This document shows, one piece after another, positions 1 through 64,000 of a stretch of DNA of 64,000 nt. The notes beneath the pieces were generated by a model that was not told where the DNA came from, did no database searches, and worked only from the letters and a program-made list of their open reading frames with translations. The DNA comes from Kangiella profundi. GTDB lineage: Bacteria; Pseudomonadota; Gammaproteobacteria; Enterobacterales; Kangiellaceae. The number at the start of each line of letters is the position of its first letter. The stretch's first letter is position 1. The translations under genes and the position numbers were made by a program. The stretch lies in NCBI RefSeq assembly GCF_002838765.1, contig NZ_CP025120.1, positions 930,001 to 994,000 on the forward strand, read 5' to 3'.

Positions 1-1
1 C

Positions 2-898
2 GCAGACAAGATAACGTTTACGTTACGTTACCAGCGTATGCTTTCCTATCAAGATCTGGCAACTTTACCTTTTTTGATTGAGCACCTTGAAGCCAGTTAT
101 TGGGGATGTAAGCTGCGTATTCGAGATATACGGAATGAGCCAGGAGATACAAGAGCTATCATTGTGGTCGAGGATACAGGAGGTCTAAACCCGACTATGC
201 TTGAAGCCAGTTTGCGTCAGGAGGCTGAAAAATTACAGTCAATTCAAATCAGTCTTCAGTCAGAACGTAAGTTGCAATTTGAAATTCGTGAGTCGCTACA
301 GGCCATTAAAGATAAATACTGGCCAAAACTGCTAGAGCTGTCGGAGATTGATAGCGATGCTAAAACACGTCGCCTGGCAGTATTGTTTACCGATTTAAAA
401 GGCTTTTCTCATTGGACTGAAGAAGATAGAACTGAAAAGTTGTCATTGTTCCGGGGCTTATTAAAACCGGTATTGAAGAAATGGCAGGCTAGTTATCCAA
501 ATATGGAAGGCGACTCGTTAAGAGCGACCTTTCAAAATGTCGAGAGTGCTCTAAGCTGTGCCGCGATGATTCAGAAAGTTCTGGCGGGTGCTGGTTTTGC
601 CTTACGTATCGGCTTAGACATAGGTGAGGTTAAGATCACACACAACGAAATCACCGAGCAGCTTGATATTGAGGGCGATGCGATAAACTTTGCAGCGCGT
701 CTTGAATCAATGGCTGAGCCGGGTGAAGTTCTGGTGTCAGAAAATGTTCGACATTATGCTATTCAGGCGGACTCTGCATTTACTTTTAAAGAGCAACGTT
801 TGGCCTTAAAAAAGGCCGTTGGCGATAAGCAGGCCGGTGATAAGATTGTCTGTTACTCGGCACAACCACTGGCATTTGTGCAGCCTCCGGAGTCATAG
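2..898 (+). CDS. Class III adenylate/guanylate cyclase domain protein (5' end cut by window)
   Basis: The C-terminal half is a class III nucleotidyl cyclase catalytic domain. Counting from the first ATG at 38, the first metal Asp lies in FTDLKGFS (D119), the second in EGDSLRATF (D159), and the GDAINFAARLES stretch supplies the Asn and Arg (N217, R221) used in catalysis. The usual purine-selecting Lys four residues before D159 is Asn here (N155), while the partner Asp (D210) is kept, so the nucleotide specificity is unclear. Residues about 55-105 look like a coiled-coil linker. The frame is open to the window edge and the ATG at 38 has no Shine-Dalgarno sequence, so the gene very probably starts upstream with an unseen sensory region. 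The next gene begins at the base after its stop. Confidence 0.8.
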   Translation, partial: ADKITFTLRYQRMLSYQDLATLPFLIEHLEASYWGCKLRIRDIRNEPGDTRAIIVVEDTGGLNPTMLEASLRQEAEKLQSIQISLQSERKLQFEIRESLQAIKDKYWPKLLELSEIDSDAKTRRLAVLFTDLKGFSHWTEEDRTEKLSLFRGLLKPVLKKWQASYPNMEGDSLRATFQNVESALSCAAMIQKVLAGAGFALRIGLDIGEVKITHNEITEQLDIEGDAINFAARLESMAEPGEVLVSENVRHYAIQADSAFTFKEQRLALKKAVGDKQAGDKIVCYSAQPLAFVQPPES

Positions 899-1786
899 AT
901 GACATTTACGCCCAGGTCGGTATTGTTATTAACAGCGGTTTTATTTTTTCCAGCAAGCATTTTCGCAGAAGAAGAAACTCCTTCCATTCCTTCTACAGAT
1001 ATCACCATTATTCCTATTGAGTCTGATGGGAAACTTACTAAAGTTGATGCTGGCAATGCTCTTAATGTGTTGCATAACGAAGGTTATGATAACCAGCCTC
1101 ACTTTTCAGTAGATGGCAAGCAACTCTATTTCACTCGAATGCTCGACCAGCAAACCGATATTTTTATTTATCGATTTGATGATAAGCAGTTATCTAATAT
1201 CACCAATACTCAAAATATCAGCGAGTACTCTCCCACTGTTTTCAATACCTCTAGCCTAAGCGTGATAGCAGTAAACCCCGAAGGCCAGCAACATCTACGC
1301 TTGGTTAGTTTAGTTGGTGATTCACAAAAAGTCCTTAACCCGGCAATTGAACCTGTTGGTTACCATGCCTGGCTTAATAATGAGTTGGCAGCTGTTTTTG
1401 TGCTTGGCGACGTAATGACCTTGCAGTTATTTGATATTAACTCTGATGGGGAATCAAAACCGCTAACTGAAAACATTGGCCGTTGTTTGCAGAGAATTGA
1501 AGAAAATAAAGTCAGTTTTACTCAGGTTATCGATGGTAAGCACCATTTGTTCACCTTGAATCATAAGGCTGAAGTTGAGACGACAGGCATAGTATTACCT
1601 GACGGTGTTCAGGATTATGTCTGGTGGGATTCTGAAGGAGTGCTGGTTGGTCAAAACAGTCAACTATGGTATATAAGTAGTACTCAAAAGAAACAGATTG
1701 CAGATTTACAAGAATTAAATATAAACAACATCACTAGGCTTGCATTACATAAAAGTAAACAAAAACTTGCGATAGTCCACGAGTAA
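899..1786 (+). CDS. Secreted TolB-like beta-propeller protein
   Basis: The 295-aa product starts with a clear signal peptide (hydrophobic VLLLTAVLFFPASIFA followed by an acidic mature start), so it is probably periplasmic. Residues about 60-110 contain a TolB/WD40-like repeat (DNQPHFSVDGKQLYFTR, then DIFIYRFDDKQLSNIT). Such repeats form beta-propellers in TolB and related proteins. Later repeats are degenerate. The ATG directly follows the stop codon of the cyclase gene, so the two are probably co-transcribed, and the CHASE-EAL gene follows 21 nt downstream. A periplasmic binding or sensing role beside the signalling genes is an inference. Confidence 0.65.
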   Translation: MTFTPRSVLLLTAVLFFPASIFAEEETPSIPSTDITIIPIESDGKLTKVDAGNALNVLHNEGYDNQPHFSVDGKQLYFTRMLDQQTDIFIYRFDDKQLSNITNTQNISEYSPTVFNTSSLSVIAVNPEGQQHLRLVSLVGDSQKVLNPAIEPVGYHAWLNNELAAVFVLGDVMTLQLFDINSDGESKPLTENIGRCLQRIEENKVSFTQVIDGKHHLFTLNHKAEVETTGIVLPDGVQDYVWWDSEGVLVGQNSQLWYISSTQKKQIADLQELNINNITRLALHKSKQKLAIVHE

Positions 1787-1807
1787 TATCTCTAGGAGCA
1801 GTCTTAC

Positions 1808-4159
1808 ATGAAACGAAAGGCGAAGCCGCTACCATTTTTGGTAAAGAACCTGATTGCAATTGGCATCATTCTGCTTTTGGGCTTTGCATTTTTATTCCTA
1901 GCTGGTAGATGGTTAGAGTCAACAGAACATCAATATGCCGAAGAGCGCTTTAATGATGTGTCCATGCGCTATCTGCTCAAGGTTTCCAATGATGTTGAGC
2001 GGTTTATTGATGATGTTGATCAGCTGGCAACTTTCTTTTCACTTTCCGAAAAAGTCACCCGATTTGAGTTTGAGCACTTTGCGATGAGTAACTTGGTCAA
2101 ACATGGCGGCGTCCAGGCTTTCGAATATGTTCAGATTGTAAGACATGAACAACTGGATACCTTTTTGGAGACTGCACGAGAAGCATATCCTGACTTTACC
2201 CTGACTGAGAAAAAAGAAGATGGAAGTTTGATTCCACTGGTTCTGAATAGAGATACCTATTACCCGATCCTCTATGCATATCCTTATGAAGAAAATAAAG
2301 AAGTTATTGGTTACGATCCTTACAATGCTGAGCCACGACAGGAAGCCTTAGAGCGCGCTATTTCAGTAAATGATACAACCATCAGTTCTAGAATGGAGCT
2401 GCATCAGCATCCAGGTAAGTCCGCAGCCTTAGTTTTCTCTCCTGCATTCAAGTATGAAAAAGAAGGGAAGGTATTTGAAATTATTGGTTTCGCTGAGGGA
2501 GTATTTGTACTTGAGGATTTGATTAGTGAAAGCTCAGATGATTTGGCACGATTTGGTTTAACTCTGGTTATAAAGGATGTTACCGATGGCGAGCCTGTTC
2601 TTCTCCTTGAACACCACTCAAGGGGCGAGCGTCAAATTGACGAAGAGCATTATTTTGCCATTGATAAGACATTTAGTTTCGGTGGAAGACAGTGGAGTAT
2701 GGAAATAATAGGCAACATCGAAGAGTTCTATTTACCATTATCCAACGCCCGATATTCTCTAATTTTAGTAGTGGTGCTACTTGGTATTCTGCTCTGCTAC
2801 TTTATGTATCTGGTGTTTGTTCTTTATAGAAATAATCAGGTCCTCATGGAAAGTAAAGGTCAGCTAAGAAAGAATATTAATGAACTTGAATCTAGTCGTA
2901 ATCAACTGGTTTATCAGGCTAATCATGACTTCCTGACCGATCTGGAAAACCGCTTTGCTTTGGACAAATTTTTAATCGAATTGATTGAGCACAAGACAAA
3001 GCAATCACATGTTGCCTGTCTGTTGGATATAGATAAGTTCAATCTGGTTAATGATTCATTTGGCCATGAAGCTGGTAACTTTGTATTGAAACAGTTCGCA
3101 AAAGTAATTCAGAACAACATCAGCAAAGATGACAGAGCTTACCGCCTAAGCGCCGATGAGTTCTTAGTTATTTTTGACACAATGCAATTAGAGTCTGCTT
3201 ATCATGTGATCGATAAAATTATTAATATTGTCCATGATACTGTGTTTGATTGGAGTCAGATGAATATTAATGTCCATGCCAGTGCAGGTATGGCTGTCAT
3301 CAGCTCTGATACTCAAGGTGCGAGTGAAGTTCTATCTGAGCTAGCATCAGCTAGAACTATTGCAAAGGAAAAAGGCGGAAACAGAATTCATGTTTTCGAT
3401 AAAAATGATCCTGAGAGTGTACATTTTCATAATCAGGTACTGTGGGTTAATCGTATTAATAAAGCGTTGGATGAAGACCGCTTTGCTTTACGAGTGCAAA
3501 CCATTAAGAGCTTAAATAGTACCGGTGATTTAAAAGAAGTTCTTGTCGTCATGCTGGATGAAGAGGGAGGAATGATTCCGCCTATTGAATTTATTCCAGC
3601 AGCAGAGCGCTTCAACTTAATGCACAAAGTTGATCACTGGGTTGTAGATCGTGTGCTTGAATATCTTGAAGCAAACACTCAGGCCAGCGAGTTCTTATGG
3701 TGTATTAACTTGTCAGGCGTATCACTCAACAGCGAAGAGTTTAGAAATCGTTTGGTAGAACAGGTTTCAGAGTCTCCAGAGCTGGCCAAATATATCGTAT
3801 TTGAGATAACCGAAACTGCAGCCATTAATAATTATGAATTGGTAAAAACATTCATTGATAATTTGAATGATTACGGCTGCAAATTTGCTTTGGATGATTT
3901 CGGCAGTGGTATGTCTTCATATGGTTATTTAAGAAATATACCGGTTGATTTCATTAAAGTGGATGGTTCATTTATCAAGCAAATTCTTGAAAATGATTAT
4001 GATCAGACCATTGTTAAAAGCATCTGTGAAATCAGCGTCCAGCTCGGCATTAAAACAATTGCTGAGTTTGTTGAAAACGAACAGGTTTTAAATAAGATTG
4101 AAGAAATGGGTTTTGACTATGGACAGGGTTATCATATAGATAAACCAAAGCTTATTTAA
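1808..4159 (+). CDS. Membrane CHASE-GGDEF-EAL cyclic-di-GMP phosphodiesterase, degenerate GGDEF
   Basis: This 783-aa protein has an N-terminal membrane segment (about residues 12-32), a periplasmic CHASE-type sensor domain (about 75-300), a second membrane segment (about 313-338), then GGDEF and EAL domains. The GGDEF signature is RLSADEF (about residues 445-451), so diguanylate cyclase activity is unlikely. The EAL domain keeps the residues expected for catalysis: EVL, INLSG, EITE, LDDFGSG, IKVDGSF and AEFVE. It should therefore hydrolyse c-di-GMP, with the GGDEF domain perhaps binding GTP as a regulator. A Shine-Dalgarno (AGGAG) lies 9 nt before the ATG. It ends just before a bidirectional terminator. 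It could affect the type IV pili encoded downstream, but that is speculation. Confidence 0.88.
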   Translation: MKRKAKPLPFLVKNLIAIGIILLLGFAFLFLAGRWLESTEHQYAEERFNDVSMRYLLKVSNDVERFIDDVDQLATFFSLSEKVTRFEFEHFAMSNLVKHGGVQAFEYVQIVRHEQLDTFLETAREAYPDFTLTEKKEDGSLIPLVLNRDTYYPILYAYPYEENKEVIGYDPYNAEPRQEALERAISVNDTTISSRMELHQHPGKSAALVFSPAFKYEKEGKVFEIIGFAEGVFVLEDLISESSDDLARFGLTLVIKDVTDGEPVLLLEHHSRGERQIDEEHYFAIDKTFSFGGRQWSMEIIGNIEEFYLPLSNARYSLILVVVLLGILLCYFMYLVFVLYRNNQVLMESKGQLRKNINELESSRNQLVYQANHDFLTDLENRFALDKFLIELIEHKTKQSHVACLLDIDKFNLVNDSFGHEAGNFVLKQFAKVIQNNISKDDRAYRLSADEFLVIFDTMQLESAYHVIDKIINIVHDTVFDWSQMNINVHASAGMAVISSDTQGASEVLSELASARTIAKEKGGNRIHVFDKNDPESVHFHNQVLWVNRINKALDEDRFALRVQTIKSLNSTGDLKEVLVVMLDEEGGMIPPIEFIPAAERFNLMHKVDHWVVDRVLEYLEANTQASEFLWCINLSGVSLNSEEFRNRLVEQVSESPELAKYIVFEITETAAINNYELVKTFIDNLNDYGCKFALDDFGSGMSSYGYLRNIPVDFIKVDGSFIKQILENDYDQTIVKSICEISVQLGIKTIAEFVENEQVLNKIEEMGFDYGQGYHIDKPKLI

Positions 4160-4171
4160 CAATCTCTAGAG

Positions 4172-4200
4172 AAAAAAAGCCGCATACAGCGGCTTTTTTT
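4172..4200. terminator. Bidirectional intrinsic terminator
   Basis: GCCGC-ATACA-GCGGC hairpin with a run of A before and a run of T after. It works in both directions, serving the EAL gene (+) and pckA (-), which converge here. Confidence 0.85.
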
Positions 4201-4218
4201 TATGAGCACAGTATCAAC

Positions 4219-5820
4219 TTATAGTGTTGGACCTGCTGGAATCAAAGCCTTGGCTTTGTCATTGTCAGCAAAGCGGTTGAAGTTCTTAATGAACATTTCT
4301 GCAAGCTTCTTGGCTTTCACTTCCCACTCTGCTGCAGATGAATATGTGTTCTGCGGATTAAGGATGTTGGTATCAACGCCTTTCAATTCTGTTGGAATGG
4401 CTAAGTTGAAGTAAGGTAAATTCTCAAATGAACACTCTTCAATAGAGCCATCCATAATCGCATCAATAATACCGCGAGTATCTTTGATAGATATACGTTT
4501 GCCAGTACCATTCCAACCAGTATTAACCAGATAGACTTCTGCGCCAGCATCTTGAATGCGCTTTTCCAGCACTTCAGCATATTGAGTCGGATGAAGTGAC
4601 AGGAATGCTTCACCAAAGCATGAGGAGAAGGTTGGTGTTGGCTCAGTAATGCCACGCTCTGTACCTGCAAGTTTGGCTGTAAAGCCAGATAGGAAGTAGT
4701 ACTGAGTTTGATCAGGTGTTAGCTTGGCAACCGGAGGTAGTACACCGAATGCGTCTGCAGTAAGGAAAACCACTTTCTGAGCATGGCCTGCCATAGAAAC
4801 AGGCTTCACGATATTATCAATATGATAAATTGGGTAAGAAACGCGAGTATTCTCAGTTTTACTGCCGTCGTCGAAATCAATTTTACCATTTTCGTCAACA
4901 ACAACATTCTCAAGAAGTGCGTCACGACGAATAGCACGGTAGATATCTGGTTCGTTTTCTTCTGTTAGATTAATGGTCTTGGCGTAACAGCCGCCTTCGA
5001 AGTTGAAGACTCCATTATCATCCCAGCCATGTTCATCATCACCGATTAACGCGCGCTTAGGGTCAGTAGAAAGGGTAGTTTTACCGGTACCAGAAAGACC
5101 AAAGAAGATGGCTACATCGCCTTTTTCACCCACGTTAGCTGAGCAGTGCATTGACGCGATACCTTTTAATGGCAATAGGTAGTTCATCATTGAGAACATA
5201 CCTTTTTTCATTTCACCGCCATACCAGGTTCCACCGATCAACTGGATTTTCTCAGTTAGATTGAAAGCAACGAAGTTTTCAGAGTTTAAGCCATGCTCCT
5301 GCCACTTAGGATTGGTTGCTTTAGAACCATTCATAACCACGAAATCAGGCTCAAAACCTTCCAATTCGTCTTCTGAAGGGCGAATGAACATGTTTTTAAC
5401 GAAGTGTGCCTGCCAGGCGACTTGAGTGATAAAACGAACTTTTAGACGGGTTGCTTCGTCAGCACCACAGAAAGTATCAACTACAAACAGGCGGCTGTTT
5501 GATAATTGATTGGTCACAACCTCTTTTAAGTCTGACCAAACTTCTGGAGAGATAGGTTTGTTGTCGTTTACACCATTTTTTGACCACCACACCGTATCGC
5601 GAGTAGTGTCATCCATAACGATGTATTTATCTTTTGGTGAACGGCCTGTAAAAATACCGGTATCTACCGCAACTGCACCAGTGTCAGTAACCACGCCTTT
5701 TTCATAACCTTCGGCGCCGGGCTTGGTTTCTTCTTCAAAAAGTAATTCGTAAGACGGGTTATAAACGATTTCTGAAACTGAGTGGATGCCATATTGGCTT
5801 AAATCAAGATTGCGAGACAT
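4219..5820 (-). CDS. pckA: Phosphoenolpyruvate carboxykinase (ATP)
   Basis: This 533-aa protein matches ATP-dependent PEP carboxykinase, which converts oxaloacetate plus ATP to PEP, CO2 and ADP, the first committed step of gluconeogenesis. Visible signatures are the kinase P-loop [11 protein letters not shown], the metal-binding [23 protein letters not shown], and the substrate region [10 protein letters not shown] near the N-terminus. Length is normal for the family (about 530-540 aa). The ATG has a strong AGGAG Shine-Dalgarno 7 nt upstream. It is transcribed alone, with ispB upstream on the same strand separated by 266 nt that contain a perfect inverted repeat. Confidence 0.97.
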
Positions 5821-5965
5821 TGGGTACTCCTCTTGGACAAAGGCTTCTCAAACCTCTGCGATGCAACTGTTAAGCTAAGCGTTCGGGATGCTTAAAAATT
5901 GCGCGCTATTATCGCAGAAAATAAAAGGGCTTGCGAGAGGTAAACGCTATCAATCGTCAAATTTT

Positions 5966-5982
5966 TTGCCAGTCATTGGCAA
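5966..5982. promoter_or_regulatory. Perfect inverted repeat upstream of pckA (candidate operator)
   Basis: TTGCCA-GTCAT-TGGCAA, a 6-bp perfect dyad, is nested between GCTATC (5946-5951) and GATAGC (5991-5996), which also pair. It sits about 145 nt upstream of the pckA start codon. There is no T-run after it on the minus strand, so it is not an obvious ispB terminator. No regulator can be named. Confidence 0.4.
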
Positions 5983-6028
5983 TTTAAATCGATAGCTTGA
6001 ATTGGGGGCTATCACAAGAATGGGAGCG

Positions 6029-6063
6029 CACTATTTTCACCAGCCTCTAAAGCTGCAATAGTG
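6029..6063. repeat. Inverted repeat downstream of ispB
   Basis: CACTATT (6029-6035) pairs with AATAGTG (6057-6063), with an inner CAGC/GCTG pair. It lies 24 nt past the ispB stop and could be a weak terminator or an mRNA 3' stabilising hairpin. There is no T-tract. Confidence 0.4.
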
Positions 6064-6086
6064 AGCTTGCGGGTTTGTTGCAAAGT

Positions 6087-7058
6087 TTATGAGTTACGCC
6101 TGAGCGATAGTTCGGCAATACCAATGAGCGCCTGCTTATATTGACTCTCAGGTAACGGTTGCAGCGCTTCTATAGCTTTGGCTACTGCTTTCTCTGCAGA
6201 TTGGTAGGTGTATTCGATAGCGCCTGTTTGCTCGATGACTTGCAAAATGGCTTCCATATTATCAAGTCCACCTTGTTCAATTGCCTGTCGAATCATCAGG
6301 GCATCACTTTCAGACGCATGCTGCATGGCGTAAATCAGAGGGAGTGTAGGTTTTCCCTCGGCAAGATCATCACCGACATTCTTGCCCAGCTCCTGAGTGT
6401 CAGCCGCATAGTCTAAAGCATCGTCAATCAGCTGGAAGGCATTGCCCAGTTGAAGACCATATTCACGTAATCCATTTTCAATGTCGCTGTTCGCTCCGGC
6501 GAGAATGGCCGCCAGCTGTGTTGCCGCAGCAAACAGAATCGCTGTTTTACGCTCAATAACCTGATAATAAGAAGCTTCATCCACATCGGGATCGTTCACA
6601 TTCATGAGCTGTAACACTTCTCCGGCAGCAACTTCATTAGTGGTTTGCGATAAAACTTCCATGACTCGCATTTCACCGACTTCAACCATCATTTGAAAAG
6701 AACGGCTATAGAGGTAATCACCGACGAGTACAGAAGCTTGGTTTCCGAACATGGCATTTGCAGTCTGACGACCTCGACGTAGATCCGATTCATCTACCAC
6801 ATCATCATGGAGTAATGTCGCGGTATGGATAAGTTCAATGACTGCCGCCAGGTTGGGATGGAATTTCCCTTGGTAATTTAAGGACTTAGCCGCAAGAAGA
6901 AGAAGCATAGGACGCAGTCTTTTGCCACCTGCAGCAACAATATATTGACCGACCTGATTTACCAGAACGACGTCTGATTGCAGTCTATCAAGAATGATTT
7001 GGTTGGTAGCATCAAAGTCATCAGCAACCAGAGCTCGAATTTGGTCAAGGGTCATCAT
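6087..7058 (-). CDS. ispB: Octaprenyl (polyprenyl) diphosphate synthase
   Basis: This trans-polyprenyl diphosphate synthase elongates FPP with IPP to make the quinone side chain. Both Asp-rich motifs are visible: LLHDDVVDESDLRRG (first) and LIDDALDYAADTQELGKNVGDDLAEGKPTLP (second). The start is set at the tandem ATG pair 7058/7055, because alignment to the E. coli protein begins there. A longer frame from a TTG at 7112 adds residues outside the family. The length of about 323 aa is typical. It is divergent from rplU, the conserved gammaproteobacterial arrangement. Confidence 0.95.
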   Translation of the reverse strand: MMTLDQIRALVADDFDATNQIILDRLQSDVVLVNQVGQYIVAAGGKRLRPMLLLLAAKSLNYQGKFHPNLAAVIELIHTATLLHDDVVDESDLRRGRQTANAMFGNQASVLVGDYLYSRSFQMMVEVGEMRVMEVLSQTTNEVAAGEVLQLMNVNDPDVDEASYYQVIERKTAILFAAATQLAAILAGANSDIENGLREYGLQLGNAFQLIDDALDYAADTQELGKNVGDDLAEGKPTLPLIYAMQHASESDALMIRQAIEQGGLDNMEAILQVIEQTGAIEYTYQSAEKAVAKAIEALQPLPESQYKQALIGIAELSLRRNS

Positions 7059-7232
7059 ATTTATTAATAAAGCGTTTGTATTCTGTAGAAAAATCAATAA
7101 AATGCCCCGCAATCCTAGTGAGGCAGCTCGATTCGGTCAAGTCTTATCGGCTTTTTTTCGTATCGCCAGGCTGAGACTAGGCTTGGACTCGTGAAGAAAG
7201 CGTAAAAAAGCCTGATTTTATCGGCTTTTCGC

Positions 7233-7261
7233 TTGCTTCGGGGCGTGCTTTGGCTTACAAT
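7233..7261 (+). promoter_or_regulatory. Sigma70-type promoter for rplU-rpmA
   Basis: TTGCTT (7233-7238), a 17-nt spacer and TACAAT (7256-7261) are followed by a GC-rich stretch. It is about 75 nt upstream of rplU, giving a short 5' UTR that could hold regulatory structure. Confidence 0.65.
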
Positions 7262-7341
7262 TCGCGCCCTTAATTCGTAATCGCATTACATATTAACCTT
7301 GTCGTTGAGATATACGAGAGGGTCATAACTGGAGAATAAAT

Positions 7342-7923
7342 ATGTACGCAGTAATCAAAAGTGGTGGTAAACAGCACCGCGTTAAAGAAGGCCAAGTTGT
7401 TCGCTTGGAGAAAATCGAAGCGGAAACTGGTGCTAACATCGACTTCAACGAAGTATTGATGGTAGCAGACGGCGAAAACATTCAACTTGGTACGCCTCTT
7501 GTAGAAGGTGCTGTGGTATCAGCAGAAGTTGTTGATCACGGTCGCGCTAAGAAAGTAAACATTCTTAAGTTCAAGCGTCGTAAGCACCACATGAAGCGTC
7601 AAGGCCACCGTCAGTGGTACACTGAAGTTAAAATTAGTGGTATTGCTCTTGATGGCGCTAAGCCAGCTGCTAAAAAAGCAACTGCAAAGAAAGCACCAGC
7701 TAAGAAAGCCGCTAAAACTGAAGGTGACGACTTAACTAAACTTTCAGGTGTTGGTCCCGTTATCGTTGGTAAATTGAACGACGCTGGTATCACAACATTT
7801 AAGCAAATCGCCGAATGGACAGCAGAAGATGTTGCTAAATTCGACGAGCAATTGAACTTTAAAGGCCGCATCGAACGCGAAGGTTGGATCGAGCAGGCTA
7901 AAGAATTATTGAAAGGAGAGTAA
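7342..7923 (+). CDS. rplU: Ribosomal protein L21 with C-terminal helix-hairpin-helix-like extension
   Basis: Residues 1-103 are a complete L21 ([18 protein letters not shown] at the start, [22 protein letters not shown] near its end). Most L21 proteins stop there. Here residues about 104-128 form an Ala/Lys-rich linker, followed by a compact 65-residue domain with [20 protein letters not shown] and [17 protein letters not shown]. That domain resembles the H3TH/helix-hairpin-helix modules of flap-endonuclease-like proteins, known to me as L21 tails in alphaproteobacteria. The fold suggests nucleic-acid binding, but its role is unknown. A GGAG Shine-Dalgarno precedes the ATG, and rpmA follows after 3 nt. 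Confidence 0.95.
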
Positions 7924-7926
7924 ACG

Positions 7927-8181
7927 ATGGCTCATAAGAAAGCTGGTGGTAGTACTCGTAACGGCCGCGATTCCGAAAGTAAACGTCTTGGTGTTAAACG
8001 CTTTGGCGGTGAAGAAGTAAGCGCGGGTAGCATTATTGTTCGTCAACGTGGTACTCGTTTCCACGCTGGTAACGGTGTTGGTATCGGTCGCGACCACACT
8101 TTGTTCGCAAAGGTTGACGGCAAAGTGAAATTCGAAGTTAAAGGTAAAAACAACCGTAAGTTTGTTTCTATCGACGCTTAA
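7927..8181 (+). CDS. rpmA: Ribosomal protein L27
   Basis: This 84-aa protein begins [20 protein letters not shown], the L27 N-terminal tail that reaches the peptidyl transferase centre. The [20 protein letters not shown] core is also typical. The GAAAGGAG Shine-Dalgarno lies in the last codons of rplU, so translation is coupled. The operon ends in a terminator 18 nt after the stop. Confidence 0.98.
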
Positions 8182-8198
8182 TCGAATCAGATGAAGAA

Positions 8199-8229
8199 AA
8201 AGCCTCAGCCATTGCTGGGGCTTTTTTTT
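8199..8229 (+). terminator. Intrinsic terminator after rpmA
   Basis: AGCCTCAGC-CATT-GCTGGGGCT hairpin followed by eight T. It separates rplU-rpmA from obgE. Confidence 0.85.
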
Positions 8230-8292
8230 GTAAGCGATAATTTTAGGATTGTCGCTTTAACGATATGATAGACAGTTGGTCTAACAGGGTAA

Positions 8293-9576
<1,284 letters not shown>

Positions 9577-9604
9577 TCGCTGATGCTTCATTGCGGATAA
9601 ACTG

Positions 9605-9632
9605 AAAGCGAGCCATTGGCTCGCTTTTTTTT
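9605..9632 (+). terminator. Intrinsic terminator after obgE
   Basis: AAAGCGAGCC-ATT-GGCTCGCTTT hairpin followed by a run of T. Confidence 0.85.
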
Positions 9633-10174
9633 TAGAATGGAATTAATTGATAGTCTTCTTGCTGTAGAAGAACAGCCATGGTCATCGCTGACAAAGCGAG
9701 TTTTACATCTGAAGATAATTCACTTTTCTTTATGTCATAAAATGCTGCAGATTGGCCGCAAATATAAAACTCTACGCCTTTTTTAGATAATTCTTTAATT
9801 AAGTCTGTATTGGGATTGTTGTGTCCATGACGCTTCGCATAAGCCTCGTCAGTCAATACATCCTTGGTGGCAGCACCGTGAAGTACCACGGCGAGCTTCA
9901 TATCCTCGAGTTTTACGCCATTCCTGGCGTGCATATTAAGAAAGCGAGCTACAGACTCAATTTTTCGATTATATTGGTCATGTTTTTTATGTGTTTCACT
10001 TATATCAAACAGAGCTTTATAGATAAAGCCCTCTGGCAGCTTTACATCAGCATCTGTGATTGCAGAAGTTGGGCCATATCCTTCTATAACTGGGCCCATT
10101 TTAATATCACTTTTGGCAGAAACGGGCGGTGGTAGTAATGCTAAGCAGCACAATAGAAATCCAATAATTTTCAT
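9632..10174 (-). CDS. Exported DsrE-family protein
   Basis: This 180-aa protein has a signal peptide (MKIIGFLLCCLALLPPPVSA) and a DsrE/DsrF-like fold (KLAVVLHGAATKDVLTD, then a conserved Cys in GVEFYICGQSAAFYDI). DsrE-type proteins are linked to sulfur relay, but exported members of this kind have no assigned reaction. The family call rests on the alternating beta-strand/helix pattern and the single Cys after the fourth strand. It is transcribed convergently to obgE, and no partner gene is adjacent. Confidence 0.7.
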   Translation of the reverse strand: MKIIGFLLCCLALLPPPVSAKSDIKMGPVIEGYGPTSAITDADVKLPEGFIYKALFDISETHKKHDQYNRKIESVARFLNMHARNGVKLEDMKLAVVLHGAATKDVLTDEAYAKRHGHNNPNTDLIKELSKKGVEFYICGQSAAFYDIKKSELSSDVKLALSAMTMAVLLQQEDYQLIPF

Positions 10175-10255
10175 GTCTAACCTCGACGACGATACTTTGT
10201 TCCATTATCTTGTAACTTAAATTTTTATCAGTATATCAACTCTTAAAACTGGCGC

Positions 10256-10283
10256 AAAAAAAAAGCCACTCTTGCGAGTGGCT
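10256..10283 (-). terminator. Intrinsic terminator of the DUF1329 gene
   Basis: GCCACTC-GCAA-GAGTGGC hairpin on the minus strand followed by nine T. Confidence 0.85.
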
Positions 10284-10313
10284 GCAACACAGGGGGTTGT
10301 GCTAAATCGGTAG

Positions 10314-11666
10314 CTATCGGCCTTCACGTCTTAAGGCTGAAGCAGTAAATCCGCTGTAGGTTAATTCACTGGCGAAATCGTACATGGACTCTTTGTTATC
10401 CAGGCCGAAAGCGATGTAACGCTTGGCTTTCAAGTCATGTAGAACATCCAGTGTGCTCCACAGTACCGGGACTTCGTAATAATTAATGGCATGGGCCTCA
10501 CCCACGCGCCATAACTGACCATTCTCGTCGTAATGATCTACCAACAATGCTTGCCAGCTATCTTCATCAAGATAGAAGGTGCGACGACTATAGATGTTGG
10601 TTTCTGTGTCCTTAAGCGTTGCTTCGACCACCCACACTCTATGCAATTCATAACGGGCATATTCCTGGTTAATGTGGCCAGGACGGATGATGTCGTCATA
10701 GTTCAACTGTTCGCTGTGTAGTTGATAGGCGTTATAGGGCACAAACATTTCTTTCTTACCCTTTAACTCCCAGTTGTACTTATCTGGTGAGCCGCTGAAC
10801 ATATCAAAATTATCAACCGTTGAAAGTCCGTCTGAAGCCAGGGCAGGAGCGTCATAGGCAACAGTTGGAGTACGGCTGGCACGACGACGACCTGGATCAT
10901 AGCGCCAGGCTCTACGAGGATCTTCGATTTGATTTGATGTTTCGTGTACTAGTAATACTTGTCCAGCAAGATTGGATGGCGCAGTAATGCGTTGCTTGTA
11001 AAGGAACAGGAGGTTGTCTTTCTCAGGGTTTTCCTGCGCATAGTATTGCAATGACTCCTGTTCAAACTTGACCGGGGTGTAACTTCCGTCTTGCTGCGGT
11101 GTAACCTGAATATATTCACGAGAAATGTACTCACCACGGTAACGTGTTAAGTGGTTCCAGATCGCCTCAAGGCCATTGTTCGGAATAGGGAAAGGCGTAC
11201 CGACTTTAGCATTAATCAGGCCAGCACCGTCTTGTGTTAGCTCAGCGCGCGTAGAATTTTGAATACTGTAGTCATAAACCTTCTTTGGGAATGATGCAGT
11301 CCGATGGGTTGGGTATACCTTAAGCTGATAGTCAGGGTATTGTTTAATCATTGCGACCTGGCCCGCTGAAAGTTTGTCAGCATATTGGCTTACATTGCTT
11401 TGATTAATGATCAATAGTGGCTTTTCATCTGCAAATGGGTTTCTGTGGTGTTCGCCTGGAACATAATCCTGAGGTACTTGGAGTATACCTCCAGTCCATG
11501 CCGGGATGGTTCCATCTGCATTACCTGCCAATTCTGCTCCTATTGGTGATAAGGTGTTACCAAGTTGTTGGGCCTGTTCAGCAGAAACTTTGGCCTGAGA
11601 AACCTGGTGGCTGGTGGTTAGCAGAAGCAGGGCAGTTAAAGTGGAGGAGATAAAGACCTTTTTCAT
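10314..11666 (-). CDS. Exported DUF1329-family protein
   Basis: This 450-aa precursor has a signal peptide ending near SHQVSQA. The mature protein begins with KVSAEQAQQLGNTLSPIGAE and NADGTIPAWTGGI, the hallmark N-terminus of DUF1329 proteins. Those are envelope proteins distantly related to the LolA/LolB fold, often beside RND lipid or hopanoid exporters or genes for degrading hydrophobic compounds. Other family features are YDPGRRRASRTPTVAYD and the C-terminal RRTFYLDEDSWQALLVDHYD. No exporter gene is adjacent here. Expression from its own promoter (11708-11735) and the divergent marR gene suggest, without proof, that MarR controls it. Confidence 0.85.
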   Translation of the reverse strand: MKKVFISSTLTALLLLTTSHQVSQAKVSAEQAQQLGNTLSPIGAELAGNADGTIPAWTGGILQVPQDYVPGEHHRNPFADEKPLLIINQSNVSQYADKLSAGQVAMIKQYPDYQLKVYPTHRTASFPKKVYDYSIQNSTRAELTQDGAGLINAKVGTPFPIPNNGLEAIWNHLTRYRGEYISREYIQVTPQQDGSYTPVKFEQESLQYYAQENPEKDNLLFLYKQRITAPSNLAGQVLLVHETSNQIEDPRRAWRYDPGRRRASRTPTVAYDAPALASDGLSTVDNFDMFSGSPDKYNWELKGKKEMFVPYNAYQLHSEQLNYDDIIRPGHINQEYARYELHRVWVVEATLKDTETNIYSRRTFYLDEDSWQALLVDHYDENGQLWRVGEAHAINYYEVPVLWSTLDVLHDLKAKRYIAFGLDNKESMYDFASELTYSGFTASALRREGR

Positions 11667-11707
11667 GAAAGTGCCTCAAAAAGGATCTGAAGTAAAATGA
11701 GGCGCAG

Positions 11708-11735
11708 ATTCTACTGATCCGACCAATAAAGTCAA
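11708..11735 (-). promoter_or_regulatory. Sigma70-type promoter for the DUF1329 gene
   Basis: On the minus strand TTGACT (11735-11730), a 16-nt spacer and TAGAAT (11713-11708) lie about 42 nt before the start codon. Confidence 0.6.
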
Positions 11736-11869
11736 TAACTGGTCATACCTGATAGGGTAAAGCAATGAGCTGACCTGTAAGCTATTGAAATCATAGTTCC
11801 TGTGTCGATTAATTTTACAGTTTGATAGGCGTTAGCTATTTAATATATAGAAATAGGATTACAGCTAAC

Positions 11870-11912
11870 TTGAGAATGACCGAGGGTAGCTATATAATTA
11901 ACTATTGTTAAT
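11870..11912 (+). promoter_or_regulatory. marR promoter with overlapping palindrome (candidate operator)
   Basis: TTGAGA (11870-11875), a 17-nt spacer and TATAAT (11893-11898) form a strong promoter. A perfect dyad, ATTAAC-TATT-GTTAAT (11897-11912), overlaps the -10 end and the predicted start site. MarR proteins commonly repress their own genes by binding such dyads, so this is a plausible operator. Confidence 0.6.
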
Positions 11913-11931
11913 ATTTCAGCAATGCAAACTA

Positions 11932-12372
11932 ATGTCTGATCAAAACAAAGAAATCCAAGTACTTGCAGAAAGACTTTACCGACTGGCAGATCATCTACTA
12001 AAAGACTCTAAGCGTCATGGTCAAGAAAGTGGTTTGACCTCAGAAAGACTTTCAATTCTTGGAATTCTGGTCAATACGGGGCCACAAACTATCAACAAGC
12101 TGGCAGCAACTGAAGGAGTTTCTGCGCCAGCCATTACTCGAACCGTCAAAAGTCTTGAGAAACAAGGTTTTGTTATTAAATCACGGTCGAAAACGGATCA
12201 GCGGGTGGTATATGTTGCACCGACTCGTAAAAGTCAGCAGTTGCTTGATGAGATAAGCCGAAAGGCACAATCTACAATCGAAGAGCTGTTGCTAGGCATT
12301 GAGGCTGATGAGGCACACCAGATTGATCTTGCAATGACTCTGCTTGAGCGTCAGATTATAAAAACAAGCTAA
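11932..12372 (+). CDS. MarR-family transcriptional regulator
   Basis: This 146-aa protein begins MSDQNKEIQVLAERLYRLADH. Its winged helix-turn-helix is visible in TINKLAATEGVSAPAITRTVKSLEKQGFV, with a wing (SRSKTDQRVVYVAPT) containing the D-x-R motif of the family. MarR proteins are dimeric repressors that respond to small phenolic or oxidising ligands. The ATG at 11932 is preferred over an upstream TTG at 11905, because that TTG falls at the predicted transcription start. It is divergent from the DUF1329 gene and followed by no obvious co-transcribed target. Confidence 0.9.
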   Translation: MSDQNKEIQVLAERLYRLADHLLKDSKRHGQESGLTSERLSILGILVNTGPQTINKLAATEGVSAPAITRTVKSLEKQGFVIKSRSKTDQRVVYVAPTRKSQQLLDEISRKAQSTIEELLLGIEADEAHQIDLAMTLLERQIIKTS

Positions 12373-12462
12373 AACAGCCAGTTAACAGGACGATGTGCTG
12401 ATATCAGCTAATGAATTTCGAGTCCGAAGGTGTATGAGGCGATATAAAGGATAGGCATAAAG

Positions 12463-12496
12463 AAAAAGCTGCAACTCAAATGAGAAGCAGCTTTTA
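12463..12496 (-). terminator. Intrinsic terminator of rpsT
   Basis: AAAAGCTGC/GCAGCTTTT arms with an inner CTCA/TGAG pair. T-runs at both sides allow action in either direction. Confidence 0.75.
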
Positions 12497-12551
12497 TAAT
12501 TCTTGCTGTCTTACTACTGGGTTATGTAATTACAAACCCACTACCAAGCGA

Positions 12552-12812
12552 TTAAAGAGCTTGGATACGTGCAGTCAAACGGCTCTTATGACGAGCAGCT
12601 TTATTTTTGTGGATAATGCCTTTATTTGCAGCTTTATCAATCACTGGGATAGCACGCTCTAATGCAGTTTGAGCTTCAGCTTTGTTGCCTGCTTCAATCG
12701 CATAAACAACTTTCTTAATGTAGCTACGTAGCATTGAGCGACGGCTAGCGTTGTGCTGGCGACGAGCTTCAGCTTGACGAGCACGTTTTTTGGCAGATTT
12801 AATGTTAGCCAA
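12552..12812 (-). CDS. rpsT: Ribosomal protein S20
   Basis: This 86-aa, very basic protein starts [20 protein letters not shown] and contains the family's [11 protein letters not shown] and [19 protein letters not shown] stretches. S20 binds 16S rRNA early in 30S assembly. An AGGAG Shine-Dalgarno lies 8 nt before the ATG. It is divergent from murJ, the usual gammaproteobacterial arrangement. Confidence 0.98.
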
Positions 12813-12860
12813 GGTGAACTCCTAACAACAAAATAGTTAATTCAAAATTTAAGGTCGCGA

Positions 12861-12889
12861 AATATACCGCCTTTGCACGTCCTTATCAA
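12861..12889 (-). promoter_or_regulatory. Sigma70-type promoter for rpsT
   Basis: On the minus strand TTGATA (12889-12884), a 17-nt spacer and TATATT (12866-12861), about 48 nt from the start codon. Confidence 0.65.
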
Positions 12890-13015
12890 GTAAAAACCAC
12901 CAAAAACGGCAAATTCTGGCAATTTTGAGGGTTTTCAGGCGATTCTCTGGTCGCCAGCCGAATTATCACTTAAACTTGCGCCAATTTCTATAACAAACAA
13001 TAGGCTAAGGAGCTG

Positions 13016-14548
13016 ATGGGAAGCTTACTGAAATCCAGCACCATCGTCAGTTTTTGGACCATGATTTCTCGCTTTATGGGCTTAGTGCGGGATGTGGTTC
13101 TGGCCAATCTATTGGGCGCTACTTTTCAGGCGGACGTATTCCTGGTCGCGCAGAAAATTCCCAACTTCCTGCGTCGTCTTTTTGGAGAAGGGGCTTTTGC
13201 TACAGCCTTTGTGCCGGTTTTTTCTGAGTACTATTCCAATCGTAGTCAAAAAGAAACCGTTCAGCTGTTAAGTAAGGTATCGGGAACCTTGGGTGGCGTA
13301 TTAGCCATTGTGACTATCGTTGGTGTTTTGGGTTCTCAGGGTGTGATTGCTATATTTGGTATTGGCTTCCTGGACGAGCCTGAAAAATTCAATTTGGCCA
13401 GTGACCTTTTGAAAATCACTTTTCCTTATATTTTCTTTATATCGTTGGTCGCGATGTACAGTTCGGTGCTCAACACCTTGAATAAGTTCGCGATCCCGGC
13501 ATTTGCACCCATATTATTAAACCTATCGATTATTGCGGCGGCAATTGTTTTTGCCCCAACCATGGAAGAGCCTACCGTGGCACTAGCCTGGGCTATCTTC
13601 ATTGCTGGAGCACTGCAATTATTCCTGCACTTTCCTTTTTTATGGAAAGCCGGTTACCTGCCAAAACCACAGTGGGCTTGGAAAGACAGCGCTGTGCAGC
13701 GAATTATTAAGTTGATGATACCGGTGATATTTGGTGCTTCGGTCAGTCAGATTAACCTGCTTATTGATACGCAAATTGCCTCCTTATTGGCTGAAGGCAG
13801 TATTTCCTGGTTGTACTACTCGGATCGTTTGTTGGAATTCCCTCTGGGTATTTTTGGGATAGCCATCGCCACGGTACTGTTGCCGACTCTATCTAAGTTC
13901 TTTTCCAAGAAAGACATGCAACATTACTCAGGTACGCTTGATTGGGGCCTGCGTATGGTGCTAATGATAGGCATTCCAGCGGCTATTGGTTTGTTCTGGC
14001 TGGCTGAACCCATCATGATTACTGTCTTTCAGCACGGCGCCTTTACCGAGTACGACTCCTTTAAAGCAGGCCAGAGTTTGCAGGCTTATTCATCAGGCTT
14101 GATAGCCTTTATGATGGTGAAAGTATTCTTAACAGGGTTCTATTCACGTCAGGATACTAAAACCCCGGTTAAGATCGCTGTTGTTGCTGTTGTTAGTAAT
14201 ATCGTCCTCAATCTGGCGCTATTTAAACCCTTTGGTCATGTTGGACTGGCCGCTGCAACCAGTATCTCCGCCTTTATTAATGCTATTTTGCTTTATCGGT
14301 TTTTAAGTAAAGACAATCACTTAAAGCTATCGCGTGAAAGTAAGCTATGGATTGGTAAACTGGTACTGGCAAGTGGATTGCTGCTGCTAGGCCTTTGGTA
14401 TACCGACTTTAGTATCGAGCAATGGCAGGCTTGGTCTCGAATGGAAGCCATCGGCATGATTAGTGCCATTATTGCGGTGACTATCGTGTCTTATGCCATT
14501 CTGTTGGTAGTATTGGGTTTGAGACGCAAGGATTTTAGGATAGGTTAA
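13016..14548 (+). CDS. murJ: Lipid II flippase MurJ (MviN)
   Basis: This 510-aa polytopic membrane protein of the MVF/MOP superfamily flips lipid II to the periplasmic face for peptidoglycan synthesis. The N-terminus (SSTIVSFWTMISRFMGLVRDVVLANLLGA) and PNFLRRLFGEGAFATAFVPVFSEY are diagnostic. About 14 hydrophobic segments fit the family. An AGGAG lies 6 nt before the ATG. Its stop overlaps the first base of the next gene's ATG. Confidence 0.97.
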   Translation: MGSLLKSSTIVSFWTMISRFMGLVRDVVLANLLGATFQADVFLVAQKIPNFLRRLFGEGAFATAFVPVFSEYYSNRSQKETVQLLSKVSGTLGGVLAIVTIVGVLGSQGVIAIFGIGFLDEPEKFNLASDLLKITFPYIFFISLVAMYSSVLNTLNKFAIPAFAPILLNLSIIAAAIVFAPTMEEPTVALAWAIFIAGALQLFLHFPFLWKAGYLPKPQWAWKDSAVQRIIKLMIPVIFGASVSQINLLIDTQIASLLAEGSISWLYYSDRLLEFPLGIFGIAIATVLLPTLSKFFSKKDMQHYSGTLDWGLRMVLMIGIPAAIGLFWLAEPIMITVFQHGAFTEYDSFKAGQSLQAYSSGLIAFMMVKVFLTGFYSRQDTKTPVKIAVVAVVSNIVLNLALFKPFGHVGLAAATSISAFINAILLYRFLSKDNHLKLSRESKLWIGKLVLASGLLLLGLWYTDFSIEQWQAWSRMEAIGMISAIIAVTIVSYAILLVVLGLRRKDFRIG

Positions 14549-15279
14549 TGAAGTATCTTTTAGGCATATCGCTTCTTTTAATTTCTAGCTGTGCAATGGC
14601 AGAGATAAAATTTGTTAAGCACGACTTTTCTTTTGGTTCAATTTATATACCCAATAAAATACCCAAAGCGATTATGACCTCACCCGAGAGTAAAATAATT
14701 TCTATGGGCACAAAAGGGGAATACAATTTTGTACTCAACCTGAGTAAAGAAAGTTATTTCTGCCAGTTCATAACAAAACAACAATCAAAACTCTTGTTTA
14801 AAGGGAAGCCTTGTAATTATAAGCAGTTGTATTTAATGGAGAAACCATCGAGCTCTGAACTCCTAAATTTACACAAAGAACTTGAGATGCTTCTAACATC
14901 AATATTCTATTTTTGGAAAGACCCTAAATATAGTGATCGGGATATAAAGATATTCATTGAACAAGATCGCCTGAGTTCTATTTGGAGAATTGATAACTCT
15001 GGTAAAGTAAAAAGAGTTGTCTACAAGTCGGTACTGGATAATTCGCAACTATTAGTTGAGCAAGAAATAAGGTTAGAGAATACTCATAAGCTACAAATGA
15101 ATGAGGGTTATAGTAAGGTGCCATCAAAATTTGAGCTGTGGTTTGCAGGATTGGTTCAAGACATTGCAAATGAAGAGTTTGATATAGATGATTTTGAGGA
15201 GTTTTGTAGGCTTAATGACATTGAGTGCTTTCTTAATCAAAATGGGGAGTTCATCAATTTAACACCAGTGAGTAACTAA
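14548..15279 (+). CDS. Uncharacterised exported protein or lipoprotein
   Basis: I do not recognise this 243-aa protein. The N-terminus MKYLLGISLLLISSCAMAEIKF can be read as a lipoprotein signal (ISSC, Cys15) or as a signal-peptidase-I site after AMA. The rest is mostly soluble, with a lysine-rich middle (SDRDIKIFIEQDRLSSIWRI) and an acidic C-terminus (EEFDIDDFEEFCRLNDIECF). The gene is noticeably more AT-rich than murJ, with which it overlaps by one base. It may have been acquired separately and ride on murJ transcription. A terminator follows directly. Confidence 0.7.
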   Translation: MKYLLGISLLLISSCAMAEIKFVKHDFSFGSIYIPNKIPKAIMTSPESKIISMGTKGEYNFVLNLSKESYFCQFITKQQSKLLFKGKPCNYKQLYLMEKPSSSELLNLHKELEMLLTSIFYFWKDPKYSDRDIKIFIEQDRLSSIWRIDNSGKVKRVVYKSVLDNSQLLVEQEIRLENTHKLQMNEGYSKVPSKFELWFAGLVQDIANEEFDIDDFEEFCRLNDIECFLNQNGEFINLTPVSN

Positions 15280-15284
15280 ACAAT

Positions 15285-15310
15285 AAAGGGAGCTTGGGCT
15301 CCCTTTTTTA
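15285..15310 (+). terminator. Intrinsic terminator after the murJ-linked gene
   Basis: AAAGGGAGC-TTGG-GCTCCCTTT hairpin with a T-run. Confidence 0.85.
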
Positions 15311-15328
15311 ATTGCTAACCTCTTGTAA

Positions 15329-15907
15329 CTACTTCTCTCCAACTAACTTCAACACCGCTTTATAACGTGGTTGTTGGTGTCGCTCCAAATAATAAGTCAG
15401 CTCTTTAGTTTCAGGATTATAGTCCAGCATCCAGACGTTACTTTTAGCTTCAGGGATCATCTCGGCAGTGTAACTGTCAGCATGAAAAAACTGCTTATAC
15501 TGAGTAGGTTGCTCTCCTTTGTATGGGGCTGAGTAGCCTCCATATAGAGTCTGTTCATCTGGCAAACCGTCTTCATGACGATGGTCATGACGTAATCGCA
15601 ATCCGTTATCAGTTTTGAATAAGAGCCAGGTTCTGGACTTATCTTCACCTACCTGAAATGGAATGGATATATAACGCGGGCCACAGCCGTCAATCGTGGC
15701 AACCAGCTTTTTGCCAGCAAATTCATGATTGGGATCCTCGGGGTAGGCTGTTTCACCGACAAACTGGCTGCCGCACATACGGGAAAGGTTATTAAAGAAA
15801 GCGAGTTCTTCATCGGTTAAGTCATAATCTGGCGCAAAAAAACAGGCACAGCTACCGAGTAGCAGGCTTGATGCCAAGATGATTGTTGATTTTAACTGTA
15901 TTTTCAT
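15329..15907 (-). CDS. Uncharacterised lipoprotein
   Basis: The 192-aa product starts MKIQLKSTIILASSLLLGSC, a lipoprotein signal with lipobox LLGSC at Cys20. The ATG at 15907 is chosen over an in-frame TTG at 15976 because the lipoprotein signal begins there. The mature part has repeated charged patches (LRHDHRHEDGLPDEQTLYGG) and a C-terminal beta-rich end (ELTYYLERHQQPRYKAVLKL). I recognise no family. It is divergent from ribF. Confidence 0.65.
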   Translation of the reverse strand: MKIQLKSTIILASSLLLGSCACFFAPDYDLTDEELAFFNNLSRMCGSQFVGETAYPEDPNHEFAGKKLVATIDGCGPRYISIPFQVGEDKSRTWLLFKTDNGLRLRHDHRHEDGLPDEQTLYGGYSAPYKGEQPTQYKQFFHADSYTAEMIPEAKSNVWMLDYNPETKELTYYLERHQQPRYKAVLKLVGEK

Positions 15908-16095
15908 GAAGTTAGACGATTCCTGTTGATGTTTGCTGAGTATTGATATCTTGGCAGTTTCTAAGGTTGGATTCAATTCTAATGAAAATTGGCTAATTTA
16001 TTGAAAGGTGGTTAATTCCTGACCCATTGTCCGCTATAATTGCCCGCTTTGATTGGCTCGGCATCAATGTCTGTTGCTTGGAGAAAAATGCGTTC

Positions 16096-17031
16096 ATGCG
16101 CCTAATTCGTGGTCTATACAGTTGTCCTCAAAACCTGTTTAAGCAGGGCAGTATTGCGACTATTGGTAACTTTGACGGTGTCCACCTCGGACATCAGGCG
16201 ATTATCAGGCGCTTAACGGATAAGGCCAAAGCGCTATCCGTGCCCAGTGTAGTGATTGTTTTTGAGCCACATCCTCAAGAATTCTTCCACCCAGAGGCTG
16301 CGCCAGCTAGGCTTTTTAAACTGACAGACAAGCTTCTGGCCCTCAAAGATTTAGGTGTGGATTACGTGCTGTGTTTGCGCTTTAATCGAGAGCTGGCTGA
16401 GTTAAGCGCAGAAGATTTCATTCGTCGGGTGTTGGTTGAGACATTGCACGTCAAACACCTGTTTATTGGCGATGACTTTAAGTTTGGCTACAAGCGAAAA
16501 GGTGATTTTACCTTGTTGCAACAAGTCGCGGAGTTTCCGGTTGAAGCCAATCAGACGGTGACACAGACCATTGATGGTGACAGTGCTCGAATTAGCAGCA
16601 GCTTGGTTCGACAGGCAATTGTTGATAATGATTTTGAGCATGCTGAAAAACTGCTGGGGCGACCTTATCGTTTCCGCGGCAGGGTAGCGCATGGTGATAA
16701 GCAGGGCCGAACGATAGGCATTCCAACCGCTAATATGGCACTGAAGCGGGTCAAGAGTCCTTTACAGGGCGTCTACGCGGTAAAAGTATTGGGTATCAAG
16801 GATGAAGCGATTAACGGAGTGGCAAATGTTGGCATAAAGCCAACTTTAAATGCTCGTAAAGAACGCCTTGAAGTTCACCTGTTGGACTTTGATGGCGATG
16901 TTTATGGTAAGCAGCTGACGATTGAGCCTGTCGCTAAAATTCGGGATGAACAGAAATTCAGTGGTAAAGACGAGTTAATTGAACAGATTAACCGTGATAT
17001 TGAAAAGGCTCGGTCTCTTTTGATCGACTAG
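16096..17031 (+). CDS. ribF: Bifunctional riboflavin kinase / FAD synthetase
   Basis: The 311-aa enzyme phosphorylates riboflavin to FMN and adenylylates FMN to FAD. The N-terminal adenylyltransferase domain shows ATIGNFDGVHLGHQ and FIGDDFKFGYKRKGD. The C-terminal kinase domain shows GRTIGIPTANM and GVANVGIKPT. The ATG at 16096 is used because homologues start at this MRLIRG-type N-terminus, while an upstream TTG at 16027 adds unrelated residues. It opens the conserved ribF-ileS-lspA-fkpB-ispH cluster. Confidence 0.96.
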   Translation: MRLIRGLYSCPQNLFKQGSIATIGNFDGVHLGHQAIIRRLTDKAKALSVPSVVIVFEPHPQEFFHPEAAPARLFKLTDKLLALKDLGVDYVLCLRFNRELAELSAEDFIRRVLVETLHVKHLFIGDDFKFGYKRKGDFTLLQQVAEFPVEANQTVTQTIDGDSARISSSLVRQAIVDNDFEHAEKLLGRPYRFRGRVAHGDKQGRTIGIPTANMALKRVKSPLQGVYAVKVLGIKDEAINGVANVGIKPTLNARKERLEVHLLDFDGDVYGKQLTIEPVAKIRDEQKFSGKDELIEQINRDIEKARSLLID

Positions 17032-17092
17032 AATCTGCATATTGGCCTGAGCCTTAACATTTTTAATTAAACAAAACAGAGTAGTAGCTTAA

Positions 17093-19897
17093 ATGAGCGA
17101 TTATAAAGACACATTAAATCTACCAAAAACACGCTTTGAAATGCGTGGAAACTTGCCACAACGTGAGCCAAAGATGTTGGCTGAATGGAGCAAAAATGAT
17201 CTTTACGGCGAAATTCGTAAAGCGCGTGCCGGTCGTGAGCAATTTATTTTGCACGATGGCCCTCCTTATGCGAATGGTAATATTCACATTGGTCACTCTG
17301 TTAACAAAATTCTTAAAGATATCGTCATCAAGAGTAAAACCTTGAGTGGTTTCGACAGCCCTTATGTACCGGGCTGGGACTGCCACGGTTTGCCGATTGA
17401 AAATAATGTCGAGAAAAAAGTCGGTAAAGCAGGAGACAAGGTTTCTCATGCTGAATTCCGTCAAAAATGTCGCGACTATGCAGCTAAACAGGTAGATGGT
17501 CAGAAGACCGATTTCATTCGTCTTGGTGTCTTAGGCGAATGGGACAATCCTTATTTGACCATGGACTTTAAATTCGAAGCTAACATCGTTCGAGCCCTAT
17601 CGAAGCTTGTTCGTAATGGCCACCTCTTTAAAGGCGAAAAGCCAGTTTACTGGAGCGTGGTTGGTGGCTCTTCGTTGGCTGAAGCTGAAGTTGAATATCA
17701 GGATAAAACCTCGTTTTCTATTTATGTTAATTATCCTGTTGCTGATGAACAGGCATTTTTAAAAGCTTTTGACTTTGCGGGTGAGCAGGGCGAAGGCGAA
17801 GTCTCTGTGGTTATCTGGACCACGACCCCTTGGACACTACCATCAAGTCAGGCGGTAACTGTTCATGAAGAATTAGAGTATGTATTGGTTCAGGTGGAGC
17901 GTGATGGCAACAAAGAACGTTTTGTGCTGGCCCGAGAGCTCGTTGAAAGCGTTATGAAAGAAGCTGAAATTGAGAGTTATTCAGTCATCGCTTCGACTAA
18001 AGGTTCAAAGCTTGAAAACTTTGAATTGAACCACCCATTCTACGATAAATCGATACCGGTAATTCTGGGTGAGCATGTCACTACGGATGCCGGTACTGGC
18101 CTGGTGCATACCGCACCTGATCATGGTCCTGATGACTTTGTAGTGGGTAAAAAATATGGCATTGGCCTATTGAATTATGTGATGGCAAATGGTGTCTTCT
18201 CAGACGAAACACCAGTGTTTGCCGGTCAACATGTCTATAAAGTAGATCAGCCGGTTGTTGATCATTTAATAGAAAAAGGGCGCCTGTTGCATCAGGACAA
18301 GATGCGACATAGCTATCCTCATTGCTGGAGAACAAAAACACCTTTGATTTATCGTGCAACTCCTCAATGGTTTATTTCGATGAGCCAAAATGGATTGCAG
18401 GCTCAGGCTATGGAAGAAATCAAGAAGGTTAAATGGGTGCCAGAGTGGGGCGAAGCTCGTATCGAAAGCATGGTTGGCTCACGTCCGGACTGGTGTATTT
18501 CACGTCAGCGCACCTGGGGTGTTCCTTTGTGCTTATTTATTGATAAGCAGACTGGCGAACCACATCCTGATTCTGCCGATTTGATGGAAAAAGTTGCTGC
18601 TTATATCGAAGAGAAAGGTATTCAGGCATGGTATGACCTGGATGCTGCTGAGTTCGTTGATGCCGATAAATACGAAAAAATTGATGACACTCTAGATGTC
18701 TGGTTTGACTCTGGTGTCACTCACTACTGTGTGCTGGAAGCTCGCGACTATTTGCGTCAGCCAGCCGACTTGTACTTAGAAGGTTCTGACCAGCATCGTG
18801 GCTGGTTCCAGTCATCATTGCTAACTGCAACTGGCATGTATGGTCACGCGCCTTATAGACACTGTCTGACTCATGGCTTTGTGGTCGATGGTAAGGGCGA
18901 AAAAATGTCTAAGTCCAAAGGCAACGTGATGGCTCCAAATGATGTCATCAATAAGCTGGGCGCTGATGTATTACGTCTTTGGGTTTCTTCTGCTGACTAC
19001 CGTGGTGAAATGGCGGTTTCTGAGGAAATTTTGAAGCGTACGGGTGATACCTATCGACGCCTTCGTAATACTTCACGATTCTTGTTATCGAATCTTGAAG
19101 GTTTCGATCCGGAAAGACACTCGGTTGCTAAAGATGACTTGCTTCCACTGGATCGTTGGGCGGTGGATTGCGCTTATCAGGCGCAACAGGAAATTATCAA
19201 AGCCTATGATGATTATAATTTCTGGTTAGTTGCCCAGAAGATCCATCATTTCTGTTCGATTGATATGGGCAGTTTCTATCTGGATATCATTAAAGATCGC
19301 CAATATACGGCTAAAACTGGCTCTCGTGCACAGCGTTCATGCCAGACTGCTATGTATCACATCATCGAAGCCTTGGTCCGCTGGATGGCGCCGGTATTGA
19401 GTTTTACAGCTTATGAAATTTGGCCACTCATTCCAGGCAAACGCGAGTCTAACGTGTTTGTGGCTGAATGGTATGAAGGCTTATTCCCAATGGAAAATGC
19501 TGATATTACTCAGGCTGATTGGGCGTTGATTTCAGAAGTTAAAGATGAAGTGAACCGTGCTCTTGAATCAAAGCGTAAAGAGGGTGCTATTGGTGGCTCG
19601 CTGGCCGCAGAAGTGACGCTTTATGCTAATGATGAGTTGTATGCCGTTCTTTCAAAACTGGAAGATGAGTTACGATTTGTATTCATTACTTCACAGGCTC
19701 GTCTTGAGCAGGGTGATGGTGGTGAAGCGACTGAAATGAAAGGTTTAAATCTAAGCATTACTAAATCGGACGCTGAAAAGTGTGAGCGCTGCTGGCACCA
19801 TCGTCATGATGTTGGTCAAAACCCGGAACACCCAACCATTTGTATTCGTTGTGTTGAGAATGTGGTTGGCACCGGCGAAACTCGCCATTACGCATAA
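17093..19897 (+). CDS. ileS: Isoleucyl-tRNA synthetase
   Basis: This 934-aa class I synthetase charges tRNA-Ile. Signatures are GNIHIGHS (HIGH, about residue 64), the editing-domain stretch [21 protein letters not shown] (KMSKS, about 603) and a C-terminal zinc finger with two CxxC pairs (KCERCWHH and TICIRCVEN). Length and order match the E. coli type. The Shine-Dalgarno for lspA lies next to its stop codon, so translation is likely coupled. Confidence 0.98.
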
Positions 19898-19905
19898 GGA
19901 CTTTG

Positions 19906-20445
19906 ATGACAATGAAAAAATTGCCATTTAAACAGTCTGGACTGGTGTGGTTGTGGCTGACCGTGGTCTTGTTGATTATTGATCAGGTTACTAAAACCTG
20001 GGCAAATACTGCATTGGCGCCTGTTCATGGCGGACCCATCATTGAGGTGATGCCGCATTTTAATTTAAATCTTGCCTATAACTATGGTGCCGCTTTTAGT
20101 TTTCTCGGAGATGCCGGTGGTTGGCAGCGTTGGTTCTTTACCGCAATAGCGATTGGCATCAGTCTGTTACTTCTCTTCTGGATGTGGCGCACCGAGTCGC
20201 ATAAAAAGCTGTCCAATATTGGCATGGCGCTGGTTTTAAGTGGTGCTTTCGGAAACTTAATTGATCGTATAGTTTATGGTTATGTCATCGATTTTATTGA
20301 CTGGTATGTGTCCATAGATGGATACCATTGGCCAACCTTTAACATTGCTGATAGCGTTATCCTAATAGGCGTTGGACTTTTGTTGATTGATTCATTTGTC
20401 AATCCGGAGCATAAGTCCAAGCCAAAGAAAGACGAGAATAAATAA
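19906..20445 (+). CDS. lspA: Prolipoprotein signal peptidase
   Basis: Signal peptidase II, about 179 aa with four membrane segments, cleaves lipoprotein signal peptides after lipidation. The catalytic Asp pair is visible in GNLIDRI and FNIADSVILIG, and the N-terminal LLIIDQVTKTW is typical. The ATG at 19906 is preferred, as AAGGA lies 5 nt upstream; an in-frame ATG at 19912 is the alternative. It supplies lipoprotein maturation needed by several lipoproteins in this window, including BamC. Confidence 0.96.
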   Translation: MTMKKLPFKQSGLVWLWLTVVLLIIDQVTKTWANTALAPVHGGPIIEVMPHFNLNLAYNYGAAFSFLGDAGGWQRWFFTAIAIGISLLLLFWMWRTESHKKLSNIGMALVLSGAFGNLIDRIVYGYVIDFIDWYVSIDGYHWPTFNIADSVILIGVGLLLIDSFVNPEHKSKPKKDENK

Positions 20446-20882
20446 TGAAAATAGAAGCAAATTCTAAGGCTTTAGTGCATTTTAATATTTTGCTTAAGGA
20501 TGGCTCAGCAGCAGATAGTACCCGAGTTGGAGGTAAGCCGGTTTGGTTTATCTTTGGTGATGGTAGTTTGACGGACAAAGTTGAATTCCAGTTATTGGGC
20601 GCCGAAAAGGGTGAAACTCGAAAGCTGGAAATTCATGGTTCTGATTTCTTCGGTCCTGCCAGTCCTGATAATATTCACTTTATGGATATTAATCAGTTTC
20701 CGGTTGATCTGAAGCTTGAAGAAGGATCCATCATCGCTTTTGAACAGATGGGCGGCGGAGCGATTCCGGGCATGGTCCGTGAAGTAAAGGGTCATTCAGT
20801 CAAGGTGGATTTCAATCATCCGCTGGCTGATCAGGATATTATTGTAGAAGTTGAAGTTGTCGATATTCGGCATCAGGAATGA
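20445..20882 (+). CDS. fkpB: FKBP-type peptidyl-prolyl isomerase (SlpA-like)
   Basis: The 145-aa protein has the SlyD/SlpA FKBP layout: LVHFNILLKDGSAADSTR, an inserted flap, then VKVDFNHPLADQDIIVEVEV. It catalyses proline isomerisation or acts as a chaperone. Its start overlaps the lspA stop by one base, and ispH follows at once, exactly as in E. coli. Confidence 0.93.
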   Translation: MKIEANSKALVHFNILLKDGSAADSTRVGGKPVWFIFGDGSLTDKVEFQLLGAEKGETRKLEIHGSDFFGPASPDNIHFMDINQFPVDLKLEEGSIIAFEQMGGGAIPGMVREVKGHSVKVDFNHPLADQDIIVEVEVVDIRHQE

Positions 20883-20885
20883 GTG

Positions 20886-21821
20886 ATGGATATTGTTTTA
20901 GCTAATCCTCGAGGCTTTTGTGCTGGTGTAGACCGCGCAATTGAGATTGTTAATCGCGCCATTGAAATTTTCGGTGCACCTATTTATGTCAAACATGAAG
21001 TTGTACACAACAAGTTTGTGGTTGATGGTCTGCGTGAGAAAGGTGCCATTTTTATCGAAGATCTCAATGAGGTTCCTGAGCACTCAACGCTTATATTTAG
21101 CGCGCATGGTGTTTCACAACAGGTTCGTCATGAAGCTAAAGAGCGTCACCTCAAGGTCTTTGATGCTACCTGTCCATTGGTGACCAAGGTTCATATGGAG
21201 GTTGCTCGCCACAGTCGTCGTAACGAAGAGTGCGTGCTGATTGGACATAAAGGTCATCCGGAAGTGGAAGGAACCATGGGCCAGTATGACAACTCCGAAG
21301 CGGGCATCTATCTGGTTGAAGATGAGCAGGATGTGGCTGAACTCCAGGTTCGAAATCCAGATGCACTCTTCTATGTTACTCAAACCACCTTATCGGTCGA
21401 CGATACTCAGCGACTGGTCAATGCATTAAAAGGCAAGTTCCCGAATATTCAGGGCCCCAAAAAAGATGATATCTGTTATGCCACCCAGAATCGTCAAGAT
21501 GCAGTTAAGCAACTGGCAGCAGAGTGCGATCTGATTTTAGTTGTAGGTGCGCAGAACAGCTCTAACTCCAGTCGTTTACAGGAACTGGCTGAAAATCAGG
21601 GGTGCCGTTCCTATTTAATCAATAATGCTACTGAGATTGATGCTGGTTGGCTTGAAGGCGTCAAGAAAGTCGGCGTAACTGCCGGTGCTTCTGCACCTGA
21701 AATTCTTGTGCAGGATGTCATTAAATACCTCGAATCTCAGGGTGGTTCAACAGCACTTGAATCTGAGGGAGTCGAAGAAAATATCGTATTCGTACTTCCA
21801 GCGGAATTGCGAGCAGAATAA
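20886..21821 (+). CDS. ispH: 4-hydroxy-3-methylbut-2-enyl diphosphate reductase
   Basis: IspH (LytB) is the last enzyme of the MEP pathway, making IPP and DMAPP with a 4Fe-4S cluster. The three cluster cysteines are in [22 protein letters not shown] and [10 protein letters not shown]. The start is placed at ATG 20886, as homologues begin [14 protein letters not shown] one codon earlier is possible. It provides the isoprenoid precursor used by IspB. Confidence 0.97.
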
Positions 21822-21871
21822 GCATTTAGAGTCATTCTAACTACCTGATTCTTATCATTTTCCATTCTTTA

Positions 21872-21897
21872 AGCCGATAAATAACCGTTTATCGGCT
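21872..21897 (+). terminator. Hairpin after ispH (probable terminator)
   Basis: AGCCGATAAA-TAACCG-TTTATCGGCT, a perfect 10-bp stem. The following T-run is poor, so termination may be inefficient or factor-dependent. Confidence 0.5.
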
Positions 21898-21929
21898 AAA
21901 TCTTACCGTTTGTCTATTAGTTCGTGATC

Positions 21930-21957
21930 TTGAAGGTTTGTTTTCGTATAACATACT
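21930..21957 (+). promoter_or_regulatory. Possible promoter of pilus cluster A
   Basis: TTGAAG (21930-21935), a 16-nt spacer and CATACT (21952-21957), just upstream of pilV. The -10 match is moderate. Confidence 0.35.
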
Positions 21958-21984
21958 GGTGAAAAACTTATTTTGGACCAGATA

Positions 21985-22656
21985 ATGTTAAAGCAAAAAT
22001 TCAAAACATCCGGACACCCCAAAGTGAAGCTCATATCTTCGAAACAGAAGGGCTTCAGTTTAATGGAAGTCTTGATTGCGATGATCATCATTGCGATTGG
22101 CTTATTGGGCTTCCTTTCTTTACAACTGGCGTCGATCAATTCAAATCAGGAAGGGTTGGCGCGTACTCAGGCGACATTGATTGGCCAGGATTTAGCTGCT
22201 TCAATGCGCGGTAACCGTAAGTTCATAAACCAAGGGGATGGTTCTGCGAATGTCGGTAATACGTATTTAAATAATGCCCTATACAACAACTGCACCACTG
22301 AACCACCTCAAGCTTGTAATGGTGCTGGAGCCAACTGTACCGATGAACAGCAGGCTGAATTTGATGTGTGGAAAGTTTGTGCAACCCTAAGTGGATTTGA
22401 CGGCTCTGTAGCCAATACCGTGGATAATAATCCGATGGTCGGTGGCGAAGTCTATGTATCTTGTGCTGATAGAGAGGGTGGAGACGTTGATGCCTGTTCA
22501 CCTGGATCGACATTATCGATTTATACCTACTGGTTGGCAGGGGCTCTGCGTGAGGATGTGGGTCAAAGTCAGAATATTATAAGAAATGCCCGCTGTGACG
22601 ACTTTCTGCCGCCTGAGCAAGGACATGACTGCATAATCATAGACATCATGCCTTAA
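21985..22656 (+). CDS. pilV: Type IV pilus minor pilin PilV (cluster A)
   Basis: This prepilin has a leader ending QKG before FSLMEVLIAMIIIAIGLLGF, with Glu at mature position 5. PilD would cleave after the Gly. LGFLSLQLASINSNQEGLARTQA is typical of PilV. The soluble domain has several Cys that may pair. PilV, PilW, PilX, FimT and PilE prime pilus assembly and carry PilY1. The ATG at 21985 gives a 23-residue leader; a GTG further on would shorten it. It is followed by pilW after 12 nt. Confidence 0.88.
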   Translation: MLKQKFKTSGHPKVKLISSKQKGFSLMEVLIAMIIIAIGLLGFLSLQLASINSNQEGLARTQATLIGQDLAASMRGNRKFINQGDGSANVGNTYLNNALYNNCTTEPPQACNGAGANCTDEQQAEFDVWKVCATLSGFDGSVANTVDNNPMVGGEVYVSCADREGGDVDACSPGSTLSIYTYWLAGALREDVGQSQNIIRNARCDDFLPPEQGHDCIIIDIMP

Positions 22657-22668
22657 AGGAGCTGACTG

Positions 22669-23421
22669 ATGATTAATTCAAAAATGATGCACTCCCTTAA
22701 AAGTAAACAGCAGGCTTTTACACTGATTGAGTATATGGTCGCTATTTTGCTTGGTCTAATTTTATTGGGTGGATTAACTTATCTGTTTATTGGTATGAAG
22801 CGCTCCAACGACACACAATCTAGCATTGCTCAAATGCAGGAAAGTGGTCGTTTTGCTATGTATTACCTGACTAATGATATTCAATACGCTGGTTGGGCCA
22901 ACGTAGAGGAAAAAGGCTACGGCTTCTATACTTCTCCCGCATTTGACTTTGCTGGTGGCACAACAGACGGTGGCTCTGCCGCTGCAAGCGATTCAATTAG
23001 AATTCGCTATGAAGCCCCAACTGACTGTCTAGGCAATGCCAGTGGCGGCATTGTAGAAAATCGCTACTATGTCGATAGCGGTCAATTAATGTGTCAGGGT
23101 GTTGCTGGTGATCCACAGCCTTTGATTAGTAATGTAGACGCATTGCACTTTTTATACGGTATTGATACCGATGGCGACACAGTTCCCAATAAATTTGTCA
23201 GAGCAGACCAAGTTGCTACAAATGAACGTGAGTCAATCGCTGCCGTAAAAGTTATGCTGATCCTTTCATCTAGCAATGACATTCGCCCGGATACTAATGC
23301 ACAAAGCTTTAGTGTTATGGGTCATGATGATACCTATGATGTAAATGATAAAAAGGCGCGGAAGATCTTTTCGACTACCATTTCTGTTCCAAACAAACCT
23401 GAATTCGTAATTACCACTTAA
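22669..23421 (+). CDS. pilW: Type IV pilus minor pilin PilW (cluster A)
   Basis: The 250-aa prepilin has its hydrophobic helix at FTLIEYMVAILLGLILLGGL, with Glu at position 5. The residue before the cleavage site is Ala (QQA), not the usual Gly. ESGRFAMYYLTNDIQYAGW is the PilW family signature. A strong AAAGGAG lies 8 nt before the ATG. The stop is followed at once by the pilX start region. Confidence 0.9.
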   Translation: MINSKMMHSLKSKQQAFTLIEYMVAILLGLILLGGLTYLFIGMKRSNDTQSSIAQMQESGRFAMYYLTNDIQYAGWANVEEKGYGFYTSPAFDFAGGTTDGGSAAASDSIRIRYEAPTDCLGNASGGIVENRYYVDSGQLMCQGVAGDPQPLISNVDALHFLYGIDTDGDTVPNKFVRADQVATNERESIAAVKVMLILSSSNDIRPDTNAQSFSVMGHDDTYDVNDKKARKIFSTTISVPNKPEFVITT

Positions 23422-23437
23422 TGTGATGGAAAGAATT

Positions 23438-23980
23438 ATGAGAAAGCAATTACCCAAGAATAAAGGTGTGACCTTGGCAATGGTCCTCATCTTTTTATTA
23501 ATACTAACCGTGCTAGGTGTAGCAAGTATGTCTGATTCGGTTATTCAGCAAAAATCTTCGACCAATGTTTATCTGGAGAATGAAGCATTTCACGTTGCTG
23601 AAAGTGCAGTAAGTGCAACCATATACTGGGATGAAATCGCAGGCAATGCTCTTTACGGTACAAATACTTCAGAAACCGAGGTTGGGCAGGAATACTGCTT
23701 AGGTTCCGGTGGAGAACTAACGGCAGTTGATGACGGAACTGCCTGTGCAACAGCATTTGAGGGCAATGCAAACGTTATTGCCTACTCTCGCGTTGAGTAC
23801 CTTGGTTGTGGAACATGCCCCAACTTTGAGTTGGGTGTATCGCCAAGTATTGGCTGTAATGCCTGGAAAATTACCGGTGATGCAACTGTTGCCGAAAAGA
23901 CTAATGTCGCTGTTCAAAGCTGGGTCACGAAAGTGGGTGGCTGCTTCACAGCGGGTAAAGATTTAGAACTAACTCTATAA
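23438..23980 (+). CDS. pilX: Type IV pilus minor pilin PilX (cluster A)
   Basis: The N-terminus MRKQLPKNKG/VTLAMVLIFLLILTVLGVASM is PilX-like. It lacks Glu5, as PilX proteins often do, and carries AFHVAESAVSATIYW afterwards. The ATG at 23438 is preferred to earlier GTG/ATG codons (23423/23426) because GGAAAG lies just upstream and it gives a normal 10-residue leader. Six Cys in the soluble part suggest disulfides. It precedes pilY1 by 9 nt. Confidence 0.87.
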   Translation: MRKQLPKNKGVTLAMVLIFLLILTVLGVASMSDSVIQQKSSTNVYLENEAFHVAESAVSATIYWDEIAGNALYGTNTSETEVGQEYCLGSGGELTAVDDGTACATAFEGNANVIAYSRVEYLGCGTCPNFELGVSPSIGCNAWKITGDATVAEKTNVAVQSWVTKVGGCFTAGKDLELTL

Positions 23981-23989
23981 GGTGTTGCT

Positions 23990-26900
23990 ATGAAAAAGTT
24001 TATATCGCAATTGCTTAAAGGTGCGCTACTCGGACTTTATGTAGCTACACCTTTTGCTTTCACGACAGCGCATGCTGATGATACTGAAGTTTATTTCCTT
24101 GATGGAAACTCGCTGGCGCTACCTAAGCCTAAAATCATGATTGGTCTTGATTACTCTTCGGCCATGAATGGTGGAGGTTTGCTTGATCAATTAAAATCTG
24201 CTTTGAATAAACTAGCTAATGACCCTACTGTCAGCGAAAAAGTTGATTTAGGCTTAACATTAATTGGAAAAGGGCCAGGAAATAAAGGACCAGAGGCTGC
24301 TGTTGTATACCCTACAATTGCTTTTGATGCGCCAACTAGCCCGACTTTTGAGGAGGTTGTCGACTCTCTTAGTTTAAGTAGCACGATTTCAGGTAATACT
24401 CCAACGGTACAGGGCATGTCTGAAATTGCTCGTTATTTTACAGGCGGTCTTCCTAAATATGAGACTGGCGAAACTCACCCTAGAGCAATCTTTGATGGTC
24501 GCTATACTGGTAACAATGATCCAGGTTGTACTAATGCAATGGTTGTTTTAGCTCGAGGACAAATCAATGGTAATGAGTGGCCTGGGGATGTTGCTAGCAT
24601 TGTACCTGAGTCATACTGTGGTGGTGATTGTGATGATTCAGATCTTGTTCGCTATATGCGTGAAGTTTTAAATGTTCAAACCTACTCAATTGATCCGGGT
24701 GCAACCGGTAGAAACGCTGCTAACCTTGATAACTGGGCAAGAGAGGGCGGTACACAACAAGCGATTGATTATGATGCATCGACTCCATGTGAAGCTGAAG
24801 GTGGCTTATGCCAAATTTTACGCGACATTATTGAGCAGGTAGCAGCACAAGGGACTAGTTTCGTGCAGGCCGGTGTGACTGTAAGTCAACAAAACCGTTT
24901 GAATCATGATAATCACCTTTACTTTGCGCAGTTCCAGGCGGACAACATTGCTCGCTGGCCTGGTAACCTTAAGAAGTACAAAATTAGTGGTGGTAATCTG
25001 GTTGACCAGCCCGGAGACTTAGCTGTAAACCCAAATACGGGATTATTCAACGAGGAAAGAGATGACATAACAAACCAAATTACTAGTTCCTGGAGTATTT
25101 GGTCTGATGCTGCAGACGGCAACCAAGTTGAACTTGGAGGTGCTGCAGCGGAGCTGGATCAGTTCTTGGAAAGTCAGCCTGACCCATATTTTCCTCAGTA
25201 CAACACTTACGTCGATTGGACAAGAACCCTCTATACTGACATCAATGGCGCACTTAGTTCAGTTAAAGATTCGACGGGTAAAGCTGACTTTCTGATGGAT
25301 GGAGCAACAGATGAAGAGTTTCAGGACATTAAGGATAGAACTCTGGGCTTCAGTAGAAAGGATGTCGCGATACAGTTAGATGCACCTTTAACGTATACAG
25401 ATCCCGACACGGGAACAACAGTTACAGTCGCTGAAACACAATATGTGATTGAAGATGTAGCCCAGTCAGAGCGTTTAGTGGGAGACCCATTACATAGTGT
25501 ACCTAAAGTTGTTCAGTACAACGATTACGACGACAGTACTGATGATAAATCCGTAGTGTTTATGGGAACCAACCTTGGTTACCTGCATGCGATTGATATT
25601 AGTAATGGTTCAGAGCTTTGGAGTTATATCCCTTACGATATGCTTGGAAAGATGAAAGAGTTCTTAGTTGATGTTCCGATTGATGGTAATTCATTCCTGC
25701 ATAACTATGGGTTAGATGGTGAAATATTTATTGCCCACGCTGATTCTAACGGGAATACTCGCATAGATTTAGCAGACAACCCCGCTACTGAAGAAGTAGA
25801 AACGGCAGAAAAGGCATTGTTATTCATCGGCATGCGTCGAGGCGGTAATAACTACTATGTTTTGGATATTAGTACACCAAATCAGCCTAAATATCTTTTC
25901 AAAATCGAAGGCGGAAGTTCTGGATTTGAGACTCTAGGACAAACCTGGTCAACCCCACTTGTTACCAATATCGAAGACGCCAGTCAGCCGAATGGTGTCA
26001 GAACTGTGGTGATATTTGGTGGTGGCTACGACACGGCAGTTGATCAGCTCTTTGATCATGATGGAGATGGTAATAAAGATCATGATCTTACAGGGACTGA
26101 TTTCGATGGTTCTGAGTTTAACGGAACAGTAAGTAAAGGAAATGACGTCTTTATTTATGACATTAACAGTAAATCAGTACTATGGAAGTTGTCTGAAGCA
26201 TTGCCAACTTTGCATTCGCAGTTATCTGCGGTACCGGCAAATATACGTGCGATTTCGTTAAATAATGACACTACTGTTGACCATTTATACGTCAGTGATG
26301 TAGATGGCCAGATATTCCGCTTGGATATTTTTGAAGATGAAACTGATGGCTTTAAAATTACGGGCGGTCAAATTTTTGATGCAAACTATGGTGTCCTAAC
26401 AGAGAAAGACAAGGCTCGATTCTTCTATGCTCCTTCTGTAGCTTTTATTCCTCGCCCGAATGGTAATTCTTTTGTGGCAGTTGCGGTAGGAACAGGCTAT
26501 CGACCACATCCTCTGAACACAACAATCCAAGATCATTTCTTTATGCTAAGGGATACGGGAGTACTACAAGAAACCCCTACTTATGACTTAATAACTTTTA
26601 AGTCAGGGGAAACTGATGGAGATTTGTTGGATGTAACTGATAAAGTGAATCCAACCAATAGTCCAGATATTGTTGCAGCGCAGGAACCAGCAGATCCTAC
26701 GGCTGAGGCTAAAGATGGCTGGTACATTAAGATGACCGGTCTTCAGATAGCTACAACGAACCCCGATGGTAGTGTAAGCACTAAGGATTACCAGGGCGAG
26801 AAGGTTATTTCAGAAGCTAGAATTCTGTTTGGTAAAATAGTTTTCACCTCCTATGTGCCAACTTATGATTTCGGCACTGTGATCTGCTCACCTGTTGTTG

Positions 26901-27169
26901 GTAGTGGTAAGTTGTATGGTGTTAATCTCATTGATGGAACTTCATTCTTCGATGAGTTCAACAGAACCATTGATCTAATTAGTGACGGTATCCCACCAAT
27001 GTTCCAGTTGTTGTACACGAGTGGAGCGAATACTTCAGGCGGTGACGATGCGGCATTTATTGGTCTAGTTGGTAACGAAGTCATAGATGACGCCTTTACT
27101 GAGGCGTTAACCAAGGGGTATGATGGAGTTATACGTGTTAACTGGCGGAAGAAACCTGATGATGAGTAA
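23990..27169 (+). CDS. pilY1: Type IV pilus tip adhesin PilY1 (cluster A)
   Basis: This 1059-aa exported protein has a signal peptide (to about residue 29), a von Willebrand A-like N-terminal half and a C-terminal PilY1 beta-propeller (about 490-1000), with DPLHSVPKVVQYN, GTNLGYLHAIDISNGSELW and IGMRRGGNNYYVLDIS. PilY1 sits at the pilus tip and controls extension, retraction and surface sensing. Two EF-hand-like calcium loops are visible, DSNGNTRIDLAD (about 584) and DHDGDGNKDHD (about 688). The metal site that should read DxSxS is DYSSA (54-58), so its third ligand is lost. The next gene overlaps its 3' end. Confidence 0.93.
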   Translation: MKKFISQLLKGALLGLYVATPFAFTTAHADDTEVYFLDGNSLALPKPKIMIGLDYSSAMNGGGLLDQLKSALNKLANDPTVSEKVDLGLTLIGKGPGNKGPEAAVVYPTIAFDAPTSPTFEEVVDSLSLSSTISGNTPTVQGMSEIARYFTGGLPKYETGETHPRAIFDGRYTGNNDPGCTNAMVVLARGQINGNEWPGDVASIVPESYCGGDCDDSDLVRYMREVLNVQTYSIDPGATGRNAANLDNWAREGGTQQAIDYDASTPCEAEGGLCQILRDIIEQVAAQGTSFVQAGVTVSQQNRLNHDNHLYFAQFQADNIARWPGNLKKYKISGGNLVDQPGDLAVNPNTGLFNEERDDITNQITSSWSIWSDAADGNQVELGGAAAELDQFLESQPDPYFPQYNTYVDWTRTLYTDINGALSSVKDSTGKADFLMDGATDEEFQDIKDRTLGFSRKDVAIQLDAPLTYTDPDTGTTVTVAETQYVIEDVAQSERLVGDPLHSVPKVVQYNDYDDSTDDKSVVFMGTNLGYLHAIDISNGSELWSYIPYDMLGKMKEFLVDVPIDGNSFLHNYGLDGEIFIAHADSNGNTRIDLADNPATEEVETAEKALLFIGMRRGGNNYYVLDISTPNQPKYLFKIEGGSSGFETLGQTWSTPLVTNIEDASQPNGVRTVVIFGGGYDTAVDQLFDHDGDGNKDHDLTGTDFDGSEFNGTVSKGNDVFIYDINSKSVLWKLSEALPTLHSQLSAVPANIRAISLNNDTTVDHLYVSDVDGQIFRLDIFEDETDGFKITGGQIFDANYGVLTEKDKARFFYAPSVAFIPRPNGNSFVAVAVGTGYRPHPLNTTIQDHFFMLRDTGVLQETPTYDLITFKSGETDGDLLDVTDKVNPTNSPDIVAAQEPADPTAEAKDGWYIKMTGLQIATTNPDGSVSTKDYQGEKVISEARILFGKIVFTSYVPTYDFGTVICSPVVGSGKLYGVNLIDGTSFFDEFNRTIDLISDGIPPMFQLLYTSGANTSGGDDAAFIGLVGNEVIDDAFTEALTKGYDGVIRVNWRKKPDDE

Positions 27170-27659
27170 ACAGAACACTAAAGCATTTACAATCATCGAA
27201 CTGATGACAACTGTTGCAATTGTGGCCATTATGGCTGCAATTGCCGTTCCGGGCATGAGAAACCTGATAATGAATAATCGCTTGGTCGGTTTTAGTAACG
27301 ATATTGTTAGCTCGGTATCAGCGGCTCGTAATGAAGCCATTGGTTCACGTCAGCAGGTAGCTATTGAGCCAAATGGTGGCGATTGGTCTCAGGGCTGGCG
27401 AGTTTTCGTCGATGCTAACGATAGTGGTACATTCGATGCTGGTGAGGAAATCGTAAGAGAAATTGAAGCCTATCCAAGCTCTATGAGTGAGAATGCTTCA
27501 CCAGGTAATAATATTGTTTTTACCTCTAGAGGCATTATGAGTAATCTTGGTGGTTGGGGTACATTGACCATTTGTGATGATCGAGGTGCTGGGCGCTCGA
27601 TTAATATAGCTGGTGCTGGCAATGTTACTGTGTCTAAAATTGATGTTGGGGGATGTTAA
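27159..27659 (+). CDS. fimT: FimT/GspH-type minor pilin (cluster A)
   Basis: This prepilin MMSKQNTKA/FTIIELMTTVAIVAIMAAIAVP has Glu5 and Ala at -1. The soluble part has the GspH/FimT pattern SNDIVSSVSAARNEAIGSRQQVAI, GWRVFVD, and the C-terminal IVFTSRGIMSNLGGWGTLTICDDRGAGRSI. FimT is a minor pilin of the priming complex and, in some species, binds DNA for uptake. The ATG at 27159, inside the pilY1 end, has GGAAG 7 nt upstream and is preferred over a longer frame from 27120. Confidence 0.9.
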   Translation: MMSKQNTKAFTIIELMTTVAIVAIMAAIAVPGMRNLIMNNRLVGFSNDIVSSVSAARNEAIGSRQQVAIEPNGGDWSQGWRVFVDANDSGTFDAGEEIVREIEAYPSSMSENASPGNNIVFTSRGIMSNLGGWGTLTICDDRGAGRSINIAGAGNVTVSKIDVGGC

Positions 27660-28063
27660 CTTTGAAAAGAAATAGAATTAAAGCATTTACCTTAATGGAA
27701 GTCATGATTGTGGTTGCCATTGTTGCTATCTTGGCAGCTATTGCGGTGCCGATGTACACTGAGCAGGTCAAAAAGGGCAAGCGAAATGATGCGATGCAAG
27801 CACTACTTGCGGCATCTGAAGCAATGGAGAGATATAAAGCTGCAAATTTCTCATACAATGGAGCTGTTCTGGGTGACTTCTTCAATACACAAGTGCCAGT
27901 TGATGGTGGTGCCGCGTATTACACCTTGTCTCTTGAAAACTTATCAGCAACAACATACAGGATAAGAGCTGCTGACACTGGCTCAATGGAAGGAGATGGT
28001 GATTTAACCATAAACCAAGCTGGACAGAAGACATATAACGGAAATCCTAACTGGCCTGACTAA
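27653..28063 (+). CDS. pilE: PilE-like minor pilin (cluster A)
   Basis: The 136-aa prepilin has FTLMEVMIVVAIVAILAAIAVPMY with Glu5, Ala at -1 (IKA), and the PilE pattern YTEQVKKGKRNDAMQALLAASEAMERY. The ATG at 27653 abuts a GGGGG run and overlaps the fimT stop. A TTG at 27662 would be better spaced from that run and would give a leader of eight residues (MKRNRIKA), like FimT. It ends cluster A and is followed by a strong terminator. Confidence 0.88.
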   Translation: MLTLKRNRIKAFTLMEVMIVVAIVAILAAIAVPMYTEQVKKGKRNDAMQALLAASEAMERYKAANFSYNGAVLGDFFNTQVPVDGGAAYYTLSLENLSATTYRIRAADTGSMEGDGDLTINQAGQKTYNGNPNWPD

Positions 28064-28100
28064 CCGATAGAATCTTTATACCTACAAGCAATATTGTATC

Positions 28101-28129
28101 CAACCCGTTCTGTGAACGGGTTGTTTTTT
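28101..28129 (+). terminator. Intrinsic terminator of pilus cluster A
   Basis: CAACCCGTTC-TGT-GAACGGGTTG hairpin (10 bp) with six T. Confidence 0.92.
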
Positions 28130-28233
28130 ATACAAAACCCTACAATTTAAATACATATCTCAAATAGTACACATCTCTTGAATCTCTAGAATAAATCCGG
28201 CAATTGGTGGAACCTTAACAGATTGAGGGAGCT

Positions 28234-28785
28234 ATGAGCTGGGGTAGTGAAGTTACAGTTGGGATGCAGCGTGTATCCATTAATCAAGGACACTTTCAGA
28301 AACAAGCTGGATTTGGCCTTGTTGAATCATTTATTAGTATTATCTTATTAGCAGGCTTTTTATTAAGTGCTTGTCATCTTTTACTCAATCTATTTTCCTC
28401 TAAGTTACTTGATGAAACAGCCTCTAAGTTAATTGACTCTTTCCAAAAAGCTCGCCAGTTAGCGATAGAAACTAATACTAGTATCCAAATAACAGCAGTG
28501 AATAACAGTTGGGGCAATGGCTGGGAACTAATTCCTTTGGATTCTTCTACAAACAGCTCTGCAGTATACAAACAGGAGCAACTTGCTGAGCCTGTTGTCT
28601 TTGTAGGCCATCAGCAACAATCCATCATATTTAAATCAAACGGTATGACCTCAAATTTGAATCCCTTAGGTGATAGCGGACTTATATTTTGTAACGCTAA
28701 TGGCAAAGGCAGGAGGTTAACCATGCTTGCATCAGGAAGGGTGCAGGTCAGTAATATTAAACAAGAGTGTGGGGTTTCATCATGA
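28234..28785 (+). CDS. fimT: FimT/GspH-type minor pilin (cluster B)
   Basis: A second FimT-like prepilin, with leader ending KQAG before FGLVESFISIILLAGFLLSA and Glu5. The soluble part carries KLIDSFQKARQLAIETNTSIQI, NGWELIPLD and the C-terminal IIFKSNGMTSNLNPLGDSGLIFC. It is strongly diverged from the cluster A copy. A GGGAG precedes the ATG at 28234; an ATG at 28264 would give a shorter leader. It opens cluster B, where FimT comes first instead of after pilY1. It overlaps the next gene as ATGA. Confidence 0.85.
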   Translation: MSWGSEVTVGMQRVSINQGHFQKQAGFGLVESFISIILLAGFLLSACHLLLNLFSSKLLDETASKLIDSFQKARQLAIETNTSIQITAVNNSWGNGWELIPLDSSTNSSAVYKQEQLAEPVVFVGHQQQSIIFKSNGMTSNLNPLGDSGLIFCNANGKGRRLTMLASGRVQVSNIKQECGVSS

Positions 28786-29381
28786 TAAAACAAGCGGGCT
28801 TTTCTTTAATGGAAGTGCTCATCACCATTCTCTTGGTGAGTATAGGTCTGTTGGGGTATGCAGCTTTGCAAATGGGCGCATTAAACAGCTCTCTGGATTC
28901 ATTCTCGCGTTCGCAGGCAAGCATAATTCTCGAAGATGCGGCTGCTCGTATTCGTAATAATGCAGAGTACATGAAGAATGATTTCGGGTTAGCAAATGCC
29001 TATACCGGAGATGTTGCATCTAAGTCTGTTTATCAATGGTGTGATATTGAGAGTGGCATTATCCCAGAAGCATCTTGCGACTCCGATTCTAACTGTTCTA
29101 TGAGTGACTTGGCCAAACAGGATATTTTTGAGGTTTGTTCCAGTTTGGTTGATACCAAAATTCCTACGGGAATAGTAGGTGCTAGTTGTTTTGATCGCGA
29201 CGAGACTGGCGACACTGATAAATGTAGCTATGGTTCGCGTATGTCGCTGTTCTTAGCCTGGAAAGGTACTGAGCGCGAAGATGTCAGCGGAAAAACTGAA
29301 TACAGTCAAAATACTCGTTGTCAAAGTGAACTTGGATTAGACAGTGATTACGCCTGTGTCCAGTTGGAGATAGTTCCATGA
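28782..29381 (+). CDS. pilV: Type IV pilus minor pilin PilV (cluster B)
   Basis: MIKQAG/FSLMEVLITILLVSIGLLGYAALQ is a PilV prepilin with a very short leader of six residues and Glu5. SSLDSFSRSQASIILEDAAARIRNN matches the paralogue in cluster A, and several Cys are shared in the soluble domain. The ATG overlaps the stop of fimT (ATGA). The end also overlaps the start of pilW, so the four pilin genes are translationally linked. Confidence 0.88.
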   Translation: MIKQAGFSLMEVLITILLVSIGLLGYAALQMGALNSSLDSFSRSQASIILEDAAARIRNNAEYMKNDFGLANAYTGDVASKSVYQWCDIESGIIPEASCDSDSNCSMSDLAKQDIFEVCSSLVDTKIPTGIVGASCFDRDETGDTDKCSYGSRMSLFLAWKGTEREDVSGKTEYSQNTRCQSELGLDSDYACVQLEIVP

Positions 29382-30178
29382 TTAATTCAAATGTGAATCG
29401 GGTATCGGCAACTAATTCATCAATGGGAAAACAGTCTATGAAGCCTTTAAGCCGTTCTAACACTAAGGCATTTACGTTAGTTGAAATGATGGTTGCTATG
29501 TTGATTGGCCTTATTATCATCGCTGGAATCGTGATGTTATTTGTTTCTAGCAAACAAACATACCGTCTCAACACTGCAATGACTCACGTTCATGACAATG
29601 GACGTTTTGCCATGAACTATCTTGTCAGTGATTTGCGAAAAGCAGGTTGGGTTGATAGCGATATTGTAACTGTTGATGGCCATAGCTTGGCTGCACCATT
29701 TGATCAGCTTACAGATAATATCGAAGTAACCGGCGGACAAGCCTCAGACGGTTTAACTGTTCGCTATTATGGTGAAGAAAACTGTATAGGTGATAAGCCT
29801 GCTGATGGAATAGTAAGAAATCAGTATCAGCTCCAAGCTACTGCCGATGGCTTGCCTGAGCTGAAGTGTAACGGTGCCAGCTTAATTAAGAACGTAGAAA
29901 GTTTCCAGATTAGATACGGCGTACTAACTGCCAATGGATTGCAATATGTAACCTCTGACTCAGTAAGTGATATCTCCCTTTTACAAACTTTGCAAATAGC
30001 ATTCTCAGTCGCATCTGACGAGAAAAATGTCATTGATAAAAATGTTAGCTTGAATGGTGTTTTGGATGAAGGGCCATACTCATTCAATGACGGACGATAT
30101 CGTAAAGTTTTCACGAGCACCATTGTGTTAAACAACAATGGGCATCAACCACCAGATTCGTTATTGGTTTCGGAGTAG
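29378..30178 (+). CDS. pilW: Type IV pilus minor pilin PilW (cluster B)
   Basis: This PilW prepilin has TKA before FTLVEMMVAMLIGLIIIAG (Ala at -1, Glu5) and the family stretch DNGRFAMNYLVSDLRKAGW. The ATG at 29378 overlaps the pilV stop. Its first residues MINS are the same as in the cluster A PilW, which supports this start even though it makes the leader about 31 residues long. Another ATG at 29438 would give a leader of 11. Confidence 0.88.
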   Translation: MINSNVNRVSATNSSMGKQSMKPLSRSNTKAFTLVEMMVAMLIGLIIIAGIVMLFVSSKQTYRLNTAMTHVHDNGRFAMNYLVSDLRKAGWVDSDIVTVDGHSLAAPFDQLTDNIEVTGGQASDGLTVRYYGEENCIGDKPADGIVRNQYQLQATADGLPELKCNGASLIKNVESFQIRYGVLTANGLQYVTSDSVSDISLLQTLQIAFSVASDEKNVIDKNVSLNGVLDEGPYSFNDGRYRKVFTSTIVLNNNGHQPPDSLLVSE

Positions 30179-30182
30179 TTCT

Positions 30183-30740
30183 ATGACTAATAATCAAAAC
30201 GGCTTTTCGTTAATCATGGGCCTGATTATTTTGGCCATAATGGCACTGTTAGGTGTTTCTATTATGTCTTCAGGCATTTCATCGCAAAAAATTGCGGTGG
30301 TTAATCAGGAAGACACTATGGTTTTTCACGCTGCCCAGACTGCTAATAGTTCCTATGTCAGCACCTACCATTATGACGCTTCTCATATAGTGGAAACAGC
30401 TGAGGACGCCTATTGGGATACCTTGCCAGCTCCAAAAAACGGTTATGTGCAATGCACTAATGAGTATGGTGATTTGGTTGATTGCGATTCAGATGTGAGA
30501 CTTGAGTCAGACAAGATTCTAAAAGCAAAGGTAGAAGCTTTTTATCACGACTGCGAAACTGCGGCTCTAAAATGTTTGGGTAATTCCTGGGATAACACAG
30601 GGTTAGGTTGCCATTCATTCCAATTGATTGGTGAAGGTAACCTTGATGTTAATAAAAATGATGTCGCTGATGTCGGCGAAGCAAATACTCATATTGAAGA
30701 GTGGGTAAGTGCTGTGCGTAGTTGCAATAAAACGCTTTAA
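30183..30740 (+). CDS. pilX: Type IV pilus minor pilin PilX (cluster B)
   Basis: MTNNQNG/FSLIMGLIILAIMALLGVSIM is a PilX-type N-terminus with Met at position 5 in place of Glu. The stretch MVFHAAQTANSSYVSTYHYD corresponds to AFHVAESAVSATIYW of the cluster A copy. The ATG at 30183 is chosen over an in-frame start at 30138 inside pilW, as it gives a normal prepilin leader. It is followed by pilY1 after 11 nt. Confidence 0.87.
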   Translation: MTNNQNGFSLIMGLIILAIMALLGVSIMSSGISSQKIAVVNQEDTMVFHAAQTANSSYVSTYHYDASHIVETAEDAYWDTLPAPKNGYVQCTNEYGDLVDCDSDVRLESDKILKAKVEAFYHDCETAALKCLGNSWDNTGLGCHSFQLIGEGNLDVNKNDVADVGEANTHIEEWVSAVRSCNKTL

Positions 30741-30751
30741 GTGAGGGGATT

Positions 30752-33700
30752 ATGATTATTAAAAAAAGTTTAATAACAGCGCTATTGATAATTACAGGCT
30801 TAATGCCTGTTTTATTGCAAGCAGACGATACCGAAGTGTATTTTGGACAGGCTAAAGACGTTAATTTGCTATTAGTACTTGATGTTTCTGGTTCAATGGC
30901 ATTCACAACTGAAGAGTGCAGATTTGATAGAAGAGGCAATCCATATCCAAGTTGTTATCCCGGAAGTGGGGAGCAATCGCGCTTAGATATTATGAAGGAG
31001 GCTTTGGATTTATTTCTGAATGATTTACCTGATAATGTGAAAGTAGGTATTCTTACATACTCATCTGGTGAAAATATTGCGCTTCAGCATGAAATAAAAA
31101 AGCTAAGTGAAAACAACCACAAAGCGGTGTTGTTAAATACTATTGATGGGCTTGATGCAAATGGCGGCACTTTGACAGCAGGTGCATTATATGAGGCTGC
31201 TAGTTATTTCCGCGGAGAATATGATGGGCTTTCCTCTCCTATAACACCAAGTTGTGGTAATGCTAGTAACATAGTTTTCCTTACAGACGGGCAACCCAAT
31301 AGTCTAGATTACAGCAATTACAAATATTGGAATGAAATAAAGAATTTGACTGGAGAAAGCTGTTCTTGGAGAGATGATGGTAAAGAGTGCTCCCAAAATC
31401 TTGCTAGGTATTTGTCATCAGTAGACCAACTTGAAAATATCATTCCTTCGACAGTCAAAACACACACTATTGCATTTGCTCTTGAAGATGCTGACGCTAA
31501 GAACTTTTTAGAAGGTGTTGCCGAGGCTGGAAGTGGAAATAGCTATACCGCAGACAGTACAGCCGGCCTAGTTGACGCTTTTAAGTCTTCTATTGAAACC
31601 GACATTGAGCAAAGTATGATGGTTGCTCCAAGCGTACCTTTTAGTCAAAGCAACCGCTTAAATAGTAGTAATGAGCTTTTCCTTGCTATGTTTCAGCCTG
31701 CTAAAACTCAGTTCTGGCATGGTAATCTCAAAAAATATTATTTAAAAGACGGAAATGTCGTTGATAGCAATGATGCTGTTGCAGTGGATGATAATGGTCA
31801 ATTTCTAGAATCAGCTTCAAGCGCCTGGAGTCTACTAGATGGTAATAAGTTGGCGCTTGGTGGTGCTGCGCAAGCCATGGATATGCCGCGTAACGTTTAT
31901 TCTAATATCCTGGAAAAAAATCTCTGGACGCAAAAGAATAAGCTCACTACAACTAATAATAAAATCACGCGCTCACTGCTTGGCCTGCCTGCGACGGCCA
32001 CCGATACTCAGTTAAACAGCCATATTCAGTGGCTATTTAATGGTTCTGTGGATATAGACACCAACGATGATGATGTTATGGACAGAAGCATTAATCGTTA
32101 CGGTGATCCACTTCATTCAAAACCTGTTGTGGTTGATTATGCAGACAAAAGCTTGTTGTTCATGGGCGATAATGAGGGTTATTTGCATGCAATAAATTCA
32201 GCTGATACTAGCGGTAAAGAAGAATGGTCTTTTATACCTCGTCAGTTATTAAAAAATACTGCTGCTTTGGTCGAAAACAATTCATTGGCCAGTGTTTCTA
32301 GCCGCATCTATGGCCTTGACGGTGATATTACTGTTTATCATCAGGATGGAAACCGAAATGGCAAAGTAGATAATGGTGAAAAAGCTTACTTGTATATCGG
32401 AATGCGTCGTGGTGGTAAGAACTACTATGCGATTGATATTTCTGATTCGGCAAGGCCACAGCTCATGTTTACTATTACCGGTGATTTAGCAACCTCGGAA
32501 GAAACTACTGCTGGTCTTAGTTGGGATACTGTTCATTATTATGAGGGACTGGGACAAACATGGTCCAAGCCAATCATCGGTCATATTAAGTGGAAAGGCG
32601 GCAAAAAGTTAGTCATGATCTTTGGTGGTGGTTATGATGCTCAGAATCAGGATAAACATGGACTAGAAGCCAATACACCCGATACCGTTGGTCGTAATAT
32701 CTTTATTGCCGATGCAGTTTCAGGGCAAATGCTTTGGAACGCTAAAGAGAATGCCATTGATCGAAGAGGTGGGGATTTCGCTAATCTGCTAACTAACAGT
32801 TTTGCAGCAGATCTCTCAGCCGGTGATTTAAGAGGCAGTGGAACATTTGAACATATCTATGCAACAGATACGGGCGGCCAGCTATTCCGTTTTGACATTA
32901 CTCAAGAAGATAAAAACAGTAATACTCAGATTTATGGCGTGAAAGTTGCCGATATCGCCGGTACAGGAGTCGCAGGCAATAGACGATTCTATAATCGTCC
33001 TGATGTATCTTTTGTAAAGCTTCGTGGTAAAACAATGGCGCTTATAGCCGTGGGTTCAGGCTACAGAGCCCATCCTCTGGCTGAAGATACCAATGATAGA
33101 TTCTATGTGTTTTATGACAAGAATATACTGGCTGGGGGCTACCCTGACCAGGTGCTTAATGAAAGTACTCTCTATGATGTGACTAATAAAATTGATACTG
33201 ATCCTAATGATGAAACTAAAGGTCGATACGTTGGAATATTTGATATTTTAGATCATGAAACAAAAAATAATGGTTGGTATATCAGACTTGCTGATGGAGA
33301 GAAGGTTCTAGCTGATGCTTCAACCATTAACTACCGAGTACTGTTTACTACCTTTAAACCCGGCTCAGATGAGGAAAATACCTGTAGCGCCGTTGCGGGG
33401 CAAAATAAGTTATACACTGTGAGCGTACTTGACGGAAAGCCCACATTCTTCAAGAAAAATAATCAGAATGGTGAGTTTGTTGAGTATGTACGATCGACTA
33501 ACTTAGGTTTCCTAGGTATTGCACCTGAGCCAACTATTGTTTATCCAGACGATGGTAATGGTGGTGCGGGAGATGTTGTTAAGCTGGTTGGTCTCGAAGT
33601 TATCTGTAGTGGGGCAGAATGCGACTATTTAAACGAATTAAATACAGTTAAATGGCGCGAGTTGACAAAGAAAGAGCTTGAGCAACTGAAGAGCAACTAA
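30752..33700 (+). CDS. pilY1: Type IV pilus tip adhesin PilY1 (cluster B)
   Basis: This 982-aa exported PilY1 has an intact von Willebrand A domain: the metal site DVSGSMA at residues 44-50, and FLTDGQPNSLDY further on. The C-terminal propeller shows DPLHSKPVVVDYA, MGDNEGYLHAINS and IGMRRGGKNYYAIDIS. One EF-hand-like calcium loop, DGNRNGKVDNGE, lies near residue 532, at the same place as in the cluster A copy. The two PilY1 proteins differ mainly in the N-terminal half, which suggests distinct surface ligands. It is the last gene of cluster B. Confidence 0.93.
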   Translation: MIIKKSLITALLIITGLMPVLLQADDTEVYFGQAKDVNLLLVLDVSGSMAFTTEECRFDRRGNPYPSCYPGSGEQSRLDIMKEALDLFLNDLPDNVKVGILTYSSGENIALQHEIKKLSENNHKAVLLNTIDGLDANGGTLTAGALYEAASYFRGEYDGLSSPITPSCGNASNIVFLTDGQPNSLDYSNYKYWNEIKNLTGESCSWRDDGKECSQNLARYLSSVDQLENIIPSTVKTHTIAFALEDADAKNFLEGVAEAGSGNSYTADSTAGLVDAFKSSIETDIEQSMMVAPSVPFSQSNRLNSSNELFLAMFQPAKTQFWHGNLKKYYLKDGNVVDSNDAVAVDDNGQFLESASSAWSLLDGNKLALGGAAQAMDMPRNVYSNILEKNLWTQKNKLTTTNNKITRSLLGLPATATDTQLNSHIQWLFNGSVDIDTNDDDVMDRSINRYGDPLHSKPVVVDYADKSLLFMGDNEGYLHAINSADTSGKEEWSFIPRQLLKNTAALVENNSLASVSSRIYGLDGDITVYHQDGNRNGKVDNGEKAYLYIGMRRGGKNYYAIDISDSARPQLMFTITGDLATSEETTAGLSWDTVHYYEGLGQTWSKPIIGHIKWKGGKKLVMIFGGGYDAQNQDKHGLEANTPDTVGRNIFIADAVSGQMLWNAKENAIDRRGGDFANLLTNSFAADLSAGDLRGSGTFEHIYATDTGGQLFRFDITQEDKNSNTQIYGVKVADIAGTGVAGNRRFYNRPDVSFVKLRGKTMALIAVGSGYRAHPLAEDTNDRFYVFYDKNILAGGYPDQVLNESTLYDVTNKIDTDPNDETKGRYVGIFDILDHETKNNGWYIRLADGEKVLADASTINYRVLFTTFKPGSDEENTCSAVAGQNKLYTVSVLDGKPTFFKKNNQNGEFVEYVRSTNLGFLGIAPEPTIVYPDDGNGGAGDVVKLVGLEVICSGAECDYLNELNTVKWRELTKKELEQLKSN

Positions 33701-33730
33701 CTTATTGATATTAAAGATGAAAGCTCTGGC

Positions 33731-33758
33731 TTGCGAATTGCCCCGTGTCATGTAGAAT
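33731..33758 (+). promoter_or_regulatory. Possible promoter of the ParA-like gene
   Basis: TTGCGA (33731-33736), a 16-nt spacer and TAGAAT (33753-33758), 31 nt upstream of the GTG start. Confidence 0.45.
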
Positions 33759-33789
33759 TATGTAAAACTACAGGATACGGGGATTTTCT

Positions 33790-34500
33790 GTGCGCGCAAA
33801 AGTCATTAGTTTTGTCCAAATGAAAGGTGGGGCAGGTAAAACCACTTTATGTGCCAATATTGCCTCAACTTTGTCTGATAAAAGCAAAGTCCTGATGATC
33901 GATACTGATCATCCACAAAGCTCTCTCGAAACATGGTATCGTGTCCGCGACGAGCAGTATCTCATTGAAAACATGGATGTTGTATCATCCAAGAACCTTG
34001 CACACCTGCAAAAGCAAGTTCGTGAGAATACTGATTTATATGATTACATCCTGATAGATGGACACCCAAGGATCACAAATCTAACCAGGGCAGTTGTCCT
34101 ATTGTCTGACCTGGCGCTTATCCCTCTCAGCCCTTCGCCAATAGAAGTCTGGTCAACAAAACATCTTGCAGAAATAGTTGATGAAGCTAGGGGATTGAAT
34201 CCTAATTTGGAAGCCAGAATTTGCTGGAATCGTTACCGTGTTAGAACTAACTCTGCGGACAATGTTGTTGCAAACGCTAAGCAGGAGTTAGGAATGGAAG
34301 ACTTTCCAACAAAACTAGGTAACCGAGTAGCTTATCTAGACTCTTTTGCCGAGGGATTGACTGTAGCAGAATGGCATGACCCTGCAGCAAAGCTTGAAAT
34401 TTGGTCATTAACTTCAAATATAGAACGACTAATATCTCAGCTTCCTAAGTCCAGACTTAAAACTGAAAACCAGGTAGATAGGTTTGCTAAGGGGAAGTAA
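33790..34500 (+). CDS. Orphan ParA/MinD-superfamily ATPase
   Basis: This 236-aa protein has the deviant Walker A KGGAGKTTL with the signature Lys, IDTDHPQSS as switch I, and YDYILIDGHPR as Walker B. ParA-type ATPases dimerise on ATP and position plasmids, chromosomes or protein machines. There is no ParB-like gene next to it, so it is not a normal partition pair. The start is a GTG at 33790, right before the conserved MRAKVISFVQMKGG stretch. It sits between the pilus clusters and the trp promoter; a role in placing pili or another envelope machine is only a guess. Confidence 0.88.
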   Translation: MRAKVISFVQMKGGAGKTTLCANIASTLSDKSKVLMIDTDHPQSSLETWYRVRDEQYLIENMDVVSSKNLAHLQKQVRENTDLYDYILIDGHPRITNLTRAVVLLSDLALIPLSPSPIEVWSTKHLAEIVDEARGLNPNLEARICWNRYRVRTNSADNVVANAKQELGMEDFPTKLGNRVAYLDSFAEGLTVAEWHDPAAKLEIWSLTSNIERLISQLPKSRLKTENQVDRFAKGK

Positions 34501-34550
34501 ATACTAAACGCTCATTTATGACCGTTGATTATTATTAGAAAATAAAACTG

Positions 34551-34579
34551 TTGACCCTGAAAATAAATTGGTTTAGATT
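34551..34579 (+). promoter_or_regulatory. trp superoperon promoter
   Basis: TTGACC (34551-34556), a 17-nt spacer and TAGATT (34574-34579). The predicted transcription start, about 34586, falls at or one base before the ATG of leader peptide 1. I see no TrpR-type operator here. Confidence 0.65.
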
Positions 34580-34586
34580 GCAAGAC

Positions 34587-34634
34587 ATGAATATGAATAT
34601 CGCACAAAACATCTGGTGGTGGCACGTTACTTAG
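34587..34634 (+). CDS. trpL: trp leader peptide 1 (WWW)
   Basis: The 15-codon frame MNMNIAQNIWWWHVT, stop TAG (34632-34634) with a second TAG right after, has three consecutive Trp codons at 34614-34622. Trp is the rarest residue in most proteins, so this run in a short frame next to trp genes is diagnostic of an attenuator leader. No Shine-Dalgarno is visible. The predicted transcript starts almost on the ATG, so it may be translated as a leaderless mRNA, as described for trpL of Sinorhizobium meliloti; the second ATG (34593) is an alternative. Confidence 0.85.
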   Translation: MNMNIAQNIWWWHVT

Positions 34635-34710
34635 TAGCGGGCCTTTTGTTGTTTGTAAGATATTAATACGACACAAGAATTTAAGAAGCCCGCAAAAGCG
34701 GGCTTTTTTT
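34635..34710 (+). promoter_or_regulatory. trp attenuator 1 (antiterminator/terminator switch)
   Basis: GCGGGC (34637-34642), two bases after the leader stop, is perfectly complementary to GCCCGC (34688-34693). That second segment is also the 5' arm of the terminator AAGCCCGC-AAAA-GCGGGCTT (34686-34705), which ends in seven T. The two pairings are mutually exclusive. A ribosome that finishes the leader would cover 34637-34642 and allow the terminator; one stalled on the Trp codons would leave it free to form the antiterminator. No strong pairing partner upstream of the first segment is evident, so this looks like a three-segment attenuator. Confidence 0.85.
34686..34710 (+). terminator. Attenuator terminator 1
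   Basis: AAGCCCGC-AAAA-GCGGGCTT hairpin followed by a T-run, upstream of the structural genes. Confidence 0.92.
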
Positions 34711-34775
34711 ATGCCTAGAGCAACTGGATAAAGTAATAGCAGATATATACGACAACTGAAACTGAGAAATTAACT

Positions 34776-34835
34776 ATGACAATACCTGCAAAAATTAAAT
34801 CATTCCTAACGACAAACTGGTGGTGGTTCGACTAG
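34776..34835 (+). CDS. trpL: trp leader peptide 2 (WWWF)
   Basis: A second short frame, MTIPAKIKSFLTTNWWWFD, has three consecutive Trp codons (34818-34826) followed by a Phe codon and stops with TAG at 34833-34835. A weak GAG-type ribosome site lies about 8 nt before the ATG. The CTGGTGGTGG core matches leader 1 exactly, pointing to a tandem duplication that has since diverged. The frame is in a region otherwise without genes and ends directly at a G-rich antiterminator segment. Confidence 0.87.
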   Translation: MTIPAKIKSFLTTNWWWFD

Positions 34836-34892
34836 GGCGGGGTATTGTCTTTTGAAAGACGATAAAGCCCGCCATTGCGCGGGCTTTTTTTA
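34835..34892 (+). promoter_or_regulatory. trp attenuator 2 (antiterminator/terminator switch)
   Basis: GGCGGG (34836-34841), immediately after the leader 2 stop, is perfectly complementary to CCCGCC (34868-34873), which overlaps the 5' arm of the terminator AAAGCCCGC/GCGGGCTTT (34864-34872/34879-34887). The design is the same as attenuator 1, so RNA polymerase must pass two Trp-dependent decisions in a row before reaching the DAHP synthase gene. Confidence 0.85.
34864..34892 (+). terminator. Attenuator terminator 2
   Basis: AAAGCCCGC-CATTGC-GCGGGCTTT hairpin followed by a T-run, 82 nt before the DAHP synthase start codon. Confidence 0.92.
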
Positions 34893-34973
34893 TGTCTGTT
34901 GAATTTGTACCAGCCCAGTAACGGGGTGAAGTAAAAGATTATTACGACTTAAATTACTTATGAGGAACACATT

Positions 34974-36008
34974 ATGATTATTATTCTTCGACCAGATGCT
35001 TCCGAGCAAGATGCACAGGAGATACTTCAGAAGATCGATACTGCAGGTTTGAAACCTTTGCATATGCCAGGGGTTGAGCGAACCGTTATTGGTGCTCTTG
35101 GAGATGAGCGAGTGCTGGAATCACTACACCTTGAGAATTTGCCCCAAGTAGATTTAGTAAAGCCGGTACTGAGCAAGTACAAGCTGGTTAGCCGTGAAAT
35201 TTATGCCCAGGATACTGTAGTGCAGGTAGGCAACACTCCGGTTGGTTCTGAGCAATTTGCAATAATGGCCGGGCCTTGTGCCATTGAAAGTGAAGAGCAG
35301 CTTCTGGAAACGGCTCGTTATGTCAAGAATGCCGGCGCTACAGTTTTACGTGGTGGCGCATTTAAGCCTCGAACCAGTCCATACTCGTTTCAAGGCTTAG
35401 GTGTTGAAGGCTTAAAAATCATGTCACAGGTTGGCAAGGAAGTTGGGCTCGATACCATCACGGAGCTGATGGATGTGAATGACCTGGATGATGTTGCTCG
35501 CTATATCTCTGCTATTCAAATCGGTGCGCGAAATATGCAGAACTACACATTACTTAAAGCGGTGGGAGAGACGCAGAAACCGGTTTTGCTAAAGCGTGGC
35601 TTGTCGGCAACAATCGAGGAGTTATTACTGGCCGCAGAGTATATTGTTGCCAGTGGTAACCCGAATGTCATGATTTGCGAACGTGGTATCCGGACATTCG
35701 AAACCGCTACACGAAACACACTTGACCTTAATGCTGTCGCCTTTATCAAAGAACGTAGTCATCTACCTGTAATCGTTGACCCATCACATGGCACCGGTGT
35801 TCGTACTCTTGTTTCCCCTATGGCAAAAGCGGCTGTTGCCTGCGGTGCAGATGGGGTTATTGTTGAGTGCCATAGAAGCCCAAAAGAATCTGTGTCTGAT
35901 GCGGCTCAAGCGCTATCTCCACAAGATTTCCATACATTGATGCAGCAACTTGCACCTTTCGTTGCAGCAAGTGGCCGTACTCTGGCGGAGGTGGCTCGTG
36001 CAAGTTAG
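34974..36008 (+). CDS. 3-deoxy-7-phosphoheptulonate (DAHP) synthase, type I-beta
   Basis: The 344-aa enzyme condenses PEP and erythrose 4-phosphate, the first step of the shikimate pathway. Catalytic stretches are [41 protein letters not shown] and IVDPSHGTG. The N-terminal 75 residues form a ferredoxin-like regulatory domain, as in the Thermotoga-type I-beta enzymes, unlike the AroF/G/H I-alpha enzymes of E. coli. A GAGG lies 8 nt before the ATG. Being first behind the two attenuators, it is presumably tuned to Trp supply. Its 3' end overlaps the trpE start. Confidence 0.95.
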
Positions 36009-37587
36009 TACCTTAACTAAAAAGCTACCATTGTCTTTGCTCCCCAGTGAGGTTTACGGTCTTCTGACACATAATGGGCAGAAAGCACATACGGTTTTAT
36101 TAGAAACGGCAGAGCCGGGTACTCAGAAAAGCAAAAGAAGTATTAGTATGGTATCAGCCGCAGCCATTATCGAAGGTGTTAATGGCACCGTTACTATTTC
36201 TAGTCTGAACGACAACGGAGCAAGCTTCATCAAGGAATTAAGTAACGATAGCCACAATATTCAAGGCTTTAATAAAGATGTTGCCGATAGCAGAGTGACT
36301 TATTCAATTAAGCAGACTAGTGATGAACTGATCAGTGAAAGTCAGCGTCTGGTTCAGCAGACCATTGCTGATGTTCTCTTCTACATTGTTGAGCAGATAA
36401 AGAGTCATCAAAAAACAGATGATGCCAGTTCCTGCTTAATTGGAGCAATGAGCTTTGATCTGATTGACCAGTATGAATCTTTGCCTGATATAGAGAAGGA
36501 CTCTCCTGACTTCAGATTCTATTTAGCGGATCAGTTGGTTATACAGGAAGATGATTCACAGACCGCTAAAATTATCGTCAAAGGATTTGCTGACAATGCT
36601 CACAACACAATCCGCCTAGGTACGGCAATTGATGCGATTGAGAAAAGGTTACACTCTTCGCAAGTTTCCCCGTCTTTAACCGCAAGTTCAAACAATCCGC
36701 GCTCAATAAGTTTACGTGACTCAGACTTTGCACCAGATGTTAGCGATGATGTATTTGCCGATAATGTTGGCAAAGTAAAACAGCACATTATTGAAGGTGA
36801 TGCCTTTCAGGTAGTTTTATCAAGAACATTCGTTGCCGATTGCCCTGATGCATTCAAGGCCTATCAGGTGTTACGTCAAAGTAATCCAGGCCCTTATATG
36901 TACTACATTAATAATGGCAAAAGTCAGCTATTTGGATCCAGTCCAGAGAGCGCATTAAAGGTTTTTGATAGCAATAAAGTTTCACTTTACCCCATTGCAG
37001 GAACCAGAAAGCGTGCATTCAATTCAGACTCTTCAATTAATTTTGAGCAGGATGCAAAAACAGAGTTTGAATTAGTTAGCGATGAGAAAGAGAGTGCTGA
37101 ACATATGATGTTGGTTGACCTGGCTCGTAATGATTTAGCAAAGGTTATCAAGGTTGGCAGTCGCCAGGTCACACAGTTGAAAAGAATTGTTAAGTATTCC
37201 AATGTCATGCATATGGTTTCAGAAGTCATTGGAGAGCTGCGTGATGACATCCATCCCATGCATGCTTATAGAGCCTGCGCCAATATGGGAACTTTGACTG
37301 GTGCTCCTAAAATTAAAGCCGTTGAATTAATTCGTCACATAGAGAAAAAGCCTCGAGGCTTTTATGGAGGGGCGGTTTGTATTTATAACGCTAATCAAGA
37401 GTTCGATAGCGCCATTATTATCCGTTCTGCAGAAGTCATTGATGGCAAGGCTTACGTATCTGCTGGCGCTGGAATTGTCTATGACTCTGTTCCAGAACTT
37501 GAAGCCAATGAAACTCGGCATAAAGCCATGGCGGTACTCAATGCCTGCTTAGTTGCACAGCGTGAAGATGAGGAGGCTGCAGCATGA
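35998..37587 (+). CDS. trpE: Anthranilate synthase component I
   Basis: TrpE makes anthranilate from chorismate with ammonia delivered by TrpG. Seen are the N-terminal Trp-feedback region with VLLETAEP (LLES in E. coli), GSSPESALKVF, PIAGTRKR, DLARNDL, GTLTGAPKIKAVE and SAGAGIVYDSVPE. The GTG at 35998 is taken as the start: GGAGG lies 6 nt upstream and the 529-aa length fits. A TTG at 35950 would add residues encoded inside the DAHP synthase gene. It overlaps both neighbours (11 nt upstream, 4 nt downstream). Confidence 0.96.
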   Translation: MQVSTLTKKLPLSLLPSEVYGLLTHNGQKAHTVLLETAEPGTQKSKRSISMVSAAAIIEGVNGTVTISSLNDNGASFIKELSNDSHNIQGFNKDVADSRVTYSIKQTSDELISESQRLVQQTIADVLFYIVEQIKSHQKTDDASSCLIGAMSFDLIDQYESLPDIEKDSPDFRFYLADQLVIQEDDSQTAKIIVKGFADNAHNTIRLGTAIDAIEKRLHSSQVSPSLTASSNNPRSISLRDSDFAPDVSDDVFADNVGKVKQHIIEGDAFQVVLSRTFVADCPDAFKAYQVLRQSNPGPYMYYINNGKSQLFGSSPESALKVFDSNKVSLYPIAGTRKRAFNSDSSINFEQDAKTEFELVSDEKESAEHMMLVDLARNDLAKVIKVGSRQVTQLKRIVKYSNVMHMVSEVIGELRDDIHPMHAYRACANMGTLTGAPKIKAVELIRHIEKKPRGFYGGAVCIYNANQEFDSAIIIRSAEVIDGKAYVSAGAGIVYDSVPELEANETRHKAMAVLNACLVAQREDEEAAA

Positions 37588-38198
37588 AGGCGTTACTCAT
37601 CGATAATTTTGATTCGTTTATCTATAACCTTGACTATGAGTTGCAACAATTAGGCTTCGAGGTGACGGTTGTTCGTAACGATGCTGATTACGATTTTGTC
37701 TCAGAAAAAGCTCACGATTCAGACTGTGTCGTATTATCACCTGGCCCAGGCAAACCTGCTGATGCTGGATGTTGTCCACAGTTGCTAAATGACTTTAAGG
37801 CTATCAAACCTATTTTGGGAGTCTGCCTAGGTCATCAGGCAATCGTAGAAAGCTTTGGCGGTGTTGTCGAAAAAGCTCAGCAAGTGGTTCATGGCAAGGT
37901 TTCTAATCTTAAACTGAAAGAAGCGTCAGCCCTATTCAATGGAGCTACTACCAGTATCGTTGTTGCGCGATATCATTCATTGGTTGCGACCAAAGTCCCC
38001 GATGAACTTTTAGTTACGGCAACCGCCGATGATGAAGTCATGGCTGTGCAACACATCAAGCATCCAATCTATGGTCTGCAATTTCATCCCGAAAGCATTA
38101 TGAGTGTTGTAGGCCACAAGTTACTCGAAAACTTCAAAACGATTGTTGCTGACTTTTCCTCTACTTCAAAAGGAGCTAGCCATGATGCAGTTGCTTGA
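37584..38198 (+). CDS. trpG: Anthranilate synthase component II (glutamine amidotransferase)
   Basis: The 204-aa class I glutamine amidotransferase gives ammonia to TrpE. The triad is visible: Cys in LGVCLGHQ, His and Glu in QFHPESI. LLIDNFDSFIYNL and SPGPGKP are typical. It is a separate gene, not fused to trpD as in E. coli, and starts with an ATGA overlap on trpE. The family also serves p-aminobenzoate synthase, so it may be shared between Trp and folate synthesis. Confidence 0.95.
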   Translation: MKALLIDNFDSFIYNLDYELQQLGFEVTVVRNDADYDFVSEKAHDSDCVVLSPGPGKPADAGCCPQLLNDFKAIKPILGVCLGHQAIVESFGGVVEKAQQVVHGKVSNLKLKEASALFNGATTSIVVARYHSLVATKVPDELLVTATADDEVMAVQHIKHPIYGLQFHPESIMSVVGHKLLENFKTIVADFSSTSKGASHDAVA

Positions 38199-39189
38199 AT
38201 CAATCTATCAGGGTGACAGTCTCAATTACGCTCAAGCTACAGAGTCATTCCAAGCTGTTTTAAAGGGGCAGGTTGAAGCTCCCGTTGTGGCAGCCATGTT
38301 GGCGGCACTAAAGACCAAAGGTGAGACAGTAGAAGAAATTGCGGGAGCTGCCTATGCACTACGACAGGAAGCTGTTGCATTTCCACAACGTGACTATCTG
38401 GTCAGTGATTGCTGTGGAACGGGTGGGGATGGTTTAAACACCATCAACGTTTCAACCATTGTCAGTATTCTGGCTGCCACGGCTGGCGTCAAAATGGTCA
38501 AGCATGGTAATCGATCAGTCTCGTCGAAATGTGGTTCTGCCGATCTCATGGAGCGCTTAGGTGTCAATATTCATCTAAATCCACCTAAAAGTAAGAAGCT
38601 GCTAGATGACACGAATTTTTCATTTCTTTTCGCGCCGGATTACCACCCAGGAGTGAAGCATGTCATGCCTGTCAGACAGTCGCTAAAAACCCGCACTATT
38701 TTTAATTTGATTGGGCCGCTAGCTAACCCTGCACTACCCGAAGTTCAGTTACTCGGTGTATACGATAAGCAATATTGTCGTCCGTTTGCTGAGATATTGA
38801 AAATACTGGGAGCAAAAAAAGCGTTGGTGGTTCACGGTTCTGGGTTGGATGAAGTGGCAGTTCATGACTCAACATATGCGGTTAGTTTGGATGATGGCAA
38901 TATTGAAGAGTTACATTTAACTCCAGAAGATTTTGGCATTAGTCGGCACAGTATTGCCAGCATTCAAGCCGATAGCATTGACGATAACGTTCAATCCGCA
39001 ATCAATTTACTACAAGGAAATGGCCCAGAAGCCCATCTTGATATGGTCGCAGTCAATTGTGGTACTTTGTTGGTTTTGAACGGACTTGCCCATGATTATA
39101 CAACGGCGACCCACACTGCAAAGGAACTCTTGAGAAGCGGCAAGGCATACGAGCAGTTACAGCTAATCAAGGAGGCCTCCTATGCTTAA
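38182..39189 (+). CDS. trpD: Anthranilate phosphoribosyltransferase
   Basis: This enzyme transfers phosphoribose from PRPP to anthranilate. The PRPP loop CGTGGDGLNTINVST and VKHGNRSVSSKCGSADLMERLGV are diagnostic. The start is at ATG 38182, with AGGAG 6 nt before it, inside the trpG end. The 335-aa length is normal. It overlaps trpCF by 8 nt. Confidence 0.96.
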   Translation: MMQLLESIYQGDSLNYAQATESFQAVLKGQVEAPVVAAMLAALKTKGETVEEIAGAAYALRQEAVAFPQRDYLVSDCCGTGGDGLNTINVSTIVSILAATAGVKMVKHGNRSVSSKCGSADLMERLGVNIHLNPPKSKKLLDDTNFSFLFAPDYHPGVKHVMPVRQSLKTRTIFNLIGPLANPALPEVQLLGVYDKQYCRPFAEILKILGAKKALVVHGSGLDEVAVHDSTYAVSLDDGNIEELHLTPEDFGISRHSIASIQADSIDDNVQSAINLLQGNGPEAHLDMVAVNCGTLLVLNGLAHDYTTATHTAKELLRSGKAYEQLQLIKEASYA

Positions 39190-40642
39190 CGTTCTTGAAA
39201 CTATTTTGCAGCACAAGCGTGAGGTGATTGGAAACACGCCGGATTTTAATGAGCTTGCACCAAGTCAGCGTAGCTTCTATGACGCCCTAAATCAGCCGCA
39301 TTATGGGTTTATCATGGAGTGCAAAAAAGCGTCTCCTTCAAAAGGACTGATTAGAGAAAGTTTCGACATTGAGCAAATTGTTCCAGTATATGACCAATAT
39401 GCTGATGCAATTTCTGTGTTGACTGAGGAGCGTTTTTTCCGAGGTAGTTTTGCAAACTTGGCGAAAGCTCGTCTATTAACGGACAAGCCCATACTATGCA
39501 AAGATTTTATTCTTACACCAAAACAGATTCGACAGGCGCGCCACTTTGGTGCTGATGCCGTTTTACTGATGCTCTCTGTTCTGAATGACCGTGATTATCA
39601 AGCATGTTATGAACAGGCCAGTTCATTAAATATGGACGTGCTGACAGAGATTCATACTGAAGCTGAGCTTGAAAGAGCCATTCAATTAGGTGCCAAAATT
39701 ATTGGCATTAATAATCGTAACCTGAAAGATTTATCCACCAGCTTTGAGCATACCAAACAGCTTGTCGATAAGGTGCCTGGTGATCGTTTAATTATTACTG
39801 AGTCGGGCATTTCTACTCATAGCGACGTACTTGAACTTTCCCAGTTTTCTGACGGCTGCCTGGTAGGGTCTAGCCTGATGAAGGAAGCTGATCTTGAGTG
39901 CGCTGCAAGGCAACTCGTTTATGGTGATATTAAGGTTTGTGGAGTTACCCAACAATCTGACGCTACAAAACTCGAAACACTACCAGCCAGCTCGATAGGC
40001 ATCATTTTCGCACCATCTTCTAAACGGCGCGTAAGCGACACCATTCAAACATCCCAAAAGCCATTGGTCGGTGTATTTCAAAATCAGGAAACTGATGAGG
40101 TGGTATCCAAAGCGTTGCAATACCAACTTGACGCTATTCAGTTGCATGGCGATGAAACATTAGAGTTCGCAGAGACTATTAGACAGCAACTTCCCGCGCT
40201 TAAGATTTCTAAGGTTTTTCATGTTAGCTCTGAAGTTTCGAAGGATGAATTGGTAAGTGAGTTAGAACACCTGCTTGAGCACTATGATGAAATCTTATTA
40301 GATTCTATAAGTGGCGATGGTGAGAAAATTCAACGTGGAGGAACTGGCGTAACTTTTGACTGGTCATTACTTCAGGGCATTGAGTCAGAGTTATTGACGA
40401 ATAATATACGTATCGCCGGTGGTGTCAGTTCGGCGAACATTCAACATCTTAAAGGAATGGGAATTACTAAGCTCGATCTTTCCAGTTCGGTGGAGTCGAG
40501 CCCTGGCATTAAAAGCCATGACTTACTGACTGATTTCTTTGTTTTGGCCAGGCCACAGTCGGGTCGCAAGTCTTTCAATTCAATCGCAACTCATTTAGAC
40601 AAGCGGTCTACTGAAGTTGTAGCAACAGGAGTTTCTTCATGA
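39182..40642 (+). CDS. trpCF: Bifunctional indole-3-glycerol phosphate synthase / phosphoribosylanthranilate isomerase
   Basis: The 486-aa fusion has IGPS in residues 1-250 ([37 protein letters not shown]) and PRAI in 255-460 ([36 protein letters not shown]). Both barrels look intact. The fused form, as in E. coli TrpC, is typical of enteric-type gammaproteobacteria. AAGGAGG precedes the ATG. Confidence 0.95.
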
Positions 40643-41850
40643 ATCAAAAAGTTAATACGCCAACTAATTTTGAATTTGAAGGTGCTTATATTGGTCAGTT
40701 TGGAGGGCAATTTGTACCTCAATTACTGATGCCTGCGTTACAGCAACTCCATAATGCATTTGAAGCATCGTTGTTGGATAACGACTTTCAAACTGAGTTA
40801 AAGCGTTTACTTAAAGAGTATGCCGGTCGGCCAACACCTGTCACTGAATGCACCTCTTATGCACGTATTAATCAGTCGCGAATATTTCTTAAGCGTGAAG
40901 ATTTATTGCATGGTGGCGCCCATAAAACCAATCAGGTTCTTGCCCAGGCTTTATTGGCAAAAAAAATGGGTAAGCATCGAATTATCGCTGAGACCGGTGC
41001 TGGTCAGCATGGAGTAGCAACGGCTTTGGCTTGTGCACTCTTAGGCCTTAGGGCGACTATTTATATGGGTAAAAAAGACTGTGATCGACAGGCCCCAAAT
41101 GTGTTTCGAATGCAACTGATGGGGGCCGAGGTTATTCCTGTCGACAACGGTAGTGCCAGCTTAAAAGATGCGATTAATGAAGCGCTGCGTGACTGGGCTT
41201 CGAGCTATGAAACCACTCATTATCTGTTAGGAACCGTTGCTGGACCGGCACCATTTCCAAAGATGGTTCGTACCTTCCAGAAAATTATTGGTGAAGAAGC
41301 GAAACAGCAGATGAAGCAGTTAATCGGTCGATTACCAGATGCTGTGATTGCCTGTGTCGGTGGTGGTTCAAATGCAATTGGTATCTTTGCCGATTTTATT
41401 AAGGATGAGCAGGTGCGGTTAATTGGAGTAGAGCCTGCCGGTAAGGGGCTTGATACCAATGCCCATGGGGCAACTTTATTGAAAGGACAAGAAGGTATTT
41501 TGCATGGTGCCAGAACCTATGTCATGCAGGATAAAGAAGGGCAGGTACAGGAGTCACACTCAGTTTCTGCCGGGTTAGACTACCCAGCAGTTGGACCTGA
41601 ACATGTTCATTTAATGACATCGGGTAGAGCAGAGTATGTATCGGTGACTGATGAGGAAGCTCTCGAGGCTTTTCAGGAGCTTTCAAAAAGTGAAGGGATT
41701 ATTCCTGCATTAGAGTCATCTCATGCCTTAGCTTATGCCAAGAAACTGGCAGCAGAATCAACAGAACCGCTTAATATTTTAGTGAACCTGTCTGGTCGTG
41801 GTGATAAAGACCTTGCTCATGTCATGAACATACTAAATCCATCAAATTAG
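40639..41850 (+). CDS. trpB: Tryptophan synthase beta chain
   Basis: The PLP enzyme joins indole and serine. The PLP Lys is in [11 protein letters not shown], the phosphate loop is GGGSNAIG, and [22 protein letters not shown] is typical. The 403-aa length fits the TrpB1 type, which works with TrpA. It begins with an ATGA overlap on trpCF. Confidence 0.97.
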
Positions 41851-41875
41851 CGTTGACAAGTAATGAGAATTTAAA

Positions 41876-42781
41876 ATGAGATATAAGAAATTATTTAACG
41901 GCTTAAAAGAAAGAAACCAGCTTGCCTATATACCATTTTTACTGCTTGGCGATCCTTCTGAGGAACTTTCGTTAAAGCTCATCGATACGCTGGTTAACAA
42001 TGGTGCTGATGCTTTAGAGCTGGGTTTTGCATTCTCTGACCCAGTCGCCGATGGTCCTGTCATTCAGGCCGCCAGCCTTCGACCATTGGAAAATGGCTTT
42101 AGTGTTGATGATGGATTTAATTTGATTGCTAAGGTTCGCGCCAAATACCCTAACTTACCAATAGGTATATTAACTTATGCCAACCTAGTATTTGCACCTG
42201 GTATTGAGCAATTTTATGATAAGGCAGCACGTTCTGGTGTGGATTCGGTGCTTATTGCCGACTGTCCCGTGGAAGAAAGAGAGTTATTTTCTGGTTCTGC
42301 CAGTAATTGTGCCATTGACACTGTGTATATTGCTCCACCGGATGCCAGTTCTTCGAGTTTGGAATTAATTGCTAGTAACAGCCAGGGATATACCTATGTG
42401 TTGAGTCGAAAAGGTATCACTGGTACTGAAAATAGTCAGCAGGAAACTGGCACCGACTTGATTAAACAGCTTAAGCAATTACAGGCACCACCTCTCGTCC
42501 AAGGGTTCGGTATCTCAAAGCCAGAACATGTGCTACAGGCTGCAAAGGCCGGAGTGGACGGAATAATTACTGGGTCAGCCATAGTTAACTTGATCAATGA
42601 GCATTATAATACGCCGGATAAAATGTTAGATTTAGTGGCCGAATACGCTAGAACTATGTCTGACGCGGCACATAATGCACGCCATCAACTAAAAATGGCG
42701 CACACAATTGAAAAAGGCTCACACTATGTCGATAGCAGAAACAATCAAGCAGCAGCTGCTGGAAATGGAGCAGCAAGTTGA
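41876..42781 (+). CDS. trpA: Tryptophan synthase alpha chain with C-terminal extension
   Basis: TrpA cleaves indole-3-glycerol phosphate to indole. The catalytic Glu and Asp are in ALELGFAFSDPVADGPVIQ, and SRKGITGTE and VQGFGISKPEHV follow. At 301 aa it is about 30 residues longer than E. coli TrpA. The extra tail (from about NARHQLKMAHTIEKGSH on) ends in a Gln/Ala-rich stretch that is encoded over the start of yfcL in another frame. The tail is probably a by-product of lost stop position and not functional. Confidence 0.95.
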   Translation: MRYKKLFNGLKERNQLAYIPFLLLGDPSEELSLKLIDTLVNNGADALELGFAFSDPVADGPVIQAASLRPLENGFSVDDGFNLIAKVRAKYPNLPIGILTYANLVFAPGIEQFYDKAARSGVDSVLIADCPVEERELFSGSASNCAIDTVYIAPPDASSSSLELIASNSQGYTYVLSRKGITGTENSQQETGTDLIKQLKQLQAPPLVQGFGISKPEHVLQAAKAGVDGIITGSAIVNLINEHYNTPDKMLDLVAEYARTMSDAAHNARHQLKMAHTIEKGSHYVDSRNNQAAAAGNGAAS

Positions 42782-42974
42782 AGAAGAAAAACTGTTTTTA
42801 GTAGGGTATCTGATCCCAATGGTGGATTTGATATCAGTCGATGATTTGTCTGATGATGAGTGGTTTGCAGAATTTGCGCTGTTTGTAGAAGATGCAGTCG
42901 AAGCTGATGGCTTGAGTGATCGTGATGTTGACTTGCTATCTGAATTACTCGATGAGCTGCAACCCGCAGATTGA
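42726..42974 (+). CDS. yfcL: YfcL-like small acidic protein
   Basis: An 82-aa, strongly acidic protein starting MSIAETIKQQLLEMEQQVEE. Its C-terminal FVEDAVEADGLSDRDVDLLSELLDEL resembles YfcL of E. coli, which lies near aroC there too. Function is unknown. The ATG at 42726 overlaps trpA by 56 nt; a TTG at 42708 is less likely. The neighbour relation with aroC supports the call. Confidence 0.6.
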   Translation: MSIAETIKQQLLEMEQQVEEEKLFLVGYLIPMVDLISVDDLSDDEWFAEFALFVEDAVEADGLSDRDVDLLSELLDELQPAD

Positions 42975-43013
42975 ACCTGAAACATCAGGCCTTGTTTATA
43001 TTTGGAAAAGCTT

Positions 43014-44318
43014 TTGACTGATAGAATCGTAACGTCGAGTAATGTAAAGCCTTTTGAAGTAACGCTACCCGGCAGTAAATATCTCGCTAACCGCTATATT
43101 GTTCTTGCTGCTATTAGCCATGGAACAACTCAGCTTACCAATGTCCCTGCTAATGACGACATTAAAGCTGCTTTACAGGCTATTTCTACGTTAGGCGCAG
43201 AGGTCCAGTGGATTGATGAAAGCAGTGTCAATATCAAGAGCATTGAAAACTTTGAGTTATCTAATGACTTGATTATTGATTGTCATGACAGCGGGACTTT
43301 GGCGCGTTTTATAACTGCGTTGACCGGTTTGTTTTATTCTCCTTCCGGATACTCAATTACTATTACAGGCAGTGCTCAGATGCGCTCAAGGCCAATGAAA
43401 GAGAGTGTGGAAAGTCTGGAGAGTCTCGGCGTCAATGTAACCAGCGATAATGGTTATTTACCGATAAAATTATCCGGTCCGATTGCAGGAGGTTCGTGTG
43501 AACTCGACGCTTCACGCAGTAGCCAGTTTCTCAGTGGTTTATTGATTGCGTGTCTCAGAGCAGAAAAAGATACCTTGATTCATTTAAACTCGGATTTGGT
43601 CTCTGAAAGTTATGTTGAGTTAACCTTACGAGCGATTGAGCTTTTTGGTGGGGAGATAAAAAGGATTAATTGTCGAGAATTTTTTATTCCTGGGCAGCAA
43701 TCACTGGCTGCTCAGGAAATACAAGTTGCTGGCGATGTGGTTAGTAGCAGCTATTTTATGGGGGCTGCTCTGTTAGCAGAAACTTCCTGTACCATAAAGC
43801 ATTACCACTTTGATTCGCCGCAAGGAGAATCTAAATTTCCACAGGTACTGGAAAAGATGGGTGCCAAAGTTTATCTCAAACATGACGATCTGACGGTTGA
43901 GTACGATAAACCGCTTCAAGGCGTCGAAGTTGATATGGGTAATATGCCGGATGTGGTACCAACTTTAGCAGCACTTGCTTGTTTTGCTGAAGGAGAAACC
44001 CGAATTACCAATATTGGCCATCTGGCATTTAAAGAGTCGAACCGAATCGTTGATCTCTGCGAGCAGTTGAGAAAGTTGGGAGCTGATTGTGAATACGATG
44101 AGTCTAGCATCACCATTCGTGGCACTAATGAGCTCAATGCTGGTAGAGCTTCCAGTTGCCATGATCACAGACTCGCCATGAGTCTGGCTCTAATGGGTAT
44201 CAAGTTACCCGGTCTAGTGATAGAACATTCAGAGGCTGTGGCTAAGTCATTCCCGGATTACTGGCAGTATCTTGAACAGATTGGTATGGTTATCGAACCA
44301 AACTTAATAAGCAATTAA
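43014..44318 (+). CDS. aroA: 3-phosphoshikimate 1-carboxyvinyltransferase (EPSP synthase), diverged
   Basis: EPSP synthase joins PEP to shikimate 3-phosphate. Family elements are LPGSK (Lys22), SGTLARF, RSRPM, SSQFLSGLL, NMPDVVPTLAA (catalytic Asp), KESNR, HDHRLAM and AVAKSFPDYW. The residue after Lys22 is Tyr, where E. coli has Ser23 binding the shikimate phosphate, and the NAGTAMR loop is DSGTLAR. Only non-ATG starts exist; TTG 43014, with GGAAAAG upstream, gives numbering equal to E. coli, while TTG 43002 adds four residues. It sits between yfcL and aroC, in an unusual trp-linked location. Confidence 0.85.
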   Translation: MTDRIVTSSNVKPFEVTLPGSKYLANRYIVLAAISHGTTQLTNVPANDDIKAALQAISTLGAEVQWIDESSVNIKSIENFELSNDLIIDCHDSGTLARFITALTGLFYSPSGYSITITGSAQMRSRPMKESVESLESLGVNVTSDNGYLPIKLSGPIAGGSCELDASRSSQFLSGLLIACLRAEKDTLIHLNSDLVSESYVELTLRAIELFGGEIKRINCREFFIPGQQSLAAQEIQVAGDVVSSSYFMGAALLAETSCTIKHYHFDSPQGESKFPQVLEKMGAKVYLKHDDLTVEYDKPLQGVEVDMGNMPDVVPTLAALACFAEGETRITNIGHLAFKESNRIVDLCEQLRKLGADCEYDESSITIRGTNELNAGRASSCHDHRLAMSLALMGIKLPGLVIEHSEAVAKSFPDYWQYLEQIGMVIEPNLISN

Positions 44319-44333
44319 TGATTAGGACGTTTT

Positions 44334-45431
44334 ATGGCTGGTGACAGTTTCGGTACATTATTCAGAGTGACTAATTGGGGCGAGTCTCACGGCAAAGCCA
44401 TTGGCACCGTTGTGGAAGGCTGTCCTGCTGGTCTTAAACTTTCCGAAGAAGATATACAGCCGTTTCTTGACCGTCGTCGTCCCGGACAAAGCTCAATTAC
44501 CACGAGGCGAGATGAAGCCGACCACGTTCAAATCCTTTCAGGTGTGGTTGATGGAATAACTACGGGCACACCCATCAGCCTGCTTATTCCTAATAAGGAC
44601 CAGCGCAGTAAAGACTATTCAGAATTGCAGTCCATTTTCAGGCCCAGCCATGCTGATTATACCTACCAAAAAAAATACGGTATCCGTGATGTGGCTGGTG
44701 GCGGCCGAAGCTCTGCCAGGATTACTGCCGGACATGTAGCTGCAGGTGCTATTGCCCGTAAAGTATTGGAGCAGGCATTAGGTACGGAAATAGTGGGTTA
44801 CGTAAAAAGCATTCAGGATCTAACCATGACTCTTGGCCCCGAGGATGTGGATGCCAGCTTAATTGAACAGACCCCAGTGCGTTGCCCTGACTTACAATTA
44901 GCCGAAGAGATGATTGCTAAAATTGAGCAGGCCCGTAAAAAAGGCGATTCTCTTGGCGGTATTGTTGAGTGTCGGATTAACTCAATTCCGGTCGGCTTGG
45001 GCGAACCCGTTTTCGATAAGCTGGAAGCAGATTTAGCGAAAGTTATGATGGCAATCAATGCCTCTAAGGCTTTTGAAATTGGCTCTGGTTTTGCTGGCAC
45101 ATTATCACGTGGCTCTGAGCATAATGATGTTTTTATTAACGATGCAGGTCAGGTCAAAACTAGAAGTAACAATTCAGGTGGCGTTTTAGGCGGTATTTCC
45201 AATGGAATGCCAATAGTGTTCAGAGTGGCATTTAAACCTACGCCAACTATTATCAAGGAGCAGGAAACCGTTAACCTTGAAGGAGAAGAAACTATTTTCC
45301 ATGGAAGAGGGCGGCATGACCCCTGTGTTTTACCTAGAGCAGTCCCTATTGTTGAAGCTATGGCGGCTCTTGTTCTTTGTGATCACTTCTTAAGATACAG
45401 AGCCTATAAAGATTTGTTTAATATTGATTAA
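44334..45431 (+). CDS. aroC: Chorismate synthase
   Basis: The last step of the shikimate pathway, making chorismate from EPSP with reduced FMN. Signatures are [51 protein letters not shown] and [13 protein letters not shown]. The 365-aa length is normal. A GGACG lies just before the ATG. It closes the operon before a strong terminator, so DAHP entry, EPSP/chorismate exit and Trp use are all in one transcription unit. Confidence 0.98.
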
Positions 45432-45451
45432 AATTTACGACATCTAATTGT

Positions 45452-45483
45452 AAAAAATGGGCTGGATTATTCCAGCCCTTTTG
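45452..45483. terminator. Bidirectional intrinsic terminator after aroC
   Basis: GGGCTGGA-TTAT-TCCAGCCC hairpin with A-run before and T-run after. It also lies at the stop of the convergent DUF2069 gene. Confidence 0.88.
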
Positions 45484-45880
45484 CTTTTTTGGCATCTTTG
45501 TTGGTCTTTATGCCATGTCCGAGAGCATTCTTTTTTACGTATAAAACAGATGCGAAGAAATAAATGACACAAAGAATTGTAATGATTAGTGACCACTGAA
45601 ATTTTTCTGGTTCAATGATATAGAAGAAGGCATAGAAGAAGGGCAATAAAATAATAAAGCCGGTCCAGCCATAAGTGTAAGTTTTGCCTTTAAATAAACC
45701 TGGTAGTGCTATCAGTAAAGGCGCCCACCAAATGACAAGCGAAAAGTATACCAGGGATTGGCTTTCGTGATTCTTTACAATAAAGAAAGGCATCATAACC
45801 ACAATCGCAAGGTAGGTAATCAGTCCAATTAATCGATAGCGAAGAGCACTGAGTAAATAGGGGTTAAGTTCGTTTTGCAT
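45467..45880 (-). CDS. DUF2069-family membrane protein
   Basis: This 137-aa protein has four hydrophobic segments (LIGLITYLAIVVMMPFFI, LVYFSLVIWWAPLLIALPGL, YGWTGFIILLPFFYAFFYI and SLIITILCVIYFFASVLYV). It matches the small DUF2069 proteins that follow wrbA in many gammaproteobacteria. The ATG at 45880 gives MQNELNPYLL; a longer frame extends into wrbA and is not convincing. Function is unknown. Confidence 0.8.
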   Translation of the reverse strand: MQNELNPYLLSALRYRLIGLITYLAIVVMMPFFIVKNHESQSLVYFSLVIWWAPLLIALPGLFKGKTYTYGWTGFIILLPFFYAFFYIIEPEKFQWSLIITILCVIYFFASVLYVKKNALGHGIKTNKDAKKAKGLE

Positions 45881-45900
45881 AATGAATAGATTCTTTTGAT

Positions 45901-46876
<976 letters not shown>

Positions 46877-46920
46877 AATATGATGTAATTTATTCAAACG
46901 TAGGGCTATTTTAGGCATAA

Positions 46921-48120
46921 ATGAGCATGGAAAAAAGATGGAAGTGGTTAAAAGCCTTCATTAAATTTGTTTTTATCCAGTTTAATCGCAAGCAAGCTAG
47001 TGCCATGGCGGCGGAGCTTACATTGAGCAATATGTTGGCTCTGGTTCCGTTGATGACGGTTGCTGTCAGTCTGATGGCAGTGTTTCCTGCTTTTGAAAGT
47101 GTGAATGCCCAGGTCCAATCGCTTATTTTCGATAACCTGCTACCTGAAACAGGCCTTGCCGTTCAAGAACATCTCAATGAGTATGTATCGAAATCAAAAA
47201 ATCTTTCGGCGATTGGCTTTGGCTTTTTAATCGTCACTTCACTATTGTTGATGCGCTCTATTGACCGATCTATCAATTCGCTGTGGGAGACGCCTACACA
47301 ACGCAAAGGAATCCATAAAATTCTAGCCTATTGGGCCATGCTAACGATGGCTCCTATTCTGATTGCAGCTAGCCTGGCAGCATCTTCATATTTTGCAGCT
47401 TTGCCTATTGTTTCAGAGTTAAGTGGAGTCCTGACTTTTGGCTTACCTTTTATTTTGATCGTGCTGGCCTTTTCGGCCTTATATGCAGTAGTACCTTTTA
47501 CCCAGGTAAAATTTTATAAAGCCCTGATAGCAGCTGCAATTACCGCAATTTTGTTTGAACTAGCCAAGTATGGATTCGCAATTTTTATTACCAAGTTTTC
47601 TAGTTATGAATTGATTTATGGTGCCATTACTGCGATTCCTATTTTCTTTCTGTGGGTTTATCTTTCTTGGTCCATTTTGTTGCTAGGGGTAATTATATGT
47701 TTTGGGTTGCATCGATTCGAGATGGATAGTGAAAAACATGAACACGAGTTTATTTCTATCTTAAAAATATTACAGTTCTTTACTCAGGCCCAGGAAAAGG
47801 AAAGTTCATTGTCGTTACAGCAGCTAAAGAGCAAGTTCAGTTATTTGCATGAGCAGACCGTTCGGGGCTATCTGGAGCAGCTAATGAGATTAAACTTTCT
47901 AGCAAAACTCGAAAGTGAACAGTATTGTCTAAAACTTACTGGCAGAAGCTTAACCATTGACGAAGTTTATCGTCGAGGAAACTGGCGATTGCCGAACAAT
48001 AACCAGGTTCTGTCAGATGATAAAGATGATATTTTTAGTCAGCCAATCGAGCGAGCAAACCTTGAATTGGATAAAGCATTGGAGATTTCGTTAGTCCCTA
48101 CGAATTCCAAAGATAGCTAG
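46921..48120 (+). CDS. YihY/BrkB-family membrane protein
   Basis: A 399-aa protein whose first 280 residues have about six membrane segments with the family features MAAELTLSNMLALVPLMTVAVSLM, SIDRSINSLWET and IPIFFLWVYLSWSILLLGVIICFGLHRFE. The last 120 residues are soluble and look like a winged-helix-type domain (LSLQQLKSKFSYLHEQTVRGYLEQLMRLNFLAKLESEQYCLKL). The role of YihY proteins is unknown. Its end overlaps the convergent next gene by 30 nt. Confidence 0.88.
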   Translation: MSMEKRWKWLKAFIKFVFIQFNRKQASAMAAELTLSNMLALVPLMTVAVSLMAVFPAFESVNAQVQSLIFDNLLPETGLAVQEHLNEYVSKSKNLSAIGFGFLIVTSLLLMRSIDRSINSLWETPTQRKGIHKILAYWAMLTMAPILIAASLAASSYFAALPIVSELSGVLTFGLPFILIVLAFSALYAVVPFTQVKFYKALIAAAITAILFELAKYGFAIFITKFSSYELIYGAITAIPIFFLWVYLSWSILLLGVIICFGLHRFEMDSEKHEHEFISILKILQFFTQAQEKESSLSLQQLKSKFSYLHEQTVRGYLEQLMRLNFLAKLESEQYCLKLTGRSLTIDEVYRRGNWRLPNNNQVLSDDKDDIFSQPIERANLELDKALEISLVPTNSKDS

Positions 48121-49668
48121 CTGTGAGCTACTCTCTATGATGTGTGTGACGTAGCTAGGATAGTGTTTTCCAGAAATCTCAAGCTGCAAGAGTTTCTGAC
48201 CGCCTATTAGACTTTTGGGTGCAATCATAATTGAAGGAAAGCTTTCGCCTTGTTTCAAAGTTATGATTGGATGTTTAATAATTTCATCATCCTTGGTTTT
48301 AGTCAGGTAGTAGTTCAGCTCTGGATTGCCCCGCAAATATTCAACACCAATGGTTGCTCCTCTTGCGTGATCAATATTTTGCCATCGACTAATGGCTAGC
48401 TGCCAGCGATCAGGCTCTTCATGATTATTATCGATTCGGATTAATGCAATGCTTCCCACTGCGAGCTGAGCAATTTGCTGCTTATTGTGGCGAATACACA
48501 TACCACCTTCGCTATAATTTACGGTTTGCCAGTTTATTCCTGTTTTATAGTCATCACCAAGCAGCTCTTTTATTTGAAAGCTAAGATGTTCATTAATAGT
48601 GAGTTTGTTTAATCCCGAGAGCGTCTTCTGAATTGCATTTGCTCCCCAGACTACATTGACATGCCCCATCATTGGGTAGCGCGTCGATTGGCGCTTCAGG
48701 TGCTGGTCGCAATAAGTAAAAATACGGTGTAATAATTTCATTGCGAGCTTATTATCAATCGCCTTATAAAAGCCTGGTTTTGGCAACTCCTGACTTTCTT
48801 CGAGTTTTAGCAAGTGTTGTTCTACAACCTCAAGCAGTTCGTGAGTTAGCAGCAGGCGAAGATGGCCAGAGTCTTCATACTCAGTTTCTTTGCTAATAAA
48901 TAGCGGTTTTTTTCCTTCATTAAGATTGATTATAAAGCAGCGGCTTTCGCTAAAATGCTGAAGGTTTTTATCCAACTTGGCTTTATTTGCCCAATGATAA
49001 AAATATTTAAATAAATGCCAATGCAGGTTATCGCCCAGATGATATGGGTCAATGATGGCCATCAGGCAGCTTCGAATATAGGTATCCTCAATAGTTGCCA
49101 TTGGCTCGAGTGCATCATTCAATGAACTGGTTTTAGTTCGGTGTAACTTTGATTCTTCTGCAAACTCGTACAGCATATGGAGCTCATGCCATAGATAGGC
49201 TGGAACAGGGGTATGTAATTGATAGTGCTCTATCAACATGATACCCAGATAATGTTGTGAATAATTAATAGCCTGGGCCAATCTTTGATTTTTCTTTAGT
49301 GCAAACTTTTGAGCGGACAGCTCATCGACGAGTCGTTTGAATGCAAAGGCCATCTCGGTGCTTAAAGCGTGCAGCGACTTAAGCTGGTTATGAGTGACTT
49401 TTATTGTTCTTCGGTCATTGTGTTCTCTCAGGTGTTTGCTGATTTGCAAATAACCTTTACTTAAAGTAAGGAAGTTGGCTTCTCGGTGGGCGGTTTTCTG
49501 TTGGCATCGGTTAAGCGTTTTTGCCACATTAAGTAGTTCATGAATAGCTCGATCTATATCGGAAAACGCAAGACGTTCATGCCAGGCGCTTATGGCAGAA
49601 GGAGCTGTATCCAGCATGAACTCCTGGCCAGCCTGAAATGATGGATATGTGAGCTTTAGTTGAGTCAT
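48091..49668 (-). CDS. Uncharacterised 525-aa protein, possible PilZ-like C-terminus
   Basis: I do not recognise this protein with certainty. It has no signal peptide or membrane segment. The N-terminal 320 residues look helical (VAKTLNRCQQKTAHREANFL, LVDELSAQKFALKKNQRLAQ). Near residue 400 the stretch INWQTVNYSEGGMCIRHN, then ARGATIGVEYLRGNPE, resembles the N-x-S-x-x-G core of PilZ c-di-GMP receptors, but the upstream RxxxR motif is not evident. With an EAL enzyme in the window, a link with c-di-GMP is possible but unproven. Its end overlaps YihY tail to tail. Confidence 0.6.
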   Translation of the reverse strand: MTQLKLTYPSFQAGQEFMLDTAPSAISAWHERLAFSDIDRAIHELLNVAKTLNRCQQKTAHREANFLTLSKGYLQISKHLREHNDRRTIKVTHNQLKSLHALSTEMAFAFKRLVDELSAQKFALKKNQRLAQAINYSQHYLGIMLIEHYQLHTPVPAYLWHELHMLYEFAEESKLHRTKTSSLNDALEPMATIEDTYIRSCLMAIIDPYHLGDNLHWHLFKYFYHWANKAKLDKNLQHFSESRCFIINLNEGKKPLFISKETEYEDSGHLRLLLTHELLEVVEQHLLKLEESQELPKPGFYKAIDNKLAMKLLHRIFTYCDQHLKRQSTRYPMMGHVNVVWGANAIQKTLSGLNKLTINEHLSFQIKELLGDDYKTGINWQTVNYSEGGMCIRHNKQQIAQLAVGSIALIRIDNNHEEPDRWQLAISRWQNIDHARGATIGVEYLRGNPELNYYLTKTKDDEIIKHPIITLKQGESFPSIMIAPKSLIGGQKLLQLEISGKHYPSYVTHIIESSSQLAIFGIRRD

Positions 49669-49792
49669 TAATAGCGCCTACCTGGTTATAGTTCTATTAT
49701 TTGTTCAGTCCACTCAGTATAATATGCACGAAAGTTTATGGTATTTCCACCATTCTATTCAATTTCATTGATTCTAACCTAATGATTTTTAA

Positions 49793-50278
49793 ATGATTAT
49801 TATGAGACATTTGTGTTTGCGCATCCTTCTTATAGGCCTTGCTGCGTTATCGCTTGCTGCTTGCGATAACAGTAAAGAGTTTTCGCTTTTAAACGGTGAG
49901 CAGAAGAACCTGTCAGATTACCGTGGTGACTGGCTTGTAGTTAATTTCTGGGCTGAATGGTGTCCACCATGTCTGGAAGAAATTCCAGAGCTGAACTTGC
50001 TCGCTCAAGAAAACGACAATATAAAGGTTCTTGGGGTGAGCTTTGATAAGCTACCAAATGATGAGCTAAGTGCGCTCATAGAGAAACTCGACATTCAGTA
50101 TCCTGTTGTAGCGACGGAGCCTATGCCTTACTTGCCAATGGAGCGCCCACTAAGTTTGCCAGCCAGTTATATTGTCACGCCTAAAGGTGAGATCATGGGG
50201 CCTTTAATGGGCAAGGTTGATCGTCATAAGATTGTAGAGATTATTGAGAAAGTTCAGTCAGCACAAACTGCAAATTAA
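49793..50278 (+). CDS. TlpA-like thioredoxin-fold lipoprotein
   Basis: The 161-aa precursor has a lipoprotein signal (LAALSLAAC, Cys24) and a TlpA/ResA fold with the redox centre NFWAEWCPPCLEEIPEL and a cis-Pro region LSLPASYIVTPKGEI. It should act at the membrane surface as a thiol-disulfide reductase, for example in cytochrome c maturation or disulfide repair. The ATG at 49793 is used; ATG 49802 would keep the signal intact. No cytochrome genes are adjacent. Confidence 0.9.
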   Translation: MIIMRHLCLRILLIGLAALSLAACDNSKEFSLLNGEQKNLSDYRGDWLVVNFWAEWCPPCLEEIPELNLLAQENDNIKVLGVSFDKLPNDELSALIEKLDIQYPVVATEPMPYLPMERPLSLPASYIVTPKGEIMGPLMGKVDRHKIVEIIEKVQSAQTAN

Positions 50279-50301
50279 GCATTTCTATTGCATGCTCAGG
50301 A

Positions 50302-51801
50302 TTAGCCCGTTGTAAATCTTGAGCGTGCATTTTCTGTAAGTATTTCACGAATCTTTTTATTAACCTCGTCAAGCCGAGCTTGAATTCTGGTCTGAGCGTA
50401 GGGGTCTTCCGAAGTACCATTAAGAGCTAGTTCAAAGTGTTTCTTTGCCGTTCTCAGATCACCCAGCAATAATAGGTATTGGCCAGTAGTTTCATGCATT
50501 TCAGGAGTTCTGCCTGCCTGGGCCTGAGCTTCTGCCAGAATATAAAGGTAATTAGGATTATGGCGATTGACATCCACATACCTTAGCAACAATTTTTCGG
50601 CTGCTTCAGGCTGTTTGTTGTCCAGATAAATTTGTGCAGTCGCTAAAAGCAACTTTGTCGAGCCGGGTGTCTTTTCCAATTGTTTAGTCAGCTCTGGCAA
50701 AATTTCGGATGATGTTTTATTGGCTTTGTGGGTTTCTGCGAGGGTAAATAACAGCAGATGATTATCTGAATACTCCTGATAAAGGTCAGTTAATATTGAT
50801 AATGCTTTTTGGGTCTTGCCTCTGCTTTTTAACAGCTCGGCATAAAGATACCGATCTTCGACCGAGTTCTGCTGCTTTTGATTGTACTTCTGATCGAGCA
50901 AGCGAAAACTATCTTCGCTGTTAACTAAGTCGATACTTTTAATCCGGGCTTTTACCAAGTGGTAATCAAGTGAGTTTTGATGTTCAACCTGCGGGTAAAG
51001 TTGAGCTCGTTCGCGGGCAGCCGCGATTCGGTTTCTTGATAGTGGGTGTGTTAACAAAATTTCTGGCGGTTTCTGAGTGTAGCGGCTTGCCTGTTGCATA
51101 GTTTCAAAGAAATCGGCAGCGGCTCTAACGTCAAAGCCTGCGCTAGATAACATGGTAATACCAATTCTATCGGCTTCTTCTTCGTTGTCTCTGGTGTGCG
51201 AAATAATACTCTGCTGAGCGGCTGCCTGAGTGGCGCTCATTCCAGCAATTCCTGCCTCCGGGTCTTGCGTGGCAGCAATAACAGAGGCTAGCACTCCTAA
51301 AATTGTAGGTATCGAGATTTTGTCCTGTTGCTCTAAACGTCGAGCCAGATGCCTTTGAGTAACATGCGCCACCTCATGACCCAGCACTGAAGCCAGCTCG
51401 CTTTCACTTTGTGAAGCGGTGATTAGCCCTGAGTGGATGCCGATATAGCCTCCTGGCAAAGCAAATGCATTAATCGAGCTTTCCTGAATAACGAAAAACT
51501 GGAAGCGCCTGCCTAAGGCATCCGGGTTAGCTGCGACTAATTTATGGCCTAACTGCTGGATATAGTCTGTAATCAGCGGGTCTTTCATTAAGTACTGACT
51601 TCGACGTATTTGTGTCATTATTCTGTCGCCAATCATCTGCTCTTCAGCTACGGACATGGTTGCTCCAGCTGCTTCCCCTAATTTGGGCAAGTCATTGCTG
51701 GCGGCCTTTACCATAACTGGGGAAAGCGCTGTAGATATGCTGAGTGATAGAGCAAGCAAGGCGTTAAGCTTTGATAGACGCGCTTTTTTAGGTTCTTTCA
51801 T
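50302..51801 (-). CDS. bepA: Periplasmic M48 metalloprotease/chaperone BepA
   Basis: The 499-aa exported protein has a signal peptide (NALLALSLSISTALSPVMVKA), an M48 domain with the zinc motif in LGHEVAHVTQRH and the third ligand Glu in DNEEEADRIGI, and a TPR array (about 290-480) with repeated LAETHKANK, LATAQIYLDNKQPEAAE and YILAEAQAQAGR motifs. BepA checks LptD and BAM assembly in the outer membrane. It is divergent from perM, as in E. coli. Confidence 0.93.
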   Translation of the reverse strand: MKEPKKARLSKLNALLALSLSISTALSPVMVKAASNDLPKLGEAAGATMSVAEEQMIGDRIMTQIRRSQYLMKDPLITDYIQQLGHKLVAANPDALGRRFQFFVIQESSINAFALPGGYIGIHSGLITASQSESELASVLGHEVAHVTQRHLARRLEQQDKISIPTILGVLASVIAATQDPEAGIAGMSATQAAAQQSIISHTRDNEEEADRIGITMLSSAGFDVRAAADFFETMQQASRYTQKPPEILLTHPLSRNRIAAARERAQLYPQVEHQNSLDYHLVKARIKSIDLVNSEDSFRLLDQKYNQKQQNSVEDRYLYAELLKSRGKTQKALSILTDLYQEYSDNHLLLFTLAETHKANKTSSEILPELTKQLEKTPGSTKLLLATAQIYLDNKQPEAAEKLLLRYVDVNRHNPNYLYILAEAQAQAGRTPEMHETTGQYLLLLGDLRTAKKHFELALNGTSEDPYAQTRIQARLDEVNKKIREILTENARSRFTTG

Positions 51802-51933
51802 AAAAGGATTGGATGTCGTATGACAAAATTCATAAGCTAGTTACTGTATATGATGGGACTTGTGTGGTAAAAGTTCAATCTCGAACTGTGTATCATGCTC
51901 AGAGTTACAAAATTGAGCTAATCTGGATTTTCA

Positions 51934-53064
51934 ATGACGACAATTTTTACTCGTTGGTTCAAGCGTAATTTCTCAAGCCCAGCAACTATTGTGCTTAGCA
52001 TGTTGCTGATTGTAGGCTTTTTTATCATTCTTACGGTTGGCGACATACTGGCCCCAATCCTGTGGGCGTTAGTTTTTGCTTACTTGTTAGAATCTGTTGT
52101 TTCGATTATGCGGAGGAAGGGCGTCCCACGTATCTGGGCAGTGCTTGTTGTTTTTGCTGGTTTTATAGGTTTGGCCTTAATTATATTATTTGGCTTAATA
52201 CCTCTGATCTGGGAGCAGGGCGCTAAATTATTTGCTGAACTGCCAAATATCATGACAAAGGTTCGAGAGAGTATTCTTGAACTTCCTGAAAAATATCCCA
52301 ATTTCGTTAGCACCGAGCAGGTCAGTGCTTTTTTTGCCAGTTTAAACAGTGAGTTAGCCAAATGGGGGGAAGCGATTTTAACAGCCTCTGTCAGCTCATT
52401 AATGAGTGTAGCCACTTTGATGGTGTACATTATCCTGGTTCCCTTGCTGGTGTTTTTCTTTCTCAAAGATCGTCGACAAATTATTAGCTGGTGTACCCAG
52501 TGGCTGCCGCAGGAAAGACATTTGGCCGAAGCTGTATGGAGTGAAGTGAATCAGCAAATCGGTAATTATATTCGCGGTAAAGTTCTGGAAATTGTCATCG
52601 TTGGAACGGCTTCATATATTGCATTCCTGATCATGGGCTTAAATTACGCCCTGTTACTTGGGGTCTGTGTCGGGTTATCAGTTCTGATACCCTACATTGG
52701 TGCAGCGCTGGTGACTATTCCAGTGGCGTTAATTGCTTTTTTCCAATGGGGCTTTACCCACGACTTCTATATTTTGATGATTGTTTATCTAATCATTCAG
52801 ATTCTGGATGGTAATTTACTAGTACCTTTGATTTTCTCTGAGGCAGTAAATTTACACCCAGTTGCAATTATTGGCTCGATCCTTTTATTTGGTGGCCTGT
52901 GGGGCTTTTGGGGCGTATTTTTTGCTATTCCACTGGCAATTCTGGTCAATGCAGTCCTGTCGGCATTAAAGGGCCATAAGTTACAGCTCCATGATGAAGG
53001 GCAAAGTAATGAGTCTCCAGTACAAAAATCGCTAGAGGCACCTGAGCCTGCTGAGAGTGAGTAG
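51934..53064 (+). CDS. perM: AI-2E family transporter (PerM-like)
   Basis: This 376-aa membrane protein has about eight hydrophobic segments and the family signatures GDILAPILWALVFAYLLESVV, LVFFFLKDRRQI and NYALLLGVCVGLSVLIPYIGAALVTIPVAL. AI-2E transporters move small molecules or ions, mostly with unknown substrate. It shares an intergenic region with bepA, and a bidirectional terminator follows. Confidence 0.9.
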   Translation: MTTIFTRWFKRNFSSPATIVLSMLLIVGFFIILTVGDILAPILWALVFAYLLESVVSIMRRKGVPRIWAVLVVFAGFIGLALIILFGLIPLIWEQGAKLFAELPNIMTKVRESILELPEKYPNFVSTEQVSAFFASLNSELAKWGEAILTASVSSLMSVATLMVYIILVPLLVFFFLKDRRQIISWCTQWLPQERHLAEAVWSEVNQQIGNYIRGKVLEIVIVGTASYIAFLIMGLNYALLLGVCVGLSVLIPYIGAALVTIPVALIAFFQWGFTHDFYILMIVYLIIQILDGNLLVPLIFSEAVNLHPVAIIGSILLFGGLWGFWGVFFAIPLAILVNAVLSALKGHKLQLHDEGQSNESPVQKSLEAPEPAESE

Positions 53065-53083
53065 TTCAATACAACCATAAAGC

Positions 53084-53113
53084 AAAAAGCCTCGAATTAA
53101 ACGAGGCTTTTTT
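53084..53113. terminator. Bidirectional intrinsic terminator
   Basis: AAAAAGCCTCG/CGAGGCTTTTTT hairpin between the convergent perM and phoH genes. Confidence 0.88.
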
Positions 53114-53126
53114 ATATATCTATCGG

Positions 53127-54548
53127 TTATAACAGTTCGGAAGCGTAATCGGCTAAGCGTGAGCGCTCTCCGCGTTTAAGCGTCATATGGCCTGAGTGCG
53201 GCCAGTTCTTGAAGCGATCGACAACAAACGTTATTCCCGAAGTTGTCTCCGTCAGATATGGGGTGTCGATTTGGGCAACATTACCCATACACACCACTTT
53301 TGTCCCAGGGCCTGCGCGAGTAATCAGTGTTTTCATCTGCTTCGAAGTAAGGTTTTGAGCTTCGTCGATAATGATAAATTTATTGAGGAAGGTTCTTCCA
53401 CGCATGAAATTCAAAGAGCGGACCTTGATCCATTTGCGAAGCAGGTCGTGGGTTACTGCGGTTCCCCATTCATCATTATCAGACGGGGAGAGCACTTCCA
53501 GGTTATCCATCAGTGCGCCCATCCACGGAGTCATCTTTTCTTCTTCTGTGCCAGGCAGGAAGCCAATATCTTCGCCAACTGAAACGGTGACGCGGGTGAC
53601 GATAATTTCTTTGTAGCGTTTTAATTCAATAGTCTGCTCAAGTGCTGCAGCGAGGGCCAATAGCGTCTTACCGGTACCGGCCGGCCCCTGTAGAGTGACA
53701 AAATCAACTTCTGGATCCATCAAAAGGTTGAGGGCATAACTTTGCTCTCGGTTTCTGGCGGTTATTCCCCAGATATTATGACTGTCGTTTCTATAGTCTG
53801 TGAGCAGTTCAATAGTGGCAGTCGCATGACCATCTTCTTCTTCGATAGAGCGCACAATAGCTTCAAAGTTATCCTGAGGTTGGAACAGACATTGATTTAG
53901 AGACCATTCGGAAACTAGTGGGCCTTGAATTCGGTAATATGTCTTACCTTCCTCTTGCCAGGAGTCAATATCTCGACTATGTGTATCCCAGAAGTCATCT
54001 GGCAACTCGTAATAGCCGGTATACAGCTGTTCAACATCATCCAGCACCTTATCGTTATAGTAGTCCTCAGCATGAACGCCTACGATATTGGCTTTGATTC
54101 GTAAGTTAATATCTTTGGAAACCAGGGTCACCGTTCTATCATCATCACGTGCCTGAAGGGCAAGAGCTACGTTAAGTATGGTGTTGTCAGCTTTGCTGCT
54201 GGGAAGTGAGTCAGGAAGTCGGTCTATGTGTTCTTTAGTCTGGAAGTAAATCTTGCCGTGTTTGTTTTTATCTTGAATTTGAGGGATGAGGCCGATATGG
54301 ATACCCTCAACCATGGGGTCTTCGCCTTCTTCGGCAGCAGAGAGCAGATCATCTAGGTAGCGGCTTACTTGCCTAACATTTCGAGCTACCTCTGAAACCC
54401 CTTTTTTGCCTGCGTCCAGCTCTTCAAGTACAACCATCGGGATTAAAATATCATGCTCTTCAAAGCGGAACAGAGCAGTGGGGTCGTGCATCAATACATT
54501 CGTGTCCAATACGAATAGACGTTTTCCGTCCAGGTTTTCTTTTACCAT
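53127..54548 (-). CDS. PIN-PhoH family ATPase/ribonuclease
   Basis: A 473-aa protein with an N-terminal PIN domain (FVLDTNVLMHDPTALFRF, then VVLEELDAGKKG) and a C-terminal PhoH ATPase (Walker A LQGPAGTGKTLLALAAALE, Walker B FIIIDEAQNLT, GERSRLADYASELL). PIN-PhoH proteins couple RNA unwinding and cleavage. The PIN Asp residues are kept (LDTNV, EELD, DDRTVTLVSKDINLRIKA). It is followed on the minus strand by nothing but the terminator, and lies 22 nt downstream of prxQ. Confidence 0.92.
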   Translation of the reverse strand: MVKENLDGKRLFVLDTNVLMHDPTALFRFEEHDILIPMVVLEELDAGKKGVSEVARNVRQVSRYLDDLLSAAEEGEDPMVEGIHIGLIPQIQDKNKHGKIYFQTKEHIDRLPDSLPSSKADNTILNVALALQARDDDRTVTLVSKDINLRIKANIVGVHAEDYYNDKVLDDVEQLYTGYYELPDDFWDTHSRDIDSWQEEGKTYYRIQGPLVSEWSLNQCLFQPQDNFEAIVRSIEEEDGHATATIELLTDYRNDSHNIWGITARNREQSYALNLLMDPEVDFVTLQGPAGTGKTLLALAAALEQTIELKRYKEIIVTRVTVSVGEDIGFLPGTEEEKMTPWMGALMDNLEVLSPSDNDEWGTAVTHDLLRKWIKVRSLNFMRGRTFLNKFIIIDEAQNLTSKQMKTLITRAGPGTKVVCMGNVAQIDTPYLTETTSGITFVVDRFKNWPHSGHMTLKRGERSRLADYASELL

Positions 54549-54570
54549 GAGGCACCTCTCAAGTGGTTTA

Positions 54571-55038
54571 TTATAGTGCTTTAACGGCTTCTAATACTTC
54601 TTCAACGTGGCCTTTTACTTTGACTTTTCTCCATTCCTGTTTAAGTTTACCCTGCTCATCGATTAGGAAGGTACTACGCTCAATACCCATATATTCACGG
54701 CCATACAGCTTTTTAAGCTTTATGACATCGAAAGCCTTACACATCTCTTCATCCGCGTCCGACAGAAGGTCAAAAGGGAACTCGTGCTTTTTTCGAAAGT
54801 TCTCATGAGTTCTAACACTGTCGCGTGACACGCCAAGGATTTCAGTATTATGTTTCTGAAATTGCTTGAAATGGTCACGAAAATCCTGCCCTTCGGTGGT
54901 GCATCCAGGGGTATTATCTTTGGGGTAGAAATAAATGACGAGGTTTTTGCCTTTGAAGTCGGCCAGTGAAAGAGTTTTGTCGCCAGTGGCGGGGAGTTTG
55001 AAGTTGGGTGCTTTCTTATTAAGCTGTGGTTGGCTCAA
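54571..55038 (-). CDS. bcp: Thioredoxin-dependent peroxiredoxin (BCP/PrxQ)
   Basis: The 155-aa peroxiredoxin has YFYPKDNTPGCTTEGQDFRDHF with the peroxidatic Cys in TPGC. The resolving Cys normally five residues later is Gln here (TTEGQ), so it should use another Cys, for example MCKAFDVI, or an external thiol. It reduces hydrogen and organic peroxides in the cytosol. A Shine-Dalgarno (AAGGAGG) lies just before the ATG. The gene is close upstream of phoH. Confidence 0.93.
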   Translation of the reverse strand: MSQPQLNKKAPNFKLPATGDKTLSLADFKGKNLVIYFYPKDNTPGCTTEGQDFRDHFKQFQKHNTEILGVSRDSVRTHENFRKKHEFPFDLLSDADEEMCKAFDVIKLKKLYGREYMGIERSTFLIDEQGKLKQEWRKVKVKGHVEEVLEAVKAL

Positions 55039-55147
55039 ATCAGCCTCCTTTAAAAGATTAATAGAGAGTCGTTTTTATCGTTTTCATTATCACTTTACGT
55101 CAGAAAAAAAATTGTCGCAAGCAATCCTGCCTTTTTTGTGATTTTGC

Positions 55148-55176
55148 TTGTTTTTGCTGGGCTCGCTGGCTAACAT
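55148..55176 (+). promoter_or_regulatory. Possible promoter of dapA-bamC
   Basis: TTGTTT (55148-55153), a 17-nt spacer and TAACAT (55171-55176), 36 nt upstream of the start codon. Confidence 0.4.
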
Positions 55177-55212
55177 AGCCCGCAAACAAGGGCAAGCCCA
55201 AAGGAATCATTC

Positions 55213-56094
55213 ATGTTTTCAGGTAGCATTGTTGCAATTGTCAGCCCTTTGCAGTCTGATGGTTCAATAGATGAAAATGCGTTAAAAGAGCTTATTGAGT
55301 GGCACATAAATGAAGGTACACACGGTATCGTCATTATGGGCACTACAGGCGAGTCTGCCACAGTTGATAGTAAAGACTATCAAGCAGCAATTCAGCTGAC
55401 GGTTAAGCAAGTAGGCGGGCGTGTTCCTGTTATAGCTGGCACCGGCTCAATCAGCACAAAGAAAACGATAGCATTGACGCAACAGGCAGAAGCCATGGGA
55501 GTTGATGCTGCTCTAGTGGTTACGCCATACTACTGTAAGCCCAGCCAGGAGGGCTTGTTTCAGCACTTTAAGACTGTAGCTGAAAATACCAAGCTTCCAA
55601 TTATCTTATACAATGTTCCGGGACGCACCGCCTGCGATCTAAAACCTAACACGGTTGCACGCCTCGCTGAGTTGAACAATATAGTAGCTATAAAAGAAGC
55701 AACTGGCGATATCTCTCGTGTTGAGGAACTAAATCGAGTCTGCAAGACTCCAATCACCCTGTTAAGTGGTGATGATGCTACCGCTCTAGAGTTTATGAAG
55801 CTGGGTGGTCATGGCGTCATTTCTGTTACTGCCAATGTGGCGCCTGCGCTGATGAGCAGAATGTGTGAGTTAGCCAAAGCTGAGCAATGGAAACAGGCCA
55901 CTGTTATAAATGACAAACTGTCAGCTTTACACCAGGATCTGTTTGTTGAAGCGAACCCAATCCCTGTTAAATGGGCATTGGCTAAAATGGGTAAATGCGA
56001 GGAAACTATTTTGTTACCTTTGACCGTATTAGCTGAGCAGTATCACTCACAAGTATTACAAGCGTTGGAACAAGCGAATGTCGACATTAAATAA
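55213..56094 (+). CDS. dapA: 4-hydroxy-tetrahydrodipicolinate synthase
   Basis: DapA condenses pyruvate and aspartate semialdehyde on the way to lysine and diaminopimelate. The Schiff-base Lys is in NIVAIKEATGDISR, the Tyr in IILYNVPGRTACDL, and GTTGESATV is typical. The 293-aa length is normal. AAGGA precedes the ATG. The end overlaps bamC by 17 nt, the conserved dapA-bamC pair of gammaproteobacteria. Confidence 0.97.
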   Translation: MFSGSIVAIVSPLQSDGSIDENALKELIEWHINEGTHGIVIMGTTGESATVDSKDYQAAIQLTVKQVGGRVPVIAGTGSISTKKTIALTQQAEAMGVDAALVVTPYYCKPSQEGLFQHFKTVAENTKLPIILYNVPGRTACDLKPNTVARLAELNNIVAIKEATGDISRVEELNRVCKTPITLLSGDDATALEFMKLGGHGVISVTANVAPALMSRMCELAKAEQWKQATVINDKLSALHQDLFVEANPIPVKWALAKMGKCEETILLPLTVLAEQYHSQVLQALEQANVDIK

Positions 56095-57160
56095 GTATAA
56101 AACACTATTAATTTTAAGTTCTATTGCTGCAATTTCTTCTTGTAGCTGGTTCTCTGCCAAAGACGGCACTGAGGATATAGATGATCGCTATATGCGCAGT
56201 CAACAAGGTCCAGAATTGCAAGTGCCGCCAGCTACTGAGCAGATTGACGTTGAAGATCGTTACCGTGTGCCAGAAGGTGTCATCATTACAAACCGAGATG
56301 CAAAAGGAAAAAAACTTAGCCTTGACCCACCACAGTTATTGCTTGTTGGTGGTGATGGCGTACGTGAAGATTCAGAGCAGGCCCAGCCAACTGTTTGGAT
56401 TCGCCATCAGAATACTTCTTTTATGAATTATGTATCTCGATTCATGAATCAAAAAAATATTCCTGTTTTATCATCTAGCGATACGCAAGTGACTACAGAC
56501 TGGATAACTGATGAAGATGAAACCACTCTGGCGAACTATATTGGTTCCTACAACTTAGATGGACAACGTCACAGATTAACTCTTGAGATTGTTGGCCAAA
56601 ATGCCAATGAAATAGCACTTCAGGCCCGTAATACTGAGAGTCAGCGTTTAGTTCAAGATAAATGGGCTGCAATGGCTCCTTCTAAGACGGTTGCTAGCCA
56701 GTTTCTGAATGCTTTCCTTGGGTACTATGACACTGAACGGACTAAAGAAGCGCGTCAGCGTATTCTCGAAGAGGGAACGATTAACGTGAACCTTGGCACC
56801 AACCAGCAAGGGAATATTGCACTTACAGCTGAACGCGAGTTCCTGGCAGTATGGGATCAAATGCCAAAAGTATTGGAAGATTTAAATCTAACGGTTTCCG
56901 ATAGAGATCAATCGGCTGGCATCTACTACTTTAATGTCAAAGAACCTGAAACTGGTTTCTGGGCATGGCTGTGGAATGATGACGAAGATAATCCAAAGGT
57001 TGAGATGGAACCGGGTGATTATCAGATTCTTGTTGAAACGACTACTTCGGGTGTGAGTATGACCTTTAAAGATGATGAAGGTAACTTACTTGATGCCAAT
57101 ATCGTAACTCGAATTTACCCGGAGTTTGCGGCAAGCTTCAAAAGTCGTGCAAAGCAGTAG
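56078..57160 (+). CDS. bamC: Outer membrane assembly lipoprotein BamC
   Basis: The 360-aa lipoprotein (lipobox ISSC, Cys22) is BamC (NlpB), a part of the BAM complex that folds outer-membrane proteins. The position after dapA and the mature N-terminus with DRYMRSQQGPELQVPPATEQI fit the family. Two similar helix-grip domains follow: one around TVWIRHQNTSFMNYVSRFMN, the other near LAVWDQMPKVLEDLNLTV. It overlaps the start of the next gene. Confidence 0.9.
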   Translation: MSTLNKYKTLLILSSIAAISSCSWFSAKDGTEDIDDRYMRSQQGPELQVPPATEQIDVEDRYRVPEGVIITNRDAKGKKLSLDPPQLLLVGGDGVREDSEQAQPTVWIRHQNTSFMNYVSRFMNQKNIPVLSSSDTQVTTDWITDEDETTLANYIGSYNLDGQRHRLTLEIVGQNANEIALQARNTESQRLVQDKWAAMAPSKTVASQFLNAFLGYYDTERTKEARQRILEEGTINVNLGTNQQGNIALTAEREFLAVWDQMPKVLEDLNLTVSDRDQSAGIYYFNVKEPETGFWAWLWNDDEDNPKVEMEPGDYQILVETTTSGVSMTFKDDEGNLLDANIVTRIYPEFAASFKSRAKQ

Positions 57161-57954
57161 TCGATTAAAAGTTGCATCGCTGGGTTCAGGGAGCAAAGGC
57201 AATGCAACACTAGTTTCCAATGGTGAAGTTACAGTCATGGTTGACTGTGGCTTCACCGTCAAAGAAGTTCTGAAACGATTACCTCGTATAAACCTTAAGC
57301 CTGAGCAAATCGATGGGATTCTGGTGACACACGAGCATCAGGATCATATTAGTGGAGTGGGGGCTTTAAGCCGAAAGTTCTCAATACCTGTTTGGGCAAC
57401 ACGAGGAAGTCTGCTATCAGGCAAGTGCGGTAACTTACCTGAATATAATGTAATTGAAGGCTTCAGCCCCTTTTCAATAGGTAGCTTAGATATCACGCCG
57501 CTATCTGTTCCTCATGATGCGCGTGAACCCTGCCAATTTCTTTTTACTCAAGATGAATTGTCCCTCGCCATTCTTACTGACCTCGGATGCTTTACCCCCA
57601 GAATTGTAGAGCAACTAAAGCCCTGCCATGGAATATTGCTCGAATGTAATCATGATGAAGAGATGCTATGGAATGGCCCTTACCCTGAGCGTCTGAAGCA
57701 GCGCGTAGCAGGAAGAATGGCATATGAGCAACCGACAGGCTATAGAGTTACTGAAACAGATGGACCTCGATGCCTTACAGCTTGTTATCGCTACACATCT
57801 GAGCGAGCAGAACAATTGCCCTAAACTGGTAGGAGATTTACTGGCAGAAACTCTGGGTTGGCCGGTTGAACAGATTAGAATCGCTGAGCAGGATATGGGG
57901 TTTGAATGGCATGAACTTGTGCTGGAGTCAAACAGGCTTGTCGAATCGGCTTAG
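57147..57954 (+). pseudogene. MBL-fold hydrolase (YycJ/WalJ-like) broken by a frameshift
   Basis: The N-terminal part is a metallo-beta-lactamase-fold exonuclease-like protein: KVASLGSGSKGNATLV, THEHQDHISGV, SVPHDAREPC and LTDLGCFTPR. At 57720 the frame is lost. The family continues with a Gly-His-x-Ser-Asn motif, and exactly this (His codon 57721-57723, then MSNRQAIELL) is found in the +1 frame, running to the stop at 57954. Two bases are missing from the Gly codon. The true frame otherwise ends in an unrelated tail at 57824. This may be a real mutation, a phase-variable site or a sequence error. GTG 57147 is the likely start. Confidence 0.75.
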
Positions 57955-57975
57955 GCAATTTTTCTTTACAACCTG

Positions 57976-59346
57976 CTAACTTAACGCTTCGTTATTCTGA
58001 TCTTCCTGAGAGGATTCTTCGTTACTATCCAGCTGTTTTAAGGGCATGCTTATAGTGAAGAGTGCGCCATTGAGCATACGACTATCTTCTGCCCAAATTT
58101 TGCCATGGTGACGAGTGATAATACCCTTTGCGATTGCTAGTCCAAGGCCTGCGCCTCCAGAGTCTCGGTTTCTACTAAAGTCCAAACGAGTGAATGGTTC
58201 AAAGATTCTCTCTCGTTTTCCGGGTGGGATACCTGGACCATCATCTTCGACCTGAATATCCAGAGTGTCGTTGTATTCGGTCAGATTGATTTGTACGGTA
58301 GAAATTGAGAATCGAGCTGCATTTCTAACTAAGTTGATAAGAGCGCGTTCAATCAGGTTCTTATCCGCATACAGAGTGCTGCCTTGATTCGGCTGACTGT
58401 AAATAACGAACTGCTTGTTGTTATGGATAGTTTTAACTTTTTCGCAAACATCCTGAGCCAACTCTTTGATGTTGAACTCTGAAAGCTGTAAAGGATGCTG
58501 GCCATGCTTTAGCCTTGAATAGCCTAAGACTTCCCTGACTAATGCATCAAGTTCGTCCAGAGCATCATGCATGTCATCTGTTAGTTTTTCGCGGCGAGTG
58601 TCTGATGTTTTGTCATTAAACAGGTCAAGAGCAAAACTGAGGCGAGCCATAGGGCCTCTAAATTCGTGAGCAACAGCATGCATCAGATCTCGCTGATTAT
58701 AGAGACTTTGCTGATGCTCTTTACGAAGGTCATTGATATGTTCAACCAGTTTAGGAATATTAGTTGCAAGATCCTGAACCGCATATTCTTTCCTGTCTAG
58801 AGCCAGTCCATCGAATTGCACCTTATCCAGAGCGAAACTAGCAGGGCGAAGGTTTCTCTGGTTTATGTAATAGAGTCCATACAGGAAGCCACCATTTAGC
58901 ATCAGTAATACAGAAGCATAGACAATCCAATCGGTTACTGAAACATAAAAATAAGGAGCATCATAAGGGCCGAGAACTAAAACCGATTCATTATCATTAA
59001 GGATGACTAATCCAATTGGACCTTCTTTCCCTTGCATATAAACCAGGTATCGATTTTGCTTCAGCTCATCCTTAATGTTTTGATCGAGGGTTAATTCAGA
59101 TAGCTTTTCGGTTGTTATCTTGGTTTCTAGTTCATACTCTGCGCGAGCTATCGTTTGAGGAGAGTGGTTATAGTCAAGTATGGATAACCTAAAGTTTAAT
59201 TCGCGAGCGTCAGACGTTATGCTGTCGCGAACTTCTTTTTCACCAATATCATATATCCAGGGGAAATAGACATAATAAATGAAAGTGCCACCCAGAATGT
59301 TGGCAACGACAATAATTAACAGCGGGGCTAACAGCTTTTTTATCAT
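57976..59346 (-). CDS. Sensor histidine kinase (RstB-like)
   Basis: This 456-aa kinase has two membrane segments (about 5-27 and 142-164) enclosing a 115-residue periplasmic sensor, a HAMP-like linker, the phospho-acceptor box in HAVAHEFRGPMARL (His about 226), and the ATPase boxes NLVRNAARFS, VEDDGPGIPPG and GGAGLGLAIAKG. The layout resembles RstB. It overlaps the response regulator by 4 nt (ATGA), so the two form one unit. The signal is unknown. Confidence 0.92.
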   Translation of the reverse strand: MIKKLLAPLLIIVVANILGGTFIYYVYFPWIYDIGEKEVRDSITSDARELNFRLSILDYNHSPQTIARAEYELETKITTEKLSELTLDQNIKDELKQNRYLVYMQGKEGPIGLVILNDNESVLVLGPYDAPYFYVSVTDWIVYASVLLMLNGGFLYGLYYINQRNLRPASFALDKVQFDGLALDRKEYAVQDLATNIPKLVEHINDLRKEHQQSLYNQRDLMHAVAHEFRGPMARLSFALDLFNDKTSDTRREKLTDDMHDALDELDALVREVLGYSRLKHGQHPLQLSEFNIKELAQDVCEKVKTIHNNKQFVIYSQPNQGSTLYADKNLIERALINLVRNAARFSISTVQINLTEYNDTLDIQVEDDGPGIPPGKRERIFEPFTRLDFSRNRDSGGAGLGLAIAKGIITRHHGKIWAEDSRMLNGALFTISMPLKQLDSNEESSQEDQNNEALS

Positions 59347-60032
59347 TTAGTTAATAAGTAGCCTTCACCACGTATTGTTTTGATAATGTAGGGCAACTTA
59401 GGGTCATCACCTAGCTTCTTACGTAGTCGAGAAATACGTAAGTCGATACTCCTGTCAGTGCCATCATATTCAAGACGGAAGGTTTTTCTATGCAGTTCTT
59501 CGCGACTTACGACCTCGCCAGAACGCTCGGCGAGTAACCAGAGCAAGTTATACTCCGCGGTGGTTAAATGAACAACTTGACCGTCGGAAATGACCGTGCG
59601 GTTTTGTGGATTAATTTTAACTTTACCAGCATGAATAAATTCAGTGCCTGACTCCAAGGTTTCCGAAACTTCCACACGTCTTAGTAGGGCACGCAGGTGA
59701 GCGAGTAGTACTCTTGATTTAACTGGTTTGGAAAGATAGTCATCAGCGCCTGTTTCTAGCCCTGCGACTTCGTCGATATCATCGCTCATAGAGGTCAGCA
59801 TCAGGATCGGGCCACTGTAATGTGGCCGCACAGTACGACAAACAGTCAAACCGTCTGCACCCGGAAGCATAACATCAAGGATTACAGCTCTTGGCTGCTG
59901 TTCAATGATCAGATCTATAGCTTTCGTGCCGTTAGCTTCAATTTGCACTTGATAGTCATTGCTTTCAAGGAATTCTGCTACCAGCGAAGCTAGTTTGTCA
60001 TCATCTTCTACAAGTAATATAGTTTGCGACAT
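59343..60032 (-). CDS. OmpR/PhoB-family response regulator (RstA-like)
   Basis: The 229-aa regulator has a receiver domain (ILLVEDDDKLASLVAEFL, phospho-Asp in AVILDVMLPGADG, KPVKSRVLLAHL) and a winged-helix DNA-binding domain (VHLTTAEYNLLWLLAERSGEVVSREELH, RSIDLRISRLRKKLGDDP). The ATG at 60032 gives MSQTILLVEDDD; an upstream start at 60059 is less likely. It pairs with the overlapping kinase gene. Targets cannot be read from the sequence. Confidence 0.95.
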   Translation of the reverse strand: MSQTILLVEDDDKLASLVAEFLESNDYQVQIEANGTKAIDLIIEQQPRAVILDVMLPGADGLTVCRTVRPHYSGPILMLTSMSDDIDEVAGLETGADDYLSKPVKSRVLLAHLRALLRRVEVSETLESGTEFIHAGKVKINPQNRTVISDGQVVHLTTAEYNLLWLLAERSGEVVSREELHRKTFRLEYDGTDRSIDLRISRLRKKLGDDPKLPYIIKTIRGEGYLLTK

Positions 60033-60388
60033 TATTTTATAGTTTTGTTTAGAGTACACCCAATAAAAGTAGGCATTAAATTGCCTGAAATAGCCTGTCA
60101 GGTCAATGCCTTGGCTTAAATATCTAAAGTATTTTTAGATTTTTTCGGTCTGATAATAGCACAAAATTGCGATAAGTGTGCTATCGCATAATAAATGATC
60201 ATATTTTTCAATAAGTTAAACCTTAAACTATATGATGAAATATTGCCCAACCGGTTGACTAAAGGCTTGTTATTGTCATACTTGCATTTAACTGCTAATC
60301 TCTTACAGTATGAACTGTGTCATAAAATTTAACATTCTTGGCACTTAAGTTTTCTTAATATCTTTTCACGCATTACGGCTGTAAACAT
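60033..60388. other. Intergenic region between the two-component system and the TonB-like gene
   Basis: An AT-rich 356-nt divergent region. It holds a weak AT-rich hairpin, ATCTAAA/TTTAGAT (60122-60140), followed by T residues, and a possible promoter (60255-60282). I find no gene in it. Confidence 0.6.
60255..60282 (+). promoter_or_regulatory. Possible promoter of the TonB-like gene
   Basis: TTGACT (60255-60260), a 16-nt spacer and CATACT (60277-60282). The 5' UTR would be about 100 nt. Confidence 0.35.
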
Positions 60389-61621
60389 ATGAAAAAAGTA
60401 GCATTATTCTTATCTTCGTTATTATTGGTTGCGTTATCGGGAGTCGCTGGTTTGGCTAAAGCTGCTGAACAGGTGAATGTGCAAGGTTCTAATCTGCAAT
60501 TGAATGGTCTTGCTGTACACAGCGAGCTACGTCAAGAGTGGTTCCTTAATGCTTTGTACTTAAGTAATAAATCAGATGACCCAGCTGAAATCTTGAATTC
60601 TCCGATGATCAAGAGAATGCAGATCAAGGTTTTGGCAGATCAGTTGCCCGGCCGCCGTCTAAAGCGCTTCTGGATCGAAAGAATTAAGAATAATAACGAG
60701 GCTGCTGTGGTTCTGGAAAATGCAAAAGGTGTTCGAGAATTGGCAGATAGCCTTGGTCAGGATCTCGCTGCGGGTGACACTATTAATATTGACTATGTGC
60801 CAGGTCAGGGTACTGTCATTCAAATTAACGGTGCTACTGTGAATACAGTTGATGAAGCCATTTTCCCGTTGATGTTAAATACCTGGGTTGGTGAAAGACC
60901 ACCATCTTCAGAATTCAAAGACGCTATTTTGGGTAATCAATCAGCTGTAGGTTATTCAGATCTTTTGGCCAAGTACACAACAATTAACCCTGCACCGTCA
61001 CGTGTTTCATTATTTGATAATGCAGCGCAGGCGGCTAAAGAAGAAGAGGAGCGTAAAGCTCGTGAAGCGGAAGAGCGTCGTCTTGAGCAAGAGCGTCAAG
61101 CTGAAGAACAGCGACGCGCAGAAGAAGAAAGACAACGTCAGGCTGAATTAGCAGCGCAGCGCGAACAGCAACAGGCAGCTCAACAGGCTCAGCAGCAGGA
61201 AGAGAAAAAACCAGAGCCTGAGCCTGAGATTAAGCAGCCGGTAGTTGAAGAAGTACCAGCCGGTCCAACCGAAGAAGAGCTGGCAGCGATGAGAGCAAGT
61301 TATAACTCTGCAATTCGTGCACATTATGTTCCATTCTTTGAGTATCCGGTACAGGAGATTATGCGTCGTCATGGTAAGTCAGCGCTATTGAATCCGCGTA
61401 AAGGCCGTACCCATGGTGAAGTAACCATTCAGCTGGAAGTCGATCGTGACGGTGAGCTGGTAGGTGGTAGCCTGGTAAGCAGCTCTGGTGAGAAAATTCT
61501 TGATGATGCAGTAATGAGCGCACTATTTGATGCGGTTCCTTACCCTGCAATGCCAGAAGAGTTGCCAGAAGAAACGTTTAACACGACATTGCCTATTTCA
61601 ATTCCAGCGCCACAAATGTAG
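60389..61621 (+). CDS. Exported protein with chalcone-isomerase-like and TonB C-terminal domains
   Basis: The 410-aa precursor has a signal peptide (to about residue 25). Residues about 30-195 resemble the bacterial chalcone-isomerase-like domain: LNGLAVHSELRQEWFLNALYLS, a GD-x-I-x-I-x-Y-x-P-G-x-G-T stretch (GDTINIDYVPGQGT) and LNTWVGERPPSSEFKDAILG. Residues 213-272 are a highly charged Glu/Arg/Gln-rich helix, then a Pro-Glu linker (PEPEPEIKQP). The end (about 304-405) is a TonB-type energy-transducer domain (HGEVTIQLEVDRDGELVGGSLVSSSGEKILDDAVMSAL). There is no N-terminal membrane anchor like that of TonB, so coupling to ExbBD is uncertain. Confidence 0.75.
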   Translation: MKKVALFLSSLLLVALSGVAGLAKAAEQVNVQGSNLQLNGLAVHSELRQEWFLNALYLSNKSDDPAEILNSPMIKRMQIKVLADQLPGRRLKRFWIERIKNNNEAAVVLENAKGVRELADSLGQDLAAGDTINIDYVPGQGTVIQINGATVNTVDEAIFPLMLNTWVGERPPSSEFKDAILGNQSAVGYSDLLAKYTTINPAPSRVSLFDNAAQAAKEEEERKAREAEERRLEQERQAEEQRRAEEERQRQAELAAQREQQQAAQQAQQQEEKKPEPEPEIKQPVVEEVPAGPTEEELAAMRASYNSAIRAHYVPFFEYPVQEIMRRHGKSALLNPRKGRTHGEVTIQLEVDRDGELVGGSLVSSSGEKILDDAVMSALFDAVPYPAMPEELPEETFNTTLPISIPAPQM

Positions 61622-61640
61622 AATCATCTACACTTTAGTG

Positions 61641-61663
61641 AAAGGGGCCTTTATGGCCCCTTT
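61641..61663 (+). terminator. Intrinsic terminator after the TonB-like gene
   Basis: AAAGGGGCC/GGCCCCTTT hairpin with a short T-run. Confidence 0.75.
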
Positions 61664-61805
61664 CTATTATATTGACTATGATATGTGAATCTGACCGGTT
61701 CAAGTATTGGTTGAGCCCTTTGAGCTTACTTTAGATGAAACTGGACAATATGGCACCTCAACTTGCTTATCTGTCCTTTCATTAAACAATTAAGGTAAAA
61801 ATATA

Positions 61806-62933
61806 ATGAATATCAATTGCTTATTTGATAGTGGTAATATTGAGGTAATTGAGGCCAGTGATAACAATGCGGTTAAACTGGCTATCAGAAATGACTCTAA
61901 CTCCGAATTTAAACAGTGGTTCCACTTCCGGTTACACGGTGAAATTGGCAAAACATATAACTTCGAAATAACGAACGCCAAAGATTGCTCTTATGTAGAT
62001 GGCTGGAATGATTATCAGGTTGCAGCTTCCTATGATGGGGAATTCTGGTTTAGAGTTCACACCAAGTTTGATGCAGATAAACGACTTACATTCTCCCATC
62101 AGCTGGAACACTCCACGATTTTCTTTGCCTATTTCGAGCCTTATTCTTATCAGCGTCATTTGAGCCTGATTCATCAGGCGCAACACTCAGAGCTTTGTCA
62201 GCATCAGGTGTTAGGGCAAACTGTTGATGGGCATGATATTGATTTGCTGGTCATTGGTGATGAAAGTCGTGAGCGTAAAATTTGGGTAACCGCACGACAA
62301 CACCCAGGCGAAACCATGGCGGAATGGTGTGCTGAAGGCCTTATTGAGCGCTTGCTTAATGAGGATGATGCCTTAGCACAAAGTCTTTTGCAGCAAGCGG
62401 TTTTTTATATCGTTCCTAATATGAATATTGACGGTAGTATCCGCGGAAACTTACGTTCGAATGCTGCTGGCGCCAACTTAAATCGTGAGTGGCAAAATCC
62501 TAGTCTTGAGAAAAGCCCAGAAGTTTATCATGTGCGTAATAAAATGAAGTCTACCGGGGTAGATGCATTTCTTGACCTGCATGGCGATGAAGGGTTGCCC
62601 TATGTCTTTGTAGCCGCTTGTGAAGGTATCCCAAGTTACGATGATCGAATTAAGCAGCTTGAAGAAGAGTTCAGCTCAATTCTTAAGTCGGTAAATCCAG
62701 ACTTCCAGACTGAGTATGGTTACGATAAAGATGAGCCTGGCAAAGCAAATTTAACAGTGGCAAATGCCTGGGTTGGCGAAGAGTTTAAGTGTTTATCACT
62801 AACGCTTGAAATGCCATTTAAAGATAATGCCAATTTGCCTGATAAGCAAACTGGCTGGTCAGGAGATCGTAGTTATTTATTAGGCCAAACTTTACTCAAT
62901 CCACTCTATCAATTAGTTAAAAAATTAAGGTAG
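61806..62933 (+). CDS. M14-family cytosolic-type metallocarboxypeptidase
   Basis: This 375-aa protein has no signal peptide. An N-terminal beta-rich domain (about 1-125) is followed by an M14 carboxypeptidase domain with the zinc pair in TARQHPGETMAEW, the substrate-binding NLNREW, the third zinc ligand in DLHGDEGLP, and the Glu base in LSLTLEMPF. It belongs with the CCP/Nna1-like group, which in bacteria have unknown substrates, perhaps C-terminal residues of peptides or murein. It is followed after 4 nt by the saccharopine-dehydrogenase-like gene. Confidence 0.92.
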   Translation: MNINCLFDSGNIEVIEASDNNAVKLAIRNDSNSEFKQWFHFRLHGEIGKTYNFEITNAKDCSYVDGWNDYQVAASYDGEFWFRVHTKFDADKRLTFSHQLEHSTIFFAYFEPYSYQRHLSLIHQAQHSELCQHQVLGQTVDGHDIDLLVIGDESRERKIWVTARQHPGETMAEWCAEGLIERLLNEDDALAQSLLQQAVFYIVPNMNIDGSIRGNLRSNAAGANLNREWQNPSLEKSPEVYHVRNKMKSTGVDAFLDLHGDEGLPYVFVAACEGIPSYDDRIKQLEEEFSSILKSVNPDFQTEYGYDKDEPGKANLTVANAWVGEEFKCLSLTLEMPFKDNANLPDKQTGWSGDRSYLLGQTLLNPLYQLVKKLR

Positions 62934-62937
62934 TAGC

Positions 62938-64000
62938 ATGGCAAAGTTTTTAGTTTTCGGCGCTGGTTTTGTTGCCGAACCTTTAGTTGAATATTTATTA
63001 CGTCGCTCAGATAACAGGGTGACGGTTGTCAGTCATATTCTCGAAGAGGCTCAAGCTCTTGCGAATAAATTTTCCGGTGTAGAAGCTGTTCAGGCAGACG
63101 TCACTGATCAGGCGCAAATTGAACTATTGATGTCTGACTATGACATGGTGGTCAGTTTAGTGCCAGCTACGCTACATCCTGTAATAGCAAAAGCAGCCAT
63201 TGCCCAGAAAAAGAATATGGTCACGGCCAGTTATGAATCACCAGCCATGAGAGAGCTAAAGCAACAGGCTGTTGATGCAGGTGTTACTATTTTAAATGAA
63301 ATTGGCCTCGATCCCGGAATTGATCACTTGAGTGCGATGAAGATTATCGACCAGGCACATGCTAACAATGAAAAAGTTATCAGCTTTGTTTCCTGGTGTG
63401 GCGGTCTTCCATCACCACAGGATAATGATAATCCGTTAGGCTATAAATTTTCATGGGCTCCGAAAGGCGTTTTATTAGCACTTCTTAATGATGCGTTATT
63501 CTTACATAACGGCAAAGTTGAAAGAGTGGTTGCTAAAGAGCTTCTTAAGTGGGCAAAACCATTGCAGGCAAACGATCTAGATCTTGAAGGCTATCCTAAT
63601 CGCGACTCTACAGGTTATCAGGAAATTTACGGTATTCCTGAAGCTCAAAATATTATTCGAGGCACTTTCCGCTATTCTGGATTTTGTGAAATTATTCAGG
63701 CCGCCAAGGATTTGAATTTGCTGGACTCAGAGTCAGGTGTTGCTATGCAGGATTCTGCCTGGAGCGACTATGTTTGCAGACTAAATGATGTAAGCAGTTT
63801 AGATGAACTGAAAGATCAGTTTTCTGAATCTGCATGGGATGGACTCGAATGGCTTGGTTGTTTTTCAGAACAGAGCGTGGGAAAACATGTCGGTCCTATC
63901 GATGCATTCTGTAGTCTATTAGTTAAGAAGTTAGGCTACAGTCAAGGTCAGGTCGATATGGTGTTATTGCAACACAAGTTTGAAATCGAGAAAACTGACG
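62938..64000 (+). CDS. Saccharopine-dehydrogenase/reductase-like protein (3' end cut by window)
   Basis: The frame opens at ATG 62938 with MAKFLVFGAGFVAEPLVEYL, a Rossmann dinucleotide fold, and stays open to the window end (354 codons seen). Later stretches are VSLVPATLHPVIAKAAI, NEIGLDPGIDHLSAMKIID, SWCGGLPSPQDNDNPLGYKF and SWAPKGVLLALLND, all typical of the Lys9-type saccharopine reductase group. That group joins or splits glutamate and aminoadipate semialdehyde in lysine metabolism. The close spacing with the M14 gene suggests one operon. The last part of the enzyme is outside the window. Confidence 0.9.
   Translation, partial: MAKFLVFGAGFVAEPLVEYLLRRSDNRVTVVSHILEEAQALANKFSGVEAVQADVTDQAQIELLMSDYDMVVSLVPATLHPVIAKAAIAQKKNMVTASYESPAMRELKQQAVDAGVTILNEIGLDPGIDHLSAMKIIDQAHANNEKVISFVSWCGGLPSPQDNDNPLGYKFSWAPKGVLLALLNDALFLHNGKVERVVAKELLKWAKPLQANDLDLEGYPNRDSTGYQEIYGIPEAQNIIRGTFRYSGFCEIIQAAKDLNLLDSESGVAMQDSAWSDYVCRLNDVSSLDELKDQFSESAWDGLEWLGCFSEQSVGKHVGPIDAFCSLLVKKLGYSQGQVDMVLLQHKFEIEKTD

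Follow-up and report, generated by a model that had tools for sequence, protein, structure and literature searches.

The aroG-trp leader of Kangiella profundi raises the question of whether a bacterium can place two tryptophan attenuators one behind the other on the same RNA, and of what such a pair would do for the control of the operon. A single trpL attenuator is common, ribosome stalling at Trp codons favours antitermination, and the E. coli trpL RNA is built on alternative 1:2, 2:3 and 3:4 pairings; trp attenuation is the textbook circuit of one switch plus a repressor. We analysed a window of 64,000 nucleotides (NZ_CP025120.1, positions 930,001 to 994,000; coordinates below are positions in the window) from the 2.65 Mb, one-contig genome of this member of the genus Kangiella, together with loci (L), genomes (G) and families (f) of its relatives. 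From sequence and folding, the leader very probably consists of two successive trpL-type, ribosome-mediated transcription attenuators served by a single promoter.

Two probable attenuator units precede aroG

The leader occupies about 390 nt between a ParA-like gene and aroG (Table 1). The preliminary description of this DNA had claimed two short frames with three Trp codons each, and terminators whose 5' arms are complementary over 6 bp to a G-rich segment 0-2 nt past the leader stop; both leaders and both segments (GCGGGC in unit 1, GGCGGG in unit 2) were found as described. Region 3 of unit 1 (34688-34693) is complementary to region 2 over 6 bp, and in unit 2, where the 2:3 complementarity is also 6 bp, the terminator loop begins at the sixth base (34873). 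The terminator core GCCCGC/GCGGGC is identical in the two units. A simple terminator scan listed terminator 2 and not terminator 1, probably because the stem of the latter runs into its own U-tract; folds and dedicated leader scans show terminator 1.

Table 1. Features of the aroG-trp leader and its surroundings (cells, paired positions over aligned loci)
Feature	Position	Strand	Support or remark
ParA-like gene upstream of the leader	33790-34500		163 bits, below the NCBIfam cut-off
Putative promoter: -35 TTGACC, 17-nt spacer, -10 TAGATT	34551..34579	+	consensus match 9/12
Leader ORF 1 MNMNIAQNIWWWHVT, ATG 34587 to TAG 34634, Trp codons 34614-34622	34587..34634	+	
Unit 1, possible 1:2 pairing GGC.CGUUAC / GUAGCG.GCC (Trp codon 3, stop and region 2)	34621..34643	+	full-length fold without ribosome; 96.7% of cells paired, 20 sequences
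Unit 1, region 2 GCGGGC (antiterminator 5' arm), 2 nt past stop 1	34637..34642	+	120/120 cells paired
Unit 1, terminator: region 3 arm AAGAAGCCCGC, loop, region 4 arm, U-run (stem 34683-34708)	34683..34714	+	160/160 cells paired
Leader ORF 2 MTIPAKIKSFLTTNWWWFD, ATG 34776 to TAG 34835, Trp codons 34818-34826	34776..34835	+	
Unit 2, region 1 GACAATAC (within the opening codons of leader 2), able to pair with 34842-34849	34778..34785	+	90.4% of cells paired, 13 short-leader loci
Unit 2, region 2: GGCGGG (34836-34841, 0 nt past stop 2) + GTATTGTC; partners region 1 or extended region 3	34836..34849	+	
Unit 2, extended region 3 GACGATA...CCCGCC (antiterminator 3' arm)	34858..34873	+	
Unit 2, terminator AAAGCCCGC-CATTGC-GCGGGCTTT + U-run (stem 34864-34887)	34864..34892	+	104/104 cells paired; one pair changed on both sides
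aroG, 3-deoxy-7-phosphoheptulonate synthase, operon gene 1	34974..36008	+	NF006421 482 bits, TIGR01361 384 bits, both over cut-off
trpE, trpG, trpD, trpCF fusion, trpB, trpA	35950..42781	+	each over a cut-off of its family; trpE start TTG 35950 is a mechanical frame start, perhaps too early

Folded alone, units 1 and 2 were more stable than their shuffles (z = -2.9 and -3.7). Of 40 Kangiella units, 37 had a region-2/region-3 duplex better than dinucleotide shuffles (p ≤ 0.05), the other three being the second units of L002 (p = 0.077), L004 (p = 0.060) and L015 (p = 0.333). The genome contains 85 TGGTGGTGG sites; at both leader sites the sequence lies in a short Trp ORF with a terminator behind it, a combination present at none of the 20 sites tested (20 of the 85, some loci overlapping). 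Against the Rfam Trp_leader model (RF00513) the units scored 25.8 and 23.8 bits, with a gathering cut-off of 41, and other leader models scored about as well. No Rfam element reached gathering in the window; a T-box or other Rfam element was rejected, as no T-box match was listed and the weak sub-threshold matches were unspecific.

A probable single promoter and a probably leaderless first leader

Promoter-like matches in the scan occur overall at chance level; the pattern TTGAC(C/G)-17 nt-TANNTT nonetheless stands at the leader 1 site in all 20 Kangiella loci. There the leader 1 ATG follows the -10 box by 6 nt (8 loci) or 7 nt (12 loci, the arrangement in the window at 34574-34589), a spacing that should put the transcription start on the ATG or a few bases from it. 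Leader 1 is thus probably leaderless, and the trp transcript would have no 5' untranslated region. Upstream of leader 2, by eye, many Kangiella loci show a purine-rich sequence just before the start.

This geometry would also suit a different function for unit 1, namely that its chief product is a short RNA or peptide, leaderless and acting in trans like rnTrpL/peTrpL of Sinorhizobium meliloti, and that attenuation is left to unit 2: with the ATG 6-7 nt after the -10 box in 20/20 loci, the 5' end of the terminated RNA would coincide with the ATG or adjoin it, as that of rnTrpL does according to the available part of its description (PMC7298713). We regard this as highly improbable, however, since unit 1 has the full attenuator anatomy and the conserved part of its peptide mostly overlaps the 1:2 hairpin.

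If each unit had its own promoter, the two attenuators would act in parallel rather than in series, and a promoter-like sequence (9/12 match) does lie at 34776-34803. Yet the scan gave 4 such matches with 4.2 expected in shuffles, and in consensus scans of the 20 Kangiella loci no promoter-like score between the units rose above shuffles, the best being reached by at least 26% of them. The space between the units is moreover short in several loci; in L011, L014, L016 and L020 the first in-frame start of leader 2 comes just 11-24 nt after the U-run. A parallel promoter for unit 2, without support in this 20-locus scan, was rejected, and we consider the two-promoter arrangement extremely improbable. 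As no promoter is evident between the units, both most likely lie on one RNA and act in series.

Ribosome position and the choice between alternative folds

Secondary-structure prediction of the leader had been proposed with the preliminary description. Folds in which a ribosome footprint was set either over the Trp codons or over the stop gave the outcomes expected of an attenuator at the stage before the terminator 3' arm is made. With nascent RNA ending at region 3 and the ribosome at Trp 1-3, the expected number of 2:3 pairs was 8.0 in unit 1 and 5.9-6.9 in unit 2, and it fell to 0.00 in both units when the ribosome footprint covered the leader stop. Computationally, then, each unit has an antiterminator that excludes the terminator and becomes inaccessible once the ribosome stands at the leader stop.

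At full length the balance depended on the unit. Unit 2, folded from 34711, was dominated by the antiterminator with the ribosome at Trp 1 or 2 (5.3-5.6 vs 1.7-2.0 pairs) and by the terminator with the ribosome at Trp 3, and in unit 1 the terminator was more stable at every ribosome position. Antitermination must therefore be largely kinetic, and in unit 1 a race. When the whole leader was folded with unit 1 antiterminated, the full-length RNA favoured the unit 2 terminator even when a ribosome sat on the first Trp codon of leader 2.

The 1:2 pairing potential is kept in both units (unit 1, 20 sequences; unit 2, 13 short-leader loci) with weak covariation. Without a ribosome, 2:3 still formed in RNA reaching region 3, with 7.9 (unit 1) and 6.4 (unit 2) expected pairs, so that in the fold model 1:2 gives no protection before region 4 is made; in unit 2 it led, with 10.6 pairs, only when unit 1 was forced into the antiterminator. 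The unit 1 1:2 helix contains one compensatory cell, and that of unit 2 is better paired than slid controls (34-62%). In the 2:3 helix of unit 2 no pair has changed on both sides, and 8 of 13 sequences break two pairs of the extension. Because most pairs are invariant within Kangiella, covariation there is weak, too thin to serve as proof of the helices.

The mechanism that these folds suggest is the classical one, run twice. When charged tRNA-Trp is scarce, the ribosome translating either leader would wait on the Trp codons, leaving region 2 free to pair with region 3 and block the terminator; when Trp is plentiful it would reach the stop and cover region 2, region 3 would pair with region 4, and transcription would end. 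The 1:2 pairing may contribute after the ribosome has departed. RNA polymerase would have to pass both units, read-through being approximately the product of two Trp-dependent probabilities, and control may then be multiplicative or steeper, in line with the steeper response to charged tRNA-Trp inferred in the preliminary description.

The two switches could also be coupled rather than merely consecutive: in an antiterminated unit 1, region 4 (GCGGGCUUU) is set free and could capture region 3 of unit 2, so that the first read-through favours the second. Forcing unit 1 into 2:3 indeed gave 8.4-8.6 expected cross-unit pairs before region 4 of unit 2 was made, with leader 2 carrying no ribosome or one at its stop (3.8 with a ribosome at Trp 1). 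However, the hairpin of unit 2 wins at full length, identical cores alone would yield such pairing, and the complementarity is lost in L007-L010 and L012 (ACCCGC in unit 2, GCGGGC in unit 1) as well as in L023, L024 and L026 (ACGGGC in unit 1). Possible in the fold and not conserved between loci, cross-unit coupling was rejected and is unlikely.

Both units are conserved in Kangiella and beyond

The preliminary description had read the leader as two trp attenuators in series and would have counted a lack of conservation in close relatives as a refutation. No such refutation emerged, and two attenuators, apparently in series, are supported: two units are present in all 20 Kangiella loci and in further relatives, and in each of the 20 both units keep at least 2 consecutive Trp codons, the terminator and region 2. 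To that description the analysis adds a possible 1:2 pairing in each unit, the probably leaderless leader 1, the failure to detect TrpR and a variable second switch in relatives (below). Leader 2 is short in 13 Kangiella loci and long in 7 (L006, L011, L014-L016, L019 and L020); in the long type, region 2 lies inside the ORF shortly past the Trp codons, 23-42 nt before the ORF end.

Upstream sequence was available for another 16 loci of the family: 12 have two units with at least 2 Trp codons each, two have a one-Trp second leader (L021, L038) and two a single unit (L039, L043). These last four loci might suggest that only one unit works and that the other is a decaying duplicate. This is very unlikely, as the 20/20 Kangiella loci keep the parts listed above in both units and the terminator stems are retained throughout (160/160 cells in unit 1, 20 loci; 104/104 in unit 2, 13 loci), and a relic second unit was rejected on the intactness of both.

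Two successive units also occur in other families of the order, in 5 of 5 loci of f15, 3 of 3 of f14, 1 of 1 of f13 (where the second ORF runs through its terminator) and 1 of 1 of f4 (where the second terminator is imperfect), and are absent from the Ferrimonas-like f6 (0/3) and from f23 (0/1). Their presence in all Kangiella loci and in other families indicates that the arrangement reflects neither chance nor a recent duplication. Outside Kangiella, the 2:3 duplex exceeded mononucleotide shuffles (p ≤ 0.05) in 52 of 75 Trp-leader/terminator units, drawn from 56 loci (L021-L057 and 19 of 80 named loci) with single units and one repeated genome included. Helices persist despite cores that differ between families, with ACGGG/CCCGT in unit 1 of L023, L024 and L026 and GTGGG/CCCAC in L054; in unit 1 of L028 the ACGGG/CCCGT match is not kept. 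In a class-wide sample the AroG enzyme was found in 55 of 369 genomes, and upstream of 29 loci outside the order (one with 223 nt, one a partial match) no two Trp leaders each with a terminator were detected.

Several loci have leaders of their own kind. L053, L055 and L058, of the Aeromonas simiae type, carry one attenuator and then a short uORF (MKPMKLTWRWR...) before aroG, with no second terminator listed. L047 has a single unit with a Phe-rich leader containing one Trp codon (FYFFGWF, by eye), possibly sensing more than Trp, and L041 has a repeated unit in extra sequence between leader and aroG (-330 to -60). Two records, L077 (titled Marinobacter nauticus; groups with Ferrimonas on the AroG tree) and L086 (titled Acidobacteriaceae; aroG 69%, close to gammaproteobacterial), are perhaps mislabelled, contaminated or transferred.

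A candidate second switch of another kind in Thalassotalea and its kin

In family f7, aroG was found in 23 of the 147 genomes searched, and leader 1 with its terminator was kept in 23/23. In the second place all 23 carry a uORF, MLTTKVKSWFIWWLQPIYAG or a sequence near it, whose stop lies 28-38 nt before aroG in 20 of them, and a terminator follows it in none of the 23. Named Thalassotalea and Thalassomonas loci share these leader features. The peptide WF(I/M)WWL(Q/L)P(I/L)YAG precedes aroG or trpE in L031, L034, L036, L054, L056, L076, L080, L097, L138-L160 and L211-L214 (L144, L156 and L160 have longer spacers between uORF and aroG); in four f7 genomes lacking an aroG match at threshold it immediately precedes trpE, and three of these also have an upstream Trp leader. 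A search of 394 genomes across the order gave the peptide pattern in 9 and its reversed control in none.

Pairwise codon differences in the uORF core comprised 697 synonymous and 176 nonsynonymous changes, whereas 18% of single changes would be synonymous; the comparison covers 20 distinct core sequences (of 29), the pairs of which are not independent. Judging by its conservation, this second uORF looks like a nascent-peptide sensor of the arrest-peptide kind.

Two-unit leaders and the TrpR repressor

No TrpR (PF01371) exceeded the Pfam cut-off in the 37 genomes of the family (a partial match below cut-off in G015, none in G000), and it did so in 7 of 24 other genomes compared, 177 of 394 genomes of the order and 26 of 39 genomes traced from named loci. 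Among 87 labelled loci, all 54 with two units (including 10 with the alternative second uORF, L021 and L038 despite their single-Trp second leaders, L045 with an imperfect second terminator and L049 with a second ORF running through its terminator) lacked TrpR over cut-off, and 29 of the 33 with one unit had it, the one-unit label coming from a scan of 560-700 nt upstream and L079, L108 and L116 having a Trp ORF and terminator with no duplex better than shuffles.

On a quick AroG tree with several long branches, only 4 independent pairs stood on starred branches, for which the sign test was not significant; no pair contradicted the association. The tree leaves aside genomes with short upstream sequence (G029, G031, G048, G397), repeats of another genome's place (e.g. 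L058, L084, L085, L088, L090, L093, L094, L101), L138-L160, L082, L086, L087, L089, L091, the class-level loci and L096-L137 except L097, L108, L112 and L116. With so few independent changes the association with TrpR is suggestive only, and we offer as a hypothesis that the two-unit leader may substitute for the repressor.

Operator sites were scored against the TrpR consensus. A near-consensus TrpR operator (13-15 of 16) lies upstream of the leader at 18/18 one-unit loci of Vibrionaceae. None of the 11 loci with TrpR from the Ferrimonas-like, Natronospirales and sphingomonad groups has a clear operator: L048 scored 12 of 16, a value reached by 2.5% of shuffles, and the rest 8-11. At the scanned two-unit loci, the window's own included (L138-L160 lay outside the scan), operator matches were at shuffle level, except in L027 (12 of 16, reached by 4.5% of shuffles). 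A TrpR-repressed trp operon in Kangiella found no support, with no TrpR over cut-off in the family and an operator match at shuffle level in the window.

Discussion

Sequence and computation establish the anatomy of the Kangiella leader, its pairing potential, its ribosome-dependent folding, its conservation and the lack of an evident second promoter. To these we add, conditionally, that both leaders would be translated and that termination would depend on Trp. Like E. coli trpL, each unit combines a Trp-codon leader ORF, potential 1:2/2:3/3:4 alternatives and an intrinsic terminator before the trp operon; unlike it, Kangiella has two apparently serial units, the first probably leaderless, aroG as first gene and no TrpR found. 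These parts belong to a known mechanism, used twice in apparent series. Comparative studies of proteobacterial attenuators exist from the early 2000s, and our literature search, with most subscription papers outside its scope, found no description of a tandem ribosome-mediated trp attenuator; novelty of the tandem form is not proved.

T-boxes bind uncharged tRNA directly. A parallel is formed by the tandem T-boxes of Bacillota trp operons, which likewise place two serial tRNA-Trp sensors before trp genes; the part of the source available describes two contiguous T-boxes, with a digital, pseudo-cooperative response expected of such arrays (PMC12452182). In Kangiella, in contrast, the sensor would be a translating ribosome, and the host is a gammaproteobacterium. 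The Salmonella mgtCBR leader also contains two short ORFs with attenuation, which, in the excerpt used here, respond to ATP and proline (PMC3641672), whereas both Kangiella units carry Trp codons. Attenuation without transcription repression, on an RNA that begins with the trpL ATG, is found in Sinorhizobium meliloti; the available section describes one trpL, however, whose small RNA and peptide have additional functions in trans (PMC7298713). The rimP-leader of some Gammaproteobacteria has two tandem premature terminators and a potential antiterminator but serves another gene, and the accessible portion of its description mentions no Trp leader ORF (PMC2965389).

More broadly, it seems possible, although we hold it only tentatively and short of an even chance, that in a marine gammaproteobacterial branch a two-sensor trp leader replaces TrpR: sensor 1 would be a Trp-codon attenuator and sensor 2 exchangeable, an attenuator in Kangiella and other families and a nascent-peptide sensor (WF-I-WWL-x-P-I-YAG) in Thalassotalea, Thalassomonas and their kin, with Vibrionaceae relatives having a TrpR operator upstream of a single attenuator instead. 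The product of two switches would give a wide control range in an organism in which no TrpR was found. The sensitivity and dynamic range of attenuation have been treated in theory for single leaders, as far as the available part of that work goes (PMC1183508), and serial ribosome-read switches operating without TrpR would allow a direct test of both quantities for attenuators in series. Two-unit trp leaders, kept in several families, parallel the tandem T-boxes of Bacillota with different sensors, and suggest that RNA switches can replace a DNA-binding repressor.
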